From Acidobacteriota bacterium (GTDB lineage Bacteria; Acidobacteriota; Thermoanaerobaculia; Thermoanaerobaculales; Sulfomarinibacteraceae): a DNA stretch of 45,587 nucleotides. The stretch is taken from NCBI GenBank assembly GCA_013152895.1, contig JAADFN010000183.1:1-45587 (forward strand), read 5' to 3'. This document shows, one piece after another, positions 1 through 45,587 of the stretch; position 1 is the stretch's first letter; the number at the start of each line of letters is the position of its first letter. The position numbers and the translations under genes were made by a program. The notes under the pieces were generated by a model. The model saw only the letters and a program-made list of their open reading frames with translations, searched no databases and was not told the origin of the DNA.

Positions 1-337
1 CCTGCTGCAAGCAGGGCCTCCCGGACGCTTTCCCGGTCTCTCGACGAACACGAATTGCCGGTCAACCGCAAATCTCGGCATATCTTGGTGAGGCCGCCCC
101 CCCCTTGTTCGTCCGTAGACGTGGTGCCACTCCTGGGGCATGACGATGCTCAGGATGACAGGGAGAAAGAAATGTACGCCGGCGAGTGTATTCGGGAGCG
201 CTCGAAGGAATGGGCGGTGGGGATGCCGCGGGCTCGCCGTGCTTCGGCTGCGCCTCAGCGTTGCCGCGGATAGTTCGGCTGAACGCGGCGCTTGGTTTCG
301 GAGCGCTGTTGGGGCACAATTCGAATGCGGAGGCAGG
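1..337. other. intergenic/upstream region without a convincing gene
   Basis: Several short overlapping reading frames occur here, but none has a ribosome site or a recognisable product. The only structure of note is a weak promoter-like pair just ahead of the C69 peptidase: TTGGTT at 292-297 and CACAAT at 315-320, with a 17-base spacer. It is followed by GGAGG at 329-333. The match to the sigma-70 consensus is poor (3/6 and 4/6), so the promoter is only a possibility. The left edge may be the tail of an element or gene lying outside the window. Confidence 0.4.
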
Positions 338-1840
338 ATGCGACATTCACGATGGATCGGTTTTGGCGTCGGCGTGGTGGCGCTGGCCCTTGCGCCGTTG
401 GCGGCCGGGGCCGGGGAGAACTGTTTTTCAGTGATGGTCGGGCCAGGCGCGTCTCGAGACGGAGCGGTGTTATTTGCGCACAACGAGGACGATCGCCCGC
501 CCCAGATCGTGAACTGGATCACGGTTCCCCACCGTGTGCATGCACCGGGAGAGGTGGTTCGTCTCAAGGATGGCGCCACGCTGCCGCAGGTGGGCGAAAC
601 GGCGGGGATGATCTGGCTCCAGATGCCACAACAGGAGTTTTCCGATGCCTACATGAACGAGTACGGTGTGACGATCGCGTCGAACGCGTGCTGGTCACGG
701 GTGAACGACGCGAATCTCACCGATGGCGGGATCGGCTACTGGCTCCGGCGGCTGATGGCCCAGCGTGCGCACAGCGCGCGGGAGGCGGTCGAGATCGGCG
801 GCAGGCTGATTGAAAGATTCGGTTACCACTCCTCGGGACGGACCTACTGCATCGCCGGTCCGCGCGAGGCGTGGATGATGGCGGTGGTGCGGGGGCGTCT
901 CTGGGTGGCGGAACGGATCCCGGACAACGCCGTGGCGGTGCTCGCCAACCGGTACACGATCGGAGAGATCGATCTTGCCGACACGGCCAACTTCCTCGGC
1001 AATCCGGACGTCGTCTCCTACGCCGAAAAGCGCGGTTGGTACGATCCGAAGCGGGACGGTGACTTCAATTTCCGCAACGCCTACAGTGCACCGTCATCCC
1101 GCTACAGCATCGCCAACATCGCTCGGCAGTGGCGCGGCGTCTCGGTCCTGTCGGGCAAGAAGTGGTATCCCGGCGCCGATCTCCCGTTCGCGTTTCGCCC
1201 GGCGCATGCGGTCGACGTGCGCGACCTGATGAGCCTGCTGCGCGATCACTTCGAAGGCACCCAGTTCGAGACGCCGGCGACCTTCAACCACGGCGATCCC
1301 CACAAGAATTTCGTCAAGAGGATCTGCTCGCAGACGACCCAGTACGGCTTCGTGGCCCAGCTACGATCGTCGCTGCCGCCAGCCGTCGGGGCGGTTCTCT
1401 GGATCGCGCCGCGCCGCCCCTGCGTCCAGCCTTTCGTCCCGGTGTACTGCGGGATCGAGTCGTTTCCGCACGGCTTCGCCCGGTTGCCGTGGAGGCGGGC
1501 GATCGCCACGCAGTTCACGCGCGACCCGGCGCGATTTGAACCGACCCCGGCCCTGGCGTACTGGTCGTTCGTCCGGCGGGCCGCACGGATCGACGCCGAG
1601 TACGGGCGCGTGATCCCCCGGGTGCGGCTTCGCCGGGACGCGCTCCAGGACGCCGTCACGCGGGCCGAGGCGGCCTTCGAGCCGAAGGCGCTCGAGTTGC
1701 TCGAGAAAAACCCGGCCAAGGGCCGGGCGGCGTTGACGCGGTTTACCGCCAGGTGGTTGAACCGGCTCCGGCGCTACAATCTCACCGGCAAAGCCTCGGC
1801 CGGGGCGAGCCCACGCCGCTCTTTTCAGATCAGGAGATGA
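338..1840 (+). CDS. exported peptidase family C69 (dipeptidase-type Ntn hydrolase)
   Basis: The product is a 500-residue secreted peptidase of family C69, N-terminal-nucleophile hydrolases that cleave dipeptides or small amide bonds. Residues 1-25 form a signal peptide (arginine-containing n-region, long Ala/Leu/Val core). Cys29 in ENCFSVMVG is in the place of the C69 nucleophile, which is exposed by removal of the leader. It is followed by the family pattern SRDGAVLFAHNEDD, corresponding to the usual 'DGs-iiaRNeD'. The ATG at 338 is chosen because GGAGG lies at 329-333 and the signal peptide begins there; the open frame extends further upstream without support. The stop overlaps the start of the PAP2 gene (ATGA), so the two are probably translationally coupled. 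The substrate is unknown. Family call is strong, exact activity is inferred. Confidence 0.88.
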   Translation: MRHSRWIGFGVGVVALALAPLAAGAGENCFSVMVGPGASRDGAVLFAHNEDDRPPQIVNWITVPHRVHAPGEVVRLKDGATLPQVGETAGMIWLQMPQQEFSDAYMNEYGVTIASNACWSRVNDANLTDGGIGYWLRRLMAQRAHSAREAVEIGGRLIERFGYHSSGRTYCIAGPREAWMMAVVRGRLWVAERIPDNAVAVLANRYTIGEIDLADTANFLGNPDVVSYAEKRGWYDPKRDGDFNFRNAYSAPSSRYSIANIARQWRGVSVLSGKKWYPGADLPFAFRPAHAVDVRDLMSLLRDHFEGTQFETPATFNHGDPHKNFVKRICSQTTQYGFVAQLRSSLPPAVGAVLWIAPRRPCVQPFVPVYCGIESFPHGFARLPWRRAIATQFTRDPARFEPTPALAYWSFVRRAARIDAEYGRVIPRVRLRRDALQDAVTRAEAAFEPKALELLEKNPAKGRAALTRFTARWLNRLRRYNLTGKASAGASPRRSFQIRR

Positions 1841-2598
1841 AACGAAGCAGGAGGCTCCTGGCCGCCGGGTTGCTGGCGGTGGTACTTGCCACCCCTGCTG
1901 GCGCGGCCGAGCCGGCCGCGATCCGCCGCCTGCGGCTGGACCTCCGCGCGCTCGCCACCGGCCAACACGCGCTCGAGGGACCCGACGTCGCGTTCGCGGC
2001 GCTGCTCTTCGCCGGGCTGGCCGTGGACGACGCGGGTCTCGCCGCCACCGGACGCCACCGTCTCCCCGATGGGCTGCGCCATCTCGAGCGCGGCGGAACC
2101 GTGGGTAGCGCCAACGCGGCCGGAGGGTTGCTCATCGCCGGCGGGCTCATCGCCGGCGAGCGCCGCGGCTGGACCGGCGGACTGACGATGCTCGAGGCGA
2201 ATCTCCTCCTCGGGGTGACTCTCGACCTGGCCAAGTCCGGTTTCGGGCGGGCGCGCCCCCTGGGGGCGCACCACGGCCAGCTCTTCCGCAGCGGCCAGTC
2301 CTTTCCGTCGAGCCACGCCGCCCACGCCTTTCTCATTGCTTCGGTCGTGGACGCGACCCTCGACAGGCGGTGGGTGTCATGGACGGTCTATCCCCTGGCC
2401 TGCCTGGTGAGCCTGTCGCGCGTGCAGAACGGCGCCCACTATCCGACGGACATCGTTGCCGGGGCCGCCCTGGGCTGGTGGTTTGGAAGCCGCCTCTCCG
2501 CGGCGCACGACCTCGGGCGACGCGACCCCGCGCGACCCCGGATCACCGCCATGCCGATTCCGGGCGGCGCCGTGGCCACCCTCCACTGGCGTTGGTGA
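1837..2598 (+). CDS. PAP2-superfamily membrane phosphatase
   Basis: The 253-residue product has an N-terminal signal or anchor segment (about 1-23) followed by hydrophobic helices. All three phosphatidic-acid-phosphatase type 2 motifs are visible: KSGFGRARP (KX6RP), PSSHA (the PSGH motif with Ser for Gly) and SRVQNGAHYPTDIVAG (SRX5HX3D). These form the periplasm-facing active site that dephosphorylates lipid phosphates such as undecaprenyl diphosphate or phosphatidic acid. The substrate cannot be told from sequence. The start overlaps the preceding peptidase stop by the ATGA arrangement, and GGAG lies directly upstream, so the pair forms a short operon. It converges on the S9A gene with a 21-base gap. 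Confidence 0.88.
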   Translation: MKRSRRLLAAGLLAVVLATPAGAAEPAAIRRLRLDLRALATGQHALEGPDVAFAALLFAGLAVDDAGLAATGRHRLPDGLRHLERGGTVGSANAAGGLLIAGGLIAGERRGWTGGLTMLEANLLLGVTLDLAKSGFGRARPLGAHHGQLFRSGQSFPSSHAAHAFLIASVVDATLDRRWVSWTVYPLACLVSLSRVQNGAHYPTDIVAGAALGWWFGSRLSAAHDLGRRDPARPRITAMPIPGGAVATLHWRW

Positions 2599-2619
2599 CG
2601 GCCGGCGGCGCCGGGCGGG

Positions 2620-4698
2620 CTACCGCAGCATCTTCCAGAGATAGGCGTACGACAGGGCCCACATGTGGGCGGACTGCTTGAGATTGGCGCCGGCGCTGTG
2701 ACCTCCTTCGGTGTTCTCGTAGAAGTAGACGGGATCCCCCATCGCTTCCATCTTGGCCGCCATCTTGCGCGCGTGGGCCGGGCCGACGCGGTCATCGGCC
2801 GTCGAGGTGTAGAAGAAGACGCGGGGATAGTGCACGCCCTTTCTCACGTTCTGGTACGGGGACCAGGTCTTCATGTACGCCCAGTCGCCCGGGTTGTCGG
2901 GGTTGCCGTACTCGGCGATCCAGCTTGCACCGGCACCGATCTTGGTGTAGCGCCGCATGTCGAGCAGTGGGACCTGGCAGACGACGGCGCGGAAGAGGCC
3001 GGGACGCATCGTAAAGCTGGCGCCAACGAGGAGGCCGCCGTTGGAGCCCCCCATGATTCCCAAGTGCCTGGGCGACGTGATCTTCCGTGCAATCAGGTCC
3101 TCGGCAACGGCGATGAAGTCTTCAAACGCCTTGTGCCGGTTCTTCTTGAGGGCCGCTCGATGCCAGCGCGGACCGAACTCGCCGCCGCCACGGATGTTTG
3201 CCAGGACGTACACGCCGCCCCGGGCGAGCCACGCAGTGCCGACGACGGCGCTGTAGTGGGGGAGGAGCGAGACCTCGAAGCCACCGTACCCGTAGAGCAC
3301 CGTCGGGTTCTTCCCGTTGGCCTCGAAGCCCTTCGGCATGACCACGAAATACGGGATCTTCGTTCCGTCCTTTGAAGTCGCTTCGTATTGAGCCACGCGC
3401 ATGCCGGTTGCGTTGAAAAAGGCAGGTGACGACTTGATCTTCTCCGGCGCCGCGCCGTCGACCGAGAGGTAGAGGGTCGTTGGGGTCAGGAAATCGGTGT
3501 ACGTCGAGAAGAATGTGTCATCGAGGTCGCTCGTTGTGATGACCTGCGCCGTCCCGATTCCCGGGAGCGGAATCTCCCGGCGTGACCATTCCCCCTTCTC
3601 CAGGCTCATGCTGTAGAGGCGGCTGTGGACATTGTCGAGGACGGTGAGGAGCAGGTGGTTCCGTGTCCAGGAGACGCTGTCCAAAGACGTCTTCTCGGTC
3701 GGGGTGAAGAGCGTCTTGAACTGACGGTTCCCCGCGAGGAAACTGTCGAGATCGATCGCCAGCAGCGCTCCCTGGGGGTAGGTGTGGCCGCCGACGGTCC
3801 ATTTCGAGCGCAGCGAAAAGAGCATCTGGTCCTTGAAGAAGCCATCAAGCTGTGCGTCATCGGGGATCTGGAGCTTGACGAGGCGCCCGCCGAGGATCAG
3901 GAAGCTCTCCCCGCTGAAGAACGTGTGCGACTTGGTGGCGATGTCGTAACGCCCCTCGGGGGTGTGCTCGCTGTAGACGCTGTCGGAGACATCCTTCACG
4001 GAGCCCTCGAGAACCGTGTGCGCTGCGCCGAGCGGCGTTCCGCGCTTCCACTCCTTGACGATGCGCGGATAGCCCGAGGTCGTCAGCGATCCCTTTCCGA
4101 AGTTGGTACCCACCCAGAGGGTGTTGGCATCCTTCCAGCTGACGTCGGACTTGGCTTCCGGAAGCTTGAATCCGCCGGGAACGAACGCCTTCCTCCGGGT
4201 ATCGAACTCTCTCCAGACGACGGCGTCCTTGCCGCCGGCGGAGAGCGCCACCATGCACAACCGGTCCTCGGGCGCAAGGCAGGTCGCGCCCTTCCAGACC
4301 CAGTCCTTGCCCTCCTTTTTCGCCAGGGCGTCGACGTCGATCACCGTTGTCCACGCCGGGTGGGCCGTCCGGTATGAAGCCAGGGTCGTTCGCCTCCACA
4401 GGCCGCGGACATGGGTCGTGTCCTGCCAGAAGTTGTACACGTACCGGTCGCGAATCCGTGGATACGGGATGCGGGCCTTCGAGCCGAAGATCTTGAGCAA
4501 TTGCCGGTGAATCGGGGCATACTCCGGCACCTTCTCGAGCACTGGTAGTGTCGCCGCGTTTTGCTGCCGGACCCAGCTCATGGCCCTCGGGCTGTCGGCC
4601 TCGAGCCAGATGAATGGGTCCTGTTGGGGCGTCTGTGCCAGGATCGTGCCCGCGGCCAGCACCGCGGCGAGCACGGCAAGAGCGATCTGTTTCCGCAT
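2620..4698 (-). CDS. exported prolyl oligopeptidase family serine peptidase (S9A)
   Basis: This 692-residue protein starts with a clear signal peptide (MRKQ then a hydrophobic stretch ending AGTILAQ), so it acts in the periplasm or outside. The N-terminal DPFIWLEADSPRAMSWVRQQN is the typical entry to S9A enzymes, followed by a beta-propeller region of about 350 residues and a C-terminal alpha/beta-hydrolase domain. The catalytic Ser is about residue 552 in GGSNGGLL, the Asp lies in STADDRV (about 635) and the His in EGGHSAG (about 667). S9A peptidases cleave short peptides after proline or related residues. The length suits the family. Upstream, on the other strand, starts the saccharopine-dehydrogenase-like gene; the 78 bases between them must hold both promoters. 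Confidence 0.92.
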   Translation of the reverse strand: MRKQIALAVLAAVLAAGTILAQTPQQDPFIWLEADSPRAMSWVRQQNAATLPVLEKVPEYAPIHRQLLKIFGSKARIPYPRIRDRYVYNFWQDTTHVRGLWRRTTLASYRTAHPAWTTVIDVDALAKKEGKDWVWKGATCLAPEDRLCMVALSAGGKDAVVWREFDTRRKAFVPGGFKLPEAKSDVSWKDANTLWVGTNFGKGSLTTSGYPRIVKEWKRGTPLGAAHTVLEGSVKDVSDSVYSEHTPEGRYDIATKSHTFFSGESFLILGGRLVKLQIPDDAQLDGFFKDQMLFSLRSKWTVGGHTYPQGALLAIDLDSFLAGNRQFKTLFTPTEKTSLDSVSWTRNHLLLTVLDNVHSRLYSMSLEKGEWSRREIPLPGIGTAQVITTSDLDDTFFSTYTDFLTPTTLYLSVDGAAPEKIKSSPAFFNATGMRVAQYEATSKDGTKIPYFVVMPKGFEANGKNPTVLYGYGGFEVSLLPHYSAVVGTAWLARGGVYVLANIRGGGEFGPRWHRAALKKNRHKAFEDFIAVAEDLIARKITSPRHLGIMGGSNGGLLVGASFTMRPGLFRAVVCQVPLLDMRRYTKIGAGASWIAEYGNPDNPGDWAYMKTWSPYQNVRKGVHYPRVFFYTSTADDRVGPAHARKMAAKMEAMGDPVYFYENTEGGHSAGANLKQSAHMWALSYAYLWKMLR

Positions 4699-4776
4699 CG
4701 TGAGCCTCCTTCCACGGCTTCATACGATACCAGCGCGGGAAGGTTCACGATACACTGCGCACGGAAGGAGAGGACA

Positions 4777-5817
4777 GTGACGGGACGCGTGATGGTCTTT
4801 GGCGCCACGGGATTTACCGGGGGCCTCGTGTGCCGGGCGCTCGCGAGGAAGGGCATTCCGTTCGCCGTGGCGGGGCGGGACGAGATCCGGCTGAAACAAC
4901 GGGCCGCGGAGGTTGGCGCACAGGACGCGATTGTTGCGGATGCCACGAGGCCCGAAACCGTTGGATCGTTAGCCGCCGGCCCGACCCGCGTGCTCGTCAA
5001 CTGTGTGGGGCCGTTCCTGCGGTACGGTTGGCCGGTGGTCGAGGCCGCCGTCGCGGCGGGAGTCCACTACCTCGATACGACCGGGGAACAGCCGTTTATC
5101 AAGCGTGTCGCCGACCGGCTCGATCACGCCGCGCGTGAGGGGGGAAGCACCGTGGTCAACGCGATGGCGATGGAGTACGCGGTCGGAGACTGGGCTGCCC
5201 AGATCGCCATCGACCGATGTCCCATGTCCACGATCGAGGAGGTCGCCCTCGCCTACAGTCTCCAGGGCAAGGGCGTCACCCGCGGCACGGCCCTTTCGAT
5301 CCTCGAAATGTTCGGACGGCGTGGCTGGAGCTGGGAATCCGGTCAGTACCGGCGGCGTCCCGTGGCGTTCACGGGACGGACGATTCCATTCCCGTTCGGT
5401 GAGCGGCTGTGCCTCTGGGCGCCTTTCGGCGAGGTGCTCTTCCTGGCGCGGCGCGGCAACGTGAAGACGGCGATGACGTACCTGCGCATGCGGCGCTTCA
5501 CGGCGATGCTCCTCCGGCTGGTGACTCCCCTCGGCCGGCCTGCCCGGCCGGTCTTGCGCGCGTTCGTGGCGAGGACGCGGGCGGCCGGTCCCACCCAAAC
5601 CCAGAGGCGGCGTAGCCGATTCACCATCGTGGCCGGCGCCGATGGCTCGCGGGCCGTCGTGTCGGGGAACGATCCCTACGGGTTGACGGCGGAAATCGTG
5701 GCACTGGGGTGCGAGCATCTCCTGGGCAACGGCGCTCCGAGGGGTGTACGCTCGCCGGCAACGATCGGCCTTGATGCCACGACCGCGCTCAGGGCCGTTG
5801 GCGTCGTCGTGGAGTGA
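4777..5817 (+). CDS. saccharopine-dehydrogenase-like NAD(P)-binding oxidoreductase
   Basis: The 346-residue product begins with a Rossmann fold: GATGFTG at residues 9-15, then NCVGPFLRYGWPVVEAAVAAGVHYLDTTGE. That pattern is typical of the saccharopine dehydrogenase / trans-acting enoyl reductase group. Members reduce or oxidise diverse substrates, including lysine-pathway intermediates and lipid or polyketide enoyl groups, so the substrate is open. No signal peptide is seen, and the protein is probably cytoplasmic with a hydrophobic C-terminal half. A GTG at 4777 is preferred because GGAAGGAGAGG lies just before it; an ATG at 4792 is possible but sits inside the nucleotide-binding strand. The gene converges on the MinD-like gene with 10 bases between the stops, spanned by a small inverted repeat (5814-5831). 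Confidence 0.78.
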   Translation: MTGRVMVFGATGFTGGLVCRALARKGIPFAVAGRDEIRLKQRAAEVGAQDAIVADATRPETVGSLAAGPTRVLVNCVGPFLRYGWPVVEAAVAAGVHYLDTTGEQPFIKRVADRLDHAAREGGSTVVNAMAMEYAVGDWAAQIAIDRCPMSTIEEVALAYSLQGKGVTRGTALSILEMFGRRGWSWESGQYRRRPVAFTGRTIPFPFGERLCLWAPFGEVLFLARRGNVKTAMTYLRMRRFTAMLLRLVTPLGRPARPVLRAFVARTRAAGPTQTQRRRSRFTIVAGADGSRAVVSGNDPYGLTAEIVALGCEHLLGNGAPRGVRSPATIGLDATTALRAVGVVVE

Positions 5818-5827
5818 CTTCGTGGAG

Positions 5828-7105
5828 TCACGGGAGGCTGGCTTCTTCGATCGGGGCACGTTTCGGCATCAACTGGTCGAAGATCTCGAGGGGGCTGAAG
5901 AGACGCGGGTGCCCGAAGCTGTCCGGCGGCAGGTGCTGCATCACGTGAAGCGCGCGGTGGGTAATGTAGGCGAAGTTTTCCCGAACGCGTTGTTGCCCCT
6001 GTGAATGGTACATGTGCTGGAGGATCTCGAGCTGCCGTTCAACGGTACAGGTGGGGTCGATCCTGGTCAGCTCGTCAAGGATGCTCGCCGGCGCGGCGCT
6101 TTCTGGCACTCGCATGTTCTCGAGACCGAGAATCGAGCTTTCAAGGCTGGCGATTTCCCGCCGGATCGCGTCGACGGAGCTTTCCTGCCGGTTGAGCGTC
6201 TGCAACAGGATCGGACGGCGCTGGCAGTTCGCCTCGTGAATCCGCGCATCGTTCACAACCCATCCCAGGTTGGTCAGGTGGAGCTTCGCCGACACGTAGG
6301 TCCTCAGGTACTCCACGAACGGACGGATCGTTGTCTGGTACGACTCCTCGATGCCGTCGAACATGTTCAGGACGAAGTAAACGCCAAAGGAATTGAGCAC
6401 CTCCGAGATGGCCCGGAGATACGGGTTGTCACCGAGCGCCTCGTACAGGTCGATCATGAAGTCGTCGAGATTCTTCAGCCGCTCGTCGTAGACGTCCTCG
6501 ACCTGGTTGAGCAGCCCGTTGATCATGGCCTGGTGCTGTTCGTTCCCTTCAGAACCGAAGAATGGCGAGCCCTCGGCGAAGATGAAGCGGAGTTTCCGGA
6601 AGAGCAAGCTCTTGACGATGTCGCCGGCGGCCAGCGTCGCGGCGGGATGGTGGGGTGTGAAGACCAGGATGCTGGAGTTGGACAGGGGGAGGTAATCGAT
6701 GACGTTCGCATCGAGCCCGGCCTTGAGATCGAGCACGATGTAACGGGCATCCAGCCCGTTGATCGCCTGCATCAGGCGCCAGCGTGACTCTTCGCGCATG
6801 TTCGTAATCTCATCGATCACGTGCCGCGGCCCCGCGACGAACGCGAAGTTCTTGAAATTCCCGGCTGGGTCCAGGCGCGCGTCCAGGGTCGTCAGGCACT
6901 CGTCGAGCCGGGCGCCCCGGCGAAAGAAATGGTAAAGATCCTGCGTGACCGGCGTGTCAATCGTGTTTCGCACCGACGAGGTTCCGGTGTCGAGATCGAG
7001 CAAGATGGTCGGCGCGACCTGGGATAACGACAACGCAAAGTTGATGGCGAACGTCGTTTTCCCGACGCCGCCCTTGCCCGATGAGATTGAAATGATTCTC
7101 CGCAT
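5828..7105 (-). CDS. MinD/ParA-family deviant Walker ATPase
   Basis: The 425-residue product has a complete MinD-type nucleotide site. The deviant Walker A SSGKGGVGKTT (residues 8-18) carries signature Lys11 and Lys16. ILLDLDTGTSSV follows in the switch I/A' position, and YIVLDLKAGLDANVIDYL is in the place of the MinD IVIDTGAG strand. The first 270 residues match the ATPase fold. The last 150 or so form an extra, partly helical segment that canonical MinD (about 270 residues) lacks, and no amphipathic MinD membrane-targeting tail is obvious. Family members position division, flagellar or chemotaxis machinery, but no minC, minE, flhF or parB is nearby. The start at 7105 is the ATG directly before the Walker strand, with GGAGCA upstream; the open frame runs about 30 codons longer. 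Confidence 0.85.
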   Translation of the reverse strand: MRRIISISSGKGGVGKTTFAINFALSLSQVAPTILLDLDTGTSSVRNTIDTPVTQDLYHFFRRGARLDECLTTLDARLDPAGNFKNFAFVAGPRHVIDEITNMREESRWRLMQAINGLDARYIVLDLKAGLDANVIDYLPLSNSSILVFTPHHPAATLAAGDIVKSLLFRKLRFIFAEGSPFFGSEGNEQHQAMINGLLNQVEDVYDERLKNLDDFMIDLYEALGDNPYLRAISEVLNSFGVYFVLNMFDGIEESYQTTIRPFVEYLRTYVSAKLHLTNLGWVVNDARIHEANCQRRPILLQTLNRQESSVDAIRREIASLESSILGLENMRVPESAAPASILDELTRIDPTCTVERQLEILQHMYHSQGQQRVRENFAYITHRALHVMQHLPPDSFGHPRLFSPLEIFDQLMPKRAPIEEASLP

Positions 7106-7230
7106 GATCTGCAAACGTGCTCCGCTGCGTCGTAGTTTCGCACCAGTGTCCCACAATCTCAACCTTTGCGCGTCTCCGGGACGGTGCGATAGCATGATAC
7201 GCCCGCCGGCTGGCGGGAGAGGAGGCGTGT

Positions 7231-9360
7231 ATGAGACGGAAACTTTTCCTCACCGGAGTCCTCGTTGCAGTCGCCGCGATCGCGGGGGCCACGGCGCCGG
7301 CGGCGCAAGGAGCGAAGCGGGCGTTTGCAATCTCCGATTATTACAAGACGGCGTTCATCGGCGGGCCACAGGTTACCGATGACGGAACACTCGTCGCCTT
7401 CACCGTGCGGCGATTCGAACTGGAGAAGGGCGAAAACTGGTCGGAAATCTGGGTGATGGCGCCGGACGGATCCCATCAGCGGCAGATGACCTTCGGCCAT
7501 CACCATGACGGTACACCCATCTTCTCACCGGACGGCACGAAGCTGCTCTTCGTGTCGGATCGTTCGGGGAAGACCCCGCAGCTGTATGTCATGACTGTCA
7601 ATGGGGGAGAGCCCCGCAAGCTGACGAGCTGGCCGTTGGGCGTCAGCCATCCCGTGTATTCCCCCGACGGAAAGTGGATCGCCGTGACATCGCGGGTGTA
7701 CCCGGAGTGCGGCGCCGACGCGGAGTGCAACGAGACGACCTTCAAGGACTGGACCGGGGGGAAGCTCAAGGCGCACATGGCGACCCGGCTGCTCTACCGC
7801 CACTGGACGACGTGGCGGGACGGCAGGTACAGCCACATCCTGCTGGTCGATGCGGCGACCGGGAAGGTGGTCCGGGACCTGACGCCCGGCATGTACGACA
7901 GCCCCACGTTTTCCCTGGAAGGGGAGACGGGGTACGCGTTTTCCCCCGATAGCACCGAGCTCTGCTACGTCTCCAACCACGACCCACACCCGGAATCCTC
8001 GACGAACTCGGACCTGTGGGTGGTGCCCGTGGCTGCGGCGAAGGCGGATATCAAGCCCGTCGACATCACGAGCGCGAACCACGGGTGGGATGGATCGCCG
8101 GTCTACTCTCCCGACGGCCGGTTCATCGCCTACCGGAGTCAACAAACGCCCGGCTACGAATCCGATCTCTTCCGGATCGCCGTGTACGACCGGCAGAAGA
8201 AGGTGAGCCGGTACCTGACGAACCGTTCGACCTTCGACAACTGGATCGATGACATCGCGTGGGGGCCTGCCGACCGAGCGATCTATTTCCAGGCCGAAGT
8301 GACGGGAGAGAACCCGCTGTTCAAGATCGATCCGGCTACCGGGAAGATCACCAAGCTCTTCGGCGACGGAACGATCCAGGAGTGGCACGTGCTGGGGAAT
8401 GGCCGAGTGATCTACACGCGCCGCACGGTGGGCGAGCCGCCCGAGATCTTCTCCGCGGCCCCCGACGGGACGCACCGCGTGCGCCTGACGACGTTCAATC
8501 TGAAGCTCGAGCAGGAGGTGGATATCCGCCCGGCCGAGGTGATGTGGGTCCAGGGGGCTGGAAACTACAAGGTCCAGGTGTTCATCATCAAACCGCACGA
8601 TTTCGACCCGGCCAAGAAATACCCGCTGATCCTCAACGTGCACGGCGGCCCGCAGCAGCAGTGGACTGACGGGTACCGCGGCGACTGGCAGATCTACCCC
8701 GGAAAGGGGTACGTCGTGGCGTTCGCCAACCCCACCGGATCGCCCGGGTACGGGCAGGATTTCGTCGACGCCATCAGGGGCGACTGGGGCGGGCGGGTCT
8801 TCAGGGACCTGATGAAGGTCACGGACGCGCTTGAGAAGCTGCCGTACGTCGACCCGAACCGGATGGGTGCGATGGGGTGGTCGTACGGCGGCTACATGAT
8901 GATGTGGTTCGAGGGCCACACGACCCGCTTCAAGGCGATCGCATCGATGATGGGAGTGTATGACCTGCGCGCGATGTTCAGCTCGACGGAAGAGCTGTGG
9001 TTCCCCGAGCATGATCTCGAGGGCAAGCCATGGACGTCCAAGGATTACAGCCTGTGGTCCCCATCGAATTATGTCACGCGCTTCAAGACTCCGTGCCAGG
9101 TCATCACCGGCGAACAGGATTTCAGGGTGCCCTACACGCAGAGCCTCGAGTTCTTCACCGACTTGCAAGAAATGGGCGTGCCGTCCAGGCTGATCGTCTT
9201 CTCCCACGCGTGTCACTGGCCGAGCTGGTACGAGATGGCGTTTTACTACGACCTTCACCTGGACTGGTTCCACCGGTGGTTGGGAGGAGGCGCGGCGCCC
9301 TGGGATCCGCAGAAATTCTTGCGCAACGAGGTCTTCAAGGATCAAAAGAAAACTCGCTAG
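7231..9360 (+). CDS. exported S9 family peptidase with TolB-like propeller (DPP IV/acylaminoacyl-peptidase type)
   Basis: The 709-residue product has a signal peptide (MRRKLFLTGVLVAVAAIAGATAPA). A seven-bladed propeller follows, with repeated SPDG motifs (FSPDGTKLLFVSDR, YSPDGKWIAV, YSPDGRFIAY) of the TolB/WD40 type. The C-terminal prolyl-oligopeptidase domain has GWSYGGYM with the nucleophile near Ser551, GEQDFRVPY with the Asp near 630, and HACHWPSW supplying the His (659 or 662). Such enzymes remove dipeptides or acylated residues from peptides outside the cytoplasm. The ATG at 7231 has GGAGG eight bases upstream. This is the third exported peptidase in the first 9.4 kb, pointing to a protein-degrading lifestyle. 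Repeat copy 1 begins 46 bases after the stop. Confidence 0.92.
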   Translation: MRRKLFLTGVLVAVAAIAGATAPAAQGAKRAFAISDYYKTAFIGGPQVTDDGTLVAFTVRRFELEKGENWSEIWVMAPDGSHQRQMTFGHHHDGTPIFSPDGTKLLFVSDRSGKTPQLYVMTVNGGEPRKLTSWPLGVSHPVYSPDGKWIAVTSRVYPECGADAECNETTFKDWTGGKLKAHMATRLLYRHWTTWRDGRYSHILLVDAATGKVVRDLTPGMYDSPTFSLEGETGYAFSPDSTELCYVSNHDPHPESSTNSDLWVVPVAAAKADIKPVDITSANHGWDGSPVYSPDGRFIAYRSQQTPGYESDLFRIAVYDRQKKVSRYLTNRSTFDNWIDDIAWGPADRAIYFQAEVTGENPLFKIDPATGKITKLFGDGTIQEWHVLGNGRVIYTRRTVGEPPEIFSAAPDGTHRVRLTTFNLKLEQEVDIRPAEVMWVQGAGNYKVQVFIIKPHDFDPAKKYPLILNVHGGPQQQWTDGYRGDWQIYPGKGYVVAFANPTGSPGYGQDFVDAIRGDWGGRVFRDLMKVTDALEKLPYVDPNRMGAMGWSYGGYMMMWFEGHTTRFKAIASMMGVYDLRAMFSSTEELWFPEHDLEGKPWTSKDYSLWSPSNYVTRFKTPCQVITGEQDFRVPYTQSLEFFTDLQEMGVPSRLIVFSHACHWPSWYEMAFYYDLHLDWFHRWLGGGAAPWDPQKFLRNEVFKDQKKTR

Positions 9361-9406
9361 CGCGCATGTCTCGCGGACTTTCGTCGCGGGACCGCGGGGG
9401 CCGTCT

Positions 9407-9561
9407 GTCAGTGTGGCGTTTCGACCAAGGCGGGGCCAAGGCGTGCCTGGGGCACGTCGTCGGCGCCACCGCCGCGGGAAATGCCGCAATGGCAGGCGTA
9501 TCCGCGGTCGCAGCAGGAAGTGTGTAAGATATGCGGGCGAGAACGGGGCGTGGACGTCCAT
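9407..9561 (+). repeat. dispersed intergenic repeat, copy 1
   Basis: This 155-base stretch matches copy 2 (22405-22551, opposite orientation) along nearly its whole length, and copy 3 (43680-43745) at its right part. The block at 9497-9518 is identical over 22 bases with 22446-22467 on the other strand, and copy 3 differs from it at one base. A second conserved block is GTTTCGACC followed by AGGCGG and GCCA at about 9419-9438. The copy sits between an S9 peptidase and the phosphohexomutase gene and ends 24 bases before the latter's start. No coding potential is shared beyond what DNA identity gives. Confidence 0.85.
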
Positions 9562-9585
9562 GTGGCGCGCCGGCTGGAGGCGATG

Positions 9586-10941
9586 ATGGGTAGCATTTTC
9601 AAGGCGTACGACATCCGCGGGACCTATCCCGATCAGATCAACGAGGAGATCGCGTTCAAGATCGGGTACTGCTTCTCCGATCTTCTGGACGAGGAGGACC
9701 TCGCCCGCGGTCCCGTGGTGGTCATCTCGCGGGACATGCGGATCCATTCCCTGCCGCTGGCGGAGGCCCTCAAGCGTGGGCTGCGCGCTCATGGCGTCGC
9801 GGTGATCGATATCGGGATGGCGGATACGCCGCTCAACTACTTCGCCACCGGGTATCTGCGGGCGTCGGGAGGCATCCAGGTGACGGCGAGCCACAACCCG
9901 GCCCGGTACAACGGCTTCAAGCTCTCCAGGCGCGATGCGATTCCCGTCTCCCGTGATACCGGCATCGCGAAGCTCGAGGAGCTCGTCGATGCCAGCACGG
10001 CCGATCCGGGGCTCGAGCCGCGCGCCGGGGAGGAGCAAAAGAACATCTTCGAAGCCTACCGCCAGCACATGCTCGGGCTCGTGACGGAGCGGCAACCCCG
10101 TTTGAAGCTCGCGGCCGATGCCGCGAACGGGATGGGAACGACCTACCTGCCGATCCTCGAAGAGCTCAACGTTGATCTCGTGCCGCTCTTCTTCGAGCTG
10201 GACGGAACGTTCCCGAATCACGAGGCCAACCCTCTCAAGCCCGAGAATCTCGTCGACATCCAGCGGGCGGTGAGGGACAACGGCTGCGACCTCGGTGTCG
10301 CGTTCGACGGCGACGCCGACCGCGCCATGTTCATCGACGAAAAGGGCGCGGCGATTCCGGCGGACAGGATCACCGGGCTTCTGGCGCCGAGGTTCTTGCG
10401 GACCGAGCCGGGGGCCGCCATCGTGTACGACCTGCGGTCGTCGTGGGCGACCCGGGAGGCGATCGAGGAGGCCGGTGGCGTTGCCGTCCGGGAACGGGTC
10501 GGTCATTCGTTCATGAAAGCCACCATGCGGCGGCTCGGCTCTCCTTTCGGGGGCGAGCTTGCAGGGCACTTCTACTACCGGGCGAACTACACGGCGGATT
10601 CGTCCCTGTTGACCGTCATCCAGCTCCTCAACCACCTTCGCGAGACCGGGAAACCGTTGTCCGAGCTCATCGCGCCGCTCAACCGGTACTTTTCAACGGG
10701 CGAGATCAACTTCCGCGTCGCCGACAAGCAAGGCATGATCCATCACCTTGCGGAGCTGTTCGCGGATGGGAAGATCGACTACCTCGACGGGATCACGGTG
10801 CAGTACGCGGACTGGTGGTTCAACGTACGGCCGTCGAATACCGAGCCGCTGCTCCGCATGGTGCTCGAGGCCCGGACCCGTGAGCTGATGGACGAGAAGA
10901 AGACGGAGTTGCTGCGAACGCTCGGAAATCCTGTATCCTGA
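9586..10941 (+). CDS. phosphomannomutase/phosphoglucomutase
   Basis: The 451-residue product belongs to the alpha-D-phosphohexomutase superfamily, which interconverts hexose 1- and 6-phosphates for polysaccharide and nucleotide-sugar synthesis. All four signature loops are visible: TASHNP with the phosphoserine at about residue 102, DGDADR metal-binding loop at about 241-246, GELAGHFYYR sugar loop, and RPSNTEPLLR phosphate loop near the C terminus. FKAYDIRG at the N terminus is typical of ManB/AlgC-type bifunctional enzymes. The start at 9586 is preferred because GGAGG (9576-9580) is five bases away; the longer frame from 9481 would translate the dispersed repeat. The ATG three bases earlier (9583) is also possible. 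The AI-2E gene follows after four bases, so the two are probably co-transcribed. Confidence 0.92.
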   Translation: MGSIFKAYDIRGTYPDQINEEIAFKIGYCFSDLLDEEDLARGPVVVISRDMRIHSLPLAEALKRGLRAHGVAVIDIGMADTPLNYFATGYLRASGGIQVTASHNPARYNGFKLSRRDAIPVSRDTGIAKLEELVDASTADPGLEPRAGEEQKNIFEAYRQHMLGLVTERQPRLKLAADAANGMGTTYLPILEELNVDLVPLFFELDGTFPNHEANPLKPENLVDIQRAVRDNGCDLGVAFDGDADRAMFIDEKGAAIPADRITGLLAPRFLRTEPGAAIVYDLRSSWATREAIEEAGGVAVRERVGHSFMKATMRRLGSPFGGELAGHFYYRANYTADSSLLTVIQLLNHLRETGKPLSELIAPLNRYFSTGEINFRVADKQGMIHHLAELFADGKIDYLDGITVQYADWWFNVRPSNTEPLLRMVLEARTRELMDEKKTELLRTLGNPVS

Positions 10942-10945
10942 AGGC

Positions 10946-11974
10946 ATGATGGAGCGGGGACGAGCTGCGAATGCGATGATCTCGGCGGCGGCGCTGGTCG
11001 TGATTATCGCCGGCCTTCGCGCGGCACAGGGGATTCTCGTCCAGACGCTCATCGCGGTCTTCCTGGCGGTCATCTGTTCGCCGGCCGTCCTGTGGCTTCG
11101 CAAACACCGGGTCCCCATGGTCATCGCCGTGCTCCTGGTGGCGCTCGCCGTGCTGGGAATCATCGGGGGCTTTGCCGCGGTTCTCGGGACGTCGGTCAAC
11201 CAGTTCACGGAGGCCATTCCGAGGTACCAGATCAGGCTCAACGCCTTCGGAGGCTCGCTCACCACGTGGCTTGCAGCCCACCGGATCAATATCAGCCATA
11301 TCGATGTCTTCAAGATGATCAGCCCCGGCTCGATGTTGGCCATGCTGGGAGGAACCCTCAAGGGGTTCGTTTCGGCGCTTTCGAACACGGCCATCGTGTT
11401 GTTGATCCTCGTGTTCATCCTCCTGGAGATCGGGGACCTGCCCCAGCGGCTCAGGGCGGCTTTCGGGGACCGGGGCGCCGACCTCGTCCGGTACGAGCGG
11501 ATGACGAGCCAGGTGCAGAAATACCTCGGGATCAAGACGGCGACCAGCCTCTTGACCGGCATCCTGATCGGTACGTGGCTCGCCATTCTCGGTGTGGATT
11601 TCGCCGTGCTGTGGGGTGTGATGGCGTTCCTGCTCAACTACGTTCCCAACATCGGCTCGATCATTGCGGCGGTTCCAGCGGCCGTTCTCGCGTTGATCCA
11701 GTTCGGGTTTGGACGGTTTCTGGCCGTTGCCATTGGGTATCTGGTCGTCAACATGGTGATCGGGAACGTGATCGAACCGCCGCTGATGGGGCGGAAACTC
11801 GGGCTCTCCACGCTCGTCGTTTTTCTTTCCCTCGTGTTCTGGGGATGGGTCTGGGGGCCGGTGGGCATGGTGCTCTCGGTTCCGCTGACGATGGTCATCA
11901 AGATCTCCCTCGAGTACAACGACGAGCTGAGATGGCTCGCGATCCTGATGGACAATCACGTCCCCAAGGAATGA
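10946..11974 (+). CDS. AI-2E family transporter-like membrane protein (PerM/YdiK type)
   Basis: The 342-residue integral membrane protein has about eight hydrophobic segments. The C-terminal part carries the family hallmark region: WGVMAFLLNYVPNIGSIIAAVPAAVLALIQFG, then VVNMVIGNVIEPPLMGRKLGLSTLVVFLSLVFWGWVWGPVGMVLSVPLTMVIKI. Family members have been linked to autoinducer-2 export or Na+/H+ antiport, but most are of unknown function and no substrate can be assigned here. The start follows the phosphohexomutase stop by four bases. AAGG at 10941-10944 could serve either ATG (10946 or 10949). The gene converges on the RNase H gene with a 12-base gap. Confidence 0.9.
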   Translation: MMERGRAANAMISAAALVVIIAGLRAAQGILVQTLIAVFLAVICSPAVLWLRKHRVPMVIAVLLVALAVLGIIGGFAAVLGTSVNQFTEAIPRYQIRLNAFGGSLTTWLAAHRINISHIDVFKMISPGSMLAMLGGTLKGFVSALSNTAIVLLILVFILLEIGDLPQRLRAAFGDRGADLVRYERMTSQVQKYLGIKTATSLLTGILIGTWLAILGVDFAVLWGVMAFLLNYVPNIGSIIAAVPAAVLALIQFGFGRFLAVAIGYLVVNMVIGNVIEPPLMGRKLGLSTLVVFLSLVFWGWVWGPVGMVLSVPLTMVIKISLEYNDELRWLAILMDNHVPKE

Positions 11975-11986
11975 GCCGGCGAGCCC

Positions 11987-12898
11987 TTATCCAGCCGCGA
12001 TCTCCCCACGGGCGACCTTTTTGGCGAGCGCCATGTCCTCGGGCGCCGCTTTGTCATCGACGACGTGCCACTGCACGTCGTGACGTTCGAGCAGGGACTC
12101 CAGCGTGAGCCAGAGATCACGGTGACTGACCGGACGGCCGTCGCGGGTCATCCAGCCGCGCGCCTTCCACCCGCGGATCCACGTGGTCGCGCCATCCTTG
12201 AGATAACTGGAAACGGTGTAGAGATGCACCTTCGACCTGCGTTTGAGCTGGCGAAGTCCCTCGATGGCCGAGATGATGTGGAGGCGGTTGGCGCTGGCGC
12301 CGTCGGCGCGTCCCGAAACTTCCTTCGTGGTTCCGCGCCAGGAGAGCACGACGGCCCATGAGCCGGCGCCGCGTTTTCCAGAAAATGCCACCGCCGTGAA
12401 GAGATGGACGGCCTCGATGTCATCCAGGGGAAGCTCGGGCCGGCCGATCGCCCGTGCCGCGAGCCGGTCGGCGCGTTCGTTCCAGCGATCCCCCGCGTGT
12501 CCCTTGGTCCATTCCCAGCTGACCTCGTGACGCTCGAGCTCGGCATCGAGCGCCTGCCAGAGATCCTGGTTCTTGACCGGCGTTTTCGATGCTGTCTTCC
12601 AGCCCCGTTTCTTCCACCCGTGGAGCCACGTGGTTATCCCCTTGCGCAGGTACTCCGAATCTGTGACGAGCGCGGCACGGTGGGGGGCGGGCAGCGACCT
12701 GAGGGCCTCGAGGGCTGCCGTCAGCTCCATGCGGTTGTTGGTTGTGTGCTCTTCGTGGCCGGAGAGCTCCACCGGTTTCTCGCCGGGAAACAGGAGGACC
12801 GCGCCCCAGCCGCCGGGCCCGGGGTTCGGGCGGCATCCACCGTCCGTGTAGATCGTGACGCGGGGGAGGTCGGGCGAGGCCGTGTTTGGTGGCTCCAT
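11987..12898 (-). CDS. tandem RNase HI protein with degenerate second domain
   Basis: The 303-residue protein carries two RNase HI-like domains. Domain 1 (about 13-150) is a complete RNase HI with the four acidic residues Asp19 (YTDGG), Glu58 (NNRMELTA), Asp80 (VTDSEYL) and Asp144 (NERADRLA), and should cut RNA in RNA-DNA hybrids. Domain 2 (about 160-300) is a recognisable copy in which the first three are lost: Ala169, His207 and Val229 stand in their places. The basic handle is kept: [14 protein letters not shown] in domain 1 and [14 protein letters not shown] in domain 2. E. coli RNase HI has one such domain (155 residues). The ATG at 12898 is the assumed start; it lacks a good ribosome site, and a TTG at 12958 would add 20 residues. 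The SPOUT gene is divergent. Confidence 0.85.
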
Positions 12899-13019
12899 GA
12901 CCGGCAAACTGTACCAGAGCCCGTCGCGGACAACATCGGTGCCCGGGGAGCACGACAATCACCCGTGCACTCCCGTCCGCGGTGGACACCCCGGCAGGGA
13001 CTGCGTACGCTTGTGGCCG

Positions 13020-13595
13020 ATGACGCAATCGAGGATCAGGGATGCGTGGGCCCAAAAGCGGCGGGCCGAACGCCGGGAACGGCGCAAGCGCGAGTATCAG
13101 CGCGGATTACGGCCCATGGCAGTCGCTGCCTGGAACATCTCCAAGGGTTACAACGTCGGCAGCCTGGTCCGCACGGCCCACGCCGCCGCCGTCGAGGAAG
13201 TCATCCTGATCGGCGAACGCGAATGGAACGTCGAGGCTGCCCGTACCGCCGAGCTCTACACCAAGATCGTGTATCTCCCCGATCAGGAGGCGTTCCTGCA
13301 GCACCTTGAGAGCTCCCGGTGGAACCTCGTCGCCGTCGAGCTCGATCCACGCTCCGTCAGTCTCTTCGACGCCGCCTACCCGTCCCGCCCCTGTTTCCTC
13401 CTCGGCGCCGAGCTCGGGGGCATCCCCCCGGGGCTTCTCGATCGTGCGAAGCTGATCGTGCAGATCCCGCAGTGGGGCCTGGTCCCCTGTCTCAACGTCG
13501 CCGTTGCCGGTTCGATCGTCTTATATGACCACCTGTCCAAGCTGTACCACCGCGGCGCTCTCGACCGTTCTTCCCAGCACGATCAGTCCGGATGA
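13020..13595 (+). CDS. SpoU/TrmH-family (SPOUT) RNA 2'-O-methyltransferase
   Basis: The 191-residue product shows the three motifs of SpoU-type methyltransferases: NISKGYNVGSLVRTAHAAAVEEVILIG (motif 1, with the Asn and catalytic Arg), FLLGAELGGIPPG (motif 2) and IPQWGLVPCLNVAVAGSIVLYD (motif 3, knotted SAM site). Such enzymes 2'-O-methylate ribose in tRNA or rRNA. The N-terminal 35 residues are very rich in Arg and Lys (AQKRRAERRERRKREYQRG) and probably bind RNA. The ATG at 13020 is chosen because it begins this basic arm; no strong ribosome site is visible. Whether the target is tRNA or rRNA cannot be decided from sequence. Confidence 0.85.
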   Translation: MTQSRIRDAWAQKRRAERRERRKREYQRGLRPMAVAAWNISKGYNVGSLVRTAHAAAVEEVILIGEREWNVEAARTAELYTKIVYLPDQEAFLQHLESSRWNLVAVELDPRSVSLFDAAYPSRPCFLLGAELGGIPPGLLDRAKLIVQIPQWGLVPCLNVAVAGSIVLYDHLSKLYHRGALDRSSQHDQSG

Positions 13596-13716
13596 ACACC
13601 TCGGCTCGAACGGCCGGCGGGCCCCAAGCGCGCTTCGCAACCGCACGACGGTCGGGAAATGGCGCCGGTCGCCATCCCTCTCCGCCACGGTCGAACAACC
13701 TCGCATTGCCCTTTGC

Positions 13717-13745
13717 TTGTCAATCACTTGATGGGCTGCTAAAGT
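13717..13745 (+). promoter_or_regulatory. sigma-70-like promoter for pal-cpoB
   Basis: TTGTCA at 13717-13722 (5/6 match to the -35 consensus) and TAAAGT at 13740-13745 (4/6) are separated by 17 bases. They lie 25 bases ahead of the pal start and just upstream of its GGAGG. The spacing and position fit a housekeeping promoter; the -10 is imperfect. Confidence 0.5.
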
Positions 13746-13770
13746 TATCGGCCCGGGAAGGAGGGACGCC

Positions 13771-14337
13771 ATGAGATCAAACATCGGTCTTGCCACAGCC
13801 GTTGCGCTCACATTTTCAGGCTTCATGCTTGTGGGGTGTCAGTCGAGCCGCGTCGCGCCGGCGCCCGCCACGCCCCCAGCGAAGGTCGTGCAACCTTCTC
13901 CGACGCCGATCCCGGAAGAAACCGTGACGAGGCCGACGCCGGTACCCTCGGTGGCAACGTCGGAGCAGCTTCCGGCCGATATCAAGGAGCTCAACCGGAG
14001 GGGCTACCTCAAGGACGTCTTCTTCGCCACGGACAGCTACGACCTGACCCCCGAGGCGAGAGATATCCTGGCGGCCGACGCCGCATGGCTGGGCAAGCAT
14101 CCAACGATCAAGATCCTCATCGGGGGTCATTGCGACGAACGAAACACACGCGAGTACAACCTCGCGCTCGGCCAGCGGCGGGCCGACGCCGTTCGTGACT
14201 ATCTGGTCTTTCTCGGTGTGTCGGCATCGAGGATACAAACGATCAGCTACGGCGAGGAACGTCCGTTCGCCTTGGGACACAACGAAGCGGCCTGGCGGCT
14301 CAACCGCCGCGCCCATTTCGTGATCACGGCCCGTTGA
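13771..14337 (+). CDS. pal: peptidoglycan-associated lipoprotein (OmpA/Pal domain)
   Basis: The 188-residue lipoprotein has a type II signal with lipobox LVGC, lipidated at Cys23. A Pro/Ala/Thr-rich linker follows to about residue 75, then an OmpA-like peptidoglycan-binding domain: VFFATDSYDLTPEARDIL ... GHCDERNTREYNLALGQRRADAVRDYLVFLGV. The DERN/TREYNLALG stretch is characteristic of Pal. The protein tethers the outer membrane to peptidoglycan and normally works with TolB. The start has AAGGAGG upstream. cpoB follows after 11 bases, the usual tol-pal order, but tolQ, tolR, tolA and tolB are not in this window. Confidence 0.93.
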   Translation: MRSNIGLATAVALTFSGFMLVGCQSSRVAPAPATPPAKVVQPSPTPIPEETVTRPTPVPSVATSEQLPADIKELNRRGYLKDVFFATDSYDLTPEARDILAADAAWLGKHPTIKILIGGHCDERNTREYNLALGQRRADAVRDYLVFLGVSASRIQTISYGEERPFALGHNEAAWRLNRRAHFVITAR

Positions 14338-14348
14338 GAGGAAGCACA

Positions 14349-15236
14349 ATGCGTACATGGTCTGTCCTCGGCATCGCTCTCCTCCTCCCCCTCGCCGGTT
14401 GCACGTCCCAGCAGGACATGGCGTTGCTCCACCGGGAAATCACCGACGTCCAACGCCAGGTGCAACAGTTGAGCGCGGCCACGCTCGACAAGAACGACCT
14501 CGTGCCGTTGGAGAAGCAACTCAAGGGCCAGACGGACAAACTGGTACGCTCGAACGCCGATCTCGCCGTTCAGGTCAACAGGCTCCAGGAGCAGATCGAG
14601 GCGCTCAAGGCGAACCTCCAGGTGACGACTCACCAGCTCCAGCAGATCTCTCAAGAGCTGGCCGCGGCGAACGTCGCCGGACGGCCTCCGAGAACGCCGC
14701 TACCGCCGGTCACAGCCGGGCAGAGTCCGGCCACCACCTCCCAGGCGCCGGCGCAATCGGCCGGCCAAGGCCAACAGGTCCAGGGCTCCCATGCGCCGGG
14801 GTCGGCTCCCGCAGCCGCCACGCCGGTCCCAACGCCGTCCCCGGTCCCGAACACGCCTGAGGGTCTGTACCAGAGCGCATATCAGGACTACCTCCAGGGT
14901 AACTACGACCTGGCCATTCAGGGGTTCGAAGAGTACCTCAAGCGCTATCCAAAGACGGATCTTGCGGACAACGCCCAATACTGGATCGGGGAGTGTTATG
15001 ATGCCGAAGGCAAGGAGGAGAAGGCGTTGCAGGCCTTCTCCACGGTCTTGGACACGTACCCCACGAGCGACAAGGGCGCTGCAGCTCAGCTCAAGAAGGG
15101 TCTTGTCTATCTCAAGATGGGCGATCAGGGTCAGGGCGTCGTCAACCTGCAGTACGTTGTGTACGAGCACCCAGGGACGAAGGAAGCCGATCTGGCCCGG
15201 GAAAAGCTCCGTAGTTTGGGAATTACCATTCGCTGA
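14349..15236 (+). CDS. cpoB: CpoB/YbgF-type Tol-Pal accessory lipoprotein with coiled coil and TPRs
   Basis: The 295-residue product has a lipobox LAGC (Cys18), so unlike E. coli CpoB, which is soluble, it should be a lipoprotein. Residues 20-110 form a coiled coil rich in Gln and Leu (REITDVQRQVQQLSAATL). A Pro/Ala/Gln linker follows to about 170, then tandem tetratricopeptide repeats (YQDYLQGNYDLAIQGFEEYLKRYPKTDLADNAQYWIGECY) run to the end. In E. coli this protein coordinates peptidoglycan synthesis with outer-membrane constriction. The ATG at 14349 is preceded by GAGGAAG. It is the second gene of the pal operon; the ribosomal S20 gene follows after 47 bases. Confidence 0.88.
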   Translation: MRTWSVLGIALLLPLAGCTSQQDMALLHREITDVQRQVQQLSAATLDKNDLVPLEKQLKGQTDKLVRSNADLAVQVNRLQEQIEALKANLQVTTHQLQQISQELAAANVAGRPPRTPLPPVTAGQSPATTSQAPAQSAGQGQQVQGSHAPGSAPAAATPVPTPSPVPNTPEGLYQSAYQDYLQGNYDLAIQGFEEYLKRYPKTDLADNAQYWIGECYDAEGKEEKALQAFSTVLDTYPTSDKGAAAQLKKGLVYLKMGDQGQGVVNLQYVVYEHPGTKEADLAREKLRSLGITIR

Positions 15237-15244
15237 GACGATAC

Positions 15245-15259
15245 GGGTCCATGGGACCC
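15245..15259 (+). promoter_or_regulatory. short inverted repeat ahead of rpsT
   Basis: GGGTCC at 15245-15250 and GGACCC at 15254-15259 are perfect complements around a three-base centre. The repeat is about 10 bases before the AAGGAG ribosome site of the S20 gene. It could form a small leader hairpin. No T-run follows, so it is not a terminator. Any regulatory role is speculation. Confidence 0.3.
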
Positions 15260-15283
15260 ACGATCTTCAAGGAGAAACAGGTT

Positions 15284-15574
15284 ATGGCAACGATCAAGGG
15301 AACGAAGAAACAGGCAAGAAAACGGCACCGGCAATCGCTGGAGCGCCGGATGCGGAACCGGTCCGTCAGAACGCGGGTTCGTCACCAGATGAAGACGATG
15401 CGGCAGGCGATCTCTGACGGCGATGCGTCGGCGGTGAAAACGCTCCTCCCGGCGACAATGTCCGTCATCGACGTTGCGTGGCGCAAGGGTGTCCTTCACC
15501 GGAATACCGCGTCGCGCTACAAGTCCCGCCTGTCCCGGCAGGCCCAGGCCGTCCTCAACCCCCGCGAAGCCTGA
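15284..15574 (+). CDS. rpsT: 30S ribosomal protein S20
   Basis: The 96-residue, strongly basic protein is ribosomal protein S20, which binds 16S rRNA early in small-subunit assembly. The family pattern is clear: MATIKGTKKQARKRHRQSLERRMRNRSVRTRVRHQMK at the N terminus, then a helical body ending in KGVLHRNTASRYKSRLSRQAQAV, the conserved 'iHkN-AaRkKSrL' stretch. The ATG at 15284 is set by a good AAGGAG nine bases upstream and the S20-type N terminus. The purC start follows three bases after the stop, so S20 is probably co-transcribed with it. Confidence 0.95.
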   Translation: MATIKGTKKQARKRHRQSLERRMRNRSVRTRVRHQMKTMRQAISDGDASAVKTLLPATMSVIDVAWRKGVLHRNTASRYKSRLSRQAQAVLNPREA

Positions 15575-15577
15575 CGC

Positions 15578-16513
15578 ATGCCAAAGGCTCTGCTCGCGAC
15601 AAACATCCCCGGGGGGCAGCTGGTCAGCCGTGGCAAGGTCCGTGACATCTACCGCGCCGGCGACGCGCTCCTCCTCGTTGCAACCGACCGGATCAGCGCC
15701 TTCGACAGCGTCCTCAGCCCCGGCATTCCGGGCCGCGGCATCATCCTGACCCAGCTGTCGAACTTCTGGTTCCGGCGCTTCGAGCACGTGGTATCCAATC
15801 ACCTGCTGGCCACCGATCGCGCCTCATTCCCGGCGCCGTACTGCGATCACGACGAGCTTGACGGGAGGAGCGTGCTGGTTCGCATGCTGCGGCCGGTGCC
15901 CGTCGAGTGCGTCGCCCGCGGCTACCTGTCCGGCTCGGCGTGGAAGAGCTACCGGGACAGCGGAACGATCTGCGGCATTCGCCTGCCCTCGGGCCTCGTC
16001 GAATCCCAGGAGCTCCCCGAACCGATTTTCACACCTGCCACGAAGGCCGCAAGCGGGCATGACGAGAATATTCCGTTCGACCGGATGGCCGAGATCACCG
16101 GAGCCCAGGTTGCCGAAGAGCTCCGTTCGATCACGCTCGAGTTGTACCGGAAAGCTGCGGCCCATGCGGCGGAGCGTGGCATCATCGTCGCCGACACGAA
16201 GTTCGAGTTCGGGTTCGACGCCCAGGGCAAGGTCGTCTGGATGGATGAAGCCTTGACGCCGGATTCCTCCCGGTTTTGGCCGGCCGACCAGTATGAGCCT
16301 GGGAAACCCCAGCCTTCCTTCGACAAGCAATATGTTCGCGACTGGCTGGAAGCGAGCGGCTGGAACAAGGAACCACCGGCACCCACGCTTCCCCCGGACG
16401 TCGTTCGTGGCACGCTTGAGCGGTACCTGGAGGCATACGAGCGTCTCACCGGCCGGTCCCTCGATCTCACCGGCATGCCCAGCGATCCAACCCAACCCAT
16501 TGTGGAGGACTGA
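15578..16513 (+). CDS. purC: phosphoribosylaminoimidazole-succinocarboxamide synthase
   Basis: The 311-residue enzyme joins aspartate to CAIR using ATP to give SAICAR, a step in purine synthesis. The SAICAR synthetase fold is plain: GKVRDIYRAGDALLLVATDRISAFDSVLSPGIPGRGIILTQLSNFWF, then VECVARGYLSGSAWKSYRDSGTICG and DTKFEFGFDAQGKVVWMDEALTPDSSRFWP. The length of about 300 matches the longer (yeast Ade1-like) class rather than the 240-residue E. coli form. It starts three bases after rpsT and its stop is two bases before the EF-G-like start, so the three genes form a tight run. purA lies 27 kb away. Confidence 0.95.
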   Translation: MPKALLATNIPGGQLVSRGKVRDIYRAGDALLLVATDRISAFDSVLSPGIPGRGIILTQLSNFWFRRFEHVVSNHLLATDRASFPAPYCDHDELDGRSVLVRMLRPVPVECVARGYLSGSAWKSYRDSGTICGIRLPSGLVESQELPEPIFTPATKAASGHDENIPFDRMAEITGAQVAEELRSITLELYRKAAAHAAERGIIVADTKFEFGFDAQGKVVWMDEALTPDSSRFWPADQYEPGKPQPSFDKQYVRDWLEASGWNKEPPAPTLPPDVVRGTLERYLEAYERLTGRSLDLTGMPSDPTQPIVED

Positions 16514-16515
16514 GA

Positions 16516-18606
16516 ATGACCGCAGCTACGTTTTCGACTGAAAACATCAGGAACATCGCCGTTGTCGGGCACTCCGACACCGGAAAGACGTCGCTCGTGT
16601 CCGCGATGCTCTTCGACGGAGGGGCCATCAACCGTTTCGCCAAGGTTGATGACGGCCACACCATTACGGACTTCGACGACGACGAGATTGACCGCAAGAT
16701 CACGATCAATACGGCGGTGGCTCACTTTGAGCACGAGGGCAAGAAGATCAACCTGATCGACACGCCCGGATACGGGATCTACACGACCGAGGCCATGCAG
16801 GGTCTGCGTGTCGCCGACACCGCGCTCCTGATGATTTCCGCCGTTGCGGGCATCGAGGTTCAGACGGAGAAGCTCTGGAAGGCGGCCGCACATTTCCAGA
16901 TGCCGGTGATTCTCGCGGTCAACCTGATGGACCGCGATCGCGCTTCATTTCCAAGGACCCTGGCAGCTCTCCAGAAGAAGTACGGCAGGGAGGTCGTTCC
17001 CGTCGTGCTTCCCATTGGCCAGGAATCGTCGTTTCAAGGTGTCGTCGACCTGATTTCCGGGAAGGCGTTCACGTGGGACGGCGAGGAGGGCGCCAACGTC
17101 GAGCAGGGCGATCCACCGGCCGAGATGGCCGATGAGGCTGCGAGCGCCCGCGAGGCGCTGATGGAAATGATCGCCGAGCAGGATGAAGAGCTCATGGAAA
17201 GTTACCTGGACAAAGGCGAGCTCGATCCGGAGACGTTCCGCCAGGGCCTGGCCAAGGCATTCCTCAACCGCGCCATCTTCCCGGTCTTCGCCCTTGCGGC
17301 CGGGAAGAACATGGGCGTCCAACCGCTGATGCAGGCCATCTCCGACTTCGCGCCGGCGCCCGACTGGCGTCCCATCAAGGCCCGCAACGTGGCCGGCGAA
17401 GAGGTCGAGCTGCCCGTCTCGGACGATCAACCCGCCGCAGCCTACGTCTTCAAGACCTTTTCGGACCCATTCGCCGGCAGGATCACCATCTTCAGGGTTT
17501 TCACCGGTAAACTGATCGCCGACTCGACGGTCAAGAATGCGAACCGGAATGCGTCGGAACGCCTCGGCGGCCTGGCGGTCATGCAGGGCAAGGACCTGAT
17601 CCAGGTTCCCGAGCTCAGCGCCGGCGACATCGGCGCCGTGCCCAAGCTGAAGGAAACCAAGACCGGGGATACGTTGAGCACCAACGGGGACATCATCATT
17701 CCTCCCGTCAAGATCCCCGAGCCAGCCATCAGCTTCGCCATCGAGCCGAAGTCCAAGGGCGATGAGGACAAGATCTCATCGGCACTCGTTCGTATCCGGG
17801 ATGAGGATCCGACGATCACGGTCGGACGCGATCCCCAGACCAAGGAGCTCCTGATCTCCGGTGCCGGCCAGCTTCACGTCGAGGTCATCATCGGCCGCCT
17901 GAAGAAGCGGTACAAGGTCGATGTGACCATGAAACCGCCCAAGGTCCCCTATCGTGAGACGGTCACCAAGCCGGCGGAGGCGACGGCCCGTCACAAGAAA
18001 CAGACCGGCGGCCATGGTCAGTTCGCCGAGGCTTCGGTCAAGATGGAGCCCCTGCCCCGTGGCGGCGGCTACGAGTTCGTCGACAAGATCTTCGGCGGCG
18101 CCATCTCGCAGACCTACCGTCCCGCGGTGGACAAGGGCATTCAGGAGGCCGCCCAAAAGGGGTATCTCGCCGGGTATCCGGTGGTCGATTTCCGCATCAC
18201 CCTCGTCGACGGCAAGGAACACCCCGTCGACTCGTCCGAAATGGCGTTCAAGATCGCGGGCCGCAAGGCGTTCAAGGCATGCATGGCCAAGGCCAATCCG
18301 ACGCTGCTCGAACCGGTGATGAAAATCGACGTCTTTACGCCCGACGAGTTCATGGGCGATGTCATGGGCGATCTCAACTCACGCCGCGGCCGCGTCCAGG
18401 GGATGGATTCCGAATCCGGCACGACGATCATCCATGCCCTGGTCCCGCTGGCCGAGATGTTGACCTACGCCCCCAACCTCCGGTCGATTTCTGGAGGCCG
18501 GGCCGAGTACAGCATGGAGTTCAGCCACTACGACGAGGTCCCGAAGCAGCTCCAGGAGAAGATCATCGCGGCGAACGCACGCGAGGAGGAAGAGGACGAG
18601 GACTGA
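16516..18606 (+). CDS. elongation factor G-like GTPase (FusA2 type)
   Basis: The 696-residue protein has the five-domain layout of EF-G. G1 is GHSDTGKTS (18-26). G3 is DTPGY (82-86), where EF-G has DTPGH with the His that positions catalytic water. G4 is NLMD (136-139), where the usual NKxD Lys is replaced by Leu. Domain IV is recognisable from QTGGHGQFAEASVKMEPLPRGGGYEFVDKIFGGAISQTYRPAVDKGIQEA, and the C terminus has the EF-G fold (TPDEFMGDVMGDLNSRRGRVQGMDSE). Proteins of this type accompany a canonical EF-G and are thought to have a specialised ribosome role; GTPase activity may be altered. GGAGG precedes the ATG. A strong terminator lies 52 bases after the stop. Confidence 0.88.
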   Translation: MTAATFSTENIRNIAVVGHSDTGKTSLVSAMLFDGGAINRFAKVDDGHTITDFDDDEIDRKITINTAVAHFEHEGKKINLIDTPGYGIYTTEAMQGLRVADTALLMISAVAGIEVQTEKLWKAAAHFQMPVILAVNLMDRDRASFPRTLAALQKKYGREVVPVVLPIGQESSFQGVVDLISGKAFTWDGEEGANVEQGDPPAEMADEAASAREALMEMIAEQDEELMESYLDKGELDPETFRQGLAKAFLNRAIFPVFALAAGKNMGVQPLMQAISDFAPAPDWRPIKARNVAGEEVELPVSDDQPAAAYVFKTFSDPFAGRITIFRVFTGKLIADSTVKNANRNASERLGGLAVMQGKDLIQVPELSAGDIGAVPKLKETKTGDTLSTNGDIIIPPVKIPEPAISFAIEPKSKGDEDKISSALVRIRDEDPTITVGRDPQTKELLISGAGQLHVEVIIGRLKKRYKVDVTMKPPKVPYRETVTKPAEATARHKKQTGGHGQFAEASVKMEPLPRGGGYEFVDKIFGGAISQTYRPAVDKGIQEAAQKGYLAGYPVVDFRITLVDGKEHPVDSSEMAFKIAGRKAFKACMAKANPTLLEPVMKIDVFTPDEFMGDVMGDLNSRRGRVQGMDSESGTTIIHALVPLAEMLTYAPNLRSISGGRAEYSMEFSHYDEVPKQLQEKIIAANAREEEEDED

Positions 18607-18657
18607 GGCGATCGAGGTGGCGGGCACCAGCCGGCCATCACGTCACGTTGAAAGCCG

Positions 18658-18689
18658 CGCCGCTGTCCAACGCCGGGCAGCGGCGTTTT
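18658..18689 (+). terminator. intrinsic terminator after the EF-G-like gene
   Basis: CGCCGCTG at 18658-18665 pairs perfectly with CAGCGGCG at 18678-18685 around a 12-base loop. TTTT follows at 18686-18689. The orientation suits the upstream + strand run ending at 18606. Confidence 0.75.
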
Positions 18690-18709
18690 GGCACGTCCGG
18701 AGGGCGTTC

Positions 18710-18994
18710 CTACCCGAGCTCCATGCCGACCGAGAACAGGCGTTCCAGGTCATGTTTGGACAGGACGCGAAAGGCGATCAGTGTCTCCGAGCTGAGAATG
18801 CCCTTGATCTTCAGGAGATGGCCGGTCACCACGTCGGCGAGCTGATCGTCGTCCCGGGTCCTCAGAATCGCCACCAGGTCGAACTGACCGGCGACCGAGT
18901 ACACCTCGGAAACCCCATCAACCGCGACGAGCTGTTCGGCCACGTCGTTGATTCGCTGGCGTTCGACCCTCAAGAGCACGATCGCATTGACCAT
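18710..18994 (-). CDS. stand-alone Lrp/AsnC ligand-binding (RAM) domain protein
   Basis: The 94-residue product consists only of the alpha/beta sandwich ligand-binding domain of Lrp/AsnC regulators: VNAIVLLRVERQRINDVAEQLVAVDGVSEVYSVAGQFDLVAILRTRDDDQLADVVTGHLLKIKGILSSETLIAFRV. 'GQFDLVA' is the typical core strand and turn, and the helix-turn-helix is absent. Such RAM-only proteins oligomerise and bind amino acids, and can act as sensors or partners of full-length regulators. The ATG at 18994 is fixed by GGAGGAGG just upstream, although the frame stays open far beyond. It is divergent from the flavoprotein gene. Confidence 0.85.
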   Translation of the reverse strand: MVNAIVLLRVERQRINDVAEQLVAVDGVSEVYSVAGQFDLVAILRTRDDDQLADVVTGHLLKIKGILSSETLIAFRVLSKHDLERLFSVGMELG

Positions 18995-19136
18995 CTTCGC
19001 CTCCTCCACCCTGGATTTCATCCCATCATACATCGTCAACCGGGATGTCCCTCGCCTCACGCGCGTGCGGGCTAACTGGATCCGGACAAACCGAACCGGC
19101 CTGCAGCCCTCGCATCCAGGATATACTCGTCGGGTG

Positions 19137-20768
19137 ATGGGCGGACGACCACAACGCCGGCTGGGTGGATGGGGATTTACGGGAGAGAGCTTCCCCCCAA
19201 CCCGTGAGCTGCTCGAATGGCTGCAGGAGCGCCTCGGTCCACCAACGTCCCGTATCCCGCCTTCCAGCCGCCCACCCGATCTTCCCCAGCCGCGGCCGCT
19301 CCCCATGTTGGGTTGTCCCGTCTCCTCCAGTCCCGTGGACCGCATGGCCCACTCGCGGGGCCAGGGGCTCCCGGATATCCTTCGCCTGAGGACCGGCATC
19401 GTCCCGGCCTTCCCCGACGCCGTCTGCCGCCCGCGGACCGCGGACGAGGTCTCCAGCGTCCTCGCCCGTTGCGACGGCGCTGGCATCGAGGTCGTTCCGT
19501 GGGGAGGAGGCACCTCGGTCACCGGCGGCGTCAACGTTCTCGAAAGCGCCCGCCCCGTCATCGTCATGGATCTCGAGGAGCTGGCCGGACTGGAAGGCCT
19601 CGATGAAACCTCGCGGCTTGCCACGTTCGGTGCAGGAATCCTGGGACCACGGCTCGAAGAGGCGCTCGCCATGCACGGCTACACCCTGGGTCATTTCCCG
19701 CAGTCGTGGGAGCTGTCTTCCCTCGGCGGCTGGGTTGTCACGCGCTCCGCCGGTCAGGAATCGCTGGGGTTCGGCCGAATCGATGACATGGTCGCCGGCC
19801 TTAAGATCATCGCTCCCGCCGGGAGGCTCGAGCTCAGCCCCATGCCCGGATCCGCCGCCGGCCCGGACCTCAAGCGGCTCGTTCTCGGAAGCGAGGGGCG
19901 GTTCGGCGTCGTCACATCCGTCACGGTCCGCATCCGTCCGCTCCCGCAGGAGCGGACGGTCGAGGCGACGCTGCTCCCCACGTGGGATGACGGCATGAAC
20001 ACCGTCCGCGCCCTGCTCCAGGCTTCGGTCCCACTGACGATGCTCCGGCTTTCCGATCCGCCAGAAACCCAGGTTGCGATGGCCGTCGGTCTCGCCACCT
20101 CGCCCGCGGCGAGCCTGGTTCGCCGGTACCTTCGTGTTCGCGGCATCGGGGACGGCGCCTGCCTGCTGCTTGCCGGCGTCGCAGGCGACCCCGGCACGAT
20201 TCGTCAGACGCTCACGCGGGCCAGGCATATCATCCGCCGGGGCCACGGCGTCTCGCTCGGCACGCGGCCCGGAAAAACGTGGCTGCGCGACCGGTTCCGC
20301 CACCCGTACCTCCGGGACGGGCTTCTTGACGTCGGCCTGGCAACCGACACGTTGGAGACCGCCGCGCCATGGTCCGCTCTCCATGACGTTCGCCGGAGGG
20401 TCCGCGGCGCCATCGAAGGCGCCTTGGAGACGAACGGGGAACGCGTTGCGGTGCTCTGCCACGTCTCCCACCCCTATCCCGACGGCGCCTCCCTGTACTT
20501 TACGTTCTTCTTCAGGACAGCCGCCGATCCCGGCGAAACGATCGCACGATGGGCCGCGATCAAGCGCGCGGCCACGAAGGAAATCGCTGCAGCCGGCGCG
20601 ACCCTCAGCCACCATCACGGGATTGGCCAGTGGCACGCGCCCTGGCTCGAAGAAGAAATCGGTTCCGACGGCGTGCGGATCCTGCGGTCGATCGCCAGGA
20701 CGCTCGATCCCAACGCCATCCTCAACCCTCACGTGCTCCTGGACCCCATGGAGAGGCTGGAGGCCTGA
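19137..20768 (+). CDS. alkyl-dihydroxyacetone-phosphate synthase-like FAD protein
   Basis: The 543-residue flavoprotein has a vanillyl-alcohol-oxidase type FAD domain: RPRTADEVSSVLARCDGAGIEVVPWGGGTSVTGG (about 98-131) with the FAD pyrophosphate loop, GWVVTRSAGQESLGFGRIDDMVAG, and GSEGRFGVVTSVTVRI. Three further features point to alkylglycerone-phosphate synthase (AGPS): the N-terminal LGGWGF, the RGQGLPDILRLRTG segment, and in the C-terminal half SLYFTFFF followed by SHHHGIGQW with the three His at about 492-494. AGPS swaps the acyl chain of acyl-DHAP for a fatty alcohol, forming the ether bond. A glycolate or lactate oxidase-like role is the alternative. The start lacks a clear ribosome site. 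glpD follows directly, one base after the stop. Confidence 0.8.
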   Translation: MGGRPQRRLGGWGFTGESFPPTRELLEWLQERLGPPTSRIPPSSRPPDLPQPRPLPMLGCPVSSSPVDRMAHSRGQGLPDILRLRTGIVPAFPDAVCRPRTADEVSSVLARCDGAGIEVVPWGGGTSVTGGVNVLESARPVIVMDLEELAGLEGLDETSRLATFGAGILGPRLEEALAMHGYTLGHFPQSWELSSLGGWVVTRSAGQESLGFGRIDDMVAGLKIIAPAGRLELSPMPGSAAGPDLKRLVLGSEGRFGVVTSVTVRIRPLPQERTVEATLLPTWDDGMNTVRALLQASVPLTMLRLSDPPETQVAMAVGLATSPAASLVRRYLRVRGIGDGACLLLAGVAGDPGTIRQTLTRARHIIRRGHGVSLGTRPGKTWLRDRFRHPYLRDGLLDVGLATDTLETAAPWSALHDVRRRVRGAIEGALETNGERVAVLCHVSHPYPDGASLYFTFFFRTAADPGETIARWAAIKRAATKEIAAAGATLSHHHGIGQWHAPWLEEEIGSDGVRILRSIARTLDPNAILNPHVLLDPMERLEA

Positions 20769-20769
20769 C

Positions 20770-22404
20770 ATGTTCCCACCCGGCTGGCGCGAACGCGCCC
20801 TGGCGAATACGGACGATACCTACGACGTCATCGTCGTTGGCGGCGGCATCAGCGGTTGCGGCGTGGCCCTCGACGCCGTCCAGCGGGGGCTCCGCGTCCT
20901 TCTCCTCGAACGGGGGGACATCGCGTCGGGAACGTCGTCCCGTTCTTCCAAGCTGATCCACGGCGGTCTTCGTTATCTCAAACAGATGCAGTTCCGCGTC
21001 ACCCGCCTCGCCTGCCGGGAGCGGGACCGCCTGCTGGCCCTCAACCCCCACCTCGTCGATCCGATCCGGTTCATCTATCCCGCGTACGAAGGGTCGGGAA
21101 CGCCCGGATGGCAGGTCGATCTCGGGCTGTGGATGTACGACAAGCTGACCCACCGCCCGGAGCGGCACGAGCAGCTTTCCCCGGCGGAGATCCAGGAGAT
21201 GGCGCCCAACCTCAACGTCGAGGGGTTGGACCGGGCGCTGGCTTACGGGGACGCGATGGGCGATGATGCACGCCTGACCCTGGCTGTTGCGGAGACCGCC
21301 GTCGCCTACGGCGCCGATGTGCTGACCCGCTGCGAGGTTCACGAAGCGATCCGCAATTCGCGCGGCCGCGTTCACGGGGTCGTCGCGGAGGATCTCGAGT
21401 CCGGGCGATCCCTGCGAATCGCCGCCCACGCCGTCGTCAACGCCGCTGGCGTCTGGAGCGACCTGATCCGGGAACGGCTGGGGCTGACCGAGCATCACTT
21501 GCGGCCCTCCCGCGGCATTCACCTGATCATCCCCCCCGGCGTGCTCTCGCTCAACGCGGCGCTGACCATTCCCTCTCCCGACGATGGCCGGCCGGTCTTC
21601 CTCATCCCCCATCCCGAGGGAGACCTGCTCGGGACGACGGACATCTACCACGACGGCTCGTACGACGATCCGCGGCCGACAGATCCGGAGGTCGATTATC
21701 TCCTGCGTGCGGTTTCCACGGCGTTTCCGCACGCGGGGATCTCCCGGGAGATCCTCAAGGGCGCCTTCGCCGGATTGCGTCCGATCCTGGACAGCCATGC
21801 CGAGGACCCCTCGGAAGCCAGCCGCGAGGAGGGCATCTGGCAGGAGGAAGGGCTCCTGACGGTCGCGGGTGGCAAGCTCACCACGTGGCGCTCGACCGCC
21901 GAGGAGACCGTCGATGAGCTCTTGAAGATGCTTCCAGGCGACCGGTCCGTCGGCGTCTCGCCGTGTGCCACAGAAGGCACGCCGCTGGCCCGTCTCGCCC
22001 CACGCGACCTGGGCCGTCAGCTCGAAACCGCCTACAAGCTCAACCATGAGGTTGCCGCGGGGATGGCCCGGCGGCTTGGCAGCCTCGCGTGGTCCGCCTG
22101 CGCGCTGGCCAGGCGGGGACGGGACCTCGAACCGTTGATCGACGGGCTCGACCTGACCCCGGCCGAAACCGTCGCTCACCTCCGCTGGGGCGCCGTCCTG
22201 CACCTCGAGGACCTTCTCCTTCGCCGGGCGCGATTCGGGATGTGGAACCCGGATGCCGCCCGCGAGCTCCTCCCACGGCTGCGGCCCGTGTTCGCCAAGG
22301 AGCTGGGGTGGCGTTTCAGCCGCTGGCAGTCCGAGGTCCAGCGGTTCGAGAAGGCCCTCACCGGCTGGACGATCGAGGGAATCATCCACGGAGGGGCATC
22401 ATGA
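20770..22404 (+). CDS. glpD: FAD-dependent glycerol-3-phosphate dehydrogenase
   Basis: The 544-residue enzyme oxidises sn-glycerol-3-phosphate to DHAP and passes electrons to quinone at the inner membrane. Evidence: the N-terminal FAD motif DVIVVGGGISGCGVALDAVQRGLRVLLLERGDIASGTSSRSSKLIHGGLRYL, the substrate and flavin region FLIPHPEGDLLGTTDIYHDGSYDDPRPTDPEVDYLL, TVAGGKLTTWRSTAEETVD, and a helical C-terminal DAO_C domain. Length matches bacterial aerobic GlpD. The ATG lies one base after the flavoprotein stop, so the two are co-translated, and DHAP made here could feed the ether-lipid reaction proposed for its partner. Repeat copy 2 begins at the stop codon. Confidence 0.93.
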   Translation: MFPPGWRERALANTDDTYDVIVVGGGISGCGVALDAVQRGLRVLLLERGDIASGTSSRSSKLIHGGLRYLKQMQFRVTRLACRERDRLLALNPHLVDPIRFIYPAYEGSGTPGWQVDLGLWMYDKLTHRPERHEQLSPAEIQEMAPNLNVEGLDRALAYGDAMGDDARLTLAVAETAVAYGADVLTRCEVHEAIRNSRGRVHGVVAEDLESGRSLRIAAHAVVNAAGVWSDLIRERLGLTEHHLRPSRGIHLIIPPGVLSLNAALTIPSPDDGRPVFLIPHPEGDLLGTTDIYHDGSYDDPRPTDPEVDYLLRAVSTAFPHAGISREILKGAFAGLRPILDSHAEDPSEASREEGIWQEEGLLTVAGGKLTTWRSTAEETVDELLKMLPGDRSVGVSPCATEGTPLARLAPRDLGRQLETAYKLNHEVAAGMARRLGSLAWSACALARRGRDLEPLIDGLDLTPAETVAHLRWGAVLHLEDLLLRRARFGMWNPDAARELLPRLRPVFAKELGWRFSRWQSEVQRFEKALTGWTIEGIIHGGAS

Positions 22405-22551
22405 TGATGTCCATGCTCCGTCCAACCCCGCACGTCTCACGCACATCCTGCTGCGACCGCGGATACGTCCGCGGTTGTGGCGTTCCCCGGAGCGACGGCG
22501 CCGACAACGTGGCCCGGGCTGGCACCGCCTCGGTCGAAACACCCCGCTGAC
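22405..22551 (-). repeat. dispersed intergenic repeat, copy 2
   Basis: On the minus strand this 147-base stretch aligns with copy 1 (9407-9561) from the GTCAG...GTTTCGACC block at one end to the GGAC.TCAT end at the other, with a few short gaps. The identical 22-base core is at 22446-22467. In this copy the core sits beside a perfect inverted repeat, CCGCGGA-TACG-TCCGCGG (22457-22474). It fills most of the space between the convergent genes glpD and ilvE. Confidence 0.85.
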
Positions 22552-22577
22552 GGGGCACGGTCTCGCAAAGCCCCTGA

Positions 22578-23504
22578 TTACTCCACCGGCGTCAGCCAGC
22601 CGAACCGATCCTCCTCGTCGCCGTTGACGATGGCGAAGAACCGTTTTTGGAGCTCGAGGGCCACGGGACCCGCCTTGCCCTTGCCGACCGGGATGTGATC
22701 CACGGACCGGACCGGGGTCACCTCCGCCGCCGAGCCGCTGAAGAAGACCTCCTCCGCGTGGTAGAGCATCTCGCGCGGGATGACGTGCTCGTGCACCTCC
22801 AGCCCCATCTCGCGGGCGAGGACCATGATGCAGTCCCGGGTGATCCCCTTGAGGACCGAGCTACCCAACGGCGGCGTCATCAGCTTGCCGTCGTACACGA
22901 TGAACACGTTCTCACCGGACCCTTCGCAGATGTTGCCGTTGACATCCAGGGCGATCCCCTCCGTGTACCCGTCGAGATTGGCCTCCATGCGGATCAGCTG
23001 CGAGTTGAGATAGTTCGCCGTCGCCTTGACCATCGCCGGAAACGTGTTCGGCGCCATCCGCGTCCAGGAAGACACCCGTACATCGACGCCGTTCATCAGG
23101 GCTTCCTCGCCGAGATACGCGCCCCAGGACCAGGTCGCGATCGCGACATCCACGGGGCACGAGGTGGGGTCGACCCCCAGGCTGCCCATGCCACGGTAGA
23201 CCAGCGGCCGGATATACGCGCTCTTCAACTTGTTGACGGACAGCGTCGTCTTGACAGCCTCGTTGATCTGGTCTTCGGAGAACGGGATCTCCATCCTGAG
23301 AACCTTGGCCGAATTGAAGAGCCGGTGCGTGTGATCCTGCAGCCGGAAGACCGCCGGGCCGATTTTCGTGTTGTCATAGCATCTCAGACCCTCGAACACG
23401 CCGCTCCCGTAATGGATGACGTGGGAGAGAATGTGAATCTTCGCATCGGCAAAATCCACGAGGTTTCCGTTGATCCAGATCTTTTCACAGCCGTCAAACG
23501 CCAT
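22578..23504 (-). CDS. ilvE: branched-chain amino acid aminotransferase
   Basis: The 308-residue class IV PLP aminotransferase carries out the last step of Leu, Ile and Val synthesis (or the first of their breakdown). It shows IWINGNLVDFADAKIHILSHVIHYGSGVFEGLRCY at the N terminus, the PLP lysine at about Lys160 in MVKATANYLNSQL, and the family signature EGIALDVNGNICEGSGENVFIVYDGKLMTPPLGSSVLKGITRD. Length equals E. coli IlvE. The start at 23504 is set by GGGAGG seven bases upstream and the family N terminus; the open frame runs 65 codons further without support. It is separated from the redox operon behind it by that operon's terminator. Confidence 0.95.
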   Translation of the reverse strand: MAFDGCEKIWINGNLVDFADAKIHILSHVIHYGSGVFEGLRCYDNTKIGPAVFRLQDHTHRLFNSAKVLRMEIPFSEDQINEAVKTTLSVNKLKSAYIRPLVYRGMGSLGVDPTSCPVDVAIATWSWGAYLGEEALMNGVDVRVSSWTRMAPNTFPAMVKATANYLNSQLIRMEANLDGYTEGIALDVNGNICEGSGENVFIVYDGKLMTPPLGSSVLKGITRDCIMVLAREMGLEVHEHVIPREMLYHAEEVFFSGSAAEVTPVRSVDHIPVGKGKAGPVALELQKRFFAIVNGDEEDRFGWLTPVE

Positions 23505-23720
23505 ATCCACCTCCCTCAAAGTTCGTAGCCTCTGTGCCGGCCGGTGTTGCTGTTCACGCCGCTGGTGGAACCGTGCACCGAACCTTTCCGTCCCACGATT
23601 CGCCGCCGGCCCGTATCCGGAACGGGGGCGGCCCATGCGCTGTGCACCGGGAAAGCCCGTGAAGAGCACGCGCGTCGCGCTCGCCCGGCCCAACATCATA
23701 CCAGGACAGCCCCCGCATAA

Positions 23721-23747
23721 GAAAAGGCGGGCCGCCGTTGGCCCGCC
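23721..23747 (-). terminator. intrinsic terminator of the cytochrome operon
   Basis: On the minus strand GGCGGGCC pairs perfectly with GGCCCGCC (8 bp) around a six-base loop and is followed by TTTTC. On the plus strand the arms are 23726-23733 and 23740-23747 with AAAA at 23722-23725. It lies 21 bases after the octaheme gene stop. Confidence 0.85.
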
Positions 23748-23768
23748 TCGTCACGCTTGGGAGATACC

Positions 23769-25190
23769 TCAGTGCGATGCCTTGACCATCGCCAGCATCG
23801 GATCCCCGTTGTATCCAAGCGCCTTCCAGTCCATCCGGCCGTTGGGGCCGTGACAGTCGAGGCACTGCAAGGCATCCTTCGCCGGCTGCACCTCGTGGAA
23901 GATCCCCTGGTAACGGACCGTCTTCTTCCACGTGAACTGCGCGTCGTCGATGCCGTAGAACTTCTTGCTGGCGCGCTGAACCGCGCCCTTCATGTCGCCC
24001 GTGACGTAGAAGTAACCCGTCTCAATCGGAAGAATCCAACCCTTGCCGTTGAGCACCGGCATCACGGCATGGTATTCCTTGAAAGCAAAGATCTTCGACT
24101 TCGGATCTTTCCGGGATCCTTGGGGCACGGCGACCATGATCTCGCCCTGGGCGTCCAGACGAACTTTCTTGCCGGGCAACTGCATGTACGACGTGCCGTT
24201 GTACCACCGGTAGACCGGTTTGACATCTTTCTGCCACACGCCGGTATACGTGTACTTGCCCTTCTTCTCGGAGTAGTGGTCCTTCGACCAGTCGCGGACC
24301 ATGTTGGTCGCGTCGGACTTGGCGAATTCTGGAATGTGGCACACGGTGCAGTACACCTTCCTCGCATGGATGTTCAGGATCTCTGCCTCGTGCGGCGCAG
24401 TGCCGTGGCAGTCCTCGCTGTTGCACGCGACCTTCTTTGTCGGCATTTCATCCCCGGCGATATCAGCTCCGGAACCGGGGATCTTGTGATCCTTGCCCGC
24501 GTGGCAATCGATGCACTGCATATCGTTGCCATCCTTGGCCATGTGCACGTCGAAGCTGGAGTCGCAATCCGTAAGCTTGTACTCGACGTCGCCCCGCTTG
24601 AAATTGGGACCACCGCCGGAGCCGGCATGACACCTGAGGCACATCGTGCGCGTCGGAAGCGAGATCCGCTTCGACACCGAATCGAGACCCACCCGGTTCT
24701 TCCAGAGAATCGGCCGCCAGGCGAGCTTCCCATCCTTGTCCTTGTACAGGCCGCGTCGGTAACCGGAGGCGTGGCACGTCAGGCAATCGATGTTCTCAAG
24801 CTGCTCCTCGGAGATTTTTTCCGAGGGTTCCAGGCCCCGGCCCGGGTGGCATTTCGAGCAACCGTCTTCGACCACTTTGCCATTCTTGTTCTTGTACTCG
24901 TGCATCCACACGGGCAACGGGTTGGTGCAGTAGTCGTTGATCATGTTGATCTTGCCGAACTGCTGCACGATCGGCTTGCCGTTCTTGTCGACGATGTTGG
25001 AGGCGACGGCCTTCCACTGGTAGTGCTGCGAGTGGAAGAACGTCTTCGCTGCCAGCTTGTGGCACTGCAGGCAGGTCTTGGTGCCCTGGTAGTGCTGAAA
25101 ATACTTTTCGTGCGAGTAGGTCTTGTGCGCAAAGGCGGGCATGGCCGCAAGGGCCAGCGTCCCTACCGCGAGGACGAGATATCTTTTCAT
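23769..25190 (-). CDS. octaheme c-type cytochrome (tetrathionate-reductase-family-like)
   Basis: The 473-residue periplasmic protein has a signal peptide (MKRYLVLAVGTLALAAMPAFA) and eight haem c sites. Seven are CXXCH: Cys40, 111, 136, 184, 226, 281 and 443. One is the wider CX4CH, CNSEDCH at 256-262. Such CX4CH sites are known from cytochromes c3. The spacing, the length and the single haem site after a long insert (Cys443) resemble the octaheme tetrathionate reductase family, whose members reduce tetrathionate, nitrite or hydroxylamine in vitro. The in vivo substrate is unknown, and a hydroxylamine-oxidoreductase-like role cannot be excluded. AGGAG lies upstream of the ATG. It is the last gene of the three-gene redox operon. 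Confidence 0.82.
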   Translation of the reverse strand: MKRYLVLAVGTLALAAMPAFAHKTYSHEKYFQHYQGTKTCLQCHKLAAKTFFHSQHYQWKAVASNIVDKNGKPIVQQFGKINMINDYCTNPLPVWMHEYKNKNGKVVEDGCSKCHPGRGLEPSEKISEEQLENIDCLTCHASGYRRGLYKDKDGKLAWRPILWKNRVGLDSVSKRISLPTRTMCLRCHAGSGGGPNFKRGDVEYKLTDCDSSFDVHMAKDGNDMQCIDCHAGKDHKIPGSGADIAGDEMPTKKVACNSEDCHGTAPHEAEILNIHARKVYCTVCHIPEFAKSDATNMVRDWSKDHYSEKKGKYTYTGVWQKDVKPVYRWYNGTSYMQLPGKKVRLDAQGEIMVAVPQGSRKDPKSKIFAFKEYHAVMPVLNGKGWILPIETGYFYVTGDMKGAVQRASKKFYGIDDAQFTWKKTVRYQGIFHEVQPAKDALQCLDCHGPNGRMDWKALGYNGDPMLAMVKASH

Positions 25191-25210
25191 CGTTGTTCCT
25201 TTCTCCTGTG

Positions 25211-26965
25211 TCAGAACCTGGCGATCATGCTCAAGGTCCACATATTCGCACTCTTGTACGTTGGAAATCCGAGGATCGGGTTGCTGTCGAGCTTCTTCGG
25301 CGCCCCGATGTGCCAGCCGGAGCCGGAATAGTCGTAATCATAGTTGATGTAGTCGAGCTTGAGCAGGAACTTCCGGGCCACCTTGTGGAAGAAGTAGGCC
25401 TCCCAGACATGGCCACGCGTGTTCGTTTTGGGTGCGATGATGTCGTCCTGGGCGGGAGTGAAGTTGAACCAGTACTTGGAGCCATGGTTGTACTCGAGGC
25501 CGACCATGTTGACGCCATCGTTGAAGTCGTACCGGCCGCCCACGTAGATCATGTCCCCGCTCTGGGAATGCGGCTTCTCAAACGGATCGGAGAACAGTCC
25601 GCCGAACGGCGTGGTGACGTTCTTTGGATCAGAATTCATCCAGTTGTAGTTGACGAACCAGTGGAAAGGGCCGTCGTGGCGTTGGACGAGGATACCGCCG
25701 ATGTCGATGTTGCCGAGGTCGGCCGAGGGTACGTAGCGCATGACGAGGGGCGCTCCGATCGCCTGACCAGTAACCGGATTGTTGGGCAGGACCACGAGTC
25801 CGCCAAAGCCGTCGGTCACGTCGGAGGCCTGGGCGATGGTCGTCTGGATCAACATCGTGTCGCTGTTCCAGAGGTCGAAGTTGATCCCCAGGAATGTGGC
25901 GTCGCGGAGCCGGTCAGCCGGCTGCTTCAGCAGGGCGCCGCTCCCGTACCCCGACTCGTACCCGACCCCGTAGCACACGCGCAGCGCCGTGTGCGAGGTC
26001 GGGTGCCAGCCGAAGGTGGCGCCGTCAAACTGGAAGTCGATCAGCGTACCCATGGGCGTGCCGCCACGCGGTCCGCCCTCACGCAGGTTGAGCGGCGGGC
26101 CTTCGGTGGAGGGGCGGCGGCCGATCGACAGGTAGATGGGCAGGCCCGCGATGTCCTTCCACGTGAAGAAGGCACGCTCGACCCGCAAGATGTCTGACCC
26201 CGGCACGCCCACCGTGTTGCCGTCAAAGGCCAGGCTGCTGGGCTGTCCGTTGAAGATCTGCACGATATCGGAATCGCCCCAGACCTTGTACATGGCAAGA
26301 CGCCCGTGGAACGAGACGTTCTTCGCAACCTTTGCGTCCATGAAAAGGCGCAGGCGGTTGGTATAAAGAGCGTTGTTGTCCGCCTTGTACCCGTTGACGT
26401 GGGTCGCCGGCATGAGCATGCCGAAGAGCTGTTGCTGCATCTGCGGTGAGAACTGGGCCATCGCCTGTTTCAACTTGTTGAAGGTCAGGCTCTTCGTGAA
26501 GTACTCGTAGCTACCGTAGTTGTTCGCGATGAACTGGCTGACCTGGTCGAGGTTTGCGGGCGGCGTCCCGTTGGCGCCCATGTAGAACATGGTGTTGACC
26601 AGGAGGTTTTGCAGCATCATGCCGTCAAAATGGGACGGGATGTCGGCATTGATCGTATGAGCCTCGAAGCGGAAATCGCCTGTGAAGTCGATCCGGTCCA
26701 ACCCGGCCTTGCGTTCGAGCTTCCACAGGTGGAGCTGGGCCCTGTGGGCTTCTTTCTTGTTTCTCGTGGCTTCGTGAACCGCCTTCTCAGCTTTCTGCGT
26801 ATTCGTCTTCGTCTGTTGTTCGAGGTCATTCAGCCGCTGCTGCAGCTTCTGCATCATCTGCCGGAGTTGCTGAATCTCCTGTTGGGTCGAGTTTGCCGTC
26901 TGGGCAAACCCCACACTGGAAGCCAGGAAAAGCGCCGCCACCACGAACGTGATTGTTTTTCGCAT
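25211..26965 (-). CDS. outer-membrane beta-barrel protein with N-terminal coiled coil (DUF3373-like)
   Basis: The 584-residue protein has a signal peptide (MRKTITFVVAALFLASSVGFAQ). A coiled coil of about 50 residues follows (QQEIQQLRQMMQKLQQRLNDLEQQTK ... EKAVHEATRNKKEAHRAQL), which could reach toward peptidoglycan. The long remainder has alternating aromatic strands typical of outer-membrane barrels (FHWFVNYNWMNSD, DMIYVGGRYDFNDGVNMVGLEYNHGSKYWF) and a C-terminal RF, the usual barrel-assembly signal. It resembles uncharacterised DUF3373 proteins. GGGGAGG favours the second of two adjacent ATGs (26965). Its place between two cytochrome genes suggests it lets a substrate, or electrons, cross the outer membrane; that is inference. 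Confidence 0.72.
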   Translation of the reverse strand: MRKTITFVVAALFLASSVGFAQTANSTQQEIQQLRQMMQKLQQRLNDLEQQTKTNTQKAEKAVHEATRNKKEAHRAQLHLWKLERKAGLDRIDFTGDFRFEAHTINADIPSHFDGMMLQNLLVNTMFYMGANGTPPANLDQVSQFIANNYGSYEYFTKSLTFNKLKQAMAQFSPQMQQQLFGMLMPATHVNGYKADNNALYTNRLRLFMDAKVAKNVSFHGRLAMYKVWGDSDIVQIFNGQPSSLAFDGNTVGVPGSDILRVERAFFTWKDIAGLPIYLSIGRRPSTEGPPLNLREGGPRGGTPMGTLIDFQFDGATFGWHPTSHTALRVCYGVGYESGYGSGALLKQPADRLRDATFLGINFDLWNSDTMLIQTTIAQASDVTDGFGGLVVLPNNPVTGQAIGAPLVMRYVPSADLGNIDIGGILVQRHDGPFHWFVNYNWMNSDPKNVTTPFGGLFSDPFEKPHSQSGDMIYVGGRYDFNDGVNMVGLEYNHGSKYWFNFTPAQDDIIAPKTNTRGHVWEAYFFHKVARKFLLKLDYINYDYDYSGSGWHIGAPKKLDSNPILGFPTYKSANMWTLSMIARF

Positions 26966-27011
26966 CATTTTCCTCCCCTTGAACTCTTCCGGATCCTGTT
27001 GATCGTAAAGA

Positions 27012-27371
27012 TCAACCACAGGTCATTGGATGCTCGGAGTCGGCCGCATGATCGACCAAGTACTTCTCGATCTTCTTGAGCATCTTCGGCGTAATCTCTT
27101 CGAGAACCTTCTGGTTATTGTGATGAGGATCGATCACGTTCTTGTGGGAATCCTTGTACGTGTTCGCAAAGAAATCGGTCCACTGATCCTGGATGAAGGT
27201 CATGGGGGTGTACTCACCGTTCGGAGAGTTCGGGCCGTGGCACACGCGGCAATACTGTTTGACAAGCTCCCGTGGCGTCGGCCCCTTGTCCTTCGCGAGC
27301 GCCGGCATGGCAAAGGCCAGCGCAGCAAAACCAACGACCGCGAAACTGAGAACTTTTCGAATCTGACGCAT
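27012..27371 (-). CDS. small periplasmic monoheme cytochrome c
   Basis: The 119-residue product has a signal peptide (MRQIRKVLSFAVVGFAALAFAMPALA) and one haem site, CRVCH at 41-45, preceded by the usual RELVKQYC helix. Met residues at about 58 (EYTPMTF) and near the C terminus (EHPMTCG) are candidates for the second axial ligand. It probably shuttles electrons to or from the octaheme protein. It is the promoter-proximal gene, with AGGAGG before the ATG and a near-consensus sigma-70 promoter about 75-100 bases upstream. Confidence 0.85.
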   Translation of the reverse strand: MRQIRKVLSFAVVGFAALAFAMPALAKDKGPTPRELVKQYCRVCHGPNSPNGEYTPMTFIQDQWTDFFANTYKDSHKNVIDPHHNNQKVLEEITPKMLKKIEKYLVDHAADSEHPMTCG

Positions 27372-27411
27372 CTTGAACCTCCTTGTACCAGATTTCACAT
27401 AGGGTCCCGCT

Positions 27412-27426
27412 CGCTCACCGTGAGCG
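27412..27426 (-). promoter_or_regulatory. perfect palindrome in the cytochrome operon leader
   Basis: CGCTCAC (27412-27418) and GTGAGCG (27420-27426) are exact complements around one central base. Relative to the promoter at 27445-27473 on the minus strand the palindrome falls about 12-26 bases after the expected transcription start. That is a fitting place for a repressor operator, or a 5' UTR hairpin. No known binding protein is assigned. Confidence 0.4.
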
Positions 27427-27444
27427 AAGCAAGAGACATTTATG

Positions 27445-27473
27445 AGAATATGGCCACATCCTCAAGATGTCAA
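27445..27473 (-). promoter_or_regulatory. sigma-70 promoter of the cytochrome operon
   Basis: On the minus strand TTGACA (27468-27473, perfect -35) and TATTCT (27445-27450, -10) are spaced by exactly 17 bases. The promoter reads into the monoheme, barrel and octaheme genes. The surrounding DNA is markedly AT-richer than the rest of the window. This is the best promoter match found here. Confidence 0.8.
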
Positions 27474-27720
27474 GGTTATTCAAGCGTTCTCATATAATGA
27501 ACCGGTTATGCACCTGCGCCGATTCTTCCAACCCGGCCCTTGGAAACCGTCCCTGACGATCCCCTCGACAAGGGCGTGCTAGCGACTTCGGGGAGACAAG
27601 AGATCAGTGATGTGCACCGGCGCCCTGCTCTCAAGAGCGTGCGCCCACGCCGGTCCCTGGAGCGAACATCCGGCCCTGGGGCCAAGGGGACGGCGAATCG
27701 TGCTTACGTCGCGGCATGAG
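27474..27720. other. intergenic stretch between the cytochrome operon promoter and the cysteine synthase stop
   Basis: No supported gene was found. The first 30 bases continue the AT-rich promoter zone and contain TATAAT at 27493-27498 on the plus strand, but there is no matching -35 and no plus-strand gene to serve. The rest is GC-rich, without a clear terminator for the cysteine synthase gene that ends at 27721. Confidence 0.5.
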
Positions 27721-28638
27721 CTACCGGGAAAGCGCCGGCTCTCCCGGATCGAACAGGCTCGTCGAAAGGTACCGTTCACCACGATCTCCGGCGACGGCAA
27801 TGACGGTCCCGCCCTCTCCCAGCCTCCGGGCCTCTTCGAGCGCCCGCCACGTTGTTGCGCCCGTGGAGACCCCGCAGAAAATCCCCTCCTCACGGGCCAG
27901 ACGGCGTGCGGTCTCAAACGCCGCCTCGTCCGGAACCTGCACCCGTTCGGCAATCAGCGACTCATCCCAGATCGGAGGCACATAGCTGCCATCGAAGTGA
28001 AGGAGTCCCTCGATGTGAGAGTGCGGATTATCGGGCTCCACCGCCACGATCCGCGGCTCGATGCCGGCATCGTGGAATTTCTTGGCGACACCCATCAAGA
28101 GCCCACCGGTCCCGACTCCAGCCACGAACGTGTCAATCCGGCCATCCGTTTGACGGAGCAGCTCCTCGCCGGTTCCAAAATAGTGGGCCTTCCAGTTACC
28201 GGGGTTGCCGTTCTGATTGAGGTAGAAGAAGGTCCCGGTATCCTCGGCTGCCTTTTCAACCGCCCAGATGTGGGAATTCTGATCCTCGCCCGTGGTCAAC
28301 ACGAGCTGGGTCCCCCATGCGCGCATGATCTTTCGCCGTTCCACGGACTTCGTCTCCGGCATGTAGATCCGCGAGCGGTACCCTTTCACGGCCGCCACCA
28401 TCCCGACCGCAATCCCCGTGTTTCCCGACGAGGCGTCAGTAATGATGTGATGCGGCTTCAGCCGGCCCTCCCGTTCCGCCTCCTCGATGATGTATTTGAC
28501 GATCCTGTCCTTCAACGAACCCGTCGGGTTGAAGGATTCCATCTTCAGGTACACGTCCGCCATCCCGGCCGTTGTCATCCTTTGCAAACGAACGAGAGGC
28601 GTGTTGCCGATCGAATCAAGCATAGTTGTACGTGACAT
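27721..28638 (-). CDS. cysteine synthase family PLP enzyme
   Basis: The 305-residue fold-type II PLP enzyme resembles O-acetylserine sulfhydrylase (CysK/CysM), which makes cysteine from O-acetylserine and sulfide. It shows MLDSIGNTPLVRL, the PLP lysine at Lys43 in NPTGSLKDR, ASSGNTGIAVG (phosphate and substrate loop) and the glycine loop VAGVGTGGLLMGV. A cystathionine beta-synthase core is an alternative, since the families overlap; no CBS regulatory domain follows. GGGAGGG upstream fixes the start at 28638, although an ATG five codons later is also possible. There is no cysE nearby. The adjacent sulfur-compound-like cytochrome operon makes a sulfide link conceivable but unproven. Confidence 0.88.
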   Translation of the reverse strand: MSRTTMLDSIGNTPLVRLQRMTTAGMADVYLKMESFNPTGSLKDRIVKYIIEEAEREGRLKPHHIITDASSGNTGIAVGMVAAVKGYRSRIYMPETKSVERRKIMRAWGTQLVLTTGEDQNSHIWAVEKAAEDTGTFFYLNQNGNPGNWKAHYFGTGEELLRQTDGRIDTFVAGVGTGGLLMGVAKKFHDAGIEPRIVAVEPDNPHSHIEGLLHFDGSYVPPIWDESLIAERVQVPDEAAFETARRLAREEGIFCGVSTGATTWRALEEARRLGEGGTVIAVAGDRGERYLSTSLFDPGEPALSR

Positions 28639-29036
28639 CAATAACCCTCCCGGGGCCACGCCCCGGTGCCCGTTCATCCGTGCGCTCCCCGGCCGAGGAT
28701 TCTACACGACCTCCGGCGCATCGTGCACGTTTCCTCTCCGCCAATCCGAGGCGAGCCGACGGCAAGGCCGCACGCCGGGCGAGAGGGCGATCCTCGCGAT
28801 CCCCTCCCCTCACAGAGACAGACCCGCCGTCCCAACGAAGCGACAAGCCCGGGGCGGGGGCGCCAGCCCCGGCGGGATTGAGCACGAGACGGGCTGCACG
28901 CTCGCGTGCAGAACGGCCCGGGATCAAGACCGCGGGCCGGCCAAAGGCAGGGCCTCCCGGGCGCGGCGGGCTGGCGCGGACTGACGGGCTCTCGATTCGA
29001 GCACTGCCACGGTAGGATAGGCGCGGGAGGTGCGCG
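28639..29036. other. 398-base divergent intergenic region
   Basis: This region lies between the cysteine synthase gene (leftward) and the beta-CASP ribonuclease gene (rightward) and should hold both promoters. TAGAAT on the minus strand at 28699-28704 could be a -10 for cysteine synthase, but no good -35 accompanies it. A perfect 8-bp-arm palindrome, CTGCACGC-TC-GCGTGCAG, lies at 28894-28911 and may be a protein-binding site. Short Arg/Pro-rich reading frames occur on both strands and look like GC-rich noise. Confidence 0.45.
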
Positions 29037-30425
29037 ATGAAGATCACCGTGCTCGGCGCCGGACGCTGTGTCACCGGCTCAAAGTACCTGCTCGAGTGGA
29101 AACAATTCTCGATGTTGCTCGATTGCGGGCTTTTCCAGGGGCCGGCCGAGAACCGGCGGCGCAACTGGAAGCCCCTGCCATTCCCCGCCAACCGGCTTCG
29201 CGCCATCGTACTGACTCACGCCCATATCGATCACAGTGGCTATCTGCCCAGAATCGTCCGCCAGGGGTTTCACGGCCCGATCTACTGCACACCGCCAACG
29301 GCAGCGCTGCTGCGAGTCCTTCTTCCGGACGCCGCGCACCTCCAGGAAGAAGAGGCCCGCTACGCGAACAAGGAAGGGTATTCCAAGCACTCGCCCGCCC
29401 TGCCGCTCTTCAGGCTGGCGGACGCGCGGGCCGCGCTCAAGCAGCTCGTCACGGTGAGTTTCCATGAACGGACCGAGCTCCATCCAGGGGTCGGATTCCG
29501 CTTCAACAGGCAGGGGCACATCCTCGGCGCAGCCGCCGTGGAGATCACGACGAAGGTGTCAAACGGCCGGCGCAAGACCATCTATTTCTCCGGAGATATC
29601 GGCAGGTACGGCGTCCCGATCCTCAGAGAGCCGGAGCCGTATCCGGGGTCCGACGTTCTCTTCATGGAGACGACTTACGGGGACCGGCTTCACGACCCCC
29701 GGGACGCGTACGAGGTGCTCTCAACCGAGATCAATGCGGGCTTGAAGAGGGGCGGCGTCATCCTCATTCCAGCGTTCGCCGTCGATCGGACCCAGGAGAT
29801 TCTCTACATGCTGCACGAGCTGATGGTCGACGGCGATGTGCCCCAAGTTCCCATCTGGCTCGATAGCCCGATGGGCATCGAGGCCACCACGCTCTACAGC
29901 CGGTTCACCGAGGAGCACGACGCCGAAATGCACGAGTTCTACGCCCAGCAGGACAATCCGATTTTCCCGCCCACCCTCCAGGTGACGCGGACGACGGCGG
30001 AGTCGAAAAAGCTCAACCACGTCTCGGGGCCTGGCATCATCATCTCTGCGTCGGGAATGGCGACCGGAGGCCGCATCCTGCACCATTTGAAGCTGCGGCT
30101 CCCGGATGCCCGGAATACCGTGGTATTCGTCGGGTACCAGGCCCAGGGAACCAAGGGGCGCCGACTGGTCGAGGGTGAGGAACGGGTCAAGATCCACGGT
30201 CAATGGATCCCGGTCAAGGCCCATATCTCGAGCCTCGGGACATTCTCGGCCCACGCCGACGCCCAGGAGCTCCTGGTCTGGCTTGGCAAGCGCGAGAGGG
30301 ACCCGGAACGGGTCAACCTGATCCATGGCGAGTACGGGGCGCAGCGGGCCTTTTCCGACACCATCAAGGAGGAGTTTGGATGGGAAGCACGAATTCCGGA
30401 GATCGGGGACGAAATCACGCTGTAG
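29037..30425 (+). CDS. beta-CASP metallo-beta-lactamase fold ribonuclease
   Basis: The 462-residue protein is a metallo-beta-lactamase/beta-CASP nuclease of the CPSF73/Ysh1-like bacterial branch (related to TTHA0252). The zinc site THAHIDHSG (His61, His63, Asp65, His66) is intact, with FSGDIG carrying a further ligand and METTYGDRLHD after it. The beta-CASP insert contains IIISASGMATGGRILHHL, and the RMMBL motif FSAHAD ends the catalytic set. Such enzymes cut or trim RNA; the target is unknown. GGAGG is absent, but GGGAGG sits nine bases upstream. Its last 46 bases overlap the YihY-type gene in another frame. Confidence 0.92.
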   Translation: MKITVLGAGRCVTGSKYLLEWKQFSMLLDCGLFQGPAENRRRNWKPLPFPANRLRAIVLTHAHIDHSGYLPRIVRQGFHGPIYCTPPTAALLRVLLPDAAHLQEEEARYANKEGYSKHSPALPLFRLADARAALKQLVTVSFHERTELHPGVGFRFNRQGHILGAAAVEITTKVSNGRRKTIYFSGDIGRYGVPILREPEPYPGSDVLFMETTYGDRLHDPRDAYEVLSTEINAGLKRGGVILIPAFAVDRTQEILYMLHELMVDGDVPQVPIWLDSPMGIEATTLYSRFTEEHDAEMHEFYAQQDNPIFPPTLQVTRTTAESKKLNHVSGPGIIISASGMATGGRILHHLKLRLPDARNTVVFVGYQAQGTKGRRLVEGEERVKIHGQWIPVKAHISSLGTFSAHADAQELLVWLGKRERDPERVNLIHGEYGAQRAFSDTIKEEFGWEARIPEIGDEITL

Positions 30426-31636
30426 GGATCGCCCGGCGCTTCCTGTGGTGGGCCTGGTTCACCATCCGCGATTTCTTTGCCGACAACGGCGTCAACCGTT
30501 CTGCAGCCCTCGCGTACATCACGCTTTTTGCTCTCGTGCCTCTGCTGGCGACGGTTGCGGTACTGTACAAGTCGTTTTTCTCGGCCCATGTCCAGGAGAT
30601 TGTCGAGGCCGTCACCGGTGCGCTTCCCTTTTCATCCGATACCGTCGCCAACACGTTGACGGAATTCGTCCGCCGCGCGACGGCCCTCGGGGGAATCTCG
30701 CTGGTCATCTTCATCATCCTGGTCTTCCGGCTCTTTTACATCATCGAAGAGACGCTCAACCAGATCTGGGGGGTTGCCGCCAAGCGCTCCGCGACGATCA
30801 AGATCTTCTCGTTCACCATGATCCTGTTCTGGGGGCCGGTGGCCATGGGCCTTGGAACCTCGCTCCTCCTGTGGCTCCGTGGCCAACCCTGGGCGCCGTC
30901 CACCGCCGTTTTTCTCGTGCTCGACCGGGTCCTGCTTCCCCTGGTCGGATTCACGATGGTCTACTGGCTCGCGCCCCACACGAGCGTGAAGGTGGCCAGC
31001 GCCCTGGCAGGGGGCGTCACCGCGACCGCCGGGCTTGTCCTGCTTCGCGCCGGATTCATCGCCTATATCAAGCGTTTTCCCAATATCAATCTTATTTTTG
31101 GCTCACTTGCCCTGGCCTTGATTTTCCTCATCTCGATTTTTTCCTTTTGGGTCCTTGTCATCATCGGCGCGGAGGCCTCCTACGTGGCTCAGAACCTGGC
31201 TGCTCTCATGCGTGGGCAACGGGCCGACCACGCTCCCTTCCCTGACCCCGTTCTGGCTTCAACGCTCCTCGTGGCTCAGTGTTACTCACGGATACATCGC
31301 GATGGGCAACCCCCGTCCCTCGCCGATCTCGCCCACGACCTTTCGATGCCGCACCGGGCCGCCAAGGAGCTGCTCGACAGGCTGGTCGAGGCCGGGCTCC
31401 TCGGGGTCACGGGGCGCGAACGCGAACGGTTCCTCCCGGTCAAGAAGGCCGCGCACCTGACTCTCGATGCCATCGCGGAAGCCGTGAATCGAGCCGGCGG
31501 CTCCCAGGAGCTCCCCCCGCACCTCGACATTCCCGGCGAAAGGGTGCGTTCCATCCTCCAGCAGGCCACCGCGAGCAAGCGGAAAGTTCTCGCATCCGTC
31601 ACCATCGAGGATCTCCTCTCGTCGGGCCCCGTGTAG
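30380..31636 (+). CDS. YihY/BrkB-family inner-membrane protein with C-terminal winged-helix-like tail
   Basis: The 418-residue protein has about six transmembrane helices (residues 20-280) with the family features ADNGVNRSAALAYITLFALVPLLATVA near the N terminus and YIKRFPNINLIFGSLALALIFLISIFSFWVLVIIGAEASYVAQN before the tail. Residues about 300-418 look like a winged helix: PSLADLAHDLSMPHRAAKELLDRLVEAGLLG. The family was once mislabelled RNase BN, and its role is unknown. The start at 30380 follows a very good AAGGAGGAG site located inside the ribonuclease gene. The gene converges on batD with a 92-base gap. Confidence 0.88.
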   Translation: MGSTNSGDRGRNHAVGIARRFLWWAWFTIRDFFADNGVNRSAALAYITLFALVPLLATVAVLYKSFFSAHVQEIVEAVTGALPFSSDTVANTLTEFVRRATALGGISLVIFIILVFRLFYIIEETLNQIWGVAAKRSATIKIFSFTMILFWGPVAMGLGTSLLLWLRGQPWAPSTAVFLVLDRVLLPLVGFTMVYWLAPHTSVKVASALAGGVTATAGLVLLRAGFIAYIKRFPNINLIFGSLALALIFLISIFSFWVLVIIGAEASYVAQNLAALMRGQRADHAPFPDPVLASTLLVAQCYSRIHRDGQPPSLADLAHDLSMPHRAAKELLDRLVEAGLLGVTGRERERFLPVKKAAHLTLDAIAEAVNRAGGSQELPPHLDIPGERVRSILQQATASKRKVLASVTIEDLLSSGPV

Positions 31637-31728
31637 CTTTCCCGAATCCGACACGGTGGGCGACGGCCTGAGCTGCATCCCTGTCATCGCGCGATAAAAG
31701 TCGCAGACGTGTGGGCTGCGGACGCCAT

Positions 31729-33393
31729 TCATGCGCCACGGAGCAACGTTCTCACCTTTGCTTCCAGATCGACGACGGTCTGGGAATGGTCGGCGCGCCC
31801 CGGGGCGAATCGAACCGCTTCGAGCTCGCGGCGCAACGCGTCCACCCTTCCGGCGAGGCTTTCCGTGTGCTTTCGCTCGGGCAAGGCGGCCCACCAGCCC
31901 TCGACGACGGCCTGGAGCTGCCTCGCGCGATCCGCCGGCGTCTGGCCCGCGCGGGGCCGCGGAATCCGGACCCGGCGGGATCGCATGACCATCACTGCAA
32001 TCACGAGGCCCGAGGCCACGCCAAGCCCGAGGGCGATGACCAGCCAGATCCAGTTGAATGACCGCGTTTCAGCACGGCGGTTCCCATATGACACCGGCGC
32101 GTGCGGTGTGGAGACGTTCGACCGGACGGCCGGCGCTGGACGGGCCGCTGGAGCAGGCGTGGGCGTTGTCGGCGGCGGCAGAACCTCGACCGTGAACGGC
32201 CCCAGCGAGTGCAAGACATACGACCCTCGATCCGGATCGAAGACGGCCAGCCGGATGGCCGGAAGATGGAGCGTTCCCCACTGGCGGGGAATGAACGCCC
32301 GCGTCCACGTTCGTGTTCCATGGATGCCGGACGCATCCACGATCACCTTGGAGCTCTCTTCGGGGGAGAACGTCTCACACGTCGAGCACCCGGGCCAGGC
32401 CGCAGGCGCGTCAACGAGCGGGAGGTTTCCTCGGCCGCTCAGCTCGATACTGAGCATGATCGACCCGCCAAGGCGAACCTTTTCCGGGGAAACCCGCGCC
32501 CGGTACGTCAATCTGCCAACCGCGCCGCTGTAGCCGGGAGGCGCTGGAGGCCTCTTGATAACGGTGAACGTCGTTGCCGGCGTCGAACGCTCGATCACCC
32601 GGGAAGGCTCGAACAGGCTGTACGACCGAATGCCAATGTGCGCGGCCACGGGGGGGATCTGTACCTTCCCCGGTTTCAGCGGTACAAGTACATACCGCGC
32701 CACCGGGTACTGGCGGTACTGTACCCCGTTCCGCTGGACGATCGACGGGTTGACCTGTTCCGGCAGCGTGACCCGTTGGGCCCACCAGCCCGGAAATGTC
32801 GGAGGCCGACTCCACTGGAACCCATTGATACCGGCGGTCGTTTCCAGGGCGATGGTCACGGGAACGCACTGGCCCTGGTACACCTTCAGGCGGGGAACGA
32901 TCAGCCGGAGGCCGACCCGGACCTGGCGGGTCACGCCGCCGCCGAAGAACTGGTCGAACGGGTTGGATGGAACGGGGCGCCGAGCGGCCGTCGGCGCCAC
33001 GCTCCCGGCGACGACGACCGCCGAAATCGGCGCCGACGTGATGGTGCGTCCGCCGACAGAAACGGTGACGGGACCGACCTCGGCGGGACCCGTGTTCAGC
33101 GGTTGCAGCACGTACGAATAGGTGACCCGCGATGAGCTGACCCCGTTGACCCAGGAAAACTCCTGCGACGTGGAGGGCCCCCCGACGATCTGGAGGTTTT
33201 TCAGCCGGGACGGCTTCGGCGGCGGTCCTTCGACCCGGCCCCCGGTGATCGTGATGCTCAAACGGGTCAGGTCGCGGACACCCAACCGCCTGGGTTGAAG
33301 CCGAACCTGCACCGCCGGCTGGGACGCCGCCGCGGCCGCCGCCACCAACACGGCCCCGGCAAGGCCGGCGAAGGATCGAATCGCGTACCTCAC
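31729..33393 (-). CDS. batD: BatD-like protein
   Basis: The 554-residue product has a signal peptide (MRYAIRSFAGLAGAVLVAAAAAASQ). A long beta-rich extracytoplasmic region with BatD features follows: VQVRLQPRRLGVRDLTRLSITITG, SWVNGVSSSRVTYSYVLQPLNTGPAEVGPVTVSVGGRTITSAPI, NPFDQFFGGG. One transmembrane helix (FNWIWLVIALGLGVASGLVIAVMVM) then leads to a cytoplasmic tail. Bat proteins contribute to oxidative-stress tolerance and envelope stability in spirochaetes and Bacteroides. The start is GTG at 33393, overlapping the batBC stop as GTGA, with GGAGAAGG upstream. It is the last gene of the six-gene operon. Confidence 0.85.
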   Translation of the reverse strand: MRYAIRSFAGLAGAVLVAAAAAASQPAVQVRLQPRRLGVRDLTRLSITITGGRVEGPPPKPSRLKNLQIVGGPSTSQEFSWVNGVSSSRVTYSYVLQPLNTGPAEVGPVTVSVGGRTITSAPISAVVVAGSVAPTAARRPVPSNPFDQFFGGGVTRQVRVGLRLIVPRLKVYQGQCVPVTIALETTAGINGFQWSRPPTFPGWWAQRVTLPEQVNPSIVQRNGVQYRQYPVARYVLVPLKPGKVQIPPVAAHIGIRSYSLFEPSRVIERSTPATTFTVIKRPPAPPGYSGAVGRLTYRARVSPEKVRLGGSIMLSIELSGRGNLPLVDAPAAWPGCSTCETFSPEESSKVIVDASGIHGTRTWTRAFIPRQWGTLHLPAIRLAVFDPDRGSYVLHSLGPFTVEVLPPPTTPTPAPAARPAPAVRSNVSTPHAPVSYGNRRAETRSFNWIWLVIALGLGVASGLVIAVMVMRSRRVRIPRPRAGQTPADRARQLQAVVEGWWAALPERKHTESLAGRVDALRRELEAVRFAPGRADHSQTVVDLEAKVRTLLRGA

Positions 33394-35081
33394 CAGTCCT
33401 TCTCCACCGTCACGGGCTTCGGGGTCGGGCGGCGCATCTCCTTGCGAGCCTGGGCCTCCGCACGTTCAAGCGCTCCGAAGACGGGATTGACCGGCGCGCG
33501 CCCCCGACTCTGCCGTGGCGCCGGCCTCGGCTGTTTTCCGTGCTTCTGCTTCCCGGCCTTCTTTGGTGGTTGAGACTTCTTCTTGGCGCTCTTTTGCTGC
33601 TGCTTTCGGAGCATTTCAAGCGCGAGCTCGTAGTTGCGCTTGACCTTCGGATCCTGGGGCCGCTGGAGGAGCGCCTTGCGCAGGAAATGAAGGGCCGGCT
33701 TTGCCTGATGGTGCATCAGCGCCGCGGTCCCAAGGTTGTAATCGGCGCCGGAAAGCCCCGCCCGGGCCGCGGAGCCGAGCAACGGCGCCGCGTGAGCGAT
33801 ATCTCCGCGAGCCGCCAGCACGGTTCCAAGGTCGTACAACCGAACCGGGTTCTTCGGATCGAGAGAGGCCGCTTCGGCGAACGCTTTCGCGGCGCTGTCG
33901 AGCTTGTGCCGGCGCCAGTCGGCAAGGCCGGATCTCGCCAGCCTCCGGCTTCCCCCCGGAAGCCATCGCTGCCACCACGGTGCCACGATGACCCGCCGGG
34001 CTGGCGGCGCCCGCCGGGCGCCCGGTGGCGAATCGGTGGTTCTCGCCAGCGCGGCAGGAACCGGGAGAAGCCCGGCGAGCACCACGACGACAATGGCCTT
34101 CCTCCAGGGGGAGAGGAAGAAACCAAGTGCCAGGAAGAAGGCCGCCGCTGCGAGGAAAAGCGGGAAACGTTCGATACGGCGAACCTGGCCCGTGACGCCG
34201 GCCTTCCGGGTGACGAGCTTCGAGATCACGCTCGCGAGCTCGTGGGGCGCCTCCGCCCGGTCACCGGCGAGTACGCTCCCGCCCGTCGCCGAGGCCAGCC
34301 GCTCGAGGGTGTCACGATGGGCGTGGGTGATGACGAGCCGGCCGCCCCTGGTTCGCTTGTAGTGGATCGTTCCCTCCCGACCCGGCATCGGTATCGGCCC
34401 CCCCTCCCGCGTACCGACAACGACGCCCAGCACGCGAACCCCCGCGCCCTTCAACCGTTTGGCAGCCGCTTTCAAATCACCCTGCAGATTCTCGCCGTCC
34501 GTCACCAGCACGAGGACCCGGCCCGATCCCTCGGCCGGAAGTAGCTCGAGGCTGGTATCGACGGCCCGTTCGATGTTCGATCCCGGCAGGGCGATCGATC
34601 CCGGCTCGACCGCTTCGAGAAAGGTGCCCACGGCGTCGAGGTCCGTCGTCAGCGGAACCAGCGGATAGGCGTCGCCCGCAAACGTCACGACTCCGATACG
34701 GTTCCCGGCGAGATCGGGAAGCGCACGTCGCAGCAGCTCGAGCCCCTGGGCCAGGCGGGACGGCTGCACGTCCTGGCAGCGCATCGAGGCGGACACGTCG
34801 ATCGCGAACACGACGTCCCGCGTGCGAATCTCGAGCTTCCGGGGCAGCTCGCCCCACTGCGGGCGGGCGAGAGCCAGGACGATGAACGCGGCGGCCAGGC
34901 ACCAGCTCGCCAGGCGTCCCAGGCCGGTCGCCGGCACGCCGCCCATCACCTGCCGCCACACGGAAGGGCTTGCCAGGCGTTGCTGAATCATTCTCCGCCG
35001 CCTGTGCCGTAGCCATGCGCCGGCGAGCCCGATGGCCGGCAGCACCAGCAGCGAGAGCCGGGCAGGCTCGGCGAACCTCAC
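33390..35081 (-). CDS. BatB-BatC fusion: von Willebrand A domain plus TPR domain
   Basis: The 563-residue protein joins two proteins that are usually separate. Residues 1-330 are BatB-like: N-terminal membrane helices, then a VWA domain with MIDAS motif DVSASM (Asp95, Ser97, Ser99) and LVTDGENLQGD, then a membrane helix at about 307-323. After a second hydrophobic stretch (329-346), residues 385-495 form tetratricopeptide repeats (AKAFAEAASLDPKNPVRLYDLGTVLAARGD), matching BatC. The C terminus is Lys/Pro/Gln-rich. GTG at 35081 overlaps the batA stop (GTGA) and has GGAGG eight bases upstream. The reading frame through the junction is continuous. Confidence 0.85.
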   Translation of the reverse strand: MRFAEPARLSLLVLPAIGLAGAWLRHRRRRMIQQRLASPSVWRQVMGGVPATGLGRLASWCLAAAFIVLALARPQWGELPRKLEIRTRDVVFAIDVSASMRCQDVQPSRLAQGLELLRRALPDLAGNRIGVVTFAGDAYPLVPLTTDLDAVGTFLEAVEPGSIALPGSNIERAVDTSLELLPAEGSGRVLVLVTDGENLQGDLKAAAKRLKGAGVRVLGVVVGTREGGPIPMPGREGTIHYKRTRGGRLVITHAHRDTLERLASATGGSVLAGDRAEAPHELASVISKLVTRKAGVTGQVRRIERFPLFLAAAAFFLALGFFLSPWRKAIVVVVLAGLLPVPAALARTTDSPPGARRAPPARRVIVAPWWQRWLPGGSRRLARSGLADWRRHKLDSAAKAFAEAASLDPKNPVRLYDLGTVLAARGDIAHAAPLLGSAARAGLSGADYNLGTAALMHHQAKPALHFLRKALLQRPQDPKVKRNYELALEMLRKQQQKSAKKKSQPPKKAGKQKHGKQPRPAPRQSRGRAPVNPVFGALERAEAQARKEMRRPTPKPVTVEKDW

Positions 35082-36076
35082 CACGGGGTCCTCCCGGCCG
35101 CCGTTTCCACGGCGATCCCGACGAGCAACATCGCCAGCGCCCCGAAGGCCCACGGCTCGAAACGCTCGCGGTACTGCACGAGCTTCGTCGAGGTGAATCT
35201 CGTCTTCTCCATCCGGTCGATCTGCTTGAATATCTGCGCCAGGGCGTCGGAGCTCCGGGCACGGAAGGCCACGCCTCCCGTCGTCCGCGCGATCGTCTCC
35301 AGCAGTTGCGGGTTGACATCGACCCGCGCCCGGCGCACCCGGGTCATGATCTCCCCGGTGAACGGATCGCGGTATTTCATCGGGATCGGCACGATACCCC
35401 CTCGCCCCACGAGAATCGTGTGGACGCGAATCCCCTGCTGCGCGGCCAGGCGGGCCGCCGTCATGGGATCCAGGGCGCCTGCATTGTTCGATCCATCCGT
35501 GACCAGCACGATGACCTTCGACCGCGCCTTCGAATGCCTGAGCCGGTTGACCGCAACGCCCAGGCCCATGCCGATGGCGGTTCCGTCCGGGAGCATCCCC
35601 AGCCTGGCCCGGGCCAGAAGCTGCTGCGCCACGCGATGATCAAGGGTCAGGGGGCACAGGGTGACCGCCGCCCCGGAGAAGACGACCAGCCCGATCCTGT
35701 CGTTCGGCCGGCCGGCGATGAACCGGCTGATCACCTTCTTGGCCACCTCCAGCCGGTTGCTTGGCCGGAAATCGAGCGCCGCCATCGAACCCGAGGTATC
35801 AAGCGCAATGACAATATCGACGCCCTGCGAGTGCGCGAGCTGCCGGGAGAGAACTTCCTGGGGCCGCGCCGCGCCAACGGCCAACGGCACGAACGCTGCC
35901 GCTGCAAGCACGCCGGCAAGCGTGGTCGCGCCGGCGGTCATGGCGGCCCGTCCGCTCCAGGGCGTCGTGACGGGAAACGGGTAGCGCTGCCAGAGCCGCC
36001 GGAATGTCCAGAGCACGAGGCAGATGACGCCGACGGCCGCCAGCACCAGCCACGCGGGGTGGGCCAGGCGCATCAT
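35078..36076 (-). CDS. batA: BatA von Willebrand factor A membrane protein
   Basis: The 332-residue product has two N-terminal transmembrane helices (about 8-25 and 53-70). The VWA domain's metal-ion-dependent adhesion site DTSGSM (Asp93, Ser95, Ser97) is intact, with LPDGTAIGMGLGVAVNRL and VIVLVTDGSNNAG completing the site. A final helix lies near the C terminus (WAFGALAMLLVGIAVE). It probably forms a membrane complex with the BatB part of its neighbour, remodelled by MoxR. ATG at 36076 overlaps the preceding stop (ATGA). Confidence 0.9.
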   Translation of the reverse strand: MMRLAHPAWLVLAAVGVICLVLWTFRRLWQRYPFPVTTPWSGRAAMTAGATTLAGVLAAAAFVPLAVGAARPQEVLSRQLAHSQGVDIVIALDTSGSMAALDFRPSNRLEVAKKVISRFIAGRPNDRIGLVVFSGAAVTLCPLTLDHRVAQQLLARARLGMLPDGTAIGMGLGVAVNRLRHSKARSKVIVLVTDGSNNAGALDPMTAARLAAQQGIRVHTILVGRGGIVPIPMKYRDPFTGEIMTRVRRARVDVNPQLLETIARTTGGVAFRARSSDALAQIFKQIDRMEKTRFTSTKLVQYRERFEPWAFGALAMLLVGIAVETAAGRTPW

Positions 36077-37029
36077 GCCACGCCCTCCGTCTCGCGGCTC
36101 GCGTCGGCTTCAAGCCTCGTCAGCAGGCCATCGAGCTCCGATGCCGCCTCTCCCGCCGCACGAACCGTTGCGACCATCACGTCTTCGGCGGCATCCCGCC
36201 GGGCGAAGCGGACGGCATCGGAGAGGCCCAGGGCGTCCTGGACGCCTCGCTGCACGCCGGGGGGCCACCCCTTCTGCCGGGCGAGCCGCGCGAGCTCGAA
36301 CGTCGTCATCTCCATCGCCGGCGCGCCGGTCCTCCGCTCGATGAACCGGCGTACCGCCGTGGAAAGCTGGTCACAGATCTCGTCCAGGGGCATCCGCCCG
36401 ATCTGGTGCTCAATTCTGCCGAGCGTGTCGAGCACCTCGTCGAGCGGGGCGACCTCCGGCCGGTCTTCCCCGGGCTTCCGGCTGCGCCTGCGCCGGAGCC
36501 ACCACAGGAGAAGGACGAGGAGCGCCAGGGGTAGCACTACCGCCACAACCGGCGGGATCCACTCCCATGGGAAACCCGTCACGCCCACCGGGTCATCGAG
36601 GGCCGCCGGGGGAACTTTTTGCCCGGGAGGCAGCACGGACGCCACCGTCACCCTGGGCAGATGATCCGCCTTCACGTTCGAAACCGATCCTCGCGCATCC
36701 CTGACAGATACCGAAATCGTCGGAAGCTCCAGCTTACCGACCGCCAGCGGCGCGAGAACGAGGTCCCAGGCCGGGGGTTGAGTCTGCGGGATCGCCCGGG
36801 GTCCCTGCACGACCGCCCACTTCGATCCTGGGCCAACGGCGACCTCGGGCGTGCCCCAGAGCAGCCCGGCGCCGCCTTCGGCCGTGATCCGGACCGGGAG
36901 GCGGTCGCCGACGGTCAGCTTTCGCGGAGGGACTCCGACGCTCAGGCCGGGCGAGCCGGCGGCCGCGACGGTTGCGGCCGCGAAAGCCACCAGCGCAAAG
37001 ACAGCGGTCCGGCGTCCCCTACCGGACAC
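36073..37029 (-). CDS. exported membrane-anchored Bat-operon protein (DUF4381/BatD-tail-like)
   Basis: The 318-residue product has a signal peptide, a beta-rich periplasmic part (PRKLTVGDRLPVRITAEGG ... VGKLELPTISVSVRDARG) and one transmembrane helix (IPPVVAVVLPLALLVLLLWWL, about 180-200). The cytoplasmic helical tail contains LSTAVRRFIERRTGAPAMEMTTFELARLARQKGW, like the tails of DUF4381 and BatD proteins. Its exact role is unknown; the context says it works with the MoxR/DUF58/BatA set. The start is GTG at 37029 with GGGAG upstream, overlapping the DUF58 gene by 11 bases. Confidence 0.7.
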   Translation of the reverse strand: MSGRGRRTAVFALVAFAAATVAAAGSPGLSVGVPPRKLTVGDRLPVRITAEGGAGLLWGTPEVAVGPGSKWAVVQGPRAIPQTQPPAWDLVLAPLAVGKLELPTISVSVRDARGSVSNVKADHLPRVTVASVLPPGQKVPPAALDDPVGVTGFPWEWIPPVVAVVLPLALLVLLLWWLRRRRSRKPGEDRPEVAPLDEVLDTLGRIEHQIGRMPLDEICDQLSTAVRRFIERRTGAPAMEMTTFELARLARQKGWPPGVQRGVQDALGLSDAVRFARRDAAEDVMVATVRAAGEAASELDGLLTRLEADASRETEGVA

Positions 37030-37909
37030 GGCGTTTCTCCCGCCGTTTCAGCAGCCCGCGAATCGCGGGCAGGTAATCCTCCTGCGTGCTCAGGTCGAGC
37101 ACGTCGAGGCCGGGCGGTCCAGCCATCTTCACATGCCGCACCCGCCCCGCCAGGACCCCCCGTCCCCGGCCCTCGGCCTCCCGTACCGGGAGGGCTGAGG
37201 GAAGCCGGAGCCCATCCATCAGCGGATCGTGAACCCGAACGATCACCACGTCATGTTTCGCCCGCAATCCCGCCAGCTCGTGAGACGGAAGCGGGCATGC
37301 GGCGTCGGTCACCACGACCACGATCCCGCGCCGGTGCAGCAGCCGGGCGGCCGTCTGGATGGCCTCGGCGACCGCCGTTCCGTCCTTCCCCACGTCCGGT
37401 TCTGCCGACAGCAGCTCCCGGACGACTCGCAACCCGTGACGCCAGCCACGCCTCGGTGGAATGACCTCGCCCAGGGTGCTTCCGTACAGGATGGTGCCGA
37501 CCCTGTCGCGTCTGGCTGCCGCCAGGGCGAAAAGACCGCCGACCTCGGCGATCACGTCATGGACGGTCATGACGCCGCTGCCAAACCTCGTCGACGCGGA
37601 GACGTCGGCGAGCACGAGGACGGTGAGGTCGCGCTCTTCCCTGTAGAGCTTGACGTGCAGCCGTCCGGTCCGCGCCGTGACGTTCCAGTCTATGGTGCTG
37701 ACGTCATCGCCACCCCGGTATTCACGAACCTCTTCAAACTCCAGGCCCCGCCCCTTGAAGGCGCTCCTGTACTGGCCCGCAAGCCCCGACATCATCGCCT
37801 GGCGCGCCCGCACCTCCAGGCGCCGCACCTGGCCGAGCAGCTGCTCTGGATCTGCCTTCGCCGCCGGCGAAAGGCACGGCTGACCCAGGTACCGGCGCCA
37901 GCAGGACAC
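37019..37909 (-). CDS. DUF58 domain protein
   Basis: The 296-residue cytoplasmic protein has the DUF58 signature GRGLEFEEVREYRGGDDVSTIDWNVTARTGRLHVKLYREERDLTVLVLADVSAS (about 53-106). That segment leads into a degenerate VWA-like fold with DVSAS in the metal-site position. DUF58 proteins are near-constant partners of MoxR ATPases. GTG at 37909 shares one base with the moxR stop (TAGTG). The first 25 residues are atypical, so a start a little downstream is possible. Confidence 0.87.
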   Translation of the reverse strand: MSCWRRYLGQPCLSPAAKADPEQLLGQVRRLEVRARQAMMSGLAGQYRSAFKGRGLEFEEVREYRGGDDVSTIDWNVTARTGRLHVKLYREERDLTVLVLADVSASTRFGSGVMTVHDVIAEVGGLFALAAARRDRVGTILYGSTLGEVIPPRRGWRHGLRVVRELLSAEPDVGKDGTAVAEAIQTAARLLHRRGIVVVVTDAACPLPSHELAGLRAKHDVVIVRVHDPLMDGLRLPSALPVREAEGRGRGVLAGRVRHVKMAGPPGLDVLDLSTQEDYLPAIRGLLKRREKRRVR

Positions 37910-38895
37910 TAGGGAACCTCCACCGCCAACAGGAGCCGTTCGATGATCTCGTCGGCCGTCGTACCTTCGGCATCCGCCTCGTAGCTCAGGACCAGCCTGT
38001 GACGGAGGACGGACGGCGCAAGCTCTTTCACATCCTCGGGAGTGACAAACCCACGACCCCGGATCAGGGCCAGCGCGCGGCTCGCCCGGGCCAGCGCGAT
38101 CGATGCGCGGGGCGACGCGCCAAAGGCGATCAAGGCCGCCAGGTCGCCGAGGCCAGCCTCGCCGGGTCGCCGGGTCGCGTTGACGAGATCGACGACGTAC
38201 GACCGGATCCTGTCATCCACGTACACCTGGTTCGCCACCTGCTCGATCTCACGGATCTCCTCGAGCGTCGTCACCTGCCTGGGCTTGGGAAACCTCTCGG
38301 CGAGGTGGAGCGCAAGGATACGGCGCTCGTCCTCTCCCGACGGGTAGTCCACCAGGACCTTGAGAAGGAACCGGTCGAGCTGGGCCTCTGGAAGCGGGTA
38401 CGTTCCCTCCTGCTCGATGGGGTTTTGCGTCGCCAGGACGAGGAATGGCACCGGGAGATCGTACGTCGTATCGCCGATGGTCACCTGCCGCTCTTCCATC
38501 GCTTCGAGGAGCGCAGACTGCACCTTCGCCGGCGCACGGTTGATCTCGTCCGCCAGAACCAGGTTGGCGAAAACGGGACCCTTGTGAGCGATGAACTCCC
38601 CGGTCTTCGGGTCGAACACCAGGGTCCCCGTCACATCGGCGGGAAGCAGGTCTGGCGTGAATTGCAGCCGCTGGAACGAACCGTGCACCGTTCCGGCCAG
38701 CGTCCTGACCGCCAGGGTCTTGGCCAGTCCGGGAACGCCCTCGAGCAGGATATGCCCGCGGCACAAAAGTCCGACCAGCACAAACTCGATCAGCTGCTCC
38801 TGTCCGAGCACGATCTCGGCCGCCGCGCGCTGAATCTCTTTCAGCCGCCCCGCTGCACGTTCCACGTCGGGTTGGATCGTCGCCTGTTCCTCCAT
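37909..38895 (-). CDS. MoxR-family AAA+ ATPase
   Basis: The 328-residue ATPase has Walker A GVPGLAKT (53-60), Walker B LVLADEINR (112-120) with Asp116 and Glu117, the sensor-1 region LVLATQNPIEQEGTYPLPEAQLDRFL, and the helical lid. MoxR proteins act as chaperone-like motors that activate VWA-domain proteins, here presumably BatA and BatB. It is the first gene of the six-gene operon. AAGGGGG precedes the ATG at 38895. The 159 bases ahead of it to the next plus-strand promoter hold no other gene. Confidence 0.92.
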   Translation of the reverse strand: MEEQATIQPDVERAAGRLKEIQRAAAEIVLGQEQLIEFVLVGLLCRGHILLEGVPGLAKTLAVRTLAGTVHGSFQRLQFTPDLLPADVTGTLVFDPKTGEFIAHKGPVFANLVLADEINRAPAKVQSALLEAMEERQVTIGDTTYDLPVPFLVLATQNPIEQEGTYPLPEAQLDRFLLKVLVDYPSGEDERRILALHLAERFPKPRQVTTLEEIREIEQVANQVYVDDRIRSYVVDLVNATRRPGEAGLGDLAALIAFGASPRASIALARASRALALIRGRGFVTPEDVKELAPSVLRHRLVLSYEADAEGTTADEIIERLLLAVEVP

Positions 38896-39068
38896 ACGTA
38901 CCCCCTTGACACCCCGGGCTTCAGAACCCGGGCCGCTTACGGGAATGTCAGCAAGGTTCATGCCCGAAAAACCCGTGCACGGTCGTACAGAAAACCGCCG
39001 AAACGGCCCCACGAACGCCAGATCGGCACCCGCCTCCTCGACGGCATCCTGACATGTGGCCGCCTCTC

Positions 39069-39097
39069 TTGACGCTGCAGCGCCGCTGGTCCATATT
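39069..39097 (+). promoter_or_regulatory. candidate promoter of the Zn-ribbon gene
   Basis: TTGACG at 39069-39074 (5/6) and CATATT at 39092-39097 (4/6) are spaced by 17 bases. The predicted transcription start is within a base or two of the GTG at 39105, which lacks a ribosome site, so the transcript may be leaderless. Confidence 0.4.
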
Positions 39098-39104
39098 CCT
39101 TCGC

Positions 39105-39335
39105 GTGAAGAACGAACGTGAATTTCGTCAACTCGAGGTTTCCGAGGTCTACTGCCCCACCTGCCGGGCGGCCAAACCGGTGCGGCGTCATCTCCTCCTC
39201 GTCCTTCCGACCGGAAACAAGTACGAGTACAGGTGCGCCGCCTGCGGCACACCGCTGGGCGGCAAGGACGACGGAGACGCCAGCGAGTACAACGCCGTTC
39301 TCAACCGGACGTCACGGCTGATCGGGGGACGTTGA
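39105..39335 (+). CDS. small zinc-ribbon protein
   Basis: The 76-residue product contains two CXXC knuckles about 20 residues apart, YCPTCRAAKPVRRHLLLVLPTGNKYEYRCAACGTPLGG, a typical zinc ribbon. The tail is polar. No specific function can be read from it; such proteins often bind nucleic acid or act as metal-binding adaptors. The start is uncertain: GTG at 39105 follows a promoter-like pair directly, while an ATG at 39054 would add 17 residues ahead of it. Neither has a ribosome site. It converges on the DsbA-family gene. Confidence 0.55.
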   Translation: MKNEREFRQLEVSEVYCPTCRAAKPVRRHLLLVLPTGNKYEYRCAACGTPLGGKDDGDASEYNAVLNRTSRLIGGR

Positions 39336-39375
39336 CCGCCGCGATCCCCCCTCGGAACGATCCACACGGGACAGC

Positions 39376-40425
39376 TTATTTCGATTGTGCCGTGCTTCGG
39401 CCGAGCTCGTCGCGAACGATCTCGTCGAAGGTCTCGAACGGCTGGGCGCCCCGCACCATCCGGCCGTTGATGAAAAACGTGGGCGTAGCATTGACGCCGA
39501 CTTCGTGGGACAGCTTGAGATCCTGATCGATCTTCTTCAACTCCACGTGGCTCGTGATGCACGCAGAGAGCGTCGCCTGATCTACCCCGGTTGCCTTGAC
39601 GGCCTCCGGAATCCAGTCCTTGCCGAGCTCCTGCTGGTGGCTGTACAGCCAGTCGTACATCTTCCAGAACTTGCCCTGTTTGCCGGCGCACAACGCCACC
39701 TCCGCCGCACCCTTCGCGTGCGAGTGAAACGGCAGCGGCATGTTCTTGAACACCAGGCGGATCTCGTGAGGGTACGCCTTGAGCAACCGGGTCAGGGCCG
39801 GTTGGACACGTGCGCAGTAGGGACATTGGAAATCCGAGAACTCGACGATCGTGACCGGAGCATCCTTCGGCCCCAGGACAGGATCCTCGGCCGTGATCGG
39901 AATGGCCGTCCGTGGCGGCGTCAGGAGAATCCGGACGCCGTGTTTCGCGAAGAGCTCCTTCTCGTAGGCCTCCCGGACCTTGGCTTCCTCCTGGCGCTTG
40001 AGCGCCGTCACAATCCTGGCACGTGCCTTCTTCTCGTTTTTCCCGAGCTGGGTGCGATACCGTTTGAGCAACGTATCGACGCGCTTGGGGTCCGGCGCCT
40101 TGATCTTGTCCGTGACGTTTTCCTTGAGAAGCTCGGCCGTCGTCTTCCCCTCCTGCTTCGCCTCGGAGGCCAGCAGGGCGTTGAAGATCAGGCGCTTGAG
40201 CGTCCGGAGCCGGACCTCGTACATCTGCGTCCTCAAACGCTCCAGGTCCACGCCCGCCGCCCGGTCGAGCTGCTGTTGGCTGATGCTGCCCCCGGCGAAC
40301 AGCGCCACGGGGACGCCCGCAGCTTTCGGGTGTCCGGCGCCAGGTTGCCCGGCCATCGCCAACCCGGCGGTCAACATGCCCACAAGTGAAATACCGACGA
40401 CCCGGCTCACGCTCAAACGACGCAT
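39376..40425 (-). CDS. exported DsbA-family thiol-disulfide protein with helical N-terminal domain
   Basis: The 349-residue periplasmic protein has a signal peptide, then a helical, highly charged domain (about 45-165: QQQLDRAAGVDLERLRTQMYEVRLRTLKRLIFNALLASEAKQEGKT) that recalls the N-terminal domain of SurA-type chaperones. A DsbA-like thioredoxin domain follows: VTIVEFSDFQCPYC with active-site CPYC at 201-204, FKNMPLPFHSHAKGAAEVALCA, and the cis-Pro loop VGVNATPTFFINGR. It probably oxidises or isomerises disulfides in exported proteins; several proteins here, such as the subtilase, are Cys-rich. GGGAGG favours the second of two adjacent ATGs (40425). Confidence 0.87.
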   Translation of the reverse strand: MRRLSVSRVVGISLVGMLTAGLAMAGQPGAGHPKAAGVPVALFAGGSISQQQLDRAAGVDLERLRTQMYEVRLRTLKRLIFNALLASEAKQEGKTTAELLKENVTDKIKAPDPKRVDTLLKRYRTQLGKNEKKARARIVTALKRQEEAKVREAYEKELFAKHGVRILLTPPRTAIPITAEDPVLGPKDAPVTIVEFSDFQCPYCARVQPALTRLLKAYPHEIRLVFKNMPLPFHSHAKGAAEVALCAGKQGKFWKMYDWLYSHQQELGKDWIPEAVKATGVDQATLSACITSHVELKKIDQDLKLSHEVGVNATPTFFINGRMVRGAQPFETFDEIVRDELGRSTAQSK

Positions 40426-40805
40426 CATGCCTCCCGGGGGGCGATTGCCCCAGCCAGCATGATACAACGCCCCGGCCGGAGCTTCACATCAATCCAGGCG
40501 CGAGACTCGAGCCCGACAGGCCGGGCCACGACCGGGTCCCCGCCGGCGTGGTATCGCTGGACCGGCACCGGAAGCCCACGGCCCGGCCGATCGTCCCCCG
40601 GTCACGGCGCACGGCGCAAACCTTCGCAAACCCCGGAGGTGCCCCGTTACTCTCCACGGACGGTTCTGCGCGTGGCGGGAAGCTGGACAGCAACGAGGTA
40701 CGCGCAGCGCAACACCGCGCTCTTCCTCTTCAGAGATTTCCCCTTTCATGTGAGACAATCATCCCTCGTAAGCCGCCGGCTGAATTGCAAGGGAGTACAT
40801 CCGTG
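40426..40805. other. 380-base divergent intergenic region
   Basis: This region lies between the DsbA-family gene (leftward) and a small unknown gene (rightward). Short Arg/Pro-rich frames are present but have no support. The right 80 bases are less GC-rich and probably hold the promoter of the small gene, with GACAAT near 40754 as a possible -10, but no convincing -35 was found. No repeat copy or RNA gene was seen. Confidence 0.45.
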
Positions 40806-41174
40806 ATGGAACCACCATTCAACATGAGCTTCGAAGATTTCTGGCGCTGGATCAGCGGTCACCCGAACTGTATTCTCCGTGCGGGGACGCCGGAGGCGGT
40901 GATCTACGACGACGAGGATCTCCACTGGCGATTCGCCGCCGAAGATGAAGAGACCCTCCTCGTCCAGCTGATCCGCGGCAAGCGATTGCTGGGCGAGCTT
41001 TTTATCCGTCCGGACCAGATCAGCTTCGTCCAGGCCGTCCCCCAAGAAAGGGAGGACGAGCACGTCTTCGAGCTCATCTCTGACGCCGGCAACCGTCCGT
41101 TCGCCGCCTATTTCTTTGTTATGATCCACGGGTACGACGAGGACACAGCATTCACCCCGGCCCGGGTCCACTGA
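40806..41174 (+). CDS. small acidic protein of unknown function
   Basis: The 122-residue product is not recognised. It is acidic and apparently cytoplasmic, with no signal peptide or membrane helix. It begins MSFEDFWRWISGHPNCILRAGTPEAVIYDDEDLHWRF and has alternating strands (LLVQLIRGKRLLGELFIRPDQISFVQAV, FAAYFFVMIHGYDEDTAF) suggesting a compact alpha/beta fold. The codon pattern looks like that of its neighbours. GGGAG at 40791-40795 is ten bases from the ATG at 40806 and seven from a GTG at 40803, so translation may start one codon earlier. It lies 25 bases before the subtilase gene and may be co-transcribed with it. Confidence 0.65.
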   Translation: MEPPFNMSFEDFWRWISGHPNCILRAGTPEAVIYDDEDLHWRFAAEDEETLLVQLIRGKRLLGELFIRPDQISFVQAVPQEREDEHVFELISDAGNRPFAAYFFVMIHGYDEDTAFTPARVH

Positions 41175-41199
41175 GGCATGAGAACGTGAAGGAGAGCCC

Positions 41200-43665
41200 A
41201 TGAGACGATCCGCTATACCAACGCTCATCGCCTGCATGACAGCGCTGGGAACCCTCATCGCCGTGCAAGCCGCGGCCACGGCGATGGGGGCGCAGGTCCG
41301 GCCGTGGGTTGTAGACCATACGGCCAACGGCGCTTCGGCGGAGTTTTTCGTCGTGCTCCGTGCCCAGGCCGATCTTTCGGCGGTTCGGAATCTCCCGACC
41401 AAGCGCCAGCGCGGACGTTTCGTCTTCCACACGCTGCTCGACCTCGCGACGAGGACCCAGGGGCCGCTTCGCGCGTGGCTCGATCAACACCACGTCTGGT
41501 ACCGGCCGTACTACATCGTCAACGCGATCCTGGTCCGCGGCAACAGGGCGCTCGTGGAACGGCTTGCCGCGCGAAGCGATGTCCTGAGAATCGAGGGAAA
41601 TCCGCACATCCAGAACGTGATGCCCACGCCGATCCTCTCTCTCGACACGACGCGCGCGAGCTCGGTCGAGTGGGGTATCGCGCGGACGCACGCACCGGAC
41701 GTCTGGGCGATGGGATTCACGGGCCAAGGGATCGTCGTTGGAGGACAGGACACCGGCGTCGACTGGACCCACCCTGCGCTGAAAGGGCACTACCGCGGGT
41801 GGAACGGCTCTTCCGCCGATCACAACTACAACTGGCACGACTCCATCCACGACTCGGTCGGGAACCCGTGTGGCAACGACTCGCCCGAGCCGTGTGACGA
41901 CTATGATCACGGCACGCACACGATGGGAACGGTCGTCGGAGACGACGGACAGGGCAATCAGATCGGGATGGCGCCCGGCGCGAAGTGGATCGCGTGCCGG
42001 AACATGGACGACGGCGTTGGCACCCCGGCGCGCTACCTGGAGTGCTTCCAGTTCTTTCTCGCCCCGTACCCCATTGGAGGATCCCCTTCCGAGGGCGACC
42101 CGGACAAGGCGCCCGACGTCACGAACAATTCGTGGGGGTGCCCGGCATCGGAAGGCTGCTCGTGGGATACCTTGAAGAGCGCCGTCGAGGCGCAGCGCGA
42201 CGCGGGGATCATGACCGTCGTGTCGGCCGGAAACGACGGCCCGTCGTGTGGAACGGTCGGCGATCCTCCCGCGCTCTACGATGCGGCCTACTCGGTAGGC
42301 GCCACGACGGCGTCCGACACCCTGGCCTCGTTTTCGAGCCGGGGTCCAGCCTCGAACAACCAGGGCAACCCCAACCTGATGAAGCCCGACATCGTGGCGC
42401 CCGGATCGAACGTGCGCTCGGCGCTTCCCGGCGGCGGGTACGGAACCATGAGTGGTACGAGCATGGCGGGGCCGCACGTCGCGGGCGCCGTTGCACTGAT
42501 CTGGTCGGCCAAGCCGGATCTGAAGAACGACCTGGCGGCCACGGAGAATCTCCTCGACAACAGCGCATCCAGACTGACCTCCGTCGTGGAAAGCTGCGGT
42601 GGCGACTACGCCAACGGCCCGAACAATTCGTGGGGCTATGGACTCGTCGATGTCAAGCAGGCATTGACCGAAGACGTGACCCTGCAACCGACCGCACTGG
42701 CCGTCACCGAAACCTCGGGAAACGGGAACGGCATCCTCGAGCCGGGGGAGGTCTTCCTGCTCTCGCCGACATGGTTCAACCCCGGGAGCCTCCCGGCCGT
42801 CGGTGTCACCGGGAGCGCCGTGATGAGCGCCGGCCTGGGCACCGGCAGCTCGACGGCATCGTACGGAACCATCGCCGCGGGCGCGTCGAGCAGCTGTGCC
42901 GCTTCCGGAGACTGTTACTCGGCCCTCGTCAGCTCATCCCGCCCCGCCGGTCATCTCGATCGCACCATCACCGAGACCCTCTCGAGCGGCGAGACACAAA
43001 CCTGGGTTCTCCACATCGGCGACAGCTTCACCGATGTCCCGGAAGATTTCTGGACCTATGCGTTCATCGAGACCCTCTTCCATAACGGCGTCACCGCCGG
43101 ATGCAGCCAGGACCTGTACTGTCCCCGAGCCGACGTCACCCGGGCGCAGATGGCTGTCTTCATTGCAAAGGCCATGGCCGGCGGAGCCACGATTCCAACC
43201 TCGGGAACCGTTCCCGGCAAAGGGACGTACAACTGCACGGCCGGGGGGACGTCCGTCTTTGACGACGTCGATCCCGGCAGTGCAACGTGCCCATATGTCC
43301 ACTTCATCGCAGCTCACGGCATCACGGCCGGCTGTGGCGACGGAACGATCTACTGTCCACAGGGCATCGTCAACCGCTGGCAGATGGCGGTCTTCATCGC
43401 CAAGGGAATGGCGGACGGCGCTCCGATTCCAACCGGCGGCACAATCTCGGGCATGGGAAGCTACGACTGTTCGGCGGGAGGCGTTTCTCTCTTTGGCGAT
43501 ATCACGCCGACCGACCCGGCTTGTCCCCATATCCATTACCTGGCGGCCCACCAGGTCACGGCTGGGTGCGGCAACGGCGACTACTGCCCTTCCAACCTGA
43601 TGACTCGCGACCAGATGGCCGTCTTTCTCGTCAAGGGGTTCGACCTCAAGCTGTACCAGCCCTGA
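41200..43665 (+). CDS. secreted subtilisin-like serine peptidase with C-terminal SLH-like repeats
   Basis: The 821-residue protein has a signal peptide, a propeptide region (about 45-140, including AEFFVVLRAQADLSAVR) and an S8 catalytic domain. The triad is Asp184 (GGQDTGVD), His237 (DHGTHTMG) and Ser421 (GTSMAGPHVAG), with VTNNSWG giving the oxyanion Asn. A domain of about 110 residues follows. Three S-layer-homology-like repeats end the protein at about 609-660, 686-737 and 764-815 (FTDVPEDFWTYAFIETLFHNGVTAGCSQDLYCPRADVTRAQMAVFIAKAM and two more). Each repeat has a TAGC...YCP cysteine pair that ordinary SLH domains lack. It is probably held at the cell surface. GGAG precedes the ATG. Confidence 0.92.
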   Translation: MRRSAIPTLIACMTALGTLIAVQAAATAMGAQVRPWVVDHTANGASAEFFVVLRAQADLSAVRNLPTKRQRGRFVFHTLLDLATRTQGPLRAWLDQHHVWYRPYYIVNAILVRGNRALVERLAARSDVLRIEGNPHIQNVMPTPILSLDTTRASSVEWGIARTHAPDVWAMGFTGQGIVVGGQDTGVDWTHPALKGHYRGWNGSSADHNYNWHDSIHDSVGNPCGNDSPEPCDDYDHGTHTMGTVVGDDGQGNQIGMAPGAKWIACRNMDDGVGTPARYLECFQFFLAPYPIGGSPSEGDPDKAPDVTNNSWGCPASEGCSWDTLKSAVEAQRDAGIMTVVSAGNDGPSCGTVGDPPALYDAAYSVGATTASDTLASFSSRGPASNNQGNPNLMKPDIVAPGSNVRSALPGGGYGTMSGTSMAGPHVAGAVALIWSAKPDLKNDLAATENLLDNSASRLTSVVESCGGDYANGPNNSWGYGLVDVKQALTEDVTLQPTALAVTETSGNGNGILEPGEVFLLSPTWFNPGSLPAVGVTGSAVMSAGLGTGSSTASYGTIAAGASSSCAASGDCYSALVSSSRPAGHLDRTITETLSSGETQTWVLHIGDSFTDVPEDFWTYAFIETLFHNGVTAGCSQDLYCPRADVTRAQMAVFIAKAMAGGATIPTSGTVPGKGTYNCTAGGTSVFDDVDPGSATCPYVHFIAAHGITAGCGDGTIYCPQGIVNRWQMAVFIAKGMADGAPIPTGGTISGMGSYDCSAGGVSLFGDITPTDPACPHIHYLAAHQVTAGCGNGDYCPSNLMTRDQMAVFLVKGFDLKLYQP

Positions 43666-43679
43666 TCGCCATCATCGCT

Positions 43680-43745
43680 CCGTCGGCGCGAGAAGCGCCG
43701 CGCGGGCGTATCCACGGTCGCAGCAGGAAGTGTGAGAGCTATGCG
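43680..43745 (+). repeat. dispersed intergenic repeat, partial copy 3
   Basis: The right portion of the repeat is present. 43707-43728 matches the 22-base core of copies 1 and 2 with a single difference (A at 43714), and the flank AAGTGTGAGAGCTATGCGGG resembles the same flank in copy 1. Left of the core, CGTCGGCGC and GCCGCG match copy 1 if about 20 bases are deleted here, and they form a small stem, GGCGC-GAGAA-GCGCC (43685-43699). The copy lies just after the subtilase stop. Confidence 0.75.
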
Positions 43746-43839
43746 GGGTAGGCCACACTCGCAGTACCTGAGACAACGGTTCCAAGGTACGAAATTGGGT
43801 CTACCCCCTGTGCGGGTGGCCCATGGTGTGGGCCCAAGG

Positions 43840-43865
43840 AAAACGCCGCCGGAAGCTGGGCGGCG
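43840..43865 (-). terminator. intrinsic terminator after purA-tRNA-Lys
   Basis: On the minus strand CGCCGCC pairs with GGCGGCG around an eight-base loop and runs into TTTTCC. On the plus strand the arms are 43844-43850 and 43859-43865. It is 18 bases past the tRNA end. Confidence 0.8.
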
Positions 43866-43882
43866 CACATCTTTGATCCTGG

Positions 43883-43957
43883 TGGTGAGCCGTGCTGGGA
43901 TCGAACCAGCGACCACCTGATTAAAAGTCAGATGCTCTACCACTGAGCTAACGGCCC
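43883..43957 (-). tRNA. tRNA-Lys (anticodon TTT)
   Basis: On the minus strand a complete 75-base cloverleaf is present. The acceptor stem is GGGCCGT/ACGGCTC with one G-T pair, the D arm is GCTC...GAGC, the anticodon arm is TCTGA-CTTTTAA-TCAGG giving anticodon TTT, and the T arm is GCTGG-TTCGATC-CCAGC. The 3' CCA is encoded. It begins 15 bases after the purA stop on the same strand and is followed by a terminator, so it is probably processed from a purA-tRNA transcript. Confidence 0.95.
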
Positions 43958-43972
43958 ATCCGGAGGGGTAGA

Positions 43973-45337
43973 TTAGCTTTTTTGACCGGGCTGATCAAGG
44001 CCGGTCATGAGCGTTTTCAGCATCTGCGCCAGCGGCGATCGACCCAGGATGAACGTCTCCTCGCGCCGCGGTCCGGTGGAGACGAGCACGACAGGGACGC
44101 CAACCTGGCGCTCGAGGAACTCGACGTACGCACGCGCGCGCGCCGGGAGAGCCGCAGCGTCCAGCGTCCCCACGGTTTCGGCATGCCAACCGGGCAGCGT
44201 TTCATAGACCGGCTCCAGGCTTCCCAGCGTGTCAAGATCGGCCGGAGGCTCCACGTATTCCGCCCCATCCGGTCCACGATACCTGACAGCGACGCGGATT
44301 TCGTCGAGGTCATCGAGCACGTCGAGTTTCGTCAGGGCGATGCCATCGAGCCCGGCAACCCGGGCAGCGTACCGCGCCGCAGCGGCGTCGAACCAGCCGC
44401 ACCGACGAGGCCGGCCGGTGGTCGTTCCAAACTCGTTGCCCCGCTTGCGGAGGTGATCGCCGGTGGCGCCGTCGAGCTCCGTCGGGAACGGGCCGCCACC
44501 GACGCGCGTGACATACGCCTTCATGACGCCTACGGCAGGCCCAAGCGCCCGCACCGGGATACCGCAGGAAACGGCCGCCGCGCCGGGAAGGCACGAGGAC
44601 GAGGTCACGTACGGGTACGTTCCCTGGAAGAGATCCAGCATGACGCCCTGGGCGCCCTCGAAGAGCACGGGTTCCCGCCGGGACAGGTGCCCGAGGATCT
44701 GCGGTCCCACTTCCGCCACGAGGGGCGCCAGACGTTCGGCGGCTTCCTCGAGCTCGAGCCGCGCGGCTTCGAGGTCGACCGGTTCCGCCCCGTAGAGCAG
44801 CCCGAGCTCACGGTTATGGGCTTCCATCACGCGGACCGCATGCTCTGCGAACGTACGGGGTTTCCTGAGGAGCCCGGTTGTGAGCGCACGTCGTTGCGCC
44901 CGGTCCTGGTATGCCGGCCCAATGCCCCGCCGTGTGGTCCCGATGCTCCCGGCGCCACGGGCCGCCTCCCTGGCGCCATCGAGCGCCCTGTGAGTGGGGA
45001 GAATGACAGTCGCCCGTTCCGAGAGCGCCAGGCGGCCGATGACGTCCACACCTTGTTCGCCCAGGCCATCGATCTCACGGAGAACCCCAACCGGATCGAT
45101 CACCATCCAGGCGCCCATGTAACAGCGAACGTGGCCGTGGATAATCCCGGACGGAATGAAATGCAAGGCGAAATGCCGGTCCTCGAACTTGACGGTGTGG
45201 CCTGCGTTGTTCCCGCCGTTGAACCGTACGGCGGCGGCAACGCCGGCGGAGAGAAGGTCAACGACCTTTCCCTTGCCCTCGTCCCCCCACTGGCCCCCGA
45301 TCACGATCATGGATGTTGGTTGCAGATCTCTCTCCAC
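43973..45337 (-). CDS. purA: adenylosuccinate synthetase
   Basis: The 454-residue enzyme joins IMP and aspartate using GTP, the first committed step to AMP. All hallmark segments are present: IGGQWGDEGKGKVVDLLS (P-loop), RFNGGNNAGHTVKFEDRHFALHFIPSGI, GTTRRGIGPAYQDRAQR, LFEGAQGVMLDLFQGTYPYVTSSSCLPGAA, GPFPTEL, and the C-terminal nucleotide region LTKLDVLDDLDEI plus VSTGPRREETF. A GTG at 45337 is taken as the start because GGAGG lies seven bases upstream; an ATG at 45310 begins the first strand but has no ribosome site. tRNA-Lys follows 15 bases after the stop. The 250 bases upstream, to the window end, hold no recognised gene. Confidence 0.94.
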   Translation of the reverse strand: MERDLQPTSMIVIGGQWGDEGKGKVVDLLSAGVAAAVRFNGGNNAGHTVKFEDRHFALHFIPSGIIHGHVRCYMGAWMVIDPVGVLREIDGLGEQGVDVIGRLALSERATVILPTHRALDGAREAARGAGSIGTTRRGIGPAYQDRAQRRALTTGLLRKPRTFAEHAVRVMEAHNRELGLLYGAEPVDLEAARLELEEAAERLAPLVAEVGPQILGHLSRREPVLFEGAQGVMLDLFQGTYPYVTSSSCLPGAAAVSCGIPVRALGPAVGVMKAYVTRVGGGPFPTELDGATGDHLRKRGNEFGTTTGRPRRCGWFDAAAARYAARVAGLDGIALTKLDVLDDLDEIRVAVRYRGPDGAEYVEPPADLDTLGSLEPVYETLPGWHAETVGTLDAAALPARARAYVEFLERQVGVPVVLVSTGPRREETFILGRSPLAQMLKTLMTGLDQPGQKS

Positions 45338-45587
45338 GTCATCCTCCGCGATGGAATTCTACACCGGTTCGCGTTTTTCCACAGAGAACCATACGCCCGG
45401 GATGCGTGGAAGCCGCGCAGTGGGGGTCTCTCTGGGCCGAAAAGCCCATTCCGCCACCCGGGCAGGCGGGACACGCCGCTACCAAGGACAGAGACGGTGC
45501 GGCTGCAAGCCGACGGCCCGGCGGCAGACCGGGACACGGCGCAGCCACCTCCAATCCGGGCAAGCCGACGCCGAGACCGAAGGTCGA

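Follow-up and report, generated by a model that had tools for sequence, protein, structure and literature searches.

Extent of the repeat and its copies in the window

The window analysed here, a stretch of 45,587 nucleotides from an Acidobacteriota genome, carries an intergenic repeat at three places, and the locus raises the question of what this repeat is and how it came to lie at gene ends. The initial annotation described a unit of about 150 bp whose three copies share a 22-base core. The core is indeed present at the three places (0, 0 and 1 mismatches). The unit is a dispersed repeat, but it had been clipped: alignment of the genome copies extended it to 180 bp, between the well-defined ends AGCCCGCATATCTCAC...GTGTGAGATATGCGGGCT. 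The features of the window are the following.

9359-9539, + strand: copy 1, a complete 180-bp hairpin element (model R1 match, E 3.4e-42)
9357-9360, + strand: left target copy of copy 1, CTAG (from the sequence; YTAR duplication was shown on other copies)
9538-9541, + strand: right target copy of copy 1, CGAG, one change from CTAG (from the sequence)
9359-9382, + strand: 5' arm of outer stem P1, a terminal inverted repeat of ~24 nt with its partner at ~9516-9539 (from the fold and pair counts)
9380-9390, + strand: 5' internal-loop motif TTCGTCGCGRG (near-invariant in the genome and across genera)
9497-9518, + strand: 22-base core, including the 3' internal-loop motif CGCAGCAGGA (from core matches and copy alignments)
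22425-22569, - strand: copy 2, 5' stem arm lost (model match C183:22425-22593 (-), E 5.6e-24)
43680-43749, + strand: copy 3, 3' half only (model match ending at 43749, E 7.2e-9, and sequence)

Copy 1 had been placed at 9407-9561; the repeat is real, but these bounds missed its first 48 bases and added 22 flanking bases. Copies 2 and 3 are also real and their bounds were corrected to those listed. Copies 1 and 2 align on opposite strands, over 114 nt at 77%. In the alignment, homology of copy 2 stops near 22569, short of the model match end at 22593, and its 5' stem arm is lost where the element abuts the end of an aminotransferase gene (stop 22578-22580). All three copies lie just after gene ends, as had been noted, and copy 1 starts inside the TAG stop codon (9358-9360) of an S9-peptidase-like gene (7231-9360). 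No reading frame is common to the copies, again in agreement with the initial annotation, and the copies covary as a hairpin, which rules out the remnant of a protein gene.

The contig itself begins inside another repeat (window 1-110, - strand), in which the fragment TTCGTCGAGAGACCG is fused to GGGAGGCCCTGCTTGCAGCAGG palindromes. The same TTCGTCGAGAGACCG/GGGAGGCCCTGCTTGCAGCAGG composite was found at many contig ends (L061-L069, L039, L041, L050, L070) and probably causes assembly breaks.

Copy number and distribution

Searching the 3.0-Mb genome for the 22-base core with at most 3 mismatches gave 40 matches, against 0 for the reversed control pattern, so its recurrence is not due to chance. 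A second motif from the opposite end of the unit, ACTTTCGTCGCGAGACCG, had 79 genome matches. The profile search for tens of copies that had been proposed was performed with a covariance model and returned 133 matches at E <= 0.01, corresponding to ~108 distinct sites once 25 opposite-strand matches at the same places, counted by hand, were subtracted. Short, non-coding, bounded by terminal inverted repeats and dispersed in many copies, the element shows the general traits of a MITE.

Two copies stand head-to-tail at L008, 179 bp apart and without spacer; in a second tandem pair (L004/L034, 180 bp apart), the second copy is a left half. Half elements are recurrent, both left (L031, L004/L034, L040, L042) and right (L001, L013, L015, L022, L029). 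Left halves stop near GTTTCGACC (position ~66) and right halves begin at ~88-103, flanking the apex. These breaks on either side of the apex could result from hairpin cleavage of the palindrome.

The element is not confined to this genome. Model R2 matched 26 of 60 genomes at E <= 1e-6, and almost every genus of the family was represented among them. Of 396 Acidobacteriota genomes, 55 from 40 genera were matched by model R3 at E <= 1e-9, in a survey that scored just 6 candidates per genome. The best R3 matches measured ~180 nt, and most contained the loop motifs and had YTAR flanks. Across relatives, the loops are conserved as CGTnGCGAG / CGCAGYAGA and the stems covary heavily. Named records containing the relatives' core are MAGs bearing the labels Thermoanaerobaculales, Holophagae or Acidobacteriota. 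Searches of plasmids, phages and viral contigs for the element yielded nothing convincing. No Rfam family reached its gathering threshold, and the element was not found in the literature searched. About 40 bp beside one copy, L268 contains an Acido-Lenti-1 match (1717-1764, - strand) of 28.1 bits, for a threshold of 37. Altogether, the repeat is not restricted to the three copies of the window, has relatives in other genomes and does not derive from a protein gene.

Insertion at YTAR sites

Empty sites in relatives, which the initial annotation had named as a sign of mobility, were found for copy 1 and for a related site. In G001, a genome of the same genus, the gene pair flanking copy 1 (S9-peptidase-like end, phosphomannomutase start) is present without the element: the empty site reads ...ACGAACTGACACG... 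and the filled site of the window ...ACTCGCTAG-element-CGAGAACG.... In G012, one copy is inserted inside another repeat, whose empty paralogue reads CAATGTCTAGGGTGG; this paralogue has a single CTAG where the filled site has CTAG-element-CTAG. The same genome harbors a second repeat family with inverted arms, TTGACATTGTTTG...CAAACAATGTCAAGGGTGGCTCC, at more than 20 places (L216 flanks; paralogues L319, L321-L329).

Among 80 copies from relatives, YTAR was found at 43 left and 51 right ends, for a background of 0.0015 per base. When both ends had YTAR (35 copies), the Y agreed in 31 (Fisher 1e-5) and the R in 28 (0.002), which rules out a duplication of TA only. Identical 4-mers occurred at both ends in 27 cases against 19.0 in within-genome shuffles (p 0.0006). 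The duplicated YTAR overlaps the model ends, and the test placed just outside them was negative. These data indicate that a 4-bp YTAR target (CTAG, TTAA, TTAG) is duplicated at insertion.

Insertions occur in both orientations. In G416, four identical copies occupy four CTAG sites and therefore point to recent movement in this genome. With target duplications, empty sites and identical recent copies, the proposal of a non-autonomous mobile element holds. Its mobile nature is well supported, and the mechanism by which it would move is considered below.

Hairpin fold and covariation

The element is almost wholly an imperfect palindrome of ~180 bp. Its consensus folds into one end-to-end hairpin of -131.5 kcal/mol (z about -13), with conserved internal loops in which TTCGTCGCGAG (5' side) lies opposite CGCAGCAGRA (3' side), and beyond them an apical stem, GGCGTAC...GTACGTCG. 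This consensus hairpin was the structure used; the RNAalifold structure on the first alignment was out of register.

In copies from the genome itself, 84.8% of cells were paired, versus 34-48% with one side slid. In a 34-copy alignment, which includes 28 copies from relatives found by the structure-aware model R2 and hence favors well-paired matches, 92.7% of cells were paired (36% after a one-column slide) and 384 cells had changed on both sides, versus 116 +- 9.5 in shuffles. This bias weakens what the pairing counts can say for a structure needed in propagation; the loop motifs and the constant length provide partly independent support for the hairpin. The compensatory base changes expected of a structured element are thus present, in the form of a conserved covarying hairpin.

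The G005 copies (L197-L206) differ in one respect. Their outer stem varies between copies while remaining almost perfectly complementary, with 62 double changes against ~9 broken pairs and 2 G.U cells, and most of their YTAR flanks are gone. The possibility that each insertion regenerates the outer stem was considered as well, and the four identical G416 copies speak against it. Perfect, variable stems with only 2 G.U cells would suit an ordinary decayed MITE of one IS, in which one arm served as template for correcting the other (quasipalindrome template switching) and so produced the apparent covariation. Such correction would leave unexplained why one strand folds better (see below), and also the loop motifs and the 180-nt length kept across 40 genera, so that we regard this origin as very improbable.

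Strand asymmetry of the fold

Where one strand forms a G.U pair, its complement has an A.C mismatch, and the balance of the two therefore identifies the strand whose fold is relevant. Among copies of this genome, departures from the commonest pair comprised 73 G.U and 59 A.C (p 0.26), a split that fits near-neutral decay of these copies. Across genera, departures comprised 69 G.U versus 16 A.C (p 5e-9), in addition to 167 double Watson-Crick changes. Per-genome consensus sequences contained 1-10 G.U and 0-2 A.C, and the sense strand folded better in 8 of 8, with little dependence on match ranking. In four sets of individual copies, one strand was better folded in 58/60, 19/20, 23/24 and 19/23. 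In the propagating lineage, the length, the stem pairing (with compensatory changes), two internal-loop motifs and a strand asymmetry have thus been preserved, whereas single copies of this genome undergo roughly neutral decay and are often broken into halves. We infer that the folding of one of the strands is important for propagation; the G.U/A.C test fits RNA and single-stranded DNA alike.

A transposase acting on double-stranded DNA offers no reason for this asymmetry. Spread through a folded single strand would supply one, the fold itself being the substrate, either as RNA (SINE-like retroposition) or as a single-stranded DNA hairpin (REPIN-like, with an HUH enzyme). The G.U excess over A.C restricted to the propagating lineage, the conserved unpaired loop motifs, a strand that is nearly always the better folded and the half copies broken near the apex are all in its favor. 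So is the G005 outer stem, which would be free to vary if complementary. Ordinary MITEs need conserved end sequences, and the differing G005 stems count against a MITE-like reading to that extent.

Position at stop codons

In 32 of 90 copies (36%), 17 of them sense and 15 antisense, the junction coincides exactly with the stop codon of a long frame. YTAR sites in the flanks coincided with such stops in 33 of 118 cases (28%). Recognition of stop codons as such was therefore rejected: YTAR alone gives nearly the observed share. Placement at gene ends arises because YTAR sites include TAA and TAG stops preceded by a pyrimidine, and insertion at stops is frequent because the gene is left intact there. 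YTAR targeting and avoidance of coding sequence thus explain the gene-end placement.

Copies at 3' untranslated positions might instead be structured RNAs useful to the host, such as processing or stability signals at gene ends, maintained copy by copy. Strong covariation, with compensatory changes even within the G005 genome, is compatible with this, and effects on mRNA are known for copies of ERIC and Correia (PMC2229807, PMC10969869). Signals of this kind should not decay about neutrally, as copies of this genome do, many being halves; their orientation relative to the gene is even (17 versus 15), their sites differ between species of the same genus, and the YTAR target already accounts for the stop codons. 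A host function at each site is accordingly improbable.

Search for a mobilising enzyme

The copies had been described as free of transposase genes, and among the Pfam families searched no enzyme moving the element was located. This genome has no IS630-type (PF13358) or IS4/IS5-type (PF01609) transposase, and few copy-rich relatives have one; reverse transcriptase RVT_1 (PF00078) is likewise missing here and in most of these relatives. Y1 transposases (RAYT-type, PF01797) are common, but a copy lay beside one in just 1 of 25 regions, and they were undetected in some copy-rich, incomplete genomes. This case, not repeated elsewhere, is L083 of the present genome (G000:C100:2660-3284), where a full copy is followed ~120 bp downstream by a Y1 transposase gene. 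Among the loci read, none showed a longer element sharing the ends of the repeat. IS630, IS4/IS5, RAYT and reverse transcriptase were thus rejected as mobilisers, being absent here or not adjacent. The search took in a small number of Pfam families across 20-60 genomes, together with the loci fetched.

These results bear on both views of the movement. Retroposition is at odds with the lack of RVT_1, and a REPIN-like route with the single region in which a Y1 transposase neighbors a copy. Moreover, HUH insertion does not typically leave a 4-bp target duplication, whereas DDE transposition does. Spread through a folded strand is therefore rather unlikely. It is equally doubtful that a phylum-wide element propagates by a strand-specific fold read through its two internal loops and yet produces a 4-bp YTAR duplication; if true, this combination would be a mechanism not described for MITEs, REPINs or retroposons.

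We consider it probable that the repeat is a non-autonomous palindromic element of ~180 bp, mobilised in trans into 4-bp YTAR sites, whose propagation requires its structure. The putative trans-acting transposase would cut with a 4-bp stagger, in the manner of the IS5 group at YTAR, and the element would insert into the cut; the structure would be required for propagation, without a job at each site. The lack of a plausible mobiliser, with PF13358 and PF01609 absent here and from most copy-rich relatives, weighs against this reading.

If this reading holds, Acidobacteriota genomes each harbor up to ~100 copies of a structured mobile element, which accounts for the repeats at their stop codons. 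The neutral decay of copies, set against the strand-specific structure of the lineage, also makes it testable whether folds of hairpin MITEs are kept for movement.

Comparison with known systems

ERIC, Correia/NEMIS and RUP are non-coding, intergenic, multi-copy units of ~105-155 bp with inverted-repeat ends, long stem-loop transcripts and a target duplication with TA at the ends (PMC2229807; PMC10969869). The present element shares with them its non-coding nature, inverted-repeat ends, intergenic position, many copies and TA in the duplication. In contrast to ERIC, Correia and RUP, its sequence and 180-bp length differ from the published units (PMC2229807), its duplication is a 4-bp YTAR rather than the 2-bp TA, and its host has no transposase of the IS630 type to which those families are linked. 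It is also phylum-wide in Acidobacteriota, with conserved internal loops and strand-specific pairing.

A 4-bp YTAR-type duplication is common to the element, the IS5 group, which duplicates YTAR (PMC10359306), and MITEPsy1, which inserts after CTAG or YTAA and duplicates its target (PMC3189936). Unlike these, the element begins with CCCG... instead of GGAAGG... and forms a full-length hairpin; nor does it have the IS5-type ends and transposase of an IS5-group MITE (no PF01609 in the genome).

REPINs of the REP-RAYT system are extragenic hairpins in many copies, probably moved in trans (PMC3116915). The element resembles them as an extragenic hairpin in many copies, but is a 180-bp unit rather than two short REPs, has a target duplication and shows no consistent adjacency to RAYT (24 of 25 regions without a copy). 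Of the "REP/MITE-like" label given initially, the MITE part is therefore retained on inverted repeats and duplication, and the REP/RAYT part is dropped on adjacency. A SINE-like retroposon would differ in that the host lacks RVT_1 and that halves of both kinds occur rather than an excess of 5'-truncated copies. Acido-1 and Acido-Lenti-1 (Rfam) are acidobacterial structured RNAs, but the element has no above-threshold match to them.

The best reading is thus a palindromic MITE-like element of the ERIC/Correia/MITEPsy1 kind with a fixed strand-specific architecture. What sets it apart from ERIC, Correia, RUP and MITEPsy1 is that its 180-bp architecture is fixed, that it is conserved phylum-wide, and that it has internal loops and strand-specific pairing.
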